Positions 1-51,264 of a DNA stretch of 51,264 nucleotides are shown one piece after another. Source of the DNA: Acidimicrobiia bacterium (GTDB lineage: Bacteria > Actinomycetota > Acidimicrobiia > Spongiisociales > ZC4RG35); the NCBI GenBank assembly GCA_009377435.1, contig WHUC01000003.1, positions 1-51,264 of the forward strand. The letters are read 5' to 3'. The number at the start of each line of letters is the position of its first letter. The stretch's first letter is position 1. Position numbers and translations under genes: made by a program. The notes below the pieces were generated by a model that saw only the letters and a list, made by a program, of their open reading frames with translations, searched no databases and was not told the DNA's origin.

Positions 1-85
1 GCAGGTGTATCTCGGGGCGTTTCGAGGGCATGGCAAGCACCACCAGGACGGCTATGGCGGGGACGAGGACGAGTGCGGTCAACAT
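1..85 (-). CDS. nuoM: NADH-quinone oxidoreductase subunit M, N-terminal fragment (runs off the window)
   Basis: Minus-strand translation from 85 is MLTALVLVPAIAVLVVLAMPSKRPEIHL, hydrophobic, immediately downstream of nuoL. Confidence 0.65.
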   Translation of the reverse strand, partial: MLTALVLVPAIAVLVVLAMPSKRPEIHL

Positions 86-134
86 CACGGGAACACCGCT
101 CCATCGATCCGACGACCAGCCACATAGTGCACCA

Positions 135-2033
135 CTAGAACCACACCCCGATCACGAGCCAGGCGACCACCGCCACCGTCCCGATCAGGAAGAGGGCGGC
201 GTAGTTGCGGACGAACCCGGATTGGAGGGGTTGGATGGCACCACCGATCCGCCTCACCAGGGCCGCCACACCGGTGGCAGCCCCGTCGATGACGCGGGTG
301 TCGAAGGTGAACGCCGCGACCTCGGTGGCCCGCTTGCCCGGCGCCACCAGGAGCGCACCGTAGAGATCATCGATGTTGTAGGCGTTCTCCCATTGGGTCC
401 ACAGCCCGCCGAGCTGATCCTGGAATCTCGCCCAGGACTCGGTGGGTCGGCGGTAGACGAGGTATCCGGAGGCCACACCGATGACAGCGGCAAGAAGGGA
501 GAGTCCGGCAAGGATGAGGAATGAAGTCCAACCCTCCGGGGGGTGGATCTGGGAGATACCCTCGAAGGCCGGCGCCAGGAAATGCTCGAGTGTGAAACGG
601 AATGGGGTATTCACCAACCCCCCGACGAGAGACAGGACGGCGAGCACCAGCAAGGGGACGGTCATCGACCGGGGCGACTCGTGGGGGTGGACACCGTCCT
701 CCCAGCGGGACTCTCCGAGGAACACCATCACCCACTGACGGGTCATGTAAAAGGCGGTGAGGAGGGCGGCTATCAGCCCGACCAACCAGAGGGCGTATCC
801 GTATCCGCCCATCCCGAATGCCGAGGCGAGGATCTCGTCCTTGGACCAGAACCCGGCGAGGGGAACAATGCCGGAAATGGCCAGGGTCCCGATCAGCATG
901 GTCAGCGCCGTCACCGGCATGGCACGGAAGAGGCCACCGAGCTTCCTCATGTCCTGTTCGTCATCCATGGCGTGGATCACCGACCCCGAGCCGAGGAAGA
1001 GGAGGCCCTTGAAGAAGGCATGGGTCATGAGATGGAACATGGCCGCCGTGTACGCCCCGATGCCCACGGCGATGAACATGTAACCGAGTTGGGAGATCGT
1101 CGAGTAGGCGAGGACCTTCTTGATGTCGTTCTGGGCGATGGCGATGCTCGCGGCCCAAATCGCGGTGAGGGCACCCACCGTGGCCACGACCATCCCCGCC
1201 GTCGGAGCGAGGGTGTAGATGGGCGCGGAGCGGGCGATGACATAAACCCCGGCTGTCACCATCGTGGCGGCGTGGATCAGCGCCGACACCGGGGTGGGGC
1301 CCTCCATGGCATCGGGGAGCCAGACGTAGAGGGGGATCTGGGCCGACTTCCCGGCGGCGCCAACCAGGAACAGCAACCCGACGGCCGTGGCCGTCCCCGT
1401 GGAGAGGACATCACCGGCCCGATCGAGGACACCGGTGTAGGAGAGTGTCCCAAAGGAGGCGAACACCACCATCAGCCCGACCATGAAACCGACATCGCCG
1501 ATCCGGTTGACGATGAAGGCCTTCTTCCCGGCGGCGGCGGCGGAGGGCCGGGTGTACCAGAACGACACGAGCAGATAGGAGCACAGACCGACCAGCTCCC
1601 AACCGAGGAACAACATGGCGAAGTTCCCGGCGAGCACCAGGGTGAGCATCGAAGCCGCAAAGAGGTTGAGGTCGACAAAGAAGCGGTGGAATCTCTCGTC
1701 GCCGTGCATGTAGCCGACCGAGTACAGGTGGATCAGCGTTCCCACGCCGGTGACGATGAGGGTCATCAGTGCCGAGAGGGAATCCCATTGGATCTCCAGA
1801 TTTGCCCCGAGCGACGGCATCCACTCCCACAGCATGATGTGGGTGGCTTGCTCTCCCCCCTGGATGAACGGGACGGCGGCGATGGCGGCAACTGCGAAGG
1901 CAGCACCGATCAGGGCGGTCGCCACGTACCCGGCCATGGGCTCACCGAGACGCCGACCCCCAAAATGGAGACCGACCGCCCCGGCCAGGGGCAGCGCTAT
2001 GACCAGCCACACCGAATCGATGATTGCGTTCAA
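135..2033 (-). CDS. nuoL: NADH-quinone oxidoreductase subunit L
   Basis: 632-aa polytopic protein with NuoL motifs ([41 protein letters not shown]). Confidence 0.97.
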
Positions 2034-2335
2034 CCGCTCAGCTCGGCAAGCTCGTCAACGGAGGCGGTGGCCCGGTTTCGGAACACCGAGACGAGGATGG
2101 CAAGCCCGACCACGACCTCGGCGGCGGCGACGACGAGGACGAAAAAGACCGAGACCTGACCGTCGAGCGTCCCCAGTTCGCGTCCTGCGGAGATGAGGGT
2201 GAGGTTGACGGCGTTGAGCATCAGCTCGACACACATGAACATGACCAGGGCGTTGCGACGGATGAGGATGCCGAGGGCACCGATGGCGAAGAGGATGGCG
2301 GCGAGACCCATGTACCAGCCGGCAGTGACGATCAC
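2030..2335 (-). CDS. nuoK: NADH-quinone oxidoreductase subunit K
   Basis: 101 aa, [17 protein letters not shown] motif; overlaps nuoL by 4 nt. Confidence 0.95.
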
Positions 2336-2886
2336 GACGTCACCTCGGGGTCGATGGGCAGATCGACGGGCTTTCCTCTACGGGAGGCGAGGGCGATCGC
2401 CCCCGCCGACCCGATCGTGAGCAGCAATGCGGTGGCCTCGAAGGCCAACACCCAGTCGGAGAAGAGAACCCGGGCGAGGGCGACGGTGGTCCCGTTCGTA
2501 GCCTGGGGGATCCTCTCGCCGGTGGCGGCGATCACCCAACTGAACCGACCGCTGAAGGCGACGGCGAATGCGGTGGCGACTATCCCGAGCACACCGAGGA
2601 TCACCAGTTGTCGTTGCCGGGGGAGCCTCTCGTTCTGGTCATCGGCCCGATCCACCCCGATCAGCATGATGACGAACAGAAAGAGGGTCATTACCGCCCC
2701 GGCGTAGACCACGACGTGGATGGCGGCGATGAAATGGGCGAGCTGGGCGACATAGAGGACCCCGAGGGCCAACATCGACCCGAGAAGACCCATGGCCCCG
2801 TAGACGGGGTTTCGGGCGAGAACGACGGTCACGCCCCCGGCGAGGGCGGGGAGCGCCATGAGCCCAAAGATGATCACCTCCGCCAT
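2332..2886 (-). CDS. nuoJ: NADH-quinone oxidoreductase subunit J
   Basis: Start trimmed to [36 protein letters not shown] motif; between nuoK and nuoI. Confidence 0.93.
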
Positions 2887-3515
2887 CAGGAGTCCCTCGT
2901 CTCCTGGTCGGGTTCGGGATCCCACGACGCCGGGCCCGGGGTCCCCTGCCATGTCTGGACGCCCTCGTAGGAGGCATTGCCGGCGGGGGCTGTGGCCTTC
3001 AGCCAACCGTCGGCGGTGAGAAGCTCCTTCATGTCGGCCAGCGGATCATCGGGGAACATGTGGGGCACGTTCCCGTCGGTATCCATGAGAAGCTCTTCCC
3101 GGGTGTAGATGGCATCGCCGCGGTTGGTGGTCGAGAACTCGAAGAGCTGGGTCATGGTGATGGCCTCGGTGGGGCAGGCCTCGACACAGAGCCCGCAGAA
3201 GATGCAGCGGAGCATGTTGATCTCGTAGACGAATCCGAACCGCTCCCCCGGGCTGTTGGGGTTCTCGGGGTCGTTGTCCTTGCCCCTGACGTAGATGCAG
3301 CGGGCCGGACACGCCCCGGCGCACAACTCGCAGCCGATGCACTTCTCCATGCCGTCGGGATAGCGGTTGAGCACGTGACGGCCATGGAACCGCTGCGGCT
3401 TCTCCCGCATCTCCTTGGGGTAACGGGTAGTGAGCATCTCCTTACCGGTGACGGTCTCGATCAGAACCGACCCGGTCGCCCTGAGCCCCTTGAGGAGTTC
3501 GGTCAGCACACCCAT
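2886..3515 (-). CDS. nuoI: NADH-quinone oxidoreductase subunit I (2x[4Fe-4S])
   Basis: Motifs CIGCELCAGACPARCIYV and CIFCGLCVEACPTEAI. Confidence 0.96.
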   Translation of the reverse strand: MGVLTELLKGLRATGSVLIETVTGKEMLTTRYPKEMREKPQRFHGRHVLNRYPDGMEKCIGCELCAGACPARCIYVRGKDNDPENPNSPGERFGFVYEINMLRCIFCGLCVEACPTEAITMTQLFEFSTTNRGDAIYTREELLMDTDGNVPHMFPDDPLADMKELLTADGWLKATAPAGNASYEGVQTWQGTPGPASWDPEPDQETRDS

Positions 3516-3530
3516 GTCAGCACTCTCATC

Positions 3531-4616
3531 TCAACTCCAGGGCAGTCCGAATCGGCGGTATCCGAGCACGACTGCGGTCAGCATCAGCCAGCCCAGCGCC
3601 CCGGGGATGAGACGTTTCCATCCCAGGGCCATCAACTGGTCGTAGCGGAGCCGGGGGAGGGTGGCCCGGATCCAGAAGAATATGAAGACCAGCACGTACG
3701 TCTTGATCATGAACCACACGAAGGGGAGCAGCGCCGACAGCCACACGGGGAGCACACCGTCCCAGGTCGGGCCGTTCCACCCACCGAGGAACAGGGTGGC
3801 GGTGAGGGCAGACATGGAGAAGATGTTGATGTACTCGGCGAGAAAGAACATGGCGAAACGCATCCCCGAGTACTCGGTGAAATAGCCCCCGACAAGCTCC
3901 TGTTCCGCCTCTACGAGGTCAAATGGCGCCCGGTTGGTCTCGGCGATCGCGGCGATGAAGAAGATGACGAAGGCAACTATCTGGGGAATGAGGTTCCAGC
4001 GGGGGATGATCCCGGCCCATGTGCCCGACTGACGCTCCACCAGCTCGGCGAGCGAGAGCGTGCCCCCGGGCGCGTCGGCCGCCTGGGTGGCCGAGAACAG
4101 CACGACGGCGACCATGGCGAGACCCATGGCTGCCTCGTAGGAAATGGCCTGAGCGGTCGCCCGCACCCCACCGAGCAGTGGGTACTTGGACCCCGAAGAC
4201 CAGCCGGCGATCACGACCGCGTACACCGCCATCGAGGACATGGCCAGGACGATGAGGAGTCCAACGTCTACATCCATCCCCTGGAGGGGAATGACCCGAT
4301 CACCGATGGTGATGGGACGACCAAACGGGATATTGAGGAAGATGAGGAACGCCGGAATCACGGCGAGGAAGGGAGCAAGCAGGAACATCCCCACCTCGGA
4401 CCGGGCCGGGATGATCGACTCCTTGAAGAACAGCTTGAGACCGTCGGCAACGGTCTGAAGCATCCCGAATGGCCCGGCACGCTCCGGTCCGATCCGGTTC
4501 TGGAAGTCGGCGACGACCTTGCGCTCGGCCCAGACGTTGATAATGGTGACCAACAGGAGCAGGGCGAACACGACGACGACGCGGAGGACGACGATGAGAA
4601 AGTCGATCCAGTCCAT
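3531..4616 (-). CDS. nuoH: NADH-quinone oxidoreductase subunit H
   Basis: Start trimmed to MDWIDFLIVVLRVVVVF; ERKVVADFQNRIGPERAGPFG and ETNRAPFDLVEAEQELVGGYFTEYSGMRF motifs. Confidence 0.95.
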   Translation of the reverse strand: MDWIDFLIVVLRVVVVFALLLLVTIINVWAERKVVADFQNRIGPERAGPFGMLQTVADGLKLFFKESIIPARSEVGMFLLAPFLAVIPAFLIFLNIPFGRPITIGDRVIPLQGMDVDVGLLIVLAMSSMAVYAVVIAGWSSGSKYPLLGGVRATAQAISYEAAMGLAMVAVVLFSATQAADAPGGTLSLAELVERQSGTWAGIIPRWNLIPQIVAFVIFFIAAIAETNRAPFDLVEAEQELVGGYFTEYSGMRFAMFFLAEYINIFSMSALTATLFLGGWNGPTWDGVLPVWLSALLPFVWFMIKTYVLVFIFFWIRATLPRLRYDQLMALGWKRLIPGALGWLMLTAVVLGYRRFGLPWS

Positions 4617-4672
4617 CAGCGGCGCAGGCTGGTCATAGGAACGTGGGACAGGTGGTGCAGACGGGTCTCCCC

Positions 4673-4835
4673 GGAGGCTGGTGTGGAATGCCGTCGTGCA
4701 GATCGGCGGCCAGACGCGTCGCTCGCCAGGACGCAGGACGAAGACGCACCCGGTGCGGTGCTTCGAGGACGAGGACGCCGCGAGCGGCGATGGCTGGGCG
4801 TCGAGATGTGTGACATGCGTTTCACACCGGCCTCC
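4673..4835. repeat. Palindromic element, family 1 copy 1 (imperfect 19-bp terminal inverted repeats)
   Basis: Left end GGAGGCTGGTGTGGAATGC, right end (reverse complement) GGAGGCCGGTGTGAAACGC, 16/19 identical; 57-bp internal segment 4733-4789 recurs exactly at 21529-21585. Confidence 0.75.
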
Positions 4836-4924
4836 GTCGGACGTGACGGAGATTAGGGAGCCGCAACAAGGCCAACAAACCGTTGGAGACCCCGAGACAT
4901 CCCACCGCATATAGCATTCGAGAC

Positions 4925-6004
4925 ATGGCATCGGTGACGTTCCACGACGTGGCGTTCCGACGGGGGGAGGTGGACGTGCTCACCGGCATCGATCTGGCGA
5001 TCGACGATGGTGAGATCGTGGTCGTGGTGGGCCCGTCGGGGTCGGGGAAGTCGACCATCCTGCGACTGATCGCCGGTCTGGAGGCGCCCACATCGGGGGT
5101 TGTCGTCGTCGGTGACCAGCCGACCGGCACGCGGACAACGCCGGGTGTCGCCATGGTCGCCGAACAGCCCGGTCTCTATGAGCATCTCGACGTCGGGGGC
5201 AATCTGAGCTTTCCCCTCCTCATTCGGGGTGATGCCCGGGATGAGGCACAAACAGCCGCCCGTACCCAGGCCGACGAGTTGCAGATCCGTTCCCTCGTCG
5301 ACAGGACACCGGGGAAGTTGTCCGCGGGCCAACGGGATCTGGTGGCCACGGGCCGGGCGCTCATCCGTCCCGAGATCGAGGTCCTGCTTCTCGACGAACT
5401 CCTCGCCCGGGCGGATCTCCACCTCCGGGTGCGGGTTCGGGACATCATCCGTGATCTACATCTGAGGAGAGGACCCACGGTGGTATTGGCAACCAACGAT
5501 CCCGCCGAGGCGATGGCGCTGGCGGACCGCGTCGCCGTGCTGAGCGACGGCGCCCTCAGACAGTTCGACCCCCCGATGACGGTCTATCATGATCCGGTCT
5601 CGTTGGATGTGGCCGACATCATCTCGTCGTATCCGATCAATCGACTCAAGGGTGTTCTCCGCAGCGGGGACCCGGGATGGGTCATCATCGGTGAGAACCG
5701 ACTACTGCTCCCCCGACGGCTGGGTGACGAGCACGATGGCAAACCGCTGGTCGTCGGGATCCGCCCCGAGGATCTCTCGCTCACGGACTCGGCGACGGGA
5801 CCGTCCCTGGAGGGACGTGCCGTCTCCGAGGCCGTGTTGGGTCGGAAGACCGAGATCCACTTCGAACTGGAGCCACCCGACGGTGATGGCCATGTCGCCG
5901 TGGTTGCGGGCAACCCGGAGATCCCCGGTGTGATACGGCTCGCCGTGGCCCGGCTCCTACTGTTCACCCCCGATGGTGCCCGCTGGCATCCGGCGAACCC
6001 ATGA
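4925..6004 (+). CDS. ABC transporter ATP-binding protein (MalK/UgpC-like with C-terminal TOBE-like region)
   Basis: Walker A GPSGSGKST, signature LSAGQ, Walker B VLLLDE; start trimmed to MASVTFHDVAFRRGEV. Confidence 0.88.
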   Translation: MASVTFHDVAFRRGEVDVLTGIDLAIDDGEIVVVVGPSGSGKSTILRLIAGLEAPTSGVVVVGDQPTGTRTTPGVAMVAEQPGLYEHLDVGGNLSFPLLIRGDARDEAQTAARTQADELQIRSLVDRTPGKLSAGQRDLVATGRALIRPEIEVLLLDELLARADLHLRVRVRDIIRDLHLRRGPTVVLATNDPAEAMALADRVAVLSDGALRQFDPPMTVYHDPVSLDVADIISSYPINRLKGVLRSGDPGWVIIGENRLLLPRRLGDEHDGKPLVVGIRPEDLSLTDSATGPSLEGRAVSEAVLGRKTEIHFELEPPDGDGHVAVVAGNPEIPGVIRLAVARLLLFTPDGARWHPANP

Positions 6005-6010
6005 CGCGCC

Positions 6011-6036
6011 GAGGGGACCGGAAGACCGGTCCCCTC
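6011..6036. terminator. Putative bidirectional terminator
   Basis: Perfect 11-bp stem GAGGGGACCGG/CCGGTCCCCTC with AAGA loop between convergent genes. Confidence 0.7.
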
Positions 6037-6059
6037 GACATCTGATTTGGTCAGATGGT

Positions 6060-6233
6060 TCAGCCGGCGGCCGTAGTCGGCGCGATCGCCGTCGTCGGCG
6101 CGATCGCCGTCGTCGGCGCAGCCGTGTCGGCCGGCCCGGCCGGCGCTGTGTCTGTGGTGCCCCCGCCGTCGGATGTGCAGGCGCCCAGGGCGAATACCGA
6201 TATGATTCCTAGTGCGAGCAGTTTCTTCTTCAT
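6060..6233 (-). CDS. Small (57 aa) lipoprotein, Ala/Pro/Thr-rich
   Basis: Not in supplied ORF list; minus strand MKKKLLALGIISVFALGACTSDGGGTTDTAPAGPADTAAPTTAIAPTTAIAPTTAAG*; signal peptide and lipobox LGAC. Confidence 0.7.
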   Translation of the reverse strand: MKKKLLALGIISVFALGACTSDGGGTTDTAPAGPADTAAPTTAIAPTTAIAPTTAAG

Positions 6234-6327
6234 GGGAATCCTCCTTGCTTAGTAGATCCCATACGTTTGTAAATGCCCCGTGCGGGCACTCCAGAAGGAG
6301 CTTATACCGGTCCCCGTACTATGAGAA

Positions 6328-8721
6328 TCAATCAGGCTCACCAACGGCGGTGACCCGCACCACGGGGTCATCGCCGAGCGGACCGACACCAGGTTGGTTG
6401 AAGGGAACGTAGACCACCCCGCGATGAAGGGAAGGGTCGACCTGGACGGGCAACTCGGCCTCACCACGCTTGGTGACAAGCCGCACCGCCGACCCCGTGC
6501 GCGCCCCCAGCCGACGGGCGTCGTCGGGATGGAGGTGGGCAAAACCTCCGGGTGCCAGCCGGTGCAACGACGGCCCCTTCCGCATCATCACCCCATCGTC
6601 GTAGAGCTTGCGTGCGCTGTGGAGAACGAGTTCGGCGCCAACCGTGGGCTGGGTGGTCATCTCGGGTCGGTAGACGGGAACATCGGCGCCGGGGGCGGGG
6701 ACGACCACCCCGTCGCGCTCCTCCCAATCAAGTGCATCCCAGGATGCCTCCGCATAGGCGGGGACCCGGGCCATCATGGCGTCGTTGATCTCCTGCTCGG
6801 ACGTCCATCCGAGATCCGATCCCAGCGCGGTGGCGATATCGGCGATGATCGACCAGTCGGAGCGCGACTGACCCGACCCCGGGGCGATCCTGTTCACCTT
6901 CTGGACCCGACCCTCGATGTTGGTAACCGTCCCCTCCTTCTCGCTGAATCCGAGAGCGGGGAGGATGACATCGGCATGGGCGGTCGAGTCGTTGTGGAAC
7001 ATGTCGATGGCCACGACGAACTCGGCGCCGGACAGACCGGACGTCGCCAACGAGCCGTCGGGTACGTCGCGCACCGGGTCCGCCCCCACCAACAGCAGAC
7101 CTCGGATATCCCCACTGGCGAGCCCTCCGAGTATCTGCCTCGTGTCCCGTCCCGTTTCGGTGGCGGCGATCCGTCCGGGCTCGAGATCGGGGGCGACACC
7201 CATGTCGAGGGCGCCGAAAACGTTGGCCCGACGGGCGAGCGGCAGGACCCGCGAATCCTCGAGTTCGAGAATCCAACTGGCCACGGCCTCGGCCATGGTC
7301 GGACCCTCGGTGTACCCGGTGCGACCGACGAACGCCACGACCGGACTCGCTTCGAGGAGAGCGTTCACATCATCGCGGTCTCCCCCGCGGAGTTGGGTGA
7401 GGAGGTCGCTGCCCGACCCCGGGCGATAGGTGATCTTCAGGTCCGCCCGGTCGTCGAGACCAGTGGCGCGGGGATGGATGACGATCAGGTTCGCTCCCAG
7501 CTCCTGGACCGCATGGCGGACACGGAGATAGAGCGTGGGGTGCTCCTCTTTCAGGTCGGGTCCCCACACGATGATCGTCCCGGCGGTGTCGACATCGGAG
7601 ATACGGGCCCGCCGATCGATCCCGGTGAGGAGTCGGGTGCCCAGGGCGTCGTCCATGCGACAGTCGATGTTCTTGGTCCCGAGAACGTCCCGGGCGAAAA
7701 CGGAGAGGGCATAGGCGTCTTCGTTGGTGCCGTGGGCACCACCGAGAACGGCCAGGGCATCGCCTCCATGGGCCTCCCTTATGGCACCAAAGCGCTGTGC
7801 GATGATCGAGGTGGCCTCTCCCCAGGAGACCTCCTCGTAGGTCCCGCCCTCCTGGCGGGCCAATGGGTTGGTGAGACGATCCTCGGAGTTGAGATATTCG
7901 AAGCCGAAACGGCACTTGTCGGACAACCAGCCCCGGTTGGTGGCGTCGACATCGACCCCGAGGAACCGGAGTACCTGATTCTGGGACGCCTCGATGCTGA
8001 TGCGGTCACCGGCCGTGCAATGGGGGCAGGTTGATTCGACTGCCTTGAGATCCCAGGGGCGAGCCCGGAAACGGTACGGAGTGGCGGTGAGGGCGCCGAC
8101 CGGACAAATCTGGACGGTGTTGCCCGAGAAGTAGCTGCTGAAGGGCTGGTTGGGAAAGATCGAGATCTGGGTTCCGTAACCACGCTCCTTGAACTCGATG
8201 AGCGGGTCACCGGGGACCTCGTCGGCGAATCGGGTGCAGCGGGCACAGAGGATGCACCGCTCCCGGTCCAGCAGCACCAGATCGGAGATGGGTATGGGCT
8301 TCTCGAAATGACGCTTCTCCTCGACGAACCGGGTCTCTCCGGGACCGTACGACATCGTCTGGTCCTGGAGTGGGCACTCACCGCCCCGGTCGCAGACCGG
8401 GCAATCGAGCGGGTGATTGATGAGCAGATACTCGAGGATGGCCTCCTGGGCCTTCTTCACCCTGTCGTTCTTGGTGTCGACCACCATGCCGTCACTGATC
8501 GGGTTGGTGCAGGCGGTGACCATCATGCTGCCCCCCGGGGTTTCGATGTCCACGAGACACATCCGGCACATGCCCACCTCTTTCAGACGGGGATGCCAAC
8601 AGAACCGGGGTATGTAGGTGCCGTTGTCCTCTGCCGTCTTGATGAGGAGCTCGCCCTCGGGGGCGCGCACCTCCTTGCCGTCGATGGTGACCAGAACCCC
8701 CTCGGTCTCGCGGGCGGTCAA
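6328..8721 (-). CDS. nuoG: NADH-quinone oxidoreductase subunit G
   Basis: 2Fe-2S and 4Fe-4S motifs (CWHPRLKEVGMCRMC, CPVCDRGGECPLQDQ, CILCARCTRFADEV) plus molybdopterin-type domain; start uncertain (TTG at 8721 overlapping nuoF stop). Confidence 0.93.
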   Translation of the reverse strand: MTARETEGVLVTIDGKEVRAPEGELLIKTAEDNGTYIPRFCWHPRLKEVGMCRMCLVDIETPGGSMMVTACTNPISDGMVVDTKNDRVKKAQEAILEYLLINHPLDCPVCDRGGECPLQDQTMSYGPGETRFVEEKRHFEKPIPISDLVLLDRERCILCARCTRFADEVPGDPLIEFKERGYGTQISIFPNQPFSSYFSGNTVQICPVGALTATPYRFRARPWDLKAVESTCPHCTAGDRISIEASQNQVLRFLGVDVDATNRGWLSDKCRFGFEYLNSEDRLTNPLARQEGGTYEEVSWGEATSIIAQRFGAIREAHGGDALAVLGGAHGTNEDAYALSVFARDVLGTKNIDCRMDDALGTRLLTGIDRRARISDVDTAGTIIVWGPDLKEEHPTLYLRVRHAVQELGANLIVIHPRATGLDDRADLKITYRPGSGSDLLTQLRGGDRDDVNALLEASPVVAFVGRTGYTEGPTMAEAVASWILELEDSRVLPLARRANVFGALDMGVAPDLEPGRIAATETGRDTRQILGGLASGDIRGLLLVGADPVRDVPDGSLATSGLSGAEFVVAIDMFHNDSTAHADVILPALGFSEKEGTVTNIEGRVQKVNRIAPGSGQSRSDWSIIADIATALGSDLGWTSEQEINDAMMARVPAYAEASWDALDWEERDGVVVPAPGADVPVYRPEMTTQPTVGAELVLHSARKLYDDGVMMRKGPSLHRLAPGGFAHLHPDDARRLGARTGSAVRLVTKRGEAELPVQVDPSLHRGVVYVPFNQPGVGPLGDDPVVRVTAVGEPD

Positions 8722-10040
8722 GCCACGACCTCCTCCTCCTCGACACGCCCGAAGGGACATCCGCCGCCCTCGATATGGGCGACGACCTCATCACCGAAGT
8801 GGTCCCTGAGGGAGATGATCGGCGATACCGCCGAAGGCCCGAGGGCACAAATCGTGGTCATCTTGGGCGGCCATTCGAGTCCGATCGATATACCGTCGGA
8901 GACGTCGAGGATGACATCGAAGTCCACGGGTCGGCCCTGGCCGTTCTCGATGCGGGTGAGCATCATCTCCAGCCAGGGAGCGCCCTCCCGACAGGGGGTG
9001 CACTCGCCACACGACTCGTGGGCGAAGAAACGGACGAGCCGTAGGGCGGCCCGAACCACACAGGTCGTCTCATCCATCACCACCACGGCCCCGGACCCGA
9101 TCATGGAACCGGCGTCGGCGGTGGCCTGTTTGGTCAGCGGCATGTCGAGGTGCAGGGAGGGGACAAACCAGGGGGCCGAGGCGCCGCCGGGGATCCAGGT
9201 CTTCAACTCGTTCCCATCGCGGATGCCCCCGGCGACGTCGTAGATGATCTCCCGCCAGGTCAGACCGTGGGGCAACTCGTAGTTGCCCGGTTCGTTGACA
9301 TGACCGGAGAGAGAAAGCAGAAAGGTGCCGGTGTCCTCGGGATGGGCGATGCCCTTGAAGTCCTCGGCCCCCATGGCCAGGACGTGGGGGACGTTGCAGA
9401 TCGTCTCCACGTTGTTGACGATGGTTGGCTTCATGTAGAGCCCCTTGGCGGCGGGGAAGTAGGGCGGCTTGAGGCGAGGTTCGCCACGCAAACCCTCCAG
9501 TGAGTTGATCATGGCGGTCTCCTCCCCGCATATGTAGGCGCCCCCGCCGAGATGGACCGTGACCTCGAGATCGAAGTCGGTGCCGAATATCCCCTCACCG
9601 AGGTAGCCGGCGGCGTACGCCTCGTCGACGGCCTGTTGGACCCGACGCGCCGGTTTGGGGTACTCGCCGCGAATGTAGATGAAGGCGTGGTTGGCCTCGT
9701 TGGCCCACGAGGTGATGATCAAGCCCTCGATGAGCTGATGGGGATCCCGTTCGAGGAGCTGGCGATCCTTGAAGGTACCCGGCTCCGACTCGTCGGCGTT
9801 GACCACCACATAGGCGGGGCGGTCCGGGGCGAGGAAGCTCCATTTGAGCCCGGCCGAGAAGGCAGCCCCGCCTCTGCCGAGGAGGTTGGCACTCTTCACC
9901 GTCTCCACGATCTCGTCCCGGGTCATGTCGAGACTCCGACGTGCCATCTCGTAGCCGCCGGTCTCCTGATAGCGGTCCAGCGTGTGGGAATCGGTCGGGT
10001 GATCGACCATCCGTCGGGTGACGACGAGCGGTCTGCTCAT
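8718..10040 (-). CDS. nuoF: NADH-quinone oxidoreductase subunit F
   Basis: GRGGAAFSAGLKW, NADESEPGTFKDR, CGECTPCREG motifs; start at MSRPLVVTRR. Confidence 0.95.
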   Translation of the reverse strand: MSRPLVVTRRMVDHPTDSHTLDRYQETGGYEMARRSLDMTRDEIVETVKSANLLGRGGAAFSAGLKWSFLAPDRPAYVVVNADESEPGTFKDRQLLERDPHQLIEGLIITSWANEANHAFIYIRGEYPKPARRVQQAVDEAYAAGYLGEGIFGTDFDLEVTVHLGGGAYICGEETAMINSLEGLRGEPRLKPPYFPAAKGLYMKPTIVNNVETICNVPHVLAMGAEDFKGIAHPEDTGTFLLSLSGHVNEPGNYELPHGLTWREIIYDVAGGIRDGNELKTWIPGGASAPWFVPSLHLDMPLTKQATADAGSMIGSGAVVVMDETTCVVRAALRLVRFFAHESCGECTPCREGAPWLEMMLTRIENGQGRPVDFDVILDVSDGISIGLEWPPKMTTICALGPSAVSPIISLRDHFGDEVVAHIEGGGCPFGRVEEEEVVA

Positions 10041-10708
10041 TCTCCTTCTCCAACTCCACCGACCGTACCGAACGGTTGGAACGCCGGGTAGGGACCCACC
10101 GCCGAGGCTTCCTCGGCGACGGCCCAGTCGAAACTGCGACGGCCCCCGAAATGACGCTGCATCTCGTCGGTGTTGATCGTGGCGGGTCGCTCCTGTTGGA
10201 GCCAACGGACCAGCTCGCGGGCCTTCACGGGAGTCACCCCCTCGATCAACTCGTAGTTCACCTGCACCGCGGGGGCACCCCCACACGCCCCGATGCATTC
10301 GACATGCTCCACCGAGATGAGTCCCTCCTCGTCGGTCTCGCCGTGGGGCACACCTGACTCCAGTTCGATGGCCTCGAAAACGTCGTCACCGCCGGTCAAC
10401 ATGCACGAGATGGAGGTGCAGGCCGAGATGAGGTACTTCCCGGTGCGCTCCCGCTTGTACATCGTGTAGAACGACGCCACCGCCAACACCTGCGCCGGGG
10501 TGATCCCGACCAGCTCGGCCACCTGTTCCATTCCGCCGTTGGTGAGACGACCGTCTTCGGCCATGGCCAGATAGAGAAGGGGCATCACCGCCGAGCGCTT
10601 CTCGGGATACCTGGCCATGATCCGCCGGGCACGCTCCAGGCTCTCATCGGACCACTTCTTCCCGCTCTCGGCGGGACGGATCGTCAGAGTGATGGGCTCG
10701 CTACCCAT
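10037..10708 (-). CDS. nuoE: NADH-quinone oxidoreductase subunit E
   Basis: Thioredoxin-like 2Fe-2S protein with CTSISCMLTGG and CIGACGGAPAVQVN. Confidence 0.93.
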   Translation of the reverse strand: MGSEPITLTIRPAESGKKWSDESLERARRIMARYPEKRSAVMPLLYLAMAEDGRLTNGGMEQVAELVGITPAQVLAVASFYTMYKRERTGKYLISACTSISCMLTGGDDVFEAIELESGVPHGETDEEGLISVEHVECIGACGGAPAVQVNYELIEGVTPVKARELVRWLQQERPATINTDEMQRHFGGRRSFDWAVAEEASAVGPYPAFQPFGTVGGVGEGE

Positions 10709-10832
10709 TGTTCACCTCAGAGCTTCTCACAACGGATCGCAGGATAGGGATGACGTGGCGAAGGGGGAAACAGCACTCACCGTGACCCGTCGCCGGCCGG
10801 GATAGCCGTCGGCGAAGCCGTCGGTCCTCCAC

Positions 10833-10886
10833 CCGTTTGGCGCGAGATTCCAGGGCTTGGCCGCACGAATTGGGCGCGAGAACGGT
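10833..10886. repeat. Dispersed palindromic hairpin element, family 2 copy 1
   Basis: Reverse complement CGTTCTCGCGCCCAATTCGTGCGGCCAAGCCCTGGAATCTCGCGCC aligns along its length with 20187-20240. Confidence 0.6.
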
Positions 10887-10909
10887 CTGTGATGTGCCGG
10901 GGCCCGCGG

Positions 10910-13900
10910 TCAGTCCAACAGGTTCCGGAGCTGGCGCACGGCGACGAGGAGTGGGGAGACGTCGTCCTGGGGCGCCGAACTGAGACTGTGAACTACCCGG
11001 GCGACACGGTTGGTCACGTCTCCACGGGATTCGAGGAAATCGTGAACGGCGTCATGCATCGACGAGCCCGGCTCGGAGCGAGCCACGACCCGATCGGCCA
11101 GCTCGTATCTGAGGTTGATGAGTGCGTCCTCAATCGACTGACGCGCCCACCGGGCCCACCGGCCCGTGACCTCGAGTTTCCGTGCCATCCGGTTTAGTCG
11201 AGCCAGGCCAACCGCGGCGCCGAGGTGGAGGAAGACGTCGAAGACCTCGGTCACGGGGCGATCGTGTCGTTTGGCGACGGCGATGGCACCGGGAACGTGG
11301 AGCAGGACAGGGCTGATCACATGACGTCTCGCCACCGACTCATCGAACCCCTCGTCGACGAGGGCGTCCACCCTCTCGACCAGACCTGCCCTCCACCTCT
11401 CTGTGCCGAGACCGTCGATTGCATCCTCGATCTCCCGGAACAGCTTCACGTCGGCAACGGACTCGGAGAGCGATACCTCGGGTGACTGCGTTAGATACCA
11501 CCGGGTCACCGAGGCCACCAGGAGATCCGCCTCGTCCATCAGCTCGATCCACCGGGTTGTGTCCATCTTCCCGAAGAGGGCCTCCAGCCGGTCCCAATAA
11601 CGGGTGGCATCGACCACCTCGCGGGCGATTCGCTCGCTTCGGACGATCTCGGGGATGGTGGCACCCGTCCGTGCGCCGAGCTGGCTGACGAAGGTCATAC
11701 CCAGGTCGTTGACCACCTTGTTGGCGAGAATCGTGGCGGCCAGTTCCCGACGGAGCGGGAATTTTTCCACATGGTCCCCGAAACGCTCCACGACCACCGA
11801 GGGGAAGTAGTCACGAAGATCATTGAGGAAATAGGGATCGTCGGGGAGGTCGGAGGTCACAAGGGCGTCGTACACGCTTCGTTTGGCGTCGACAAGGAGA
11901 ACCGAGAGTTCGGGTCGGGTCATCCGCTTTCCCGCCGCCGAACGCTCCGACATCTCCTCGGTGTCGGGAAGACCGTCCAGCCGGCGATCGACAATGCCCT
12001 CCTCTTCGAGTTCGACCATCAAATCCTCCAGCGCCTCCACCTGCGCTCTCGCTCCCAGCTCTTCCTGGGAGAGCATCTGGGCCTGGAGATAGTTGTCGTA
12101 GAGGATCTTCTCGACGACCTCGTCGACCACCTCGCCGATGACGGCGTTGCGCTCCGGCCGGTCGAGGTCACCTGCCTCCTCGGCCCGGCCCAGGAGGATC
12201 TTGAGGTTCACCTCCCGGTCGGAGGCATCGACGCCACCGGAATTGTCGATGAAATCGGTATTGATCCTTCCCCCCGCCTGGGCGTACTCGATCCGACCGT
12301 GTTGGGTGAGCCCGAGGTTGCCACCCTCGACCAGAACCCGGGTGCGGAGATCCGAGCCATTCACACGGACCGAGTCGTTGGTCCGGTCCTCGGCGTCGGC
12401 GTGGCTCTCGTGGGAGGCCTTGACATAGGTGCCGATCCCACCATTCCACAGGAGGTCGACGGGTGCCTTCAGGATCACCGCGATCAGCTGGTCCGGGGTA
12501 AAGGTCGATTGATCGGTGCCAAGGGCAGTCTGGGCCTCCGGCGAGATCTCGACCCGCTTCGCACTGCGATCGAAGACGCCACCACCCGTCGAGATGAGAT
12601 CGCTGCCGTAGTCGGCCCAGGTCGACCCGGCGAGATGGAACAGACGCTTCCGTTCCTCGAAGGAACTGGCGGCGTCGGGGTTGGGATCGATGAAGACATG
12701 CATGTGGTTGAACGCGGCGATGAGTCTGATCCGGTCGGAACAGAGCATCCCGTTCCCAAAGACATCACCGCCCATGTCACCGATACCGACCGCGGTGAAT
12801 TCGTCTGTGGCCGGGTCGACACCCATCTCCATGAAATGGCGCTTCAACGACTCCCATGCACCCCGGGCCGTAATCCCGAGGGCCTTGTGGTCGTATCCGG
12901 TCGACCCACCCGATGCGAAGGCGTCTCCCAGCCAGAAGCCTCTGGAGACGGCTATCTCGTTGGCAACGTCGCTGAATCTGGCGGTGCCCTTGTCGGCGGC
13001 CACCACCAGATAGGGGTCTTCGCCGTCATGGATGACGACATCGGAGGGATGGACGACGTCATCACCGACACGATTGTCGGTTACGTCGAGGAGTGCGGCG
13101 ATGTACGCCCTGTATTGGCTTTCGATCACCTCGGCGCGTTCCGCCCGGTCCTGGGGAAGTCGGTTGATGACAAACCCGCCCTTGGCCCCGGTGGGGACGA
13201 TAACGGCGTTCTTGGTGATCTGTGCCTTCATCAGTCCGAGGACCTCGCTGCGGTAGTCCTCCTGCCGGTCGGAATGACGCAGACCGCCCCGGGCGACCGG
13301 GCCCCCTCTGAGGTGGATGCCCTCGAGGTTGCGTCCGATCACGAAGATCTCCGCCAGCGGTCGGGGCGCCGGTGCGTCGGGCACATCAGCGGAGCGGAAC
13401 TTGAAGCTGAGGACCTCGCGATCCTTCTGGTAGTAGTTGGTGCGGAGGGTGGCGTCGATCAGTGCCAGCATGCTGCGAAGGATGCGGTCGTGGTCGAGCT
13501 TCTTGACCTCGTCGAGGGCCACCGTTATCCGTTTGCGGATCATCTCCTCGTCGAGGTCGGAGTGGGGTTCGAAGCGCGCCCGGAACAACTCGATCAGATC
13601 GGCGGCTATCTCCGGATAGGTGATGAGAGTCTCGTTGGTGTACGAGACCGTGAACACGGGGGCGACCCTCTTCCAGTAGGTTCGGTATGCCTGGAGCAGG
13701 GCCACGTGGCTGTGGTCGAGCCCGGCGGTGACGACGAGTCGTTGCAGGGGGTCGCTGGATATCTCGCCGTTCCACACCGAAGCCAGGGTGTCGCGGATCC
13801 GTTCACCCGACTCCTCGATTTCGAGTGGCTCACCGCAGAACCTGACACCAAAATCGTGGATGAAGGCGGGTTGGTCACCCTTGAGACGGGTGGGAACCTC

Positions 13901-15673
13901 CTCGATAACCTCGAGACCGAGGTTCTCCAAGGCGGGCATCAGGTCGGAGAGGGCGCTCCTACCGCCCTTGCGATAGAGGGCGATACGGGTGAGAGGGTCC
14001 TCCTCGCTGCTGTCGGATTGGACTCCGACCCGGAAGGTGTCCTCGGAGTGCATCAGCTTGTCGAGAGACACGATGTCGCCGGTGACGACCTGGAGCGGGG
14101 TTTGCGAGGCGTAGTAACCGGGGAAGCGCTCGCTCCACTCGTTGGCAATCCGATTCGCCTCCAGAGTCCCCATGTCCGACTCGAGCGCATCCACCAGACG
14201 GTCGCGCCATGGTCTCGCCAGGGCGATGACGTCGCGCTCCAGGGAATCCTGGTCCACCTCGGGCACGACATCGTCCTCTATCCACACCGTGAAATGGATC
14301 TGGGCCGACTCCCCCTCACCGAGGGCGAGGTGGTAGTCGACGGGCCCTCCCCCGAAGCGCTCGGTGATCATGCCCTGGATCTGTTTCCGGAGGGTGGCGT
14401 TGAACCGATCACGGGGCATGCTCACCAGGATCGAGATGCTCCGCTTGAGTAGGTCCCGACGCACAAAGACCTTGACCTGTTGGCGCTCTTCCAATGTGAG
14501 GAGCCCCAACAGTTCGGCACGCAACGCTTCGGTGGGTGCCGCGAAGAGATCGTGTTTGCTGAACCCCTCGAAGATCTGGATGACGGCCTTGTGGTCGTGG
14601 GATCCCTCGATGAGGTCCTCGGCGACGAGGATCTGAGCGAGTTTTCGGCGCAATACGGGTGTCTTCGAGGCCGGCTCCATGTAGGCCCGCGAGGTGTACA
14701 ACCCGAGCATCCGGGCCTCACCGACCGTCCGGCCATCGCCATCGAGTAGACGGACCCCCACATAATCCATCCGGGATCGCCGGTGCACCGTCGACAGGGA
14801 ATTGGTCTTGGTGATGACGATCAGGTCTCCCCCTTCGAAGCGGGCGGCGAGTTCCTGGGGAAGATCGGAGAGGAGGACCGGCCGGGCCATCCGGGAGCCC
14901 TTGTCGTCGCGCAGGATCCCCAGCCCCGACCCGGGGACCACCGATACCGCCCGTCCCCCGGGGGTGTCCTGGATCTGATACTCGCGGAACCCGAGGAACA
15001 CGAAGTTGTCGTCGCGGAGCCAGTTGAGGAAGTCGATAGCCTCCCCGACGTCGGCCTCGGAATGATGGGCGCCGGCGATCCTCGCCAGGTCGATCATCCG
15101 GTCGATCCTCCCCGCCATGGCATGGAAGTCATCGACGGTGGCCCGGACGTCGTGGAGGATGTCGAACACCTTCTGCTCGAGGGATTCCTTCTCCGCTGCG
15201 GTGAGGAATCGGTCGAGCACGTAATGCTGGATGGACTCACGGTGTGTGGTCTGACGGGCGGAACGGACCTTGACCAGTTCCCCGTCGGTTCGCTCGATCC
15301 CCACGACGGGATGGACCAGCTTCACCACCTCGAGGTCACGCGCCTGGATCTCGTTGATCACCGAATCGAGCGAGAAAGGTGAGTCGGGTAGGGCGATCTC
15401 GATGACCGTGCCCGTCGACTCGTAACCGTGGGAGGCCGTGGTCGGGTCGAAAACCCTGACCATCACCTCGTACGGCCGCTGTTGGATAAAGTCGAAGATG
15501 GACTCCACCTCGGCGGCGGCATCGGGCGCGGGACCGATGGAATCGGCGGGGACCCGGCGGCAGTAGACCCGGGCGAAATCGAGTAGTGATTCGTTGCCCG
15601 GATTCGCTTCGGAGAGTCGGGCAACTATCTGATCGATGAGGTCGGGAGCTTCGGTCGTCGGTTCTGTTGCCAC
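10910..15673 (-). CDS. gdh: NAD-specific glutamate dehydrogenase, large type (~1587 aa)
   Basis: GGPVARGGLRHSDRQEDYRSEVLGLMKAQITKNAVIVPTGAKGGF, GIGDMGGDVFGNGML; start trimmed to GTG (VATEPTTEAPDLIDQIV). Confidence 0.93.
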   Translation of the reverse strand: MATEPTTEAPDLIDQIVARLSEANPGNESLLDFARVYCRRVPADSIGPAPDAAAEVESIFDFIQQRPYEVMVRVFDPTTASHGYESTGTVIEIALPDSPFSLDSVINEIQARDLEVVKLVHPVVGIERTDGELVKVRSARQTTHRESIQHYVLDRFLTAAEKESLEQKVFDILHDVRATVDDFHAMAGRIDRMIDLARIAGAHHSEADVGEAIDFLNWLRDDNFVFLGFREYQIQDTPGGRAVSVVPGSGLGILRDDKGSRMARPVLLSDLPQELAARFEGGDLIVITKTNSLSTVHRRSRMDYVGVRLLDGDGRTVGEARMLGLYTSRAYMEPASKTPVLRRKLAQILVAEDLIEGSHDHKAVIQIFEGFSKHDLFAAPTEALRAELLGLLTLEERQQVKVFVRRDLLKRSISILVSMPRDRFNATLRKQIQGMITERFGGGPVDYHLALGEGESAQIHFTVWIEDDVVPEVDQDSLERDVIALARPWRDRLVDALESDMGTLEANRIANEWSERFPGYYASQTPLQVVTGDIVSLDKLMHSEDTFRVGVQSDSSEEDPLTRIALYRKGGRSALSDLMPALENLGLEVIEEVPTRLKGDQPAFIHDFGVRFCGEPLEIEESGERIRDTLASVWNGEISSDPLQRLVVTAGLDHSHVALLQAYRTYWKRVAPVFTVSYTNETLITYPEIAADLIELFRARFEPHSDLDEEMIRKRITVALDEVKKLDHDRILRSMLALIDATLRTNYYQKDREVLSFKFRSADVPDAPAPRPLAEIFVIGRNLEGIHLRGGPVARGGLRHSDRQEDYRSEVLGLMKAQITKNAVIVPTGAKGGFVINRLPQDRAERAEVIESQYRAYIAALLDVTDNRVGDDVVHPSDVVIHDGEDPYLVVAADKGTARFSDVANEIAVSRGFWLGDAFASGGSTGYDHKALGITARGAWESLKRHFMEMGVDPATDEFTAVGIGDMGGDVFGNGMLCSDRIRLIAAFNHMHVFIDPNPDAASSFEERKRLFHLAGSTWADYGSDLISTGGGVFDRSAKRVEISPEAQTALGTDQSTFTPDQLIAVILKAPVDLLWNGGIGTYVKASHESHADAEDRTNDSVRVNGSDLRTRVLVEGGNLGLTQHGRIEYAQAGGRINTDFIDNSGGVDASDREVNLKILLGRAEEAGDLDRPERNAVIGEVVDEVVEKILYDNYLQAQMLSQEELGARAQVEALEDLMVELEEEGIVDRRLDGLPDTEEMSERSAAGKRMTRPELSVLLVDAKRSVYDALVTSDLPDDPYFLNDLRDYFPSVVVERFGDHVEKFPLRRELAATILANKVVNDLGMTFVSQLGARTGATIPEIVRSERIAREVVDATRYWDRLEALFGKMDTTRWIELMDEADLLVASVTRWYLTQSPEVSLSESVADVKLFREIEDAIDGLGTERWRAGLVERVDALVDEGFDESVARRHVISPVLLHVPGAIAVAKRHDRPVTEVFDVFLHLGAAVGLARLNRMARKLEVTGRWARWARQSIEDALINLRYELADRVVARSEPGSSMHDAVHDFLESRGDVTNRVARVVHSLSSAPQDDVSPLLVAVRQLRNLLD

Positions 15674-15791
15674 GTCCACGAATCGTAACCAATCCCCCCG
15701 CGTCGATCTACTCGGTTCCACCCCAGACGAGTGTGCAACAAGACCTAACGAGGACGACCCACAACACACTCGACCCGGGACGGCCCTACCG

Positions 15792-17192
15792 CTAGCGGTC
15801 GACGTCACCCATGATGGGATCGAGGGAGGCGATGGTGGCGACCGTGTCGGCAACGAGGGAGTCGGCCATCATGATGGGCAGGCCTTGAATGTTGTAGAAC
15901 GACGGGGCGCGGGTGTGCATCCGCCAGGGTTTCCCACCCCCGGTCGAGACCAGATAGCAGCCGAGCTCACCCCGGGGTGACTCGACCGCCGCATAGGTCT
16001 CACCCTCGGGCACCCGGAACCCCTCGGTGAAGAGTTTGAAGTGGTGGATCAGGGCCTCCATCGACTCATTGATGCGGCCCCGTGGCGGAGGGGCAACCTT
16101 GCGGTCACCGGTCATGTAATCGCCCTTGGGCATGGTGTCGGTGACCTGTTTGACGATATTCATGGACTGGTAGATCTCGTCGACACGGATCCGGTAGCGA
16201 TCGTATACGTCACCGTTCTCGCCGGTGATCACATCGAACTCGTACTGTTCGATGCCGGAATACGGGTTCGACTTGCGGAGATCCCACTCCAGGCCCGTTG
16301 CCCGCAGCGTCGGACCCGTCAGCCCGTAGGCGAGGGCCTCCTCGGTGGTCACCACACCGACATTCTGCGTCCGTTCCACCCAGATGGGGTTCTTCTCGAG
16401 AATGGCGTCGTACTGGTCGAGACGACGGGGAAGGGTGTCGAGGATCTCGGTAACGTCGGCCCGCCATCCGGGGGGCAGATCGGCGGCGACGCCACCGGGA
16501 CGGATGTAGTTGTGGTTCATCCGGAGGCCGGTTGCCTTCTCGAAGAAGTCGAGGATCTGTTCGCGGTCACGGAACCCGTACAACATCATCGATATGGCGC
16601 CGACATCCATGGCGTTGGTGGCGAGGGCGACAAGATGCGAACTGATCCGATTGAGTTCGGTCATCAGGATCCGGATCGCCTGGGCCCGTGGTGGGATGTC
16701 GGTTCCGAGAAGCCTCTCCACCGCCAAGGAGTAACACAGTTCGTTGTGGAAGGGAGCGAGGTAGTCCATCCGGGTGACGTTGGTGCCACCCTGCATGAAC
16801 ATCAGATCCTCGGCGGTCTTCTCCATGCCTGTGTGGAGATAGCCGATGATGGGCTTGGTGCGGCGGATGATCTCACCCTCGAGCTCGATCTGGAGACGGA
16901 GGACACCGTGGGTCGACGGGTGTTGGGGGCCCATGTTGACGATCATCCTCTCGTCGTCGCCCTGGGGCTGCTCCTCGATGAAGTAGTCGTCGTCGACGAC
17001 CGAGCCCAGTTGTTCGGCGAGCTCACGCTCGGTGTCGTCGGGTTGGAACTCCTGGGACGCCTCGTCGGTGTAGTCCGGTTCCTCGGTTCCGGTCAGCCAG
17101 ACATCCACGGTGCGACGCCGCGGCCGCTCCCCGGTCTGTGCGGCCGCTTCCCCGGTGAGAGCCGTCTGGTCGGGTTCGTTGGTCCGGGTCAC
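15792..17192 (-). CDS. nuoD: NADH-quinone oxidoreductase subunit D
   Basis: MGPQHPSTHGVLRL...GYLHTGMEK; ~85-aa acidic N-terminal extension if the annotated start is right. Confidence 0.95.
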   Translation of the reverse strand: MTRTNEPDQTALTGEAAAQTGERPRRRTVDVWLTGTEEPDYTDEASQEFQPDDTERELAEQLGSVVDDDYFIEEQPQGDDERMIVNMGPQHPSTHGVLRLQIELEGEIIRRTKPIIGYLHTGMEKTAEDLMFMQGGTNVTRMDYLAPFHNELCYSLAVERLLGTDIPPRAQAIRILMTELNRISSHLVALATNAMDVGAISMMLYGFRDREQILDFFEKATGLRMNHNYIRPGGVAADLPPGWRADVTEILDTLPRRLDQYDAILEKNPIWVERTQNVGVVTTEEALAYGLTGPTLRATGLEWDLRKSNPYSGIEQYEFDVITGENGDVYDRYRIRVDEIYQSMNIVKQVTDTMPKGDYMTGDRKVAPPPRGRINESMEALIHHFKLFTEGFRVPEGETYAAVESPRGELGCYLVSTGGGKPWRMHTRAPSFYNIQGLPIMMADSLVADTVATIASLDPIMGDVDR

Positions 17193-17194
17193 GC

Positions 17195-17824
17195 TCAGAT
17201 CACCTCGTGCGAGCCCTTGAACTGAACGGGGACGCCACCCACGTCGAAGTCCTTGCGGAGGGGATATCCGGTCCAGTCGTCGGGCATGAGGATTCGGGTG
17301 AGGTCGGGGTGGTCCTCGAAGATGATCCCGAACATGTCGTACACCTCGCGCTCGGGGAAGTTCGCCCCCGGGTACACCGGCACCAGTGAGGGCACCGTGA
17401 GGTCGTCACGGGGGACACCGGCGATGATCCGCACCCGTTGGTTTCGGGACACGCTGAGAAGCGAAACGACGACGTCGTAGCGGACCCGACGCTCCCGGAA
17501 CCAGTCGACGGCCGTGATGTCGGCGCACACTTCGAAACCGGCCTCCCTGGCCGCCTCGGCCACCGTCCGCAGCGAGTCCTTGGGTAGCCGGATAACCGTC
17601 TGGCCAACCGAGTCCTCGATCGAGGCGCCCTCGATGCCCTCGATGAGGGACACCAGGCCGGGATCGACCGTGGGTTCGTCACCGTCCCGATCGGCCGATC
17701 CCACCCCGCCGTTGGTCTCGCGGTCGAACTCGATGCCCTCCTCGGCGTTGTCCCCGGTCTCGGCGGGTGTGCGCGGGGCGTCGACCATGTCCTTGCCGAC
17801 CCGGTCGGATCCGTCGACACTCAC
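17195..17824 (-). CDS. nuoC: NADH-quinone oxidoreductase subunit C
   Basis: [42 protein letters not shown]; start trimmed to GTG at 17824 overlapping nuoB stop. Confidence 0.93.
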
Positions 17825-18291
17825 GATGCGATCTCGCCGCTCATGATCTTGTCGTGGAGGGTGAGGATCCCGTGCATCAGGGACGTCGGGCCCGGTGGGC
17901 ACCCGGGAACGTAGATGTCGACGGGTACCACCTGATCGACACCCTGGACGAGGGCATAGTTGTTGAACATGCCACCGGTCGAGGCGCACGCTCCCATCGA
18001 GACGACCCATTTCGGTTCGGGCATCTGGTCGTATACCTGGCGGAGCACCGGGGCCATCTTCTGGCTGACCCGTCCGGCGACGATCATCAAATCGGCCTGG
18101 CGGGGTGATGCCCGGAAGACCTCCATGCCGAAGCGTGCCGAGTCGTAATGGGCGGTGCCCATCGCCATCATCTCGATGGCACAGCAGGCCAAACCGAAGG
18201 TCATAGGGAACATCGACCTGGTGCGGGCCCACGACGCCAGCTTGTCGATTCTGGCGGTGAGGAAACCGGGGGGGTTGGTGGGGTGGGGCAC
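17821..18291 (-). CDS. nuoB: NADH-quinone oxidoreductase subunit B
   Basis: [19 protein letters not shown]...[22 protein letters not shown]...[11 protein letters not shown]; start approximate. Confidence 0.93.
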
Positions 18292-18293
18292 TA

Positions 18294-18308
18294 GGAGGCT
18301 GGTGTGGA
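18294..18308. repeat. Solo family-1 arm
   Basis: GGAGGCTGGTGTGGA identical to 4673-4687, in the nuoA/nuoB gap. Confidence 0.4.
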
Positions 18309-18331
18309 GCAAAGGATGGGGGTGGCGTCGG

Positions 18332-18745
18332 TCATGCCGCCTCCTCGATGCGGAAATGCTCCCGGGCATAACGAGACCGGGTCTTGACATTCCAGTCGAG
18401 GGCACCCCGCTTCCACACATACACCAGGGTTTCGAGCACGAACAGGGTGAAGATGCCGGCGGCGGCGATCCCGTACCAGGCCAGCTCGTTGAAGATCGAC
18501 GCCCAGGCGAAGAGGAACACGATCTCGACATCGAAGATGACGAACAACATGGCCACGAGGTAAAACTTGACCGGGAAGCGCTGGGTGGGCTCGACCTCGG
18601 AGGTGATCCCACATTCGTAGGGGGCGAGCTTCTCGGGGGTGGGGTTGCTGGGTCTGGCGAAACGGGACGCCACCAGGGAGACGGCCACAAAACCGGCCGC
18701 GAGGACCAACATCACCACAAATGGCAGATAGTCGACAAGAGCCAT
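18332..18745 (-). CDS. nuoA: NADH-quinone oxidoreductase subunit A
   Basis: 137 aa, [44 protein letters not shown]. Confidence 0.95.
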
Positions 18746-18782
18746 GCCCGGAGAATAGGAGGTCCCGGCTTAACCCGGAAAC

Positions 18783-18885
18783 GTGCGAGCCGGCGTCTGT
18801 TTCTCCGGGCTTCCCGACCGACCGACGAATGGGCAGACCCGTGACCCAGATCATCGCGACGGAGTCCGGAGAAAGCTCGCACACA
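18783..18885. repeat. Palindromic element, family 3 copy A
   Basis: GTGCGAGC-(10 nt)-TTCTCCGG...CCGGAGAAAGCTCGCAC inverted repeat; homologous to 35279-35378. Confidence 0.7.
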
Positions 18886-18887
18886 AA

Positions 18888-20129
18888 TCAACGGGTGGGC
18901 AGAAGCCGTACCGTTCCGGCCAGGGTTTGGTAGATGTACTCCCCGAGGTGTTTGTCATCCTCGTCGAGGAGGTTGGCCATCACCTTGAGGGTCCATTCCA
19001 TGAGGGTCCGGTTGCGGAGACCGGTGTGGGCGAGTGACCGCATCACCGCGGGGTTGCCGATCAGCTTGACGAAAATACGGGCCGTCCTGTAGTAGAGCCC
19101 GTACTCGTCGTCGAGTATCACCGGGTAGCGACGCAACAGGGTGGGGTCATCGGCCCCGATGGCATCCGATACCAGCCCGGCGGCGATGCGCCCCGTCTCG
19201 TAGGCGTAGGCGATACCCTCACCGTTCCACGGGTTGATGGCACCGACGGCATCACCGATCACCAGCCAGTTGGCACCCACCTGTGGGCCCTTGGAGAAGG
19301 ACATGGTGAGCTTTCCTCCCTTGGCGTCCGAGGTGGCCTTCTCCGCCGAGATTCCCCAGTAGTCGGGGGCGGCCTCGACATAGTTCTCCATCATCACGGT
19401 GGTGTTGACGTGTTTCCACCGCTTGAAGGTGGACAGCAGCCCGACCCCGACGTTTATCTCGCCATCACCGAGCGGGAAGACCCACCCGTAGCCGGGCATG
19501 GACGCCCCCGAGGAGTCCCGGATGTCCAGCTGGCTCTCCAGGAAGGGATCGGCCGACCGCGGCGAACTGAAGTAGCCCCGGGCGGCGAGACCCATGGGGA
19601 AGTCCTTGCGACGGGTCGTGCCCAACCCACGGCCAAAGCGGTCGAGGGAACCATCGGCGATGATCACATAGGCGGGATCGACCCGTTGCACCCCGGCGGC
19701 ACCACGTAATTCCACCGCCGTCAGCATCCCGTTCTCGACGATCGGATGGGCCTCGGTCCCCGACCGGACGGTGACGCCCTCCTTCTCGGCGAGTGCCGCC
19801 ACCTGCAGGTCGAGGTCCTTGCGTCGGATGACACCTCCCCAGTTGGGGAACCGGGAGTGCTCCGGCCACTCCATCTCCAACATGACGTCGTCACCGGCGT
19901 AGGAGCGGAGTCCGGTTATGCGGTGGAATTGGGGGACCTCGAAGTCGAACCCCATGTCCTCGAGTTGAAGGATCGCCCGCGGGGTGAGACCGTCCCCACA
20001 GGTCTTCTCCCGGGGGAACTCCTTTTTCTCGACGAGTGTGACCGGATGTCCAGAGCGTGCCAGCCAGTATGCGGCCGCCGATCCGGCTGGCCCGCCCCCG
20101 ACCACGAGAACCTCATGAGATGACATCAC
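18888..20129 (-). CDS. Geranylgeranyl reductase-family FAD-dependent oxidoreductase
   Basis: VLVVGGGPAGSAAAYWLARSGHPVTLVEKKEFPREKTCGDGLTPRA; GDAVGAINPWNGEGIAYAYETGRIAA. Confidence 0.88.
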   Translation of the reverse strand: MMSSHEVLVVGGGPAGSAAAYWLARSGHPVTLVEKKEFPREKTCGDGLTPRAILQLEDMGFDFEVPQFHRITGLRSYAGDDVMLEMEWPEHSRFPNWGGVIRRKDLDLQVAALAEKEGVTVRSGTEAHPIVENGMLTAVELRGAAGVQRVDPAYVIIADGSLDRFGRGLGTTRRKDFPMGLAARGYFSSPRSADPFLESQLDIRDSSGASMPGYGWVFPLGDGEINVGVGLLSTFKRWKHVNTTVMMENYVEAAPDYWGISAEKATSDAKGGKLTMSFSKGPQVGANWLVIGDAVGAINPWNGEGIAYAYETGRIAAGLVSDAIGADDPTLLRRYPVILDDEYGLYYRTARIFVKLIGNPAVMRSLAHTGLRNRTLMEWTLKVMANLLDEDDKHLGEYIYQTLAGTVRLLPTR

Positions 20130-20186
20130 GACAAGAGTACGAGAGGAGGGCCCAGTGCGGGAATCGGAGGGGCGGGTGGCTTCGGG

Positions 20187-20240
20187 ACGTTCTGGCGCGC
20201 AATTCCTGCGGCATGGCGCGGGAATAGCGCGCGAGAACGG
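20187..20240. repeat. Dispersed palindromic hairpin element, family 2 copy 2
   Basis: ACGTTCTGGCGCGCAATTCCTGCGGCATGGCGCGGGAATAGCGCGCGAGAACGG; arms GCGCGCAATTCCTGC/GCGGGAATAGCGCGC. Confidence 0.65.
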
Positions 20241-20258
20241 AAATCAGGCCGAAGAACC

Positions 20259-20924
20259 TCAGCTTCGGGTGAAGGTGAAGGTGCCTTCTCCGTCCTGGAT
20301 CTCAAGCGACGTGTCCGAGCAGGTGTAACCGGTGGATGCGGTGGGGAGGATGTCCTCATCCTGGGGCATCTCCTCACCGCCCATGGACATCGAGATGTTG
20401 TCCTCCTCGACCGAGGTCGAGAGGGTGGTTCCATCAGCCGAATACGTGCCGGTGGCGGTGCCCGTCATGGTCATCGAGAAATCCTCGGGCAGGGACACGT
20501 CCGCTCCCTCGGGAATGCTGATTTCCGGCAGCTGCATCGAGATGTTCACGTCGTTTGCCGAATATTCGAATGTGTTGTCGGCATTGAAAGTCGCCACGAG
20601 TTCGCCGGTTACCTGAGCCTCTATTTCCTCCATTCCTGGTCCGGAGATGAGCTCCTCGAATTCCTCCGGCCCCACGGACCAGTTTCCAACCACACACTCG
20701 TCGATCTCACCTTCGGCAGCCGTGGCCGCGGTGGTTTCGGGGGTTGCGGTGGTCTCGGGGGGGGCGGTGGTCTCAGGGGGGACGGCGGTCCCAGTGTCGG
20801 GGGTCTCCGCTTCCGTGGTCACCGTGGCCTCATCGCCAGCGGTGGTAGCGGCCGACTCGGAGTCTCCACCACAGGCGGCGAGGACGAGGGCCAACACGGT
20901 GAGTATGGCAAACAGACGTTTCAT
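20259..20924 (-). CDS. Secreted lipoprotein of unknown function
   Basis: MKRLFAILTVLALVLAACGG lipobox, Thr/Pro-rich linker. Confidence 0.75.
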   Translation of the reverse strand: MKRLFAILTVLALVLAACGGDSESAATTAGDEATVTTEAETPDTGTAVPPETTAPPETTATPETTAATAAEGEIDECVVGNWSVGPEEFEELISGPGMEEIEAQVTGELVATFNADNTFEYSANDVNISMQLPEISIPEGADVSLPEDFSMTMTGTATGTYSADGTTLSTSVEEDNISMSMGGEEMPQDEDILPTASTGYTCSDTSLEIQDGEGTFTFTRS

Positions 20925-21076
20925 GGTTCCCCATTTCTATGTGGGATTCGTGATCTTTTCATATGGGAGATTCGTGATCTCTGAACGTTGGGATGATCCT
21001 CTCGTGTCATGGATACAGGTAATCCTCCGTGAGACCACTAGGAGATTGGCCTGTAATGACGGCACGCCGGGGAGGG

Positions 21077-21430
21077 CTACTCGCCTTCCTGGGCCTTCTC
21101 GTACTGGTTGAGCGCCACCACGAAGGCGACGAACACGATGAACGAGACCACCATGTAGGTGATGGGGATGATCCGGATCTCAAATGGGTTGAGACCCTCG
21201 ATCTCGACGGGACGCGGCCCACGGGGTGCGTAGAGCACGTACAGAAGCGAGCCGATGGTCATCCATCCGCCCACGGCGGCACCGGTGACCAGGAACCCCA
21301 GCTTCTTGCCGAGATTGGTGTAGTTGAGCAGATAGATGGTCCCGTAGAACACCAGGATGGCGGCGGCGAACAGGATGATCCCGGTGACGAACAGGTTCGC
21401 CGAGAGCAGGCTCCGCATCAGCTCGCGCAC
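21077..21430 (-). CDS. Small membrane protein in the cytochrome bc-type cluster
   Basis: 117 aa with three predicted TM segments; start uncertain (overlaps repeat end). Confidence 0.6.
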   Translation of the reverse strand: MRELMRSLLSANLFVTGIILFAAAILVFYGTIYLLNYTNLGKKLGFLVTGAAVGGWMTIGSLLYVLYAPRGPRPVEIEGLNPFEIRIIPITYMVVSFIVFVAFVVALNQYEKAQEGE

Positions 21431-21633
21431 TTAGTGCTCCCCACCGTAAATACGGTCGCATGTTTCGGCGAGCCAGAGGCGTCGCTCGCCAGCGGCTCTC
21501 CCGAGCCGCCCCCACCTCCCACCCGGCCGCAGGACGAAGACGCACCCGGTGCGGTGCTTCGAGGACGAGGACGCCGCGAGCGGCGTCACTGGCCGTTGAA
21601 ACGTCAGCGTAATTGCGGTGGGGTGCACTTAGT
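21429..21633. repeat. Palindromic element, family 1 copy 2
   Basis: Left ACTTAGTGCTCCCCACCGTAAATACG, right (reverse complement) ACTAAGTGCACCCCACCGCAATTACG; contains the 57-bp family-1 core at 21529-21585. Confidence 0.75.
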
Positions 21634-23698
21634 CCCCCGTCCCGTTCAGATTGCCGCCACGGAGATACCGGGCGAGCATCTCGAGGTCGGCCTGGCTGAG
21701 GAGACCTCCGAAAGCCGGCATCCTGCCGGTGCCCATTCCATTGAGGCCATAGGGCTCGTCGACGACCGATCCGTTGGTGAGGAAGTCGACGAGAAGATCC
21801 GCCTCATCTCCCTGCGGGGCCTCTCCGAACTGGACGACCGGTCGGCCGTGCCACAACGCCGGACCGAGCGCACCGGATCCGGGCTCGCTCGAATACGGAA
21901 CACCAGCGGACCATCCGGCGGTATGACAACGTGCGCAGTACCCGTTGAACAGTCCAACGGCGCGGTCGGCGTCCTCGACGTTGCCGTCGAAGGCGGCGTC
22001 CGCGACGCCCTGGATATCAATATTCCACGGCTCCTCCTCGGCGGCCTGGCGGAGGAAGGTGAGACCTTCCTCCGCCGGGGGAAGAACCCGCTCGATGTTC
22101 TGAGCGGTGACTTCGAGGTTGGTGGCCGACGACTCGAGGGCACTGACAAATGTGTTTGCCGCCTCCGCATCCGGCTGACCTGAGCTTTCCGGGCCGGTCG
22201 GGTCTAACGTCACCGGGGGGATGTCGGCGGGTCGGGTGGCGGTATCGGCGTCGCTGAGGACCTGGCTGAGCTGCTGCTCCCCCGAATTGGAGAGCCCGTC
22301 GCCGTCGTTGTCCATGCCCCCGTCGAGGACGGTCTGGGCCTCGGTGGCGAGGTCGGCGCCACCCCCACCACCTTCGCCGGGCGCGGTGGTCTCGGTGGTT
22401 GCTCCGCCCGCGGCGGTGGTGGCGGGAGCGTCACCCGCCACGGTCGTCTCCGTGGACTCACCACCGGCTGCTGTGGTGGTCGGGCCTGCGGCGTCACCGC
22501 CGTCAGCGGGTGCGGGGAGGGCGGCGATGAACGCCTCTGCGCTCTCGGGATCGGTGACTTCGCCGGGGACATCGATGCCCTGCGCCTCCGCCGTGTCTAC
22601 CAGCTCATTGAGTTGTCTTATAGCGCCAGCGGACAGGCCGTCGTCCATCATGGCGTCATCGAGGGCAGCCGAGAACTCCGGGGCGAAGGGTCCGAGGATT
22701 GGGTCCGACTCGGCGGCGGACCTCAGCCGGCCGAGGGAGTCTTGTGCGGTCGTTGCGTCATCGGCACCCTCGACAGATTGTGCGGCCTCCGGATCGAACT
22801 GGACGGGCTCGACCACCCGGAAGAGGGCAATGGCCTCCTCCGAGAGCGCGGTCAGCTCGGTCTCGGCGGTATCGGAGACACCGTCACCATCGGTGTCGAT
22901 CTGGTCGACCGAAGCGTCGAGAATGGCCCGGCCCCGGCCCGCCAATTCACGAACCCCGGGAGCGAGCTCCCCGGACTGCTCGATGTCTTCGACAACCTGG
23001 GCCTGCTCGACAATGGCGCTCTGCACCGCATCGTCGGCCCCGGCGAGCTTTTGCTGGGCCGCGTCGATCTGGGGTTCGATCTCCCCAAGGACACTCGCCT
23101 GCTCGACCTGGATAGAGCGCAGATAGAGGAGGAGATCATCGACCCCGTCCTCATTGAGGGGGCCACCACCATCGAGACCCCACGGCGGCATCGGTGTGTT
23201 GGCCCGGCCATACGTGACCCAATAGCGAATCTCGTCCTCTTCGTAACGGAGGAACACGTCGTCGATCGACGGGGCCTCCCAGACGACGGTCACGTTTGAT
23301 CTCGGGTCGACGAACTCTGCGACACCGCCGCTTCCGCCCGGGCCGTGGCAACTGGCGCAATCCAACTCCACCCAGTGCTCCTCACCACGGGTCAGGGCCT
23401 GCTCGTTGAACTCCGCTGCGAAACCCTCCTGGCGGTCGTTCTCGCTGAGGAAATAGAGGGGGATGGCCACGGCGAGAAAGGCGGACAACAGGGCCGCCGC
23501 CTTCTGCCATCCCTCGAGACGCCGGGTCTCCAACAGCTCATCGGTCCCTCCGGGGGAGAGGTTGGAGGCGACCTCCTCGGGGCCGCGCCTCCGGATGGCG
23601 GACACGGCGAGGAACGCCAACCAGGCGACACCGGCGATCACCGCGAGGGTGAGGACGAGACTCGAGCTCACGGGATCAAAATCCGATGCACGAGGCAC
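21629..23698 (-). CDS. Membrane-anchored c-type cytochrome with two CxxCH motifs
   Basis: CASCHGPGG (N-terminal third) and CARCHTAGW (C-terminal); N-terminal TM segments; DTDGDGVSDTAE and DNDGDGLSNSGE acidic repeats between them. Confidence 0.85.
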   Translation of the reverse strand: MPRASDFDPVSSSLVLTLAVIAGVAWLAFLAVSAIRRRGPEEVASNLSPGGTDELLETRRLEGWQKAAALLSAFLAVAIPLYFLSENDRQEGFAAEFNEQALTRGEEHWVELDCASCHGPGGSGGVAEFVDPRSNVTVVWEAPSIDDVFLRYEEDEIRYWVTYGRANTPMPPWGLDGGGPLNEDGVDDLLLYLRSIQVEQASVLGEIEPQIDAAQQKLAGADDAVQSAIVEQAQVVEDIEQSGELAPGVRELAGRGRAILDASVDQIDTDGDGVSDTAETELTALSEEAIALFRVVEPVQFDPEAAQSVEGADDATTAQDSLGRLRSAAESDPILGPFAPEFSAALDDAMMDDGLSAGAIRQLNELVDTAEAQGIDVPGEVTDPESAEAFIAALPAPADGGDAAGPTTTAAGGESTETTVAGDAPATTAAGGATTETTAPGEGGGGGADLATEAQTVLDGGMDNDGDGLSNSGEQQLSQVLSDADTATRPADIPPVTLDPTGPESSGQPDAEAANTFVSALESSATNLEVTAQNIERVLPPAEEGLTFLRQAAEEEPWNIDIQGVADAAFDGNVEDADRAVGLFNGYCARCHTAGWSAGVPYSSEPGSGALGPALWHGRPVVQFGEAPQGDEADLLVDFLTNGSVVDEPYGLNGMGTGRMPAFGGLLSQADLEMLARYLRGGNLNGTGD

Positions 23699-24551
23699 CC
23701 TGGGGGTATTGGACGATCGGCGAGGCGGCGCGTGGGGTCTGCACTATGGAACCCGTCCGCACGACCAGATCGCCATCGCGCTCCTCGACCACGAAACGGT
23801 CGAGGTTGCGTGGTGCCGGACCGGCGGAATACTCGCCGACCATGTCGTACTTGGAACCGTGACAGGGGCACTCGAAACCCTGCGAGCTCTCGCACCACGG
23901 CACCGTGCAGCCGAGATGGACACAACGCTGATAGAGGGCCATCAACCCACCGGCGACGACACCTACGTCGGAGAACTGCTCCCCGAGATCGTCCGGTGCC
24001 GGAACTATGTATCCCCGCGCCTCGGGGATGTAGACCGGGGTGACGGTCCGATCTGGGTTGAACACCTCGGTCCGAAGATCGTTGATCGCACCGGCCACCA
24101 CATCGGCGCCGAAACCGCCGGACAGCTTGGGCCAGAGCATCGCCAGCGACGCCAGGCTGAAGAGTCCCAGATAGGAGCCGAATGCGGTTCCTATGGCCCG
24201 ATTGAAGAACTGGCGTCGGGTGACACCGGCCTCCTCCGGGGACACCTCGACGACACGCTGGGTTTCGACCACCTCGACCGCATCACTGGCCACCGGGGCC
24301 GGTACGGGGGCCTCCTCCTCGGTCTCGGGGACCTCCTCCACCAAGGTCGGGGTTCCGGCCTGGATGGGTTCCAACCGAACCCCGGCGCGGGATCTGTCGG
24401 CTTGGCGGGTCTCGGCGCTCACCCCCGCGGTGGCGTCGGGCTCGGGCCGGGGCTCGGGTCGGGAGCGCCGGAAGGCGACGACGAACGCCCCGGCCGCAGC
24501 CGTGATGGCGACGACGGCCACGCCGATGAGGGCCCATGCGGTGGCGTCCAT
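23676..24551 (-). CDS. qcrA: Rieske iron-sulfur protein of a cytochrome bc-type complex
   Basis: CVHLGCTVPWCESSQGFECPCHGSKYD. Confidence 0.93.
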   Translation of the reverse strand: MDATAWALIGVAVVAITAAAGAFVVAFRRSRPEPRPEPDATAGVSAETRQADRSRAGVRLEPIQAGTPTLVEEVPETEEEAPVPAPVASDAVEVVETQRVVEVSPEEAGVTRRQFFNRAIGTAFGSYLGLFSLASLAMLWPKLSGGFGADVVAGAINDLRTEVFNPDRTVTPVYIPEARGYIVPAPDDLGEQFSDVGVVAGGLMALYQRCVHLGCTVPWCESSQGFECPCHGSKYDMVGEYSAGPAPRNLDRFVVEERDGDLVVRTGSIVQTPRAASPIVQYPQGASCIGF

Positions 24552-25696
24552 TATTCCTCACCACCCTCGAAATGGACCCAGTCCTTCAGATCGTCAAAGA
24601 AGATCCCATCCGACCAGGGATAGGCGAAGTTGAAGCCCTCCCCCCGGAAGAGCACACCGATGATGGTCAGCGAAGCGGCGCCGGTGAGGAAGATGCTGAA
24701 CAGCAAGATGGCGAACTTCCGCTGCGAGGGTCTTGTCGATGGGTTGCGATCGATGTAGGGAATCAGCATGAACCCGACTAAACCGATGATGGTGGGGACG
24801 GTGACACCAGCGATCTGTGGGTCGAAATAGCTGAGTAGCTCCTGGAGCCCGAGGAAATACCAGGGGGCCTTCGACGGGTTGGGGGTCACATTGAAGTTGG
24901 CCGGTTCGAGAAGTGGGGCGGCGAGCGCCACCGACATCACCACGAGTAGCACAGTCATCGCCATCAGGGCCGAGAACTCGGCGATCATGAGATGGGGCCA
25001 GGTGTTGACCTTGTCGGTCGGCTCGGCCTTGACGTCTTGTATGGCGCGTGCCTTGACAACGGTGAGAAGACGTTGGGTCCGCACCCCCTCCGGGGTCCCG
25101 GCGGCGGGCGCAACCGGTCGGGGATCGACCATGGCGGCGACACGCCCATTGCCGGCGCCGCCTTCCTGGTGCCCGTCGGATGACGGGGGGGGCCCCTCTG
25201 ATGCGGGGTCGGCGACCGCCACCGCGGCAGGCTCCTCCTCGGCGGCAGGCTCCCCCTCGGCGGCAGGCTCCCCCTCGGCGGCAGGCTCCCCCTCGGCGGC
25301 AGGCTCCTCCTCGGCGGCAGGCTCCTCCTCGGCGGCAGGCTCCTCCTCGGCGGCAGGCTCCTCCTCGGCGGCAGGCTCCTCCTCGGCGGCAGGCTCCTCC
25401 TCGGCGGGAGGCTCGTCTGCGGTGGACTCGTCTGACTCCGGGACCGCTGGTTTGGATGGTTCGAAGGCGGGGGGCTTGGAAATGGTGACACCACCACCCT
25501 CACCGGTGTCCGCCGGTGTCGCCGTCTCAGGGGTGGCGTCGGCAGCCTCGGGCGCCGCGGTGTCGCCGACGGCGTCGTCACTCGCCGGTGGAGCCTCCCC
25601 CTTCATCTCGGCGAGCACCTGCTCCACGGGAAGATCGAGTGCCTTGGCCTTGGCCTCGGCCGACCGACGGAGAAGATCTTCGGGGATCTCAGCCAT
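24551..25696 (-). CDS. Cytochrome b C-terminal-domain (subunit IV-like) protein with repetitive N-terminal extension
   Basis: NVTPNPSKAPWYFLGLQELLSYFDPQIAGVTVPT; preceded by (AEEEPA)n and by MAEIPEDLLRRSAEAKAKALDLPVEQVLAEM. Confidence 0.9.
   Translation of the reverse strand: MAEIPEDLLRRSAEAKAKALDLPVEQVLAEMKGEAPPASDDAVGDTAAPEAADATPETATPADTGEGGGVTISKPPAFEPSKPAVPESDESTADEPPAEEEPAAEEEPAAEEEPAAEEEPAAEEEPAAEEEPAAEGEPAAEGEPAAEGEPAAEEEPAAVAVADPASEGPPPSSDGHQEGGAGNGRVAAMVDPRPVAPAAGTPEGVRTQRLLTVVKARAIQDVKAEPTDKVNTWPHLMIAEFSALMAMTVLLVVMSVALAAPLLEPANFNVTPNPSKAPWYFLGLQELLSYFDPQIAGVTVPTIIGLVGFMLIPYIDRNPSTRPSQRKFAILLFSIFLTGAASLTIIGVLFRGEGFNFAYPWSDGIFFDDLKDWVHFEGGEE
25226..25415. repeat. 18-bp tandem repeat (~10-11 units) inside the cytochrome b C-terminal-domain gene
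   Basis: GCAGGCTCCTCCTCGGCG/GCAGGCTCCCCCTCGGCG units encoding AEEEPA/AEGEPA. Confidence 0.93.
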
Positions 25697-25744
25697 GTCT
25701 CATCCCTTCTTCGGCCGCCTGATAGGGAACGCTATGGTGTCCCA

Positions 25745-26512
25745 TCACAATGGGCCCGAGATGCCGCCGTCCTTGCGGACCCTCCAGAAGTGCACCGACA
25801 GGAAGATGACGAGCACGAAGGGGAGGAACAGGACGTGGAGAACATACCACCGCAACAAGGTGTTGGCCGTCACCTCGGAACCGGACAGCAAGGCGAACTT
25901 GACCTGATCGCCGATCACAGGGACGAAGCCGGCCATGTTGGTCCCCACCGTGACGGCCCACAGGGCGAGCTGATCCCAAGGCAGCAGATAGCCGGTGAAA
26001 GAGAGCAGCAGGGTGAGGAGGAGCAGAACGACCCCAACCACCCAGTTGAACTCGCGTGGTGGTTTGTAGGCGCCGTGGTAGAAGACACGGCTCATATGAA
26101 GGAACACGGTGAGCACCATGAGATGGGCACCCCACCGGTGCATGTTCCTCAGCAGGGTCCCGAAGGCGACGTTGGTGGAAAGTGCCTGGATGTCGGCGTA
26201 GGCGGTGGCCTCCGACGGTGTGTAGTAGAACATCAGGAAGATGCCCGTGATGGTCAACAGTATGAACAGGAAGAAGGTGAGACCACCAAGGCAGAGGGTG
26301 TAGGACAGACGAACACCGTGCCTCTTCACCTTCACGGGATGGAGGTGATAGAGCACGTTGTTCATGACCACGTACGAACGGTTTCTCGGGCTATCGGCAT
26401 AGCCCTTCTTGAACGGCGATCCGGGCCGCAGCACAGAGGCGACGAACTGAGAGTTGGCGAGCTTGTCGCTCGCTTCCCGCACCCGTTCTCTCACAGGGAC
26501 CTTGTCAGCCAC
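25745..26512 (-). CDS. Cytochrome b N-terminal-domain protein (cytochrome bc/b6-like)
   Basis: [53 protein letters not shown]; heme-ligand histidines present. Confidence 0.93.
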
Positions 26513-26520
26513 ACATCCTC

Positions 26521-26970
26521 CTACCAGCGCATCCCGTATGAATATCCGTTCTTGAAGTCTCGTTGACCCGTGTCGAGATCCCAAGGTCGTCGGTCGAGCC
26601 CCATCTCCTCCGCCTGGGCGGCGAGGGAGCCTTCGAACTTACCCAACGTGATCACGTTCGTGGGGCACCGGTCGATGCACAGGGCGCACCGGGTGCACTC
26701 GTTCTCGTCGACCACGAAGAATCCGTAGTTCTGCGGATCGTCAACGGGATGATCGACCAGGATGGCCTCATCGATGGCGTCCAGGCTGAGATACATAATG
26801 CACTTCCACGGACAGATGTCGACACAGCCCTCACAGAGGATGCACTCGGCCTGGTCGATGTGGAGGAACTGCTTGGGTCGGAGCTTGTCCTTGAAGTAAT
26901 CCCCGTCCACCGGTGCGAGTTGATAGTCATCCCGGAAAGGCGGTGTCTCGTCGACGACTCCTCGTGGCAT
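26521..26970 (-). CDS. Dicluster ferredoxin-like protein
   Basis: [15 protein letters not shown] and [13 protein letters not shown]; start trimmed to [12 protein letters not shown]. Confidence 0.9.
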
Positions 26971-26971
26971 A

Positions 26972-27571
26972 TCAGCGATCTCCCGAGGTAAGGGGACGGC
27001 CGTAGGGAGAGCTCTTCGGCTCCGGCTCGGGTGGGGGAGTACCGCCACCGGCCAGATCCTGGATCTTGTAGGCGAACAACGCCCCCGCTCCCAGCATCCC
27101 CAGGTTGTAGGTCGCCGAGACCATGTCCTTGAGTGCGGCGAAGCTGAGGGCGACCTCGTTACCGAGCACAAGGAAGGGTGGGATGGTCAGGGCGGACCGT
27201 TGCGGTGACCAGTCGAGGTCGGTGGTGGCGAGGGTGAGCCACTCCGAGGGGACGATCCCGAAGATAATCACCAGTTCCACCCAGACGAGAAAGGCCGCGG
27301 TCGCCGCCAGCGCCCATGTCATCGGACGACCAAGGACCAGGGCTATGCCGGCACCCGCCAGCACCATCTGGGAGGCGCCGAAGACGAATAGATAGGCCAA
27401 ACCCTTCGACAACCAGCCCCGGGGGATGAGTCCGAGGCTATCGGGGTTGTCGATCTGGGCGGAATAGTGGACCCAGACCACCCCGACGGCGAGGAGGAAC
27501 AGCCCACCGGCGATCATGGACCAACCGATCCTGCGTCGCTGCGTCTCGTCTAGTTGTGCCAACCGATACAT
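26972..27571 (-). CDS. Membrane protein of unknown function at the head of the bc-type cluster
   Basis: 199 aa, several hydrophobic segments, same strand and tightly spaced with the ferredoxin gene. Confidence 0.65.
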   Translation of the reverse strand: MYRLAQLDETQRRRIGWSMIAGGLFLLAVGVVWVHYSAQIDNPDSLGLIPRGWLSKGLAYLFVFGASQMVLAGAGIALVLGRPMTWALAATAAFLVWVELVIIFGIVPSEWLTLATTDLDWSPQRSALTIPPFLVLGNEVALSFAALKDMVSATYNLGMLGAGALFAYKIQDLAGGGTPPPEPEPKSSPYGRPLTSGDR

Positions 27572-27814
27572 GCGGTGGCGCTCCGGGATAGCCGATCGTT
27601 CCTACGGGTTGTTTGTACCACAGTCACCCTATCGCTGAGAATCGCGATTGTCGGGTCGGATCCGAAATCGGATGCGGCACAATACACCCCTATTGGGATG
27701 ACCGAACGACGGCTTTCTCTTCTAGTTGTGATGTGGTTCCCTTCCCGCTCCCGCATCTTCTATCCTCCGGCCCCTAGGAGGCCGGGAGGCGAAACGACGA
27801 GGAGAACGGAATTC

Positions 27815-29275
27815 GTGGCTGACGCTCCGACCACAACCCCGCAACACCCGGTACTCGAGGGAGCAGACGAGGCCTCGCGTCTCCATCTGGTGGCGTCGAT
27901 CCCCTTCCTGGGATTGGGTGCCCTCCTGGTGGTCACCTCGTTGTTCGCCATGGTCTTCCCCTCGGCCCTCCCCCTGCTCTATGGACGGATCCGCTCACTC
28001 GGGATGGCGGCGCTGATGTTGGGATGGTTGACCAATGTCCTCGTCGGGGGCACGTATTACGTCCTCCCCCGTCTCACCGGGGCACGTCTCGGCTCGGAGA
28101 GGTTGGCCCGTCTCGGATTTCTGGCGATCAACGCGGCCGCCGTGGGGGGGATGGTCCTGGTGGCCATCGGTCTGGGTGACGGTCGCGAGCCGTTGGCGTT
28201 CCCCTGGTACGCCGACATCGTTGTCCTGGGCGCCCTGCTGATCCCGGCAATCGTGATGATCATGACCCTGAGCGACCGAGAGGAGAAGACCTCGTTCCCC
28301 ACCGTGTGGTTCACGGGTGCCGGTCTGGCGATCCTGCCCCTCTCCTATGCCGTGGGGAACATCCCCGGTCTCGGTCCCATCCCGTCGACCCTGGGTGATC
28401 TCCATTTCGTCGGGACCTTCCCCGTGGGGGTAATGCTCACCATCGGTGTTGGGCTGACGTACTTCGCCCTCGTCAGGGAGTACGACATCCCCCTCGCCTC
28501 GCGGAGTCTGGCCCAGGTCGGTCTCTGGTCATTCGTGTTCGCCTCGGGTTGGATCGGCATCGCCCAGATCGCCCAGGGGCCGGTCCCGGGCTGGCTCGGT
28601 GGTGTCACCGCCCTGCTCGGTCTCGCCCTCCCCGTCGGAATGGTGGCGACCGCGGCGAATCTCGTGGTGACACTCGAAGACGAACTCGCCGGGATCCGTG
28701 ATCGCCCCGTGGCCTTGAGTGCGGTCTGGGGAATCGGTCTCGGTGTCGTGATCGGAGCCATCGCCGCCTTCGGGTCGCTGCGTTCGGCCGCGGGTCTGGT
28801 CGCCCTCACCCCGTTTTGGGAGGGCATCCTGATCGGACTGCTGCTCGGGGTGGGGAGCCTGCTCGTCGCCTCGTTCACCTATGAGGCGTACCCCCACGTC
28901 CTCGGTAGGGCCGTCGCCTCCCCATCTCTGGCCAGGACCCACGTGCGCCTCACCGTGTTTGGAATCGGTGGGGCATCCATCGCGTTGGCCATCGGCGGGA
29001 TCGCCTCCGGTTACGCCTGGTCGGGTGGGGCCTTCACCAGCGCCTACCAGCCATTCGGGGAGGGTTGGGCCCAGGCATCATCGGCGGGGCGGTTGTTCGC
29101 AGGCATCGCCTTGCTGTTGGCCCTGGTAGGTCTGGTAGGTATCGGTGCCCTCATGGTCAACCAGTTCCAGACGGTGACCCAGGGACATGCCGTCGCCCAG
29201 GAGATCCTCGTGACCAAGGTGGCCCCGGAGGATGAGGACCTCCCCGAGGACGTAAGCGAGGACAACGATGAGTGA
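27815..29275 (+). CDS. CcoN-like (heme-copper oxidase superfamily) membrane protein with degenerate ligand set
   Basis: GTG start after GAGGAG; GRIRSLGMAALMLGWLTNVLVGGTYYVLPRL resembles CcoN GRLRPLHTNAVIF...YYVV.R; followed by CcoO/CcoP-like genes. Confidence 0.72.
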   Translation: MADAPTTTPQHPVLEGADEASRLHLVASIPFLGLGALLVVTSLFAMVFPSALPLLYGRIRSLGMAALMLGWLTNVLVGGTYYVLPRLTGARLGSERLARLGFLAINAAAVGGMVLVAIGLGDGREPLAFPWYADIVVLGALLIPAIVMIMTLSDREEKTSFPTVWFTGAGLAILPLSYAVGNIPGLGPIPSTLGDLHFVGTFPVGVMLTIGVGLTYFALVREYDIPLASRSLAQVGLWSFVFASGWIGIAQIAQGPVPGWLGGVTALLGLALPVGMVATAANLVVTLEDELAGIRDRPVALSAVWGIGLGVVIGAIAAFGSLRSAAGLVALTPFWEGILIGLLLGVGSLLVASFTYEAYPHVLGRAVASPSLARTHVRLTVFGIGGASIALAIGGIASGYAWSGGAFTSAYQPFGEGWAQASSAGRLFAGIALLLALVGLVGIGALMVNQFQTVTQGHAVAQEILVTKVAPEDEDLPEDVSEDNDE

Positions 29276-30086
29276 TCTCGCAGCCGCCGCCGAAGCGGTC
29301 GGGGCCCCCGAGGAGATGGTCCAGCGATCGGCCGAGGCCCGCGCCCAGGCCGACGGGACCAGTGTCGAGGAGGTGCTGGCGGCCTGGGCGGGGGGTGGGG
29401 GCGGCTCGGCCGCACCGGCTGAGTCCGAGGCCGACGAGGCCGCCCCCGAAACCCCGCCCGAGGAGACCGCGGAGACACCGGCCGAGGGAGCACCCGAGGA
29501 AGAACCCGCCGAACAACCCGACACCACACCCAGCGCCGCCCCGGCCCCCGCCGCGGCGGCAGAACCCGCGGCGGCGGCACCCTCACAGGTGGAAGAAGCG
29601 GCGGTGACGGCGATTCCCATCCTCGAGAGCGACAAGGCCGATCAACCCCTCCTGGTCGTCCTCGGTGCGGTGGCCGTCTTCGCCCTCACCGCATTGCTTG
29701 GATTCGTGTTCCCCTCCCTTCCCGCCGACTCCGACCAGGTGGTCACCTCGAACATCGCCTTCTCCGAGAGCGCCATCGAGGGTCGCACCCTCTATCAGCA
29801 GCTCGACTGCGCCTCGTGTCACACCCAGATGGTGCGACCGGTCGTCGCCGACGTCGCACTAGGTCCGGTCACACTCGAGGACACCAATCAGGTCCTCGGT
29901 GTCCGCAGGATCGGTCCCGATCTGAGTTACGTCGGGTCCCGACTGGACCCGGCCGCCATCAGGGCGATCATCACGGGTGGGGGGAACCATCCCGCGGTCT
30001 CCCTCGCCGAGGACGATCTGGACGCCCTCACCAGCTATCTCACCGAATCCCGGTCCGAGAACGTGGAGACTGACGCCGATGAGTGA
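29268..30086 (+). CDS. CcoO-like mono-heme cytochrome c with N-terminal module and Ala/Pro/Glu linker
   Basis: EGRTLYQQLDCASCHTQMVRPVVAD...RRIGPDLSYVGSR matches the CcoO pattern. Confidence 0.82.
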   Translation: MSDLAAAAEAVGAPEEMVQRSAEARAQADGTSVEEVLAAWAGGGGGSAAPAESEADEAAPETPPEETAETPAEGAPEEEPAEQPDTTPSAAPAPAAAAEPAAAAPSQVEEAAVTAIPILESDKADQPLLVVLGAVAVFALTALLGFVFPSLPADSDQVVTSNIAFSESAIEGRTLYQQLDCASCHTQMVRPVVADVALGPVTLEDTNQVLGVRRIGPDLSYVGSRLDPAAIRAIITGGGNHPAVSLAEDDLDALTSYLTESRSENVETDADE

Positions 30087-31107
30087 TCTCTCAGCAGCCG
30101 CCGAAGCGGTCGGGGCCCCCGAGGCGATGGTCCAGCGATCGGCCGAGGCCCGCGCCCAGGCCGACGGGACCAGTGTCGAAGAGGTGTTGGCGGCCTGGGC
30201 CGGGGGCGGTACCGCCGCAGGGGCGGCGCCCCCGACCGAAGAGGCTCCCGAAGCCCCCACCGAGGAGACCGCGGAGACACCCGCCGAGGAAGCACCCGAG
30301 GAAGCACCCGCCGAACAACCCGACGCCGCACCGAGCGAGGCCCCAGCGCCCGCCGCGGCAGAACCGGCCGCCGCCGCCATCGCCCCCAGGGCCGCCCCAC
30401 CCGCACCGGAGACCGTCACGCCCGACGAAGCCGCCAACTACCCGGTGGTGATCACCGTTCCCACCGCGGGCATCAAGGAGCGCACCAACTACGCGGTGCC
30501 GACGTGGCTCGTCGCCCTGTTCATGCTGGTGCCCCTGTTCGGGCTGCTCGGCCTCGCCGGTGGCGCCGAGACGGTCTGCAACGAGGCGACGGAGCTCCAG
30601 ATGGACCGCCAGACGGGGAACCTCGTCAATTGTGACGGAACCGCCTTCGAGGGACGGGAGGCCGCCGGTGGCGGGGCGGACTTCATCGCCATCGGCGAGG
30701 GGATCTATCCCGAGTGCGCCAGTTGTCATGGCCCCAACGGTGAGGGAGGTGTCGGTCCCGCATTGGCACCGGTGACCGGGACCTTTGGCTCGTGCACCGA
30801 CCACATCGCCTGGGTCGCCGCGGGCACATCGGGGTTCCAGGCCCAGGGTCTGGGGACCTATGGGGACTCCGGTAAACCGGTGGGGGGCGGAGGCAACATG
30901 CCCGGGTTCGAGGGGACACTCGACGCCGAGCAGATGGCCTCGGTGGTGGCGTTCGAACGCGTCCGCTTCGGGGGGGAGAACCCCGAGGCGGCGTTGGTCG
31001 CCTGTGGTCTCGCCGAGGAGGAGACCACCGAAGGTGGGGAGGAGGGCGCCGAGGAAGCCGAGGGTGGCGACGGCGCCACCGTGACCACGGCCGGTTCCGG
31101 GGGCTGA
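30079..31107 (+). CDS. CcoP-like membrane-anchored cytochrome c with the same N-terminal module
   Basis: CASCHGPNGEGGVGPAL; TM segment VPTWLVALFMLVPLFGLLGLAGG; N terminus nearly identical to the preceding gene. Confidence 0.78.
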   Translation: MSDLSAAAEAVGAPEAMVQRSAEARAQADGTSVEEVLAAWAGGGTAAGAAPPTEEAPEAPTEETAETPAEEAPEEAPAEQPDAAPSEAPAPAAAEPAAAAIAPRAAPPAPETVTPDEAANYPVVITVPTAGIKERTNYAVPTWLVALFMLVPLFGLLGLAGGAETVCNEATELQMDRQTGNLVNCDGTAFEGREAAGGGADFIAIGEGIYPECASCHGPNGEGGVGPALAPVTGTFGSCTDHIAWVAAGTSGFQAQGLGTYGDSGKPVGGGGNMPGFEGTLDAEQMASVVAFERVRFGGENPEAALVACGLAEEETTEGGEEGAEEAEGGDGATVTTAGSGG

Positions 31108-31143
31108 TCACTCCCGGGTGATGGGCACTAGCCTTCATGATCT

Positions 31144-31236
31144 ATGCGTCCGGCAACATCCCTCGTCATAGTCATCCTCATGGCGGTCATCGTGATCGCC
31201 GGCGCCATCAAGGCTGTCGGCCTGCTTTTCCCGTGA
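31144..31236 (+). CDS. Putative 30-aa single-pass membrane peptide
   Basis: Not in ORF track: MRPATSLVIVILMAVIVIAGAIKAVGLLFP*; just downstream of the CcoP-like gene; no strong Shine-Dalgarno seen. Confidence 0.45.
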   Translation: MRPATSLVIVILMAVIVIAGAIKAVGLLFP

Positions 31237-32029
31237 TGACCGTCCGCCCCAGGGTGAGACCGCACTCCTCGTCGGCACGCCCCTCCCGAATGGCGATGGC
31301 GAGGAGACCCGACGAGTCGACATGTAGCAGGGGGGCGCCCGGCTCGACGTCGGCGTAGGTGGTCACCCACAACAGCTCGTGATCGGTCGAGCCGATCCGA
31401 ACGGTGACCTTGTCCCCCACATTGCATCCCAGTCCCATCAGGGTCTCGGGGTCGAGGTTGGTTTGGGCGTTTCCGAAGTTGTCGATCCACCACACCTCGC
31501 CGTGAAGCTTGTCGTCCTTGATCTCGGGAAGAGGGAGAAGGAGGGGGCTGACCGAGTCGGGGTCGACTTCGGGGCCGAGATCCCCAATGCTCATCTCGCC
31601 GGTGGCGAGAAGGGCGGCCGCGGGGGCGAAGACATCACGACCGGCGAAGGTGTCACCGGGTGAGGTGATCCGGGCATCGGGATTCTCCACGGAGTGGATC
31701 CGGGTCGCCCCCCCGACCAGTGCCACCGCAGGTGACAGCAGACCGTTGTCGGGACCGATGAAGTGTCCCCGTTGGGTCTCGGCGGCGAGGGCCCGTCGGC
31801 TGGTGCCCACCCCGGGATCGACGACCGCGAGCACGATCCCGTCCTCCGGCAGATACTGAACGGCCCGCATCAGGGTGAGGGCACCGCCCCGCAGATCCCC
31901 ACGATCGACCCCGTGGGTGATATCGATCACCCGTGACTCCGGCGCCAAAGTCGCCAGGACCCCGTGGATGACCCCCACGAACTCGTCGATCAACCCGAAA
32001 TCGGATAGGAAGCTGATGGGCGCCGTCAT
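31208..32029 (-). CDS. SAM hydroxide adenosyltransferase / DUF62 family protein
   Basis: FLSDFGLIDEFVGVIHGV...VVDPGVGTSRR...GPDNGLLSPA...TFAGRDVFAPAAA. Confidence 0.9.
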   Translation of the reverse strand: MTAPISFLSDFGLIDEFVGVIHGVLATLAPESRVIDITHGVDRGDLRGGALTLMRAVQYLPEDGIVLAVVDPGVGTSRRALAAETQRGHFIGPDNGLLSPAVALVGGATRIHSVENPDARITSPGDTFAGRDVFAPAAALLATGEMSIGDLGPEVDPDSVSPLLLPLPEIKDDKLHGEVWWIDNFGNAQTNLDPETLMGLGCNVGDKVTVRIGSTDHELLWVTTYADVEPGAPLLHVDSSGLLAIAIREGRADEECGLTLGRTVITGKAGRQP

Positions 32030-32223
32030 GGATGGAACGGTAGTAGGGGCCGCCACACCCCCGATTCCGAACTCGTATCGATCGGCAAACCATCGGGCCG
32101 ACCCGTGACAAGAGGCATCGTGGATGGGGACGGTCGGTTGGGTTGAACCGACACCGGGTTTGGTATCCTCTAATCCTCAAAGGCAAAAGCGGGGTACGAA
32201 GCAACGAGAAAGGGGAATCCTCC

Positions 32224-34080
32224 ATGCATGGTCCAAAGCGTCTTGCCCTCATCTTGATGGTCATGGCAATGTTCTCTGCGCTCCTTCCCGTCGGCGGCCA
32301 GGAGGCGGAATCCGCCGACGCCGAGGCCGAGACCCCCGGTGAAACCGTTTACGTCTGGGCCATCACGGGCGGCACCAGTGCCGCCAGTGATTTCGCCGCC
32401 ACCGCGGCACAGGCCGACGGTGTCGTCGAGGCGACGGCAACTCTCGGTGGACTCGATCTGTCCAGCGTCGTCCGTCTTGAAGTCGAGGGAACCGATCGCG
32501 CAGCCATCGCCTCCCGACTCAGCGACGAGCTCGGTGTCCCTGTCGCACCGGGGACGACGGAGCTCTCCATCGGCGACGACCCATTGCAGGGAGAGCAGTG
32601 GGCACTTGATCCTCCCGCAGAAGGTGGCATCGAGGTGGATGACGCCTGGCAACGCTCCCGCGGCGAGGGAGTGGTTGTTGCGGTCGCCGACAGTGGTATC
32701 GACCCGAGCCACCCCGACATGGACGACATCATCGCCATCAACACCGACGAGATACCCGACAATGGCGTCGATGACGACAACAACGGGTTCATCGACGATG
32801 TCGCCGGTTGGGACTTCATCGAGAACGACCCTGTCCCCCAGGAGACCATCGGCCATGGGACTTCGGTGTCGTCGCTGATCGCCGCCCCCGAAAACGGCGT
32901 CGGAATGGTCGGAGTGGCCCCGGAGGCCAAGATCATGCCGCTGCGGGTATGTGCCGATCGGTCATGCGACCTCGACGCCGTCCTCAACGCAGTGATCTAT
33001 GCCGGTGCGAATGGCGCCGATGTCGTCAACCTGTCCCTCGGTGGGACTGCTCCCGAGGGTCATCCCGACGCCGAGACCATCAACGAGATCATCGCCGATG
33101 CCGTCGAGGAATACGACATCATCGTGATCGCAGCCGCCGGTAATAGCGCCGAAAGCACCGAGGACGTTGAACTCATCCCCGCCGAGGGCTCCGCCGTTCT
33201 CGGAGTCGCATCGACGAGCCGGGATGGATCGTTCACGGACGTCTTCGATGAGGCGGCCCCCGAGTTCGGTTCGAGCTACGGCCCCGGTATCGAGGTCGCC
33301 GCACCCGGTGATGATGTGCTCGTCGCCGACGCCACGTCCGGGGAATGGAGTCGGGGGGACGGAACCTCGTTCTCGACGCCACTGACGTCGGGCGTGGCCG
33401 CTCTCATCGAGGGCGCAAACGACCGGTCGGCGGAAGAGATTCGGGAGTACATCATGCAGACCGTCTCCGAGCACGAAAGCCTCGAAGGCCGCGTCGACAC
33501 CGCCGGAAGGACAAACGCTCGCTTTGCGGTATGGGCCAGCAAGTTCACCGACTCCCTCGGCAGCATCTTCATCGAGGACATCGCCTGGCTGACCCAGCAG
33601 CGGATCACCCTCGGATGTAACCCGCCCGTCAACAGCCTGTACTGTCCCGACCAGGACGTGGAAAGGGAGGAAATGGCGTCGTTCATCGTAAGGGCGCTCG
33701 ACCTCCCGGCCACCGATCAGGATTACTTCGAGGACGACGAGGGTTCGGTCCATGAGGGCGATATCAACTCCTTGCGCGAGGCCGGGATCACCTACGGGTG
33801 TAACCCACCGGAGAACACCGAGTACTGCCCGACCGATGTTGTGACCCGTGGCCAGATGGCGGCGTTCCTCTCCAGGGCCTTTGACCTGGAGGCAGGCGCC
33901 GACGAGAGCGCCTTCACCGACCATCAGGACAGCGTGTTCTACGAGGACATCAACAAGTTGGCCAAGGAGAACATCACCATCGGCTGCAACCCCCCGGAGA
34001 ACGACCGCTACTGCGCCGACGAGGCTGTCGATCGTGGCCAGATGGCGGCGTTCCTGCGGAGGGCCATCACCCAACAGTAA
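32224..34080 (+). CDS. Secreted S8 subtilisin-like serine protease with three C-terminal SLH-like repeats
   Basis: VAVADSGIDPSHPD, GHGTSVSSLIAA, GTSFSTPLTSGVAAL; three GCNPPxNxxYCxxxxVxRxxMAxFxxRA repeats. Confidence 0.92.
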   Translation: MHGPKRLALILMVMAMFSALLPVGGQEAESADAEAETPGETVYVWAITGGTSAASDFAATAAQADGVVEATATLGGLDLSSVVRLEVEGTDRAAIASRLSDELGVPVAPGTTELSIGDDPLQGEQWALDPPAEGGIEVDDAWQRSRGEGVVVAVADSGIDPSHPDMDDIIAINTDEIPDNGVDDDNNGFIDDVAGWDFIENDPVPQETIGHGTSVSSLIAAPENGVGMVGVAPEAKIMPLRVCADRSCDLDAVLNAVIYAGANGADVVNLSLGGTAPEGHPDAETINEIIADAVEEYDIIVIAAAGNSAESTEDVELIPAEGSAVLGVASTSRDGSFTDVFDEAAPEFGSSYGPGIEVAAPGDDVLVADATSGEWSRGDGTSFSTPLTSGVAALIEGANDRSAEEIREYIMQTVSEHESLEGRVDTAGRTNARFAVWASKFTDSLGSIFIEDIAWLTQQRITLGCNPPVNSLYCPDQDVEREEMASFIVRALDLPATDQDYFEDDEGSVHEGDINSLREAGITYGCNPPENTEYCPTDVVTRGQMAAFLSRAFDLEAGADESAFTDHQDSVFYEDINKLAKENITIGCNPPENDRYCADEAVDRGQMAAFLRRAITQQ

Positions 34081-34105
34081 ACGCACAACGAATCGCGACG
34101 AGTTC

Positions 34106-34128
34106 GGGCGCCCCACCACGGGGCGCCC
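34106..34128 (+). terminator. Putative terminator after the subtilase
   Basis: GGGCGCCCC-ACCAC-GGGGCGCCC followed by GTCTTGTTG. Confidence 0.7.
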
Positions 34129-34196
34129 GTCTTGTTGCTCGCCAACCCGGCGACTGGCGATGTGGAACTCGTGCGTCAAACCCATACCATTTGCTC

Positions 34197-35075
34197 ATGG
34201 AGATCGCACCCGACGACGTGATCACGGAATTGGCCGGCGTCGACATCGTGATGGTGATCGGCGATACCGACACCGGAAAAACGACTCTGGCCCTGACGGT
34301 TGCCCGTGAGGCGATCGGGAACGGGCGGACCGTTGCCGTCGTCGACGGCGATGTGGGCTACCCGATGAATGGTCCCCCGGGATGTCTGTCCCTTACCGTC
34401 TTCCGCACCGGTGACGACGTCGACCGACTACCGGCGCCCGAGCTCCTCCATTTCGTCGGGCACATCGACCCGACGCGTCTCGCCCTCCAGCAAGTGGTGG
34501 CCACGACCAGTCTGGTAGGTCGGGCCCGCGAGATCGCCGATCTGATCATCATCGACACCACCGGTGTCATATCGGGGGTGGCCGGCCAAACCCTGCGCTA
34601 CCACGAGACCGAGTTGGTTCGACCCGACCGCATCGTGGCGATGCATCGCGGTGGGGAGCTAGAACCGGTCATCGGGATGCTGACCCGATTCTTCGATGCC
34701 AACGTTGTCGGGGTGCGGACCGCCTCCGAGCTCAACCCGTCGACGCCCGACCAACGCGCCGAGCATCGAAAGAGGAGATTCGCAACGGCCTTCGCCGCTC
34801 CCCTCGACACCTGGAAGGTGAGACCCACGGTGTTCGCCCCGACGCTTCCCGCCGGTCTCGACCTGTCACGGATCGACGGCGTCCTCGTCGGCGTCCAGGA
34901 TGGCGCCGGGTCGTGTCTCGGGGTCGGTCGCCTCGAGTATGGCGACGACACCCTACGGGTCCGCACCAACCGTGGCGAGGGCATGCGCGGTCTCCGGCTG
35001 GGATCGCTACGGATCGACCTCGATACCTTCCACACCACCCCGGTCAACCTCCGAGAACTGATGTTTGGGTTCTGA
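34197..35075 (+). CDS. Clp1/Grc3-like P-loop protein (polynucleotide kinase-like)
   Basis: Walker A GDTDTGKTTL and VDGDVGYPMNGPPGCLSL, reminiscent of Clp1/Grc3 proteins. Confidence 0.7.
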   Translation: MEIAPDDVITELAGVDIVMVIGDTDTGKTTLALTVAREAIGNGRTVAVVDGDVGYPMNGPPGCLSLTVFRTGDDVDRLPAPELLHFVGHIDPTRLALQQVVATTSLVGRAREIADLIIIDTTGVISGVAGQTLRYHETELVRPDRIVAMHRGGELEPVIGMLTRFFDANVVGVRTASELNPSTPDQRAEHRKRRFATAFAAPLDTWKVRPTVFAPTLPAGLDLSRIDGVLVGVQDGAGSCLGVGRLEYGDDTLRVRTNRGEGMRGLRLGSLRIDLDTFHTTPVNLRELMFGF

Positions 35076-35079
35076 CTTG

Positions 35080-35380
35080 ATGTGTGCGAGCTTTTTTCGG
35101 ACCCTGGTTGCATCCGGTCGTGTTGGAATCGGGACCACCGTTTTGCCCCCCTACCTGCTTCGCAGGGACCTTCCCCCCACTCCGTGGGGGGACAACGGGG
35201 CGAAGGGAAGTGGTGTGACACCACGGGACACCGCCCGTCCATCGTGGCGACGGGATCGCAGCGCGATCAGGCCAAACGTGCGAGCCGGCGGCTGTTTTTC
35301 CGGATTCCCCGACCGACCGAGGTGACCGTCAACCCGTGGTAAACCCAAGACGCCAGAATCCGGAAAAAGCTCGCACACAT
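35080..35380. mobile_element. MITE-like element, family 3 long copy with 28-bp imperfect terminal inverted repeats
   Basis: Left ATGTGTGCGAGCTTTTTTCGGACCCTGG, right (reverse complement) ATGTGTGCGAGCTTTTTCCGGATTCTGG (25/28); no ORF resembling a transposase. Confidence 0.55.
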
Positions 35381-35386
35381 TAGAGC

Positions 35387-35458
35387 CTGCCCAAGGAACC
35401 CGGCGTATTCCATCCGCACTTCCCCGAACGGGTTTGTTCCGACAGGCACCTTGGGCAG
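35387..35458. ncRNA. Candidate structured RNA or DNA hairpin of unknown class
   Basis: CTGCCCAAGG (35387-35396) pairs with CCTTGGGCAG (35449-35458); inner AACCCG (35397-35402) pairs with CGGGTT (35429-35434). Confidence 0.35.
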
Positions 35459-35564
35459 TGCCGCGAACGTACGTCTCGGGGCGGCGCCAGTCAACCGGGT
35501 CGAAACCACACGTAACTGTGGTTATTCGGTCTAATTTGGGTCTACTGGATGTCGAAGATGACGC

Positions 35565-35619
35565 TTGTCCCCAGTATCCACAGGTTTCCACAGGGCTTAT
35601 CCACACCCTCTTGTCGACA
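35565..35619. promoter_or_regulatory. Tandem DnaA-box-like array (oriC-like)
   Basis: TTGTCCCCA, GTATCCACA, GTTTCCACA, TTATCCACA, TTGTCGACA in the same orientation at 35565, 35574, 35584, 35597, 35611. Confidence 0.6.
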
Positions 35620-35668
35620 ACGACCTACCGGGTTTTTTCGCGAGGACTCGGGGGACGTCGGTAACGAC

Positions 35669-36094
35669 CTACGCCCTGAGGAGGAGTCGCCAGGTGCGTT
35701 CGATCTGGTCATAGATCTCCCCGAGGATCAGATCCATCTCCTCATCGGTGACGACCTCCACCGCCGTCCGGGAGCGGAGCACCAGCCAGTCGTCATCATC
35801 GAGACACCAACGCACCCTCCACGTATCGTCGTTGCGACGCATCACAATCCTCGCCCGATCGAGACGTCCACCCAGGGGTAGCACCCCGGCCTCGGCCCGG
35901 ACCGACCGCTCCCCGACCCACCACCACACGGTGGTCGCATCCCGCACCCCCTGGGTCATCCGCACCGCCCAACGACCCTCGAACCATTCCGCCGCGACCA
36001 CATCGGAGTCGGGATGGGCCACCCAGCGGGCGATGACATCCTCCACCAGTTGACCGACGGTCACAAATACGCGTCCCGCAACAGCATTATCCAA
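35669..36094 (-). CDS. YbjN-like small protein
   Basis: 141 aa; WLVLRSRTAVEVVTDEEMDLILGEIYDQIER; next to an mshA-like gene. Confidence 0.55.
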   Translation of the reverse strand: MDNAVAGRVFVTVGQLVEDVIARWVAHPDSDVVAAEWFEGRWAVRMTQGVRDATTVWWWVGERSVRAEAGVLPLGGRLDRARIVMRRNDDTWRVRWCLDDDDWLVLRSRTAVEVVTDEEMDLILGEIYDQIERTWRLLLRA

Positions 36095-37301
36095 CGGCCC
36101 CCTCGTACAACTCGAGAAAGCGGTCGACGCTCACCTTCCAGTCGAACTGCTCCGACCACTCTCGTGCCCCCTGGGAGAGACGCGAGGCGAGATCCTCGTC
36201 GCTTAGCACCCGCGTCACCGCAGCCGCATGATCCTCGGGCGCCCAACCCTTCACAAGGATCCCGGAGACGTCGTCCTCGATGACATGGGCGAGACCACCG
36301 ACATCGGCGGCCACCACGGGAAGACCACAGCTCTGCGCCTCGACGGCGACCAGTCCGAACGACTCCGACCGGGACGGCATCATGATCACGTCGGCGGCCC
36401 GGTAATAGTCCACGGTGTCGGCATGGGGCACCGGACCCCGGAAGTCAACGGGGAGGTGGTGCTGCTCCGCATAGCTTCGGGCCCGCCTCCGCTCACTCTC
36501 CCCACTGGATCCCGAGGCGCCACCGACAACGAGCATACGGACGTCGAGGGACTGGTTGGCGATCAGTGCGAACGCCTCCAGCGCCACATCGAGACCCTTG
36601 AGTGGCTGGATCCGCCCTATGAACAGAACGAGCGGGGCGTCCCCATCGACACCGATACGCCCCCTTGCGACCCGAGGTGGCCCCGGTGAGAAACGGGTGC
36701 GATCCACCCCGGGGGGGGTGATACACAGACTCTCCGGGCGTGCCCCATAATGGAGAAGGAGGTCGTCGGCTTCATCGCTGGTCGAGGCGATTATGCAGTC
36801 GGCCTCGGAGATCACCTCGGTCTCGGTGACTATCCGTACCAGCGGCTCCGGCTGATCGTCGTGGCGTCGGTTGATCTCCTTCACCCGACCGAGGGTGTGA
36901 AAGCTGATGACATGGGGAAGCCCCAGGGCCCGTTTCGCCAAGGCGCCGACCCACCCCGACAACCAGTAGTGGGAATGGACGAGATCAACGGTCGGCTCGT
37001 TCCTGAGTCGTTCGATAACCCGCTCGGCGAAGGTGCGCGTCCATGGGATCTGGTCGGCGATGGACAAGGGTGCCGCCGGGCCGGCGGCGATGTGATGGAC
37101 CCGACATCCTTCTACCACCTCGATGACATCGGGATCGGCGTCGTTGGTGCGACGGGTGTAGACATCGACCTCGATCCCCTCCCCGAGCATGGCGAGGGCA
37201 AGCCCCCTCACATAAACGTTCAGACCCCCGGCATCACCACTGCCCGGGTTGCCCAGAGGCGAGGTATGCATGGAGAGGAAAGCAATACGGCGGATCACCA
37301 T
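36087..37301 (-). CDS. mshA: GT4 glycosyltransferase, MshA-like (D-inositol-3-phosphate glycosyltransferase)
   Basis: SMHTSPLGNPGSGDAGGLNVYV, DLVHSHYWLSGWVG, PPGVDRTRFSPGPP. Confidence 0.75.
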   Translation of the reverse strand: MVIRRIAFLSMHTSPLGNPGSGDAGGLNVYVRGLALAMLGEGIEVDVYTRRTNDADPDVIEVVEGCRVHHIAAGPAAPLSIADQIPWTRTFAERVIERLRNEPTVDLVHSHYWLSGWVGALAKRALGLPHVISFHTLGRVKEINRRHDDQPEPLVRIVTETEVISEADCIIASTSDEADDLLLHYGARPESLCITPPGVDRTRFSPGPPRVARGRIGVDGDAPLVLFIGRIQPLKGLDVALEAFALIANQSLDVRMLVVGGASGSSGESERRRARSYAEQHHLPVDFRGPVPHADTVDYYRAADVIMMPSRSESFGLVAVEAQSCGLPVVAADVGGLAHVIEDDVSGILVKGWAPEDHAAAVTRVLSDEDLASRLSQGAREWSEQFDWKVSVDRFLELYEGAVG

Positions 37302-38194
37302 GTCGCGTCGATCCTGGAGAGTTGTCGTGAATCCGCCCCGAGCCTGAATTTGTACGCCTCGTCACCCTTGAGGAAGTCGAAGCGGCCGATGCCCTCGGAG
37401 ATCGCCGTCTCGATCATGGACGCCACCAGCACCCACCCGGGGCTGGCATCGGCGAGGTCCGCATCGAAGGAGGAGTTGTAGAGGTAGTAGCCGGTCTCGT
37501 CGGTGTAGCCGAAGACGGTGGCGGTGGCACCCTCGGGATGACGGAGAAGATCGACCCGCCATCCGTCACCGAGGATGAGGTCGGCGAAGAACTTCTCCAT
37601 CTCGGATGTCATGAACTCCCCCTTGTCGCCGGGGGCGGAGCGATGGAGTCGAACGAACTCGTCGAAACCGAACCCCGCTCCCCGGTGGGTCTCGTGCTCC
37701 CACTCCCCCAGCATCAGCGTGTAACGCCGTCGCTTGCGACGCACCTCGTGACGCTGCTTCTTGGACAAGCCGGCCAGATACTCCTCGAAGGAGCCGGGTA
37801 GGTCGACAACAGCGGTCGCCTCGTGCTCGACCACCTCGACGTCTGCCCCTCCCCCACGCAGACCCTCGGCCAGCATCTCGGCGTGGGGGGTGGGAATCGA
37901 ATCGAGTTCGGCCCGCCCGCGAGGATGAGTGGCTAGTTGACGGCCCAGGGCGGACACATCGGTGCCGAGGGGTGTGTGATAGTCGGTTAGGTCGCCATGA
38001 CCGGCGAAACGTAGGACATCGCCATCGTCGACAAGGGTGAGGAGACTGTCCCCGGCCATGATCTCCACGGCCTCGAGACCCGTCCCGGCGAAATGGTCCC
38101 ACCAGAGACAAAGAAACTCCGGTCCGGCGAAGGGCCCGGTTCCGTCCGCCGCCGGCGCCGGTGCTCCCTCCAGAGAGGTCCAAAGTGAGGTCAC
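37295..38194 (-). CDS. GNAT/FemAB-like (BioF2-like) acyltransferase
   Basis: LAGLSKKQRHEVRRKRRR...IGRFDFLKGDEAYKFRLGA; GTG start overlaps the asparaginase stop. Confidence 0.75.
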   Translation of the reverse strand: MTSLWTSLEGAPAPAADGTGPFAGPEFLCLWWDHFAGTGLEAVEIMAGDSLLTLVDDGDVLRFAGHGDLTDYHTPLGTDVSALGRQLATHPRGRAELDSIPTPHAEMLAEGLRGGGADVEVVEHEATAVVDLPGSFEEYLAGLSKKQRHEVRRKRRRYTLMLGEWEHETHRGAGFGFDEFVRLHRSAPGDKGEFMTSEMEKFFADLILGDGWRVDLLRHPEGATATVFGYTDETGYYLYNSSFDADLADASPGWVLVASMIETAISEGIGRFDFLKGDEAYKFRLGADSRQLSRIDATW

Positions 38195-39129
38195 GGTGAC
38201 CCCCCCATGATTTCCAATCGTCCCACCTGTTGGCCACCACCGAGCACGGGCGGGTTGGCGAGATCGGCCACGGCTGCCTCGGCTGCCGTTGTCATCAAAC
38301 CGATCCGACGGAGTGTCTCCATCAGAACCACGCCGATGGCGGGCTCGGTCCCGTCCCAGCTCTTGACGGCGATGCCGACCCCATCTCCCAAAGCGACACC
38401 GAGGCATCCGATGGCTCCGATCTTGGCGACGGCGTTCCACCAACGAGCCACCGTGTCGTCGACCATTCCCACGCCCCGGGTCATCCCGGGATAACGGTGC
38501 ATGGCGATGAAAACATCGGAGAAGGCGGGATCATTCCCGAGACGGTGAAAGGCCCGGGCCAATCCCTCCGTCGTCACCGTTGTCACCGGTGCCCCACAGC
38601 CGTCGATACCGACCGGGTCACCGGGTCGTGCGGTCACCACCGCCAGCATCTCCGCTACGGACTTCTGGAGGGGATGCCCCGGATCCAGGTAGGTCTCAAG
38701 GTCCCAGCCGTTGGCAACACACGCCCGCAGCATGGCGGCGTGCTTGCCCGAACAGTTGTGCCAGAGCGACGAAGGCTGGTCGAAGCCGGCCCTGATCACC
38801 AGGTCACGAGCAGACGACGACGCGGGGAATGAAGGGGGGCACCCCAGATCGGAGCTGTCGAGACCTGCCTCGTCGAGCATCACCTCGACCATGGCGATGT
38901 GCACGGGGAAGCCCTGGTGGCTGGCGGCGGCGAGGGCGAGGCGCAGTGGGTCAAGATCGGCACCGTTGAGCTGGGATACCGCAGCCTGGAAGGGTTTGGC
39001 CGACGAGCGGATGTAGAAGGGTCGGTCGATATCCCCCGACGAGAGGATGACGCCATCGGTGTCGAAGACGGCAACGGACAAGTCGTGCCCGCCCTCGACC
39101 ACTCCGTTGCGGGTCTCGGCGACCCTCAC
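38191..39129 (-). CDS. L-asparaginase II family protein
   Basis: RNGVVEGGHDLSVAVFDTDGVILSSGD...RSSAKPFQA...NCSGKHAAML...IDGCGAPV. Confidence 0.88.
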   Translation of the reverse strand: MRVAETRNGVVEGGHDLSVAVFDTDGVILSSGDIDRPFYIRSSAKPFQAAVSQLNGADLDPLRLALAAASHQGFPVHIAMVEVMLDEAGLDSSDLGCPPSFPASSSARDLVIRAGFDQPSSLWHNCSGKHAAMLRACVANGWDLETYLDPGHPLQKSVAEMLAVVTARPGDPVGIDGCGAPVTTVTTEGLARAFHRLGNDPAFSDVFIAMHRYPGMTRGVGMVDDTVARWWNAVAKIGAIGCLGVALGDGVGIAVKSWDGTEPAIGVVLMETLRRIGLMTTAAEAAVADLANPPVLGGGQQVGRLEIMGGSP

Positions 39130-39249
39130 GCCTCTTCCAGCCGCCGGTGCTGGGCGCAGACGCTGGTGTGGTCGGACACAAACCCGGGATCGAGGACTAG
39201 GAGGCGGCGTTTCTCGTGCACCCTCCCAGGGTACCGCTCGCGATCAACC

Positions 39250-40770
39250 TCACGACACCTGCACCGAGATGGTGTGCCAGCCGGAGGCGCCGTCGGGAGC
39301 GACGGGGGTCCGCTCCTCGGTCTGGGTCGTCCCGGTGGCGTCGGTGGCCCTCACCCGGATGCGGTGCTCGCCCGGGGCGGCATCCCATCTATGCACCCAT
39401 TGGCGCCAGGAGTTGTCGGAGACAGAGTCGGCAAGCTCGGCGTCGACCCAAGGTTCACCGTCGACCTGTACCTCGACCCGCGTGATCCCGATGTTGGGCG
39501 CCCAGGCGACACCGGCGATCGGTGTCATGCCGGCGGCAATGGAACCGTGTGACGGGATGTCGATCCGGGACTGGGTCTTGACGGGACCCTCCTTTGCCCA
39601 CCCTCGGGGCACCCAGTAGGCATCGAACCCCTCCCAGGTGGTCAGCTCGATCTCCGTGAGCCACTTCGTCGCCGAGACATAGCCGTACAGACCGGCGACC
39701 ACCAGCCGTGCCGGGAATCCGTGTTCAAAGGGAAGGGGCTCACCATTCATCTCCACGGCGACGATGGCTGTCCGACCGTCACGAGCGGCCTCCACCGGAA
39801 AGCCCACGGTGAACTCGTCGACGGAACGGCCGACGAGCTGCTCGGCGCCGTCCTGGACACCGGCCCGGTCGAGGATCTCGGTGAGGGGCACCCCGACCCA
39901 GCGGGCGTTCCCCACTAAGCCCCCGCCGACCTGGTTGGACACACACGACAGGGTCACATCGGTCTCCACCAGCGGCATGGCGATCAGATCGTCGAAGCTC
40001 ATCTCGAGCTCTCGCCCCACCATCCCGGTGACACGGAGCCGCCACTCCGCCACGTCGACCCGGGGGACGGAAAGGGCGGTGTCGATCCGGTAGAACTCAT
40101 CGTTGGGGACGAACAGGGGTGTGATGCCCTCAACATCGAGCATCGTCGCCGGGTCGGGTTCGGGCAGGGTGAGCGGCGGGGAAGAAACAGCCAGATCTGT
40201 CCGACTCTCGGTGGCTGCGCCCCTTCGGCCGAGGAGAAACCGGCCAAACCCTCCGGCCAGCGCGGAGACACCGAGCACCGCCCCGGCGCCGGCGAGCACC
40301 CTCCGTCGATTGGTGGCTGCCTCGGGGTCGTCGGAAGCCACATCGCCCAGACCGGAAAGGAGCACGTACGTCCCCACCCCCACGATCACAGCGGCGACAG
40401 CTCCCAGTGCGGCCGACGACAGCGGTTCCGCCGAACCGACGACCGTGGCGGAGGCGGCGCCCACCCCGAAGAGGACAAAGACGGCGGTGATGATTCCCAT
40501 CCGGCCCCGCCCGAAAGCCCCGACCATCCCACCGAGAAGAAGTGCCGTCACCAACATGCTCCCTATCAGAACCGGCTTGTCAGCGGTTCCGAATGTGTCG
40601 ATCGCCCAGTTCTTGACGGGGGTGGGGGCCTGGTCGATGACCCAATCGCCGATCCCCAGGACGAGGGACGGGATCAATGACACCAGACCGGCGACGAGCT
40701 CCGACGCGGCGAGGGCGGCCGCGACGGACACGACTCCGATGACCATCCAAAGTGGGCGTTTCATTTCCAT
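39250..40770 (-). CDS. Membrane-anchored molybdopterin-dependent (sulfite oxidase-family) oxidoreductase
   Basis: Five or so N-terminal TM segments, then DVTLSCVSNQVGGGLVGNARWVGVPLTEIL and C-terminal dimerisation-like domain. Confidence 0.88.
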   Translation of the reverse strand: MEMKRPLWMVIGVVSVAAALAASELVAGLVSLIPSLVLGIGDWVIDQAPTPVKNWAIDTFGTADKPVLIGSMLVTALLLGGMVGAFGRGRMGIITAVFVLFGVGAASATVVGSAEPLSSAALGAVAAVIVGVGTYVLLSGLGDVASDDPEAATNRRRVLAGAGAVLGVSALAGGFGRFLLGRRGAATESRTDLAVSSPPLTLPEPDPATMLDVEGITPLFVPNDEFYRIDTALSVPRVDVAEWRLRVTGMVGRELEMSFDDLIAMPLVETDVTLSCVSNQVGGGLVGNARWVGVPLTEILDRAGVQDGAEQLVGRSVDEFTVGFPVEAARDGRTAIVAVEMNGEPLPFEHGFPARLVVAGLYGYVSATKWLTEIELTTWEGFDAYWVPRGWAKEGPVKTQSRIDIPSHGSIAAGMTPIAGVAWAPNIGITRVEVQVDGEPWVDAELADSVSDNSWRQWVHRWDAAPGEHRIRVRATDATGTTQTEERTPVAPDGASGWHTISVQVS

Positions 40771-40808
40771 CGGCGCAGTCTCCGTGGCGGCCGCCGATCT
40801 CCACAACG

Positions 40809-40867
40809 GCATTCCACAACAGCCTCCTAGTAATTGCAAACGGTACTAGGAGAATGGTGTGAAACGC
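40809..40867. repeat. Palindromic element, family 1 copy 3 (arms head-to-head)
   Basis: GCATTCCACAACAGCCTCCTAGTA, 11-nt spacer, TACTAGGAGAATGGTGTGAAACGC; arms match both ends of the 4673-4835 element. Confidence 0.7.
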
Positions 40868-40936
40868 ATGTCACACATCTCGACGCCCAGCCGCTGGCGG
40901 CGTCCTATCGGGTCTGAATCGGTCGACCGACGAGGG

Positions 40937-41713
40937 TCAGCCCCGGTTCCTCTCGTCCCGGAAGGCGATCCAGTCGGCGACCGGGCCGAGGTCGTAGTCG
41001 GGTCCGCTCACGCCGAGGGTGAATCGCCGCGTCCCGATGGCGTGGTAGGAGTCGGCTCGGTCGATCCCCCTCGGATTGACGCCGACCGAACGCTCGATCT
41101 CGGATGGGTCCCGGCCCACCGCCCCGCAGTGACGGTCGAGGACCTCGTGTTTGTGGGCGATGGTCTCCGGATCCCCGAATCCGTGCCATATGTCGGCGTG
41201 CCTGGCAACGATCCGAAGGGTTTTCCTCTCCCCGCCCCCACCGATCAACACCGGGATGTGACGGGTCGATGCGGGGTTGCCCTTGCCGAGCCTGGCCTCA
41301 ATTCGGGGCAGCGCCTCGGCGAGAGCGGCGAGACGCTTTCCCGGGGTTCCGAACTCGTACCCGAACTCCTCGTAGTCCTTGCGAAACCAACCGGCCCCGA
41401 TCCCGAGGATGAGACGGCCATCCGAGATGTGGTCGATGGTTCGGGCCATGTCGGCGAGGAGCTCGGGATTGCGGTAGCTGTTGCAGGTCACGAGACAGCC
41501 GATCTCGACCCGTTCGGTCTGCTCCGCCCATGCCCCCAGCATGGTCCAACCCTCGAAGTGCTTACCGTCCGAAGCCCCCCGGAGTGGGAAAAAGTGGTCC
41601 CAGTTGAAGATGGTGTCCACCCCCATCTCCTCGGCCCGCTCCACCACCCCCCTGATATCCGAATACTCCGCATGCTGGGGTTGTAGCTGGATATCGACCT
41701 TGACGTCGCTCAT
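40937..41713 (-). CDS. LLM-class F420-dependent oxidoreductase
   Basis: GRLILGIGAGWFRKDYEEFGYEFGTPGKRL; GGGGERKTLRIVARHADIWH. Confidence 0.9.
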   Translation of the reverse strand: MSDVKVDIQLQPQHAEYSDIRGVVERAEEMGVDTIFNWDHFFPLRGASDGKHFEGWTMLGAWAEQTERVEIGCLVTCNSYRNPELLADMARTIDHISDGRLILGIGAGWFRKDYEEFGYEFGTPGKRLAALAEALPRIEARLGKGNPASTRHIPVLIGGGGERKTLRIVARHADIWHGFGDPETIAHKHEVLDRHCGAVGRDPSEIERSVGVNPRGIDRADSYHAIGTRRFTLGVSGPDYDLGPVADWIAFRDERNRG

Positions 41714-41746
41714 GGCGTCACCCTAGACCGCGTTCGGATTTGGGGT

Positions 41747-42883
41747 TCAGAGGCCGTGGAGAGTGTCGACGATGAGATGGTCGACGACGGCCTGGAGGGC
41801 TTCACCGTGGTCGGCCCCAGTGGCGATGGCGGCCTCGTAGGCGGCCAACTGGCGATCAGCAGAGGTCCCCTCGACGACGATCTTGCGGGCGTGCTCCATA
41901 TGCCGGCTGACACCGAGGGCCTCGGCATCCTCCGAGGTCATCTCGATCAGCTCCTCGATGAGATCGGCGAACGGCACCAACTCGCCCCGGCCGAAGTCGA
42001 TCATCGAGCCCTCGTGCCCATATCGTTGCGCCCGCCACACGTTCTCCGATATCAGCGCCGGGCTGTACATGCGCCAACGATGGTTGTTGAGTCTCATCCG
42101 GTACATCATGTGGAGCAGACAGAGGTAGAAGGCGGCGATGGTGATCCCATCCTGGAGCCGGGTGGCCATGTCGGAGATACGCATCTCCAGGGTGGGATAT
42201 CGGTGCGACGGCCGGATATCCCACCACAGCTTGGTCGGGTCCTCGATGATGCCCGCCCCGACCAGGATGTCGACATGTCGCTCGTACTCGCGCCACGAGC
42301 TGAACTCCTCGGGGATGCCGGTACGGGGGAGGCTCTGGAACACGGATAGGCGATAGCACTTGAGCCCGGTGTTGCGACCGGTCCAGAAGGGCGAAGAGGT
42401 GGATAGGGCGAGAATGTGGGGAAGGAAGTACTTGACCTGATTCATCATGTCGATCCGAAGATCGGGGTCCTCGATCCCGACATGGACGTGCATGCCACAG
42501 ATCACCAGCCGTCGCGCCACCTGCTGGAGATCGGAGGCGAGCTCACGATACCGATCGTGGTCGGTGGTCTCCTGGCTCCACCACTCGGCGGAGGGATGGG
42601 TAGAGGACGCGATGAGGGCCCCTCCGTACTCGGCGACCACTCCGTCGAGGGCGGTGCGCATCGATCCGAGGTCCTCCATGGCCTCGTCGAGGCGGTTGGC
42701 GACCTGGGTACCCACCTCGATCTGGGCCTTGAGGAACTCGGGACCTACCTTCTCCCCGAGGATCTCTTTCAAACCGTCCCACATTCCCTCGGGCGGGGAC
42801 TTCATGAGATCCCTGGTCTCGCGATCGACGACCAGGTACTCCTCCTCGATCCCGACGGTAAACGCCGGTTTGGTGACGGGCAT
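41747..42883 (-). CDS. Glutamate-cysteine ligase family 2 (YbdK-like carboxylate-amine ligase)
   Basis: FTVGIEEEYLVVDRETRDL; HVHVGIEDPDLRID; start trimmed to MPVTKPAF. Confidence 0.9.
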   Translation of the reverse strand: MPVTKPAFTVGIEEEYLVVDRETRDLMKSPPEGMWDGLKEILGEKVGPEFLKAQIEVGTQVANRLDEAMEDLGSMRTALDGVVAEYGGALIASSTHPSAEWWSQETTDHDRYRELASDLQQVARRLVICGMHVHVGIEDPDLRIDMMNQVKYFLPHILALSTSSPFWTGRNTGLKCYRLSVFQSLPRTGIPEEFSSWREYERHVDILVGAGIIEDPTKLWWDIRPSHRYPTLEMRISDMATRLQDGITIAAFYLCLLHMMYRMRLNNHRWRMYSPALISENVWRAQRYGHEGSMIDFGRGELVPFADLIEELIEMTSEDAEALGVSRHMEHARKIVVEGTSADRQLAAYEAAIATGADHGEALQAVVDHLIVDTLHGL

Positions 42884-42909
42884 CGGGCATCTCTCCTTTT
42901 GTCGCCGGT

Positions 42910-43518
42910 TCACCCTATCAGCCGGTGAGCACAGCCCCGCCGTCGCATTTCGCATTCCTCCCGGGCGTGGCATCCCTCGGCGTGGTCATTGACCAGACCC
43001 ATGGCCTGCATGAAGGCGTAGATCGTGGTGGGGCCGACGAACTTCCACCCACGACGTTTCAGATCCCGGGCGATGGCGGTCGAGGTCTCGGTGGTGGCGA
43101 CCGTTTTTGTGGGGAGCGACGGGGCCAGGTCGGCGTGAGCCCAGAAGTAGTCGGCGAGAGGGCCGTGTTCATCAACCAGTTCGATGGCGCGGGAGGCGTT
43201 GTTGATCGCGGCCCGGATCTTGCCCTCGTGACGGATTATCCCGGCATCGCCGAGGAGCCGGGCAACGTCATCCTCGCCGAAGCGGGCGACCGTCATCATG
43301 TCGAAGTCGGCGAAGGCCTCCCGGAAGGCCGGTCGCTTCCGCAGGATGGTGATCCAGGACAGACCGGATTGGAAACCCTCGAGACAGATCTTCTCGAACA
43401 GGATACGGTCATCGGTGGTGGGCCGACCCCACTCCTCATCGTGGTAGGCGACATAGAGGGGATCGTCACCACACCACGAGCAACGGGGCACGCCGTCGGA
43501 CCCGGTGATCAACTCCAT
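42910..43518 (-). CDS. tag: DNA-3-methyladenine glycosylase I
   Basis: RCSWCGDDPLYVAYHDEEWGRP, FQSGLSWITILRKRPAFREAF; C-terminal Zn ligands. Confidence 0.95.
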   Translation of the reverse strand: MELITGSDGVPRCSWCGDDPLYVAYHDEEWGRPTTDDRILFEKICLEGFQSGLSWITILRKRPAFREAFADFDMMTVARFGEDDVARLLGDAGIIRHEGKIRAAINNASRAIELVDEHGPLADYFWAHADLAPSLPTKTVATTETSTAIARDLKRRGWKFVGPTTIYAFMQAMGLVNDHAEGCHAREECEMRRRGCAHRLIG

Positions 43519-43568
43519 CGGCGACAGGTTACGCAACCATCACCACCGTTTGGGCGGTGGGGAGATGG

Positions 43569-44624
43569 TCAGGAGGTGTGTTCCCCGGCCCGCATCTCGT
43601 GCTGGAGACGCCGCGACTCCTCGAGGACACGACGGAAGAGATCGGCGGCGTGCTCGGGCTCGAGCCCGTGATGGATCGCCTCCTTGCGGATGAGATCCAA
43701 CAGCTCCTCCTCCCGATCGGGTATCTGCACCGGCATTCCCCGGCGGAACTTGACCTCCCCGATCTGGAGGGCAAGCTGCTGGCGACGTCCCAGGAGTCGG
43801 ACGATCTGTCGGTCGATCTGATCGATGTTGGTCCTCATCCGATGGATCCCCAGTGCGGTCATGAGATCGGCGAACGGCACGAGTCCGAGCTGTTTGTCGG
43901 AGGACCGCGCGATCTCCGGTGTTGGATGGACCTCCACGATCAGCCCATCGGCACCCACGCCCTGGGCGGCGAGAGCGAGGGGGCGAACCCGCCCGGCGCC
44001 ACCGGCGGCATGGGAGGGGTCGACGATGATCGGGAGATGGGTGAGCTCGCGCAGCGAGGGTACCGACGTGATGTCCAACATGTCGGTGCGACCCGTGCCG
44101 AAGGTGCGGATGCCACGCTCGACGAGGATGACCTGATCATTGCCCTCGGCAAGGACGTATTCGGCCGACCACAGCCACTCGTCGAGGGTCGCCGAGGGTC
44201 CGCGACGGATCAGAACCGGTTTGCCGAGACGTCCCAGCACCCGGAGCAACTCGAAATCCTGCATGTTGGCCGATGCCACCTCGAGGGCATCGACCTTTTC
44301 GGCGACCTCCTCGGCGTGGGCCGCCTCGGTGACCTGGGTGACGGTGGGCAACCCAACACGTTTGCCGGCGGCGGCGAGCATATCGAGGGCCTCCGAGCCC
44401 AGGCCACGGAACTCGTACGGCGACGACGTCGGCTTGTAGGCATTTCCCCGCAGCAGCGACGCCCCGAACTCGACGGCGGCATCGGCGACGGTATTGATCT
44501 GGTCCTCGGACTCGATGGCGCACGGCCCGGCGATCACGGTAAAGGGATCGTGACCGATGCGAACCGAACCGATCGTGACGACGGTGGCCCCTCTATCGCC
44601 GTGGCGTTGTGCCTTACGTTCCAT
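43569..44624 (-). CDS. aroF: 3-deoxy-7-phosphoheptulonate synthase fused to C-terminal chorismate mutase
   Basis: VIAGPCAIESEDQ, RGNAYKPTSSPYEFRGLG, DPSHAAGG; C-terminal MRTNIDQIDRQIVRLLGRRQQLALQIGEVKF. Confidence 0.92.
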   Translation of the reverse strand: MERKAQRHGDRGATVVTIGSVRIGHDPFTVIAGPCAIESEDQINTVADAAVEFGASLLRGNAYKPTSSPYEFRGLGSEALDMLAAAGKRVGLPTVTQVTEAAHAEEVAEKVDALEVASANMQDFELLRVLGRLGKPVLIRRGPSATLDEWLWSAEYVLAEGNDQVILVERGIRTFGTGRTDMLDITSVPSLRELTHLPIIVDPSHAAGGAGRVRPLALAAQGVGADGLIVEVHPTPEIARSSDKQLGLVPFADLMTALGIHRMRTNIDQIDRQIVRLLGRRQQLALQIGEVKFRRGMPVQIPDREEELLDLIRKEAIHHGLEPEHAADLFRRVLEESRRLQHEMRAGEHTS

Positions 44625-44644
44625 GATTTCTCCTCGATGGACGA

Positions 44645-44725
44645 GGCCCGGGACGTGGAACGACCCGGGCCTGGCCCGGGTCGACGTGGTTGGTGTGGTT
44701 GTCGTTTCAGCCCATCACGTCGACC
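44645..44725 (-). promoter_or_regulatory. Putative attenuator: mutually exclusive stem-loops between leader peptide and DAHP synthase
   Basis: 11-bp stem 44661-44671/44673-44683; competing 10-bp stem 44716-44725/44679-44688; alternative GGCCCGGG/CCCGGGCC pairing using 44645-44652. Confidence 0.55.
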
Positions 44726-44774
44726 GGGGCCCGGCCCCGGTAAAGACGAAATAGGCGTAGAAACGATCGGACAT
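44715..44774 (-). CDS. Putative aromatic-rich leader peptide (19 aa) upstream of the DAHP synthase gene
   Basis: MSDRFYAYFVFTGAGPRST*, with F-Y-A-Y-F-V-F; too short for the supplied ORF track. Confidence 0.65.
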   Translation of the reverse strand: MSDRFYAYFVFTGAGPRST

Positions 44775-44881
44775 GTCCCATCACCTTAGCGCCCCATCGA
44801 GCGGATGGCTACGGAGGGTGGCGAGCGTCGACGACACCGGCATCGACCGCCTCACGGGGCCACGCCACCGCAGGACCCGTA

Positions 44882-45310
44882 TCAATCGGTCGGGTCCTCT
44901 TCGACGCACTTGCCGGTGATCTTGGCGAGTGCGGCTATCTCCTCGGGTGTCAGCCGGGAGAAGAACAGCTCGTTCAACCGATCGAGGTGGGTTTCCTGGA
45001 CCCGCTTGAAGAGCTCCATGCCGGTGTCGGTGATCGACACCGAGACCACCCGGGCGTCCCTGGTCGACGACGATCGCTCCACAAGACCCCGTGCCGCCAA
45101 CTCGGCGACGAGACGGGAGACCCGACTCTGGCTCAGTGGGGCGTGCGCCGCCAGATCGGTGATTCGCTGGGTCCCGCCCTCGGAGAACACGGCAAGGAAC
45201 AGCAACACCTCGAAACCACGGAGGCTGATCCCGTAACGGGCTCGGAGGTCGGCGTCGAGCAGATGCGAGATCCTCTCACCGTGGGGTCTGGAGGAATACG
45301 AACAGCCCAC
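44882..45310 (-). CDS. MarR-family transcriptional regulator
   Basis: RITDLAAHAPLSQSRVSRLVAELAARGLVERSSSTRDARVVSVSITDTG; start uncertain. Confidence 0.82.
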   Translation of the reverse strand: MGCSYSSRPHGERISHLLDADLRARYGISLRGFEVLLFLAVFSEGGTQRITDLAAHAPLSQSRVSRLVAELAARGLVERSSSTRDARVVSVSITDTGMELFKRVQETHLDRLNELFFSRLTPEEIAALAKITGKCVEEDPTD

Positions 45311-45334
45311 AACAAACGTGAAAGAGAGCCAATC

Positions 45335-45781
45335 GTGACGAGCACACCGAACCACAACACAAACAGTGGGCCACGGCCCCGGTCATCCCGATGGCTGCGA
45401 TCCGCAGGGGTGCTCACCGCGGTCGTGATCGCCCTGGCGATCTGGGCCGTGGCCAGGTTTGCGGGCGCCGGGTTCCTCGTGCCTGCCTGGGACGGGTCAC
45501 AGGACCAGGTGGGACCGGTCGACGTCATCGTCATGGCAACCGTCGCCTCCCTGGCGGGCTGGGCGCTCTTGGCTGTAATGGAGCGTTTCGTCAGCCGGGC
45601 GCTCCGGGTGTGGACGATCACGGCGGCGACCGTTACCGCCCTGTCGATCGTCCCCCTCGTCCTGATGACGGGCTCTCAGGCGCCGCCAGCCACAACCATC
45701 CCGCTCGCCCTCATGCACATCGCAGTCGGGGCGACCGTGATCTCCTTCTTCCGCAGATCCGCTGTGAACACCAGCGGATAG
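45335..45781 (+). CDS. DUF6069-like four-TM membrane protein
   Basis: GTG start VTSTPNHNTN; four hydrophobic segments; divergent from the MarR gene. Confidence 0.6.
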   Translation: MTSTPNHNTNSGPRPRSSRWLRSAGVLTAVVIALAIWAVARFAGAGFLVPAWDGSQDQVGPVDVIVMATVASLAGWALLAVMERFVSRALRVWTITAATVTALSIVPLVLMTGSQAPPATTIPLALMHIAVGATVISFFRRSAVNTSG

Positions 45782-45849
45782 GGACAGTCGGCCCGGCTAC
45801 TTGCCCTGGCGAGAGCTTCGGCCTCCCTACTACCCGCTGATGTTCAAGG

Positions 45850-47094
45850 TCAGGTGAGCAGTTGCACCAGGGCGTGGATGACCAGACCGGCGGTGGCTCC
45901 GACCAGGGTCCCGTTGATCCGGACGAATTGAAGGTCACGACCCATCCACAGCTCGAGACGACGACTGGTGTCGTCGGAATCCCATTCCTGAACGGTGGTC
46001 GAGATGAGCCCGGTCAACTCCCGCTCCCCCACCCTGGCGATGGGCTCGGCGAATGATCGCAGCCAAACCAAGATGCGCTCCCGTATGTCGGCATCGGCGA
46101 CGAGTCGGTCCCCGAGCTGACCGAGTGTGGCCGCGATCCTCACCTTCATCTCAGAGTCGGGGCGCTCCGTGGCGTCGGCCACGGCCCCGGCGAGGGCCGA
46201 CCAGGTCCCCCGGGCCCAACTTCTCAGTTCGGGATGATCGAGCAGGGTGTCGACCCGCTCCGCGATTCGGGACCGCAGGCTGTCATCGTCACGCAGGCGC
46301 ACCGCCAACATCCGGAGACGTCGGTCCAACGCCTTGCGAATCTCGTGATCGGGGTTGCCGGCGAGCTCGACCAGATAACGCTGCACCGCATCGAAGGCGG
46401 TCTCGAAGACGGCGTCGTCGATGGTCTCCGGAACCCACCATGGTGACTGCTCCCCAAGTCGCTCCCTGAGTGCGAAGCGGTTGTCATTGAGCCCGTTGGC
46501 GATGCCCTCGATCCCGGCTGTGATCATGGGCGTGTGCTGACCATCGGCCATGGCGATCTCGAGACCCTTCGCCGCGAGATCCGCATAGGGAACGCTACGG
46601 AGGCGCTCCACGACGATTCGCTCCATCTCCGACTCGATCTCGGTGGAATCCAGGCCCTCGGCCAACGCTCCTGTCGCCGAGACGAGATGCTCGGCGAGGG
46701 TGTCGGCGTGGCGCGGGTCGCTTAGCCATCCTCCCAGCCGCATCGGGATGTCGGCCTCCTCCATCCGTTCGATGACCATGTCCGGGGATAGGAAATTCTG
46801 TCGGACGAACTCGGCGAGATTCTGACCGAGCCCCTCCTTCGAGCGGGGGATGATTGCGGTATGGGGGATAGGGATCCCCAGGGGGTAGCGAAACAGGGCG
46901 ACTACGGCGAACCAGTCGGCGAGGCCGCCGATCATCCCCGCCTCCATCGCCGAGCGGAGATAACCCACCCAGGTGGCGCCGCCCATGAAGAACGTGCCGA
47001 TGAAGACGACGAACACGAGAGCCAACAGCCCGGTGGCGCGTCTCCGGGCGGTGCGGAGGGCGGCACCCCTTCGGTGGTCGTAATCGGAGATCAT
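45850..47094 (-). CDS. DUF445 family membrane protein
   Basis: AMEAGMIGGLADWFAVVALFRYPLGIPIPHTAIIPRSKEGLGQNLAEFV. Confidence 0.88.
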   Translation of the reverse strand: MISDYDHRRGAALRTARRRATGLLALVFVVFIGTFFMGGATWVGYLRSAMEAGMIGGLADWFAVVALFRYPLGIPIPHTAIIPRSKEGLGQNLAEFVRQNFLSPDMVIERMEEADIPMRLGGWLSDPRHADTLAEHLVSATGALAEGLDSTEIESEMERIVVERLRSVPYADLAAKGLEIAMADGQHTPMITAGIEGIANGLNDNRFALRERLGEQSPWWVPETIDDAVFETAFDAVQRYLVELAGNPDHEIRKALDRRLRMLAVRLRDDDSLRSRIAERVDTLLDHPELRSWARGTWSALAGAVADATERPDSEMKVRIAATLGQLGDRLVADADIRERILVWLRSFAEPIARVGERELTGLISTTVQEWDSDDTSRRLELWMGRDLQFVRINGTLVGATAGLVIHALVQLLT

Positions 47095-47149
47095 GGCAGG
47101 GATGTTGGCACAAGCCATCGGACTCGACGCCAATGCGGCCGAGGCGAAG

Positions 47150-47566
47150 CTACGCCCCATTCGTAGACGTCGGCGTGGGGATGAGGTCAACGATGCCATC
47201 GTGGAGCGCCGCCAGACCCTTGTCGAAGCTGGCGAGACGACCACCACGCTCTCGGGCAAGCTGCACCAGATATGCATCGGTCACCTGACGATGCCCGATC
47301 ACCCCTTTCAGCGAAACGTCACGATACGGAATCGCGTCGGGCCAGAACTCATGGCGGGGGTCGTCGGCGACCTGGGTCAACAGATCCTGGGCGGTGTCTG
47401 CTGTTTGGCCTTGGCGGATCAGCAACCGCATCAGGCTTCCCTCGGTTATCGGGCAGGTCGCAAACCGGTCCGTCGTGCTCGCCAACCAAATCTCCGCTGC
47501 GGGATGGTGCACATGGTCGGCGACGAGCAGACCGATCAGCACATTGGCGTCGAGAAGGACATTCAC
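47150..47566 (-). CDS. vapC: PIN-domain toxin
   Basis: [14 protein letters not shown]...; overlaps an RHH antitoxin gene by 4 nt. Confidence 0.88.
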   Translation of the reverse strand: MNVLLDANVLIGLLVADHVHHPAAEIWLASTTDRFATCPITEGSLMRLLIRQGQTADTAQDLLTQVADDPRHEFWPDAIPYRDVSLKGVIGHRQVTDAYLVQLARERGGRLASFDKGLAALHDGIVDLIPTPTSTNGA

Positions 47567-47793
47567 CGGTCCTCATCTTCGAGAGCTCGAACATCCTCGG
47601 TCGTTATCACCGTGCCGAGGTGGACGACGGGTAGACCGGTGCGTTCGCTCCGGGTCACCTCGGCCGTCTGGCCCTGACCCAGGGCGCGCCGCAGGAGATC
47701 GGCAATGGTATCGCTCAAACTCCGCGACGTATCCCGGGCAATCGCCCGAGCTTGTCGGTGGAGGTCATTGGGAAGATCGATGGTGGTCCGCAT
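47563..47793 (-). CDS. vapB: Ribbon-helix-helix antitoxin
   Basis: [38 protein letters not shown]. Confidence 0.85.
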
Positions 47794-47805
47794 CTCATCA
47801 TCGTA

Positions 47806-47825
47806 GCATCATCACATCATGATGC
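47806..47825. promoter_or_regulatory. Putative VapBC autoregulatory operator
   Basis: GCATCAT-CACATC-ATGATGC inverted repeat 13 bp upstream of the vapB start. Confidence 0.45.
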
Positions 47826-47892
47826 GGATCCTGGGTGGGAGGAGCAAGACCACGCGCCGTTGGATCGGCTCATCCGTTATCATGAGAGTCCG

Positions 47893-47984
47893 CGCTCGCC
47901 GAGGGGCGTTGCGACCGCACAGTCTTCTGCAAGCGGCCAGGCTCGGCTGGAGCGCACGCTGAGAGATCAGCAACGGCGCCCGCT
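47893..47984 (+). ncRNA. SAH riboswitch
   Basis: GCCGAGGGGCGTTGCGACCG...CGGCCAGGCTCGGC...CAACGGCGCCC; GCCGAG/CTCGGC stem and GGGCG..TTGC/GCAACGGCGCCC pairing; directly upstream of ahcY. Confidence 0.88.
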
Positions 47985-48006
47985 CGCTACACGAGGAGCA
48001 ACCGCC

Positions 48007-49434
48007 ATGAGCACCACCACTCCCACGAAGACCGCCGACCACGCCGTGCGTGACATCGGGCTGGCCCACCTGGGTCGGAAGCGAATCCGGATGGCCGAGG
48101 AGGAGATGCCGGGTCTCATGCAGATCCGGGACCGATTTGCCGCCGACAAGCCACTCGAGGGTGTCCGTCTCACCGGGTCCCTCCACATGACCAAGGAGAC
48201 CGCCGTCCTCATCGAGACCCTGGTCACCCTGGGCGCCTCGGTGCGGTGGGCATCGTGCAACATCTTCTCCACCCAGGACGACGCCGCCGCCGCCATCGCC
48301 GCTGCCGGTGTCCCCGTCTTCGCCTGGAAGGGCGAGACCCTCGAGGAGTACTGGCAGTGCACTCTCGACGCTCTCACCCACCCCGACATGAAGGGTCCCC
48401 AACTCGTCGTCGACGACGGGGGCGATGCCACCCTCCTCATCCACAAGGGCGTGGAGATGGAAGAGGGTGATGATTGGGTCGACACCCCCGGGGCCAACCA
48501 CGAGGAGCAGGTGATCAAGGACCTCCTCCGGGGCACCCGCGACGACCGCCCCGGCTTCTGGACCCAGGTCGCCACCGACTGGCGGGGTGTCTCCGAGGAG
48601 ACCACAACCGGTGTCCACCGTCTCTACCAACTCGCCGAGGCCAAAAAGCTCCTGGTCCCCGCCATCAACGTCAACGACTCTGTCACCAAGTCGAAGTTCG
48701 ACAACCTCTATGGCTGCCGGGAGTCCCTCGCCGACGGTATCAAGAGGGCGACCGATCTGATGATCGCCGGAAAGGTCGCCGTCGTGTGCGGCTATGGCGA
48801 CGTCGGCAAGGGCTCCGCCCAGAGTCTCCGTGGGTTCGGCGCCCGGGTCATCGTCACCGAGATCGACCCCATCAACGCCCTCCAGGCGGCGATGGAGGGT
48901 TTCGAGGTGACCACCCTTGAGGAGGCCCTCCCCGACGGCGACATCTTCATCACCACCACGGGGAACCGCGACATCATCACACTCGAGCACATGCGGGAGA
49001 TGGCCGACAATGCCCTCGTGGCCAACATCGGCCATTTCGACAACGAGATCCAGGTGTCCCGTCTCAACGAGGCCGCCGACATCGAGAAGGACCGGATCAA
49101 GGACGGTGTCGACCGCTACACCTTCCCCGACGGCACCTCGCTGTATGTCCTGGCCGAGGGTCGTCTCGTCAACCTCGGTGTCGCCCACGGTCATCCGTCG
49201 TTCGTGATGTCGAACTCGTTCTCCAACCAGACCCTGGCCCAGATCGAGCTGTGGGACAACAGGGACGACTACGAAAAGACGGTGTACCGGCTCCCCAAGA
49301 AGCTCGACGAGGAGGTGGCCCGACTCCATCTGGAGCAGATCGGTGTCAAGCTGACCACCCTCACCCCCGACCAGGCCGAATATATCGGTGTCCCCGTGGA
49401 AGGGCCGTACAAACCGGACCACTACCGGTACTGA
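48007..49434 (+). CDS. ahcY: Adenosylhomocysteinase
   Basis: [40 protein letters not shown] terminus KPDHYRY. Confidence 0.97.
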
Positions 49435-49452
49435 TCGGGGGGTCTCCCCGAT
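49434..49452 (+). terminator. Putative terminator after ahcY
   Basis: ATCGGGG-GGTCT-CCCCGAT directly after the stop codon. Confidence 0.5.
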
Positions 49453-49556
49453 GAGGGCTCATGGTGGTCCGGACGACCCGAGGTCAGGCCGCCGCCTTCA
49501 TGAGACGAGCCCTACTCCCCTGACATCACGTCCCGGGACGATGAGCCATCTTCGAG

Positions 49557-50333
49557 CTACTGGTCGGCCACCCATCGACCGACCTGGATGACAAACTCGT
49601 CGAGGTCGCCGAGACGATCGAGATTCTCCACGACCCGGTCATCGTCGACATCGGCGTACCGGTGGACCAGGATGTTCCGGAACCCGGAAGCCGCTCCGAG
49701 CCGCTCGGCAACGGCGGTGTCGATGACGTCGTTTCTCGCCAGTTCGGCAAAGGCGTCGGCATTGGTCTCGGGAGTGCTCCAACCTTCTGACACCGATAAA
49801 TGGTGGGCCACCCGGGCGGCGCCCTCGATGGCGGTGATGAACCGATACTTGATGGCGTCGAGGTCGGTCTCGGTTAATGACGAACCCACGAATCGTCCCA
49901 GGACGTCACGGTCCCGGCGGACCCGATCGAGGAGTCGGAGGACGCGTTCGGCGTCAACCATCGGTGACTCTGCCTCCAGCCACTCCCGTTGGCGGCGACG
50001 GAGATGGGGGATCTCGTCCAAATAGATGAACCGGGTGTCGGCCTGCCAGGCCACCCGCCGCGGGGGGTCGTCATCGAACAGCACCCGGCCCTCGAGGGCC
50101 ACCCGCCCGGCGAGCCAGAGCGGTGCGGTGTCGAGAACGGTGAGGTCGACTCCCGCAGGGAGGCCGACGTCCCACCGATCCGGCGGGTCCTGTCCCCACC
50201 AGGCGGCCACATCGAGATCGGAATCCGGTCGCTCGGTGCCACCAGCCCGGCTTCCGAACACGAAGGCGAACCGGGAGTCGGACTTTCGCAGTGTGGCAGC
50301 GACGGTTGACTCCAGGTCGGCTGTCGGTTCCAT
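49557..50333 (-). CDS. Fused nucleotidyltransferase (MNT/MntA-like) - HEPN (HepT-like) protein
   Basis: GSRAGGTERPDSDLD (GSx10DxD) at N terminus; RNILVHRY (Rx4HxY) near C terminus. Confidence 0.82.
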   Translation of the reverse strand: MEPTADLESTVAATLRKSDSRFAFVFGSRAGGTERPDSDLDVAAWWGQDPPDRWDVGLPAGVDLTVLDTAPLWLAGRVALEGRVLFDDDPPRRVAWQADTRFIYLDEIPHLRRRQREWLEAESPMVDAERVLRLLDRVRRDRDVLGRFVGSSLTETDLDAIKYRFITAIEGAARVAHHLSVSEGWSTPETNADAFAELARNDVIDTAVAERLGAASGFRNILVHRYADVDDDRVVENLDRLGDLDEFVIQVGRWVADQ

Positions 50334-50479
50334 GGGCTCAGGGTACCGAGCCAGTCCCCCCCGATCGTGCCATAGCGAACGGCGCCGCTCCCCGAAGCCT
50401 CGGTGCGACAGAGCCCCGAACCGTGGGCCGGCGGTGACGGCAGGCGTGAGCGCGAGCCCTAATGGGTGTGTAACTGGGT

Positions 50480-51264
50480 TCAGGGGATGAGGACGTCGGC
50501 GACGATGATCGCCGAGAGGGCCGCCAGGTAGATGTTGGAGGCGGTGAAGAGACGGATCGGCTTGGTGTCGGGTCGGGTCATCCGCCACGACTCCCAGAAG
50601 AACCAGCCCCCCAGACCAATGGCCCCGACCAGATAGACCCATCCCATACCGGCCACCGGCACCAGCAAGAGGGTGAGCCAAACCAGGATCGCCGAGTAGA
50701 GGAGGATCTGGCGTACGGTCGCCTCACGACCACGAACGACCGGGAGCATCGGCACCGAGGCCGCGGCGTAGTCGGACTGGTAACGGAGTGCCAGAGCCCA
50801 GAAATGTGGTGGCGTCCAATAGAAGACGATGGCAAACAGGATCCAGGCGGGAAGACCCACCCCCCCGGTCACCGCGGCCCAACCCACCAGGGCGGGAGCG
50901 GCACCGGCAGCACCACCGATAACGATGTTCCGGGTGGTGGTCCGCTTGAGAAGAATGGTGTAGACGACCACATAGAAGAGGAGAGCCGCCGTCGACCAGA
51001 CGGCGGCGGTGAGGTTGGTGAAGACCCACAACCAGGCGAACCCGACCACCCCGAGCCCGACGCCGAACCAAAGGGCATTCCTCGCCTCCACACCATGCAC
51101 CGGTAGGGGCCGCCGCTTGGTGCGTCCCATCAGCCCGTCGATGTCCCTATCTAGATAGCTGTTGAGTGTGTTGGCGCCAGCCGCCGACAGGGTGCCGCCG
51201 ATGAGGGTCGCCAGCACCAGCCAGGTGCCGGGCCAACCCTGGGCGGCGAGGACCATCGCCGGAA
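50480..51264 (-). CDS. ctaB: Protoheme IX farnesyltransferase (N terminus beyond window)
   Basis: AGANTLNSYLDRDIDGLMGRTKRRPLP; FYWTPPHFWALALRYQSDYAAASVPMLPVVRG. Confidence 0.95.
   Translation of the reverse strand, partial: PAMVLAAQGWPGTWLVLATLIGGTLSAAGANTLNSYLDRDIDGLMGRTKRRPLPVHGVEARNALWFGVGLGVVGFAWLWVFTNLTAAVWSTAALLFYVVVYTILLKRTTTRNIVIGGAAGAAPALVGWAAVTGGVGLPAWILFAIVFYWTPPHFWALALRYQSDYAAASVPMLPVVRGREATVRQILLYSAILVWLTLLLVPVAGMGWVYLVGAIGLGGWFFWESWRMTRPDTKPIRLFTASNIYLAALSAIIVADVLIP

Follow-up and report, generated by a model that had tools for sequence, protein, structure and literature searches.

The aroF gene of Corynebacterium glutamicum encodes a DAHP synthase of a different type from the enzyme considered here and carries no fused chorismate mutase. 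As described in the published accounts (Neshat et al. 2014, via PMC11802643; PMC4046766), aroF is preceded by aroR, a leader with a Phe-Tyr-Phe sequence. According to these accounts, ribosome stalling under Phe limitation raises transcription of aroF (PMC11802643, PMC4046766), and Tyr availability was reported to have no effect (PMC11802643). The leader peptides of the trp, leu, and ilv genes of Streptomyces lividans are leaderless and have a TAnnnT -10 sequence (PMC8079986). In Actinobacteria, Seliverstov et al. 2005 (PMC1262725) described attenuators for Trp, Cys, and Leu genes together with T-boxes of ileS, and conserved structures for other amino acid pathways were not found (PMC1262725).

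Here we analyzed by computation an element ahead of a DAHP synthase-chorismate mutase (DAHPS-CM) gene in an Acidimicrobiia bacterium; DAHP synthase catalyzes the first step in the synthesis of aromatic amino acids. The window, by which we mean the whole stretch of DNA that was analyzed, comprised 51,264 nucleotides of contig WHUC01000003.1. The element very probably attenuates transcription by the ribosome-mediated mechanism of the trp/phe type.

Gene organization and predicted promoter of the locus

The whole feature, consisting of the leader, the hairpins, and DAHPS-CM, was on the minus strand of the window, a strand that the preliminary description (see below) had left unstated:

43569 to 44624, minus strand: DAHPS-CM gene, 351 aa
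44630 to 44635, minus strand: GAGGAG, Shine-Dalgarno sequence of the DAHPS-CM gene
44715 to 44774, minus strand: leader ORF, translated as MSDRFYAYFVFTGAGPRST*, 90 nt 5' of the DAHPS-CM gene
44742 to 44762, minus strand: sensor codons F5 Y6 A7 Y8 F9 V10 F11 (TTC TAC GCC TAT TTC GTC TTT)
44783 to 44788, minus strand: -10 hexamer TAAGGT, ending 8 nt ahead of the leader ATG
44806 to 44811, minus strand: weak -35-like hexamer TAGCCA, 17 nt ahead of the -10 hexamer, with a 4/6 match to TTGACA

A preliminary description of this DNA had placed the leader ahead of a DAHPS-CM gene, and both the translation and the domain matches agreed with this assignment. The product of 44624-43569 matched the DAHP_synth_1 and CM_2 domains, that is, a class I DAHP synthase and a type II chorismate mutase, and scored over the cut-off of the NCBIfam model for bifunctional DAHPS/chorismate mutase.

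The position of the -10 hexamer predicts a transcription start at about 44774-44777, which would give a leaderless mRNA for the leader, and the leader is probably translated from this mRNA without a Shine-Dalgarno sequence. The preliminary description had made its reading depend on conservation of the leader and stems and on a start that did not lie downstream of 44715. The sole conserved promoter signal places the start at about 44774-44777, which speaks against a start downstream of 44715, and both leader and stems were kept across the order. A MarR-type gene (45355-44882) lay on the same strand, 107 nt upstream of the leader, and the main transcription might in principle read in from a promoter of this gene, leaving an unregulated leader with incidental hairpins. 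The promoter next to the leader and each of the four pairings described below were, however, kept over many genera, and we regard the chance that the leader is unregulated as negligible.

Elsewhere in the window, an SAH riboswitch (RF01057, 54.9 bits) was found at 47895-47988 on the plus strand, in the 5' part of an ORF listed at 47752-49434, the product of which was similar to S-adenosylhomocysteine hydrolase. The true start of this ORF is probably downstream of the riboswitch.

Conservation and distribution in the order

DAHPS-CM orthologs were collected at E <= 1e-90 and were present in 76 of the 138 genomes of the order (Acidimicrobiia). The leaders in the 77 orthologous loci were picked by their aromatic content, and the promoter was ignored in this choice. 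TANNNT was located 5-12 nt ahead of an in-frame aromatic leader start in 75 of the 77 loci, compared with 7.1 expected from shuffled upstream sequence, the counts being uncorrected for phylogeny. Among the nearer relatives, the leader consensus was about [FY]x[YF]FxFTG(P/L)RPG. Under the rules used, the leader was not recognizable in two loci (L015 and L026). Leader decay was apparent in both: L015 had ACG at the start position, and the aromatic residues were gone from L026. The element was weak and degenerate in genus g22; in one locus of this genus (L139, genome G050), the leader MTVAWFSQDYFFGPSGSK was found ahead of a DAHP synthase of another type.

A covariance model built on two pairings of the element (A:B and C:D, defined below) gave a single match in the window's genome, which was the element described here; in the order, 98 of 137 genomes had a match. 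Weak model matches across the phylum were mostly ordinary terminators, and only those with an aromatic leader preceding a DAHP synthase gene were retained. No such leader was found at the 20 loci of the DAHPS paralog lacking chorismate mutase in the window's genome and 19 relatives. At gathering scores, none of the cis-regulatory families of Rfam (T-box, Phe, Trp, and other leaders) was matched, and leader or T-box families were likewise missing among matches with E values up to 5. In sister genera of family f1 (L046-L057), a gene for a CM-PDT-DAHPS fusion of about 700 aa had a different aromatic leader (...FFGFVYFGA*), the stop codon of which was inside the inverted repeat CGGCGCCTAGCGCCG; a U-tract terminator was not seen there.

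RNA segments and competing hairpins

Five pairing segments, named A to E in the order of transcription, were assigned between the sensor codons and the DAHPS-CM gene:

44733 to 44741, minus strand: segment A, ACCGGGGCC, partner of B
44716 to 44732, minus strand: segment B, GGGCCCCGGTCGACGTG, leader end and part of the stop codon, partner of A or C
44673 to 44688, minus strand: segment C, CACGTCGACCCGGGCC, 5' arm of the terminator, partner of B or D
44661 to 44671, minus strand: segment D, GGCCCGGGTCG, 3' arm of the terminator, partner of C or E
44661 to 44683, minus strand: terminator-type hairpin, CGACCCGGGC CAG GCCCGGGTCG; in the sister genome (L002), the same sequence had -20.6 kcal/mol
44653 to 44660, minus strand: U-poor tail, TTCCACGT, 3 T of 8
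44644 to 44655, minus strand: segment E, CGTCCCGGGCCT, 3' of the terminator, partner of D

The 201-nt region folded with z = -3.85, and none of 200 dinucleotide shuffles was equally stable. In the equilibrium model without translation, the predicted fold of the window was the terminator. Four pairings had been proposed for this region from the letters alone, and all four were present; the one over the Shine-Dalgarno sequence is taken up below. The strong stem CGACCCGGGCC-A-GGCCCGGGUCG (44683-44661) was present, but the 11 bp claimed for it need an impossible 1-nt loop, so that the stem has about 10 bp with the loop CAG. The pairing GGUCGACGUG:CACGUCGACC was confirmed at 44725-44716 and 44688-44679 and corresponds to the antiterminator B:C, which was conserved and co-evolving. 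The third, GGCCCGGG:CCCGGGCC (44671-44664 and 44652-44645), was also present and conserved; it is not an alternative antiterminator but rather a fifth element, D:E.

The pairing strength of each sequence's own segments was compared with that of segments dealt out among species, using 49 distinct C:D sequences. The final tests used corrected positions for L001, L002, L035, L036, and L079, in which the automatic hairpin caller had taken D:E in place of C:D. Co-evolution z values were -5.2 for A:B, -12.2 for B:C, -8.7 for C:D, and -10.2 for D:E; for D:E, non-overlapping segments gave z = -8.1, and a thinned set agreed. The decoy pairings B:E and C:E were null in the 49 sequences and likewise in the non-overlapping and thinned sets, and D was null against sequence within the gene, 5' of the leader, or lying between the leader and C. 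These tests ignore phylogeny, yet the null decoys have the same phylogeny. The covariation across relatives proposed earlier as a check supported these four pairings. In an alignment of 37 sequences, four pairs of C:D had changed on both sides and 99.1% of cells were paired, and the outermost pair of B:C (columns 26:80) was C-G in 14 sequences and U-A in 13, a compensatory change. The antiterminator B:C and the terminator C:D, both co-evolving, are mutually exclusive via the shared segment C. A GCGC-rich motif a few nucleotides past segment B (alignment A1, columns 33-38) was widely conserved.

Sensor codons and target genes

The sensing part was defined as the portion of the leader that ends with the final F or Y ahead of segment A, and its composition was compared among leaders of three kinds of target gene. 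Besides the DAHPS-CM leaders, these came from the following loci:

L129 to L136, L138, and L141 to L143: second copies of the element ahead of pheS in family f2, nearly Phe-only
L194 to L206, L210, and L218: plain DAHP synthase loci with Phe+Tyr+Trp leaders in other families of the phylum

In DAHPS-CM leaders (n = 73), the sensing part contained 204 F, 123 Y, and 1 W, with Trp in only 1 of 73. The plain DAHPS leaders of the other families (n = 12 distinct) contained 34 F, 16 Y, and 13 W, and W was present in all 12; here 14 of 30 loci had given a candidate by the rule applied, repeated peptides were counted once, and L198 was weak. The pheS leaders of family f2 (n = 12) were nearly restricted to Phe, with 23 F, 1 Y, and 1 W. 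For the contrast in codons, Fisher p values were about 1e-13 (W) and 7e-10 (Y), although kinship was ignored and close relatives were counted separately. Among the upstream regions of pheS in 30 genomes of the order, including the window's, such a leader was found in G152 only. The last aromatic codon ahead of segment A was TTT in 59 of the 73 DAHPS-CM leaders and in the window (44742-44744), where TTT was rare for Phe (4 of the 52 Phe codons counted over five genes).

Variation of the aromatic codons with the target gene is expected of a tRNA-charging sensor and not of an arrest peptide. The proposal in the preliminary description that charging of Phe- and Tyr-tRNA is the signal is supported by this variation. 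A nascent-chain arrest peptide, in which the conserved FTG(P/L)RPG end rather than tRNA charging would stall the ribosome, would agree with the strong amino acid conservation that the nearer relatives show beyond the sensor codons. This conserved end, however, encodes A and B, whose complementarity has to be preserved, and the aromatic residues shifted with the target gene; we consider an arrest peptide highly improbable. With the aromatic codons following the gene downstream, the leaders form a natural codon-substitution series for tRNA-charging sensors.

Effect of ribosome position on the predicted fold

The ribosome was modeled as a mask extending 16 nt beyond the first base of the P-site codon. 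In this masking model, the terminator of the window had a probability of 0.00 while any of the codons F5 to F11 occupied the A site. The probability rose to 0.71 at T12 and 0.82 at G13, and it was 0.98-1.00 for positions A14 through the stop. Across 49 sequences, C was paired upstream before D was made with a probability of 0.75 when the last aromatic codon was in the A site and of 0.24 three codons further on; the corresponding values in the shuffled control were 0.55 and 0.46. In the model, the position of the ribosome at the sensor codons decides which hairpin forms, with the switch at the last aromatic codon. For roughly one-third of the relatives, however, the terminator was preferred at every ribosome position in the equilibrium model, so that kinetics would have to favor B:C there.

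In the mechanism that we infer, RNA polymerase would initiate close to the leader ATG, and the leader would be translated by a ribosome without a Shine-Dalgarno sequence. Under a shortage of charged tRNA-Phe or tRNA-Tyr, this ribosome would stall on the F and Y codons and cover A, leaving B free to pair with C, which would block C:D and allow the gene to be transcribed; in the longer transcript, E would capture D. When Phe and Tyr are ample, the ribosome would proceed into B, C:D would form, and transcription would stop in vivo before the gene. Ribosome-mediated control of the pheL/trpL type, as put forward earlier, is supported by the conserved leader and stems, the promoter position, and the sensor codons.

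Probable transcription termination and alternative outputs

The preliminary description had observed that no U-tract follows the strong stem and had considered translational or Rho-dependent control. The tail in the window did contain only 3 T, but at least 4 T were present in the 8 nt past the C:D stem in 66 of the 73 loci in which both a leader and a terminator were called, which disfavors either as the ancestral output; the tail after the terminator in the sister genome was TTTTGCGT. The U-rich tail after C:D in most relatives suggests that the ancestral output was likely transcription termination. With few U in its tail, the window's terminator may be weaker than those of relatives.

In translational attenuation, the alternative hairpins would hide or expose the DAHPS-CM Shine-Dalgarno sequence and transcription would not end. 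Apart from the U-poor tail, this would fit the predicted accessibility of the Shine-Dalgarno sequence in the window, which with D free to take E was 0.68 versus 0.33 otherwise in one calculation and 0.67 versus 0.41 in another, and the slight rise on freeing D among relatives (0.555 versus 0.466, in 39 of 49). In the window, the tail of E, CCUCG, also pairs with CGAGG over GAGGAG, as had been described; its conservation across relatives, however, was no better than chance. E and the Shine-Dalgarno region did not co-evolve (z = -0.8; -1.6 in the thinned set), and accessibility with C:D formed was 0.466 compared with 0.477 for shuffled sequences (Wilcoxon p = 0.68). Together with the U-rich tails of most relatives, these results make translational attenuation unlikely. 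A hairpin sequestering the Shine-Dalgarno sequence was dropped as a conserved element, the signal not being above shuffles.

Rho-dependent control, with leader translation hiding or exposing a Rho site and C:D serving as a mere pause or protective hairpin, would account for a window stem without a good U-tract and for the sister genera whose trifunctional gene has a leader without a U-tailed terminator hairpin. Because C:D and its U-rich tail were conserved and compensated throughout the order, we judge Rho-dependent control very unlikely.

A more extensive proposal is that of a five-segment switch, in which capture of D by E in antiterminated transcripts would lock the ON fold or couple it to translation, and relatives would be retuned by the sensor codons alone (Phe for pheS; Phe+Tyr for DAHPS-CM; Phe+Tyr+Trp for plain DAHPS). 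We offer this combination tentatively, as one that is possible but somewhat doubtful.

Comparison with known systems

The element is a new attenuator family in Acidimicrobiia with an extra segment, E. We know of no counterpart to this fifth pairing segment. The open literature on attenuators of Acidimicrobiia or on the leader MSDRFYAYFVFTGAGPRST gave nothing closer than the systems compared here. The leaders of S. lividans and the attenuators of PMC1262725 are also actinobacterial, and many are leaderless with a TAnnnT -10, as is predicted here, but they respond to other amino acids. The pheL-pheA and pheST systems of Escherichia coli share a leader with Phe codons and a competing antiterminator and terminator, and pheS is likewise a target in family f2 of the order. 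They are, however, gammaproteobacterial, their targets are chorismate mutase-prephenate dehydratase and PheST rather than DAHP synthase, and their leaders rely on Phe codons, whereas the leader here carries Tyr as well.

The closest precedent is aroR-aroF of C. glutamicum, by a likeness that is functional. As the published accounts describe it, aroR-aroF likewise has an aromatic leader peptide ahead of a DAHP synthase gene in an actinobacterium, but an equivalent of segment E is absent from that description (PMC11802643, PMC4046766). The element extends attenuation of DAHP synthase to an order of little-studied actinobacteria and adds to the attenuator a fifth pairing segment, the role of which is directly testable.
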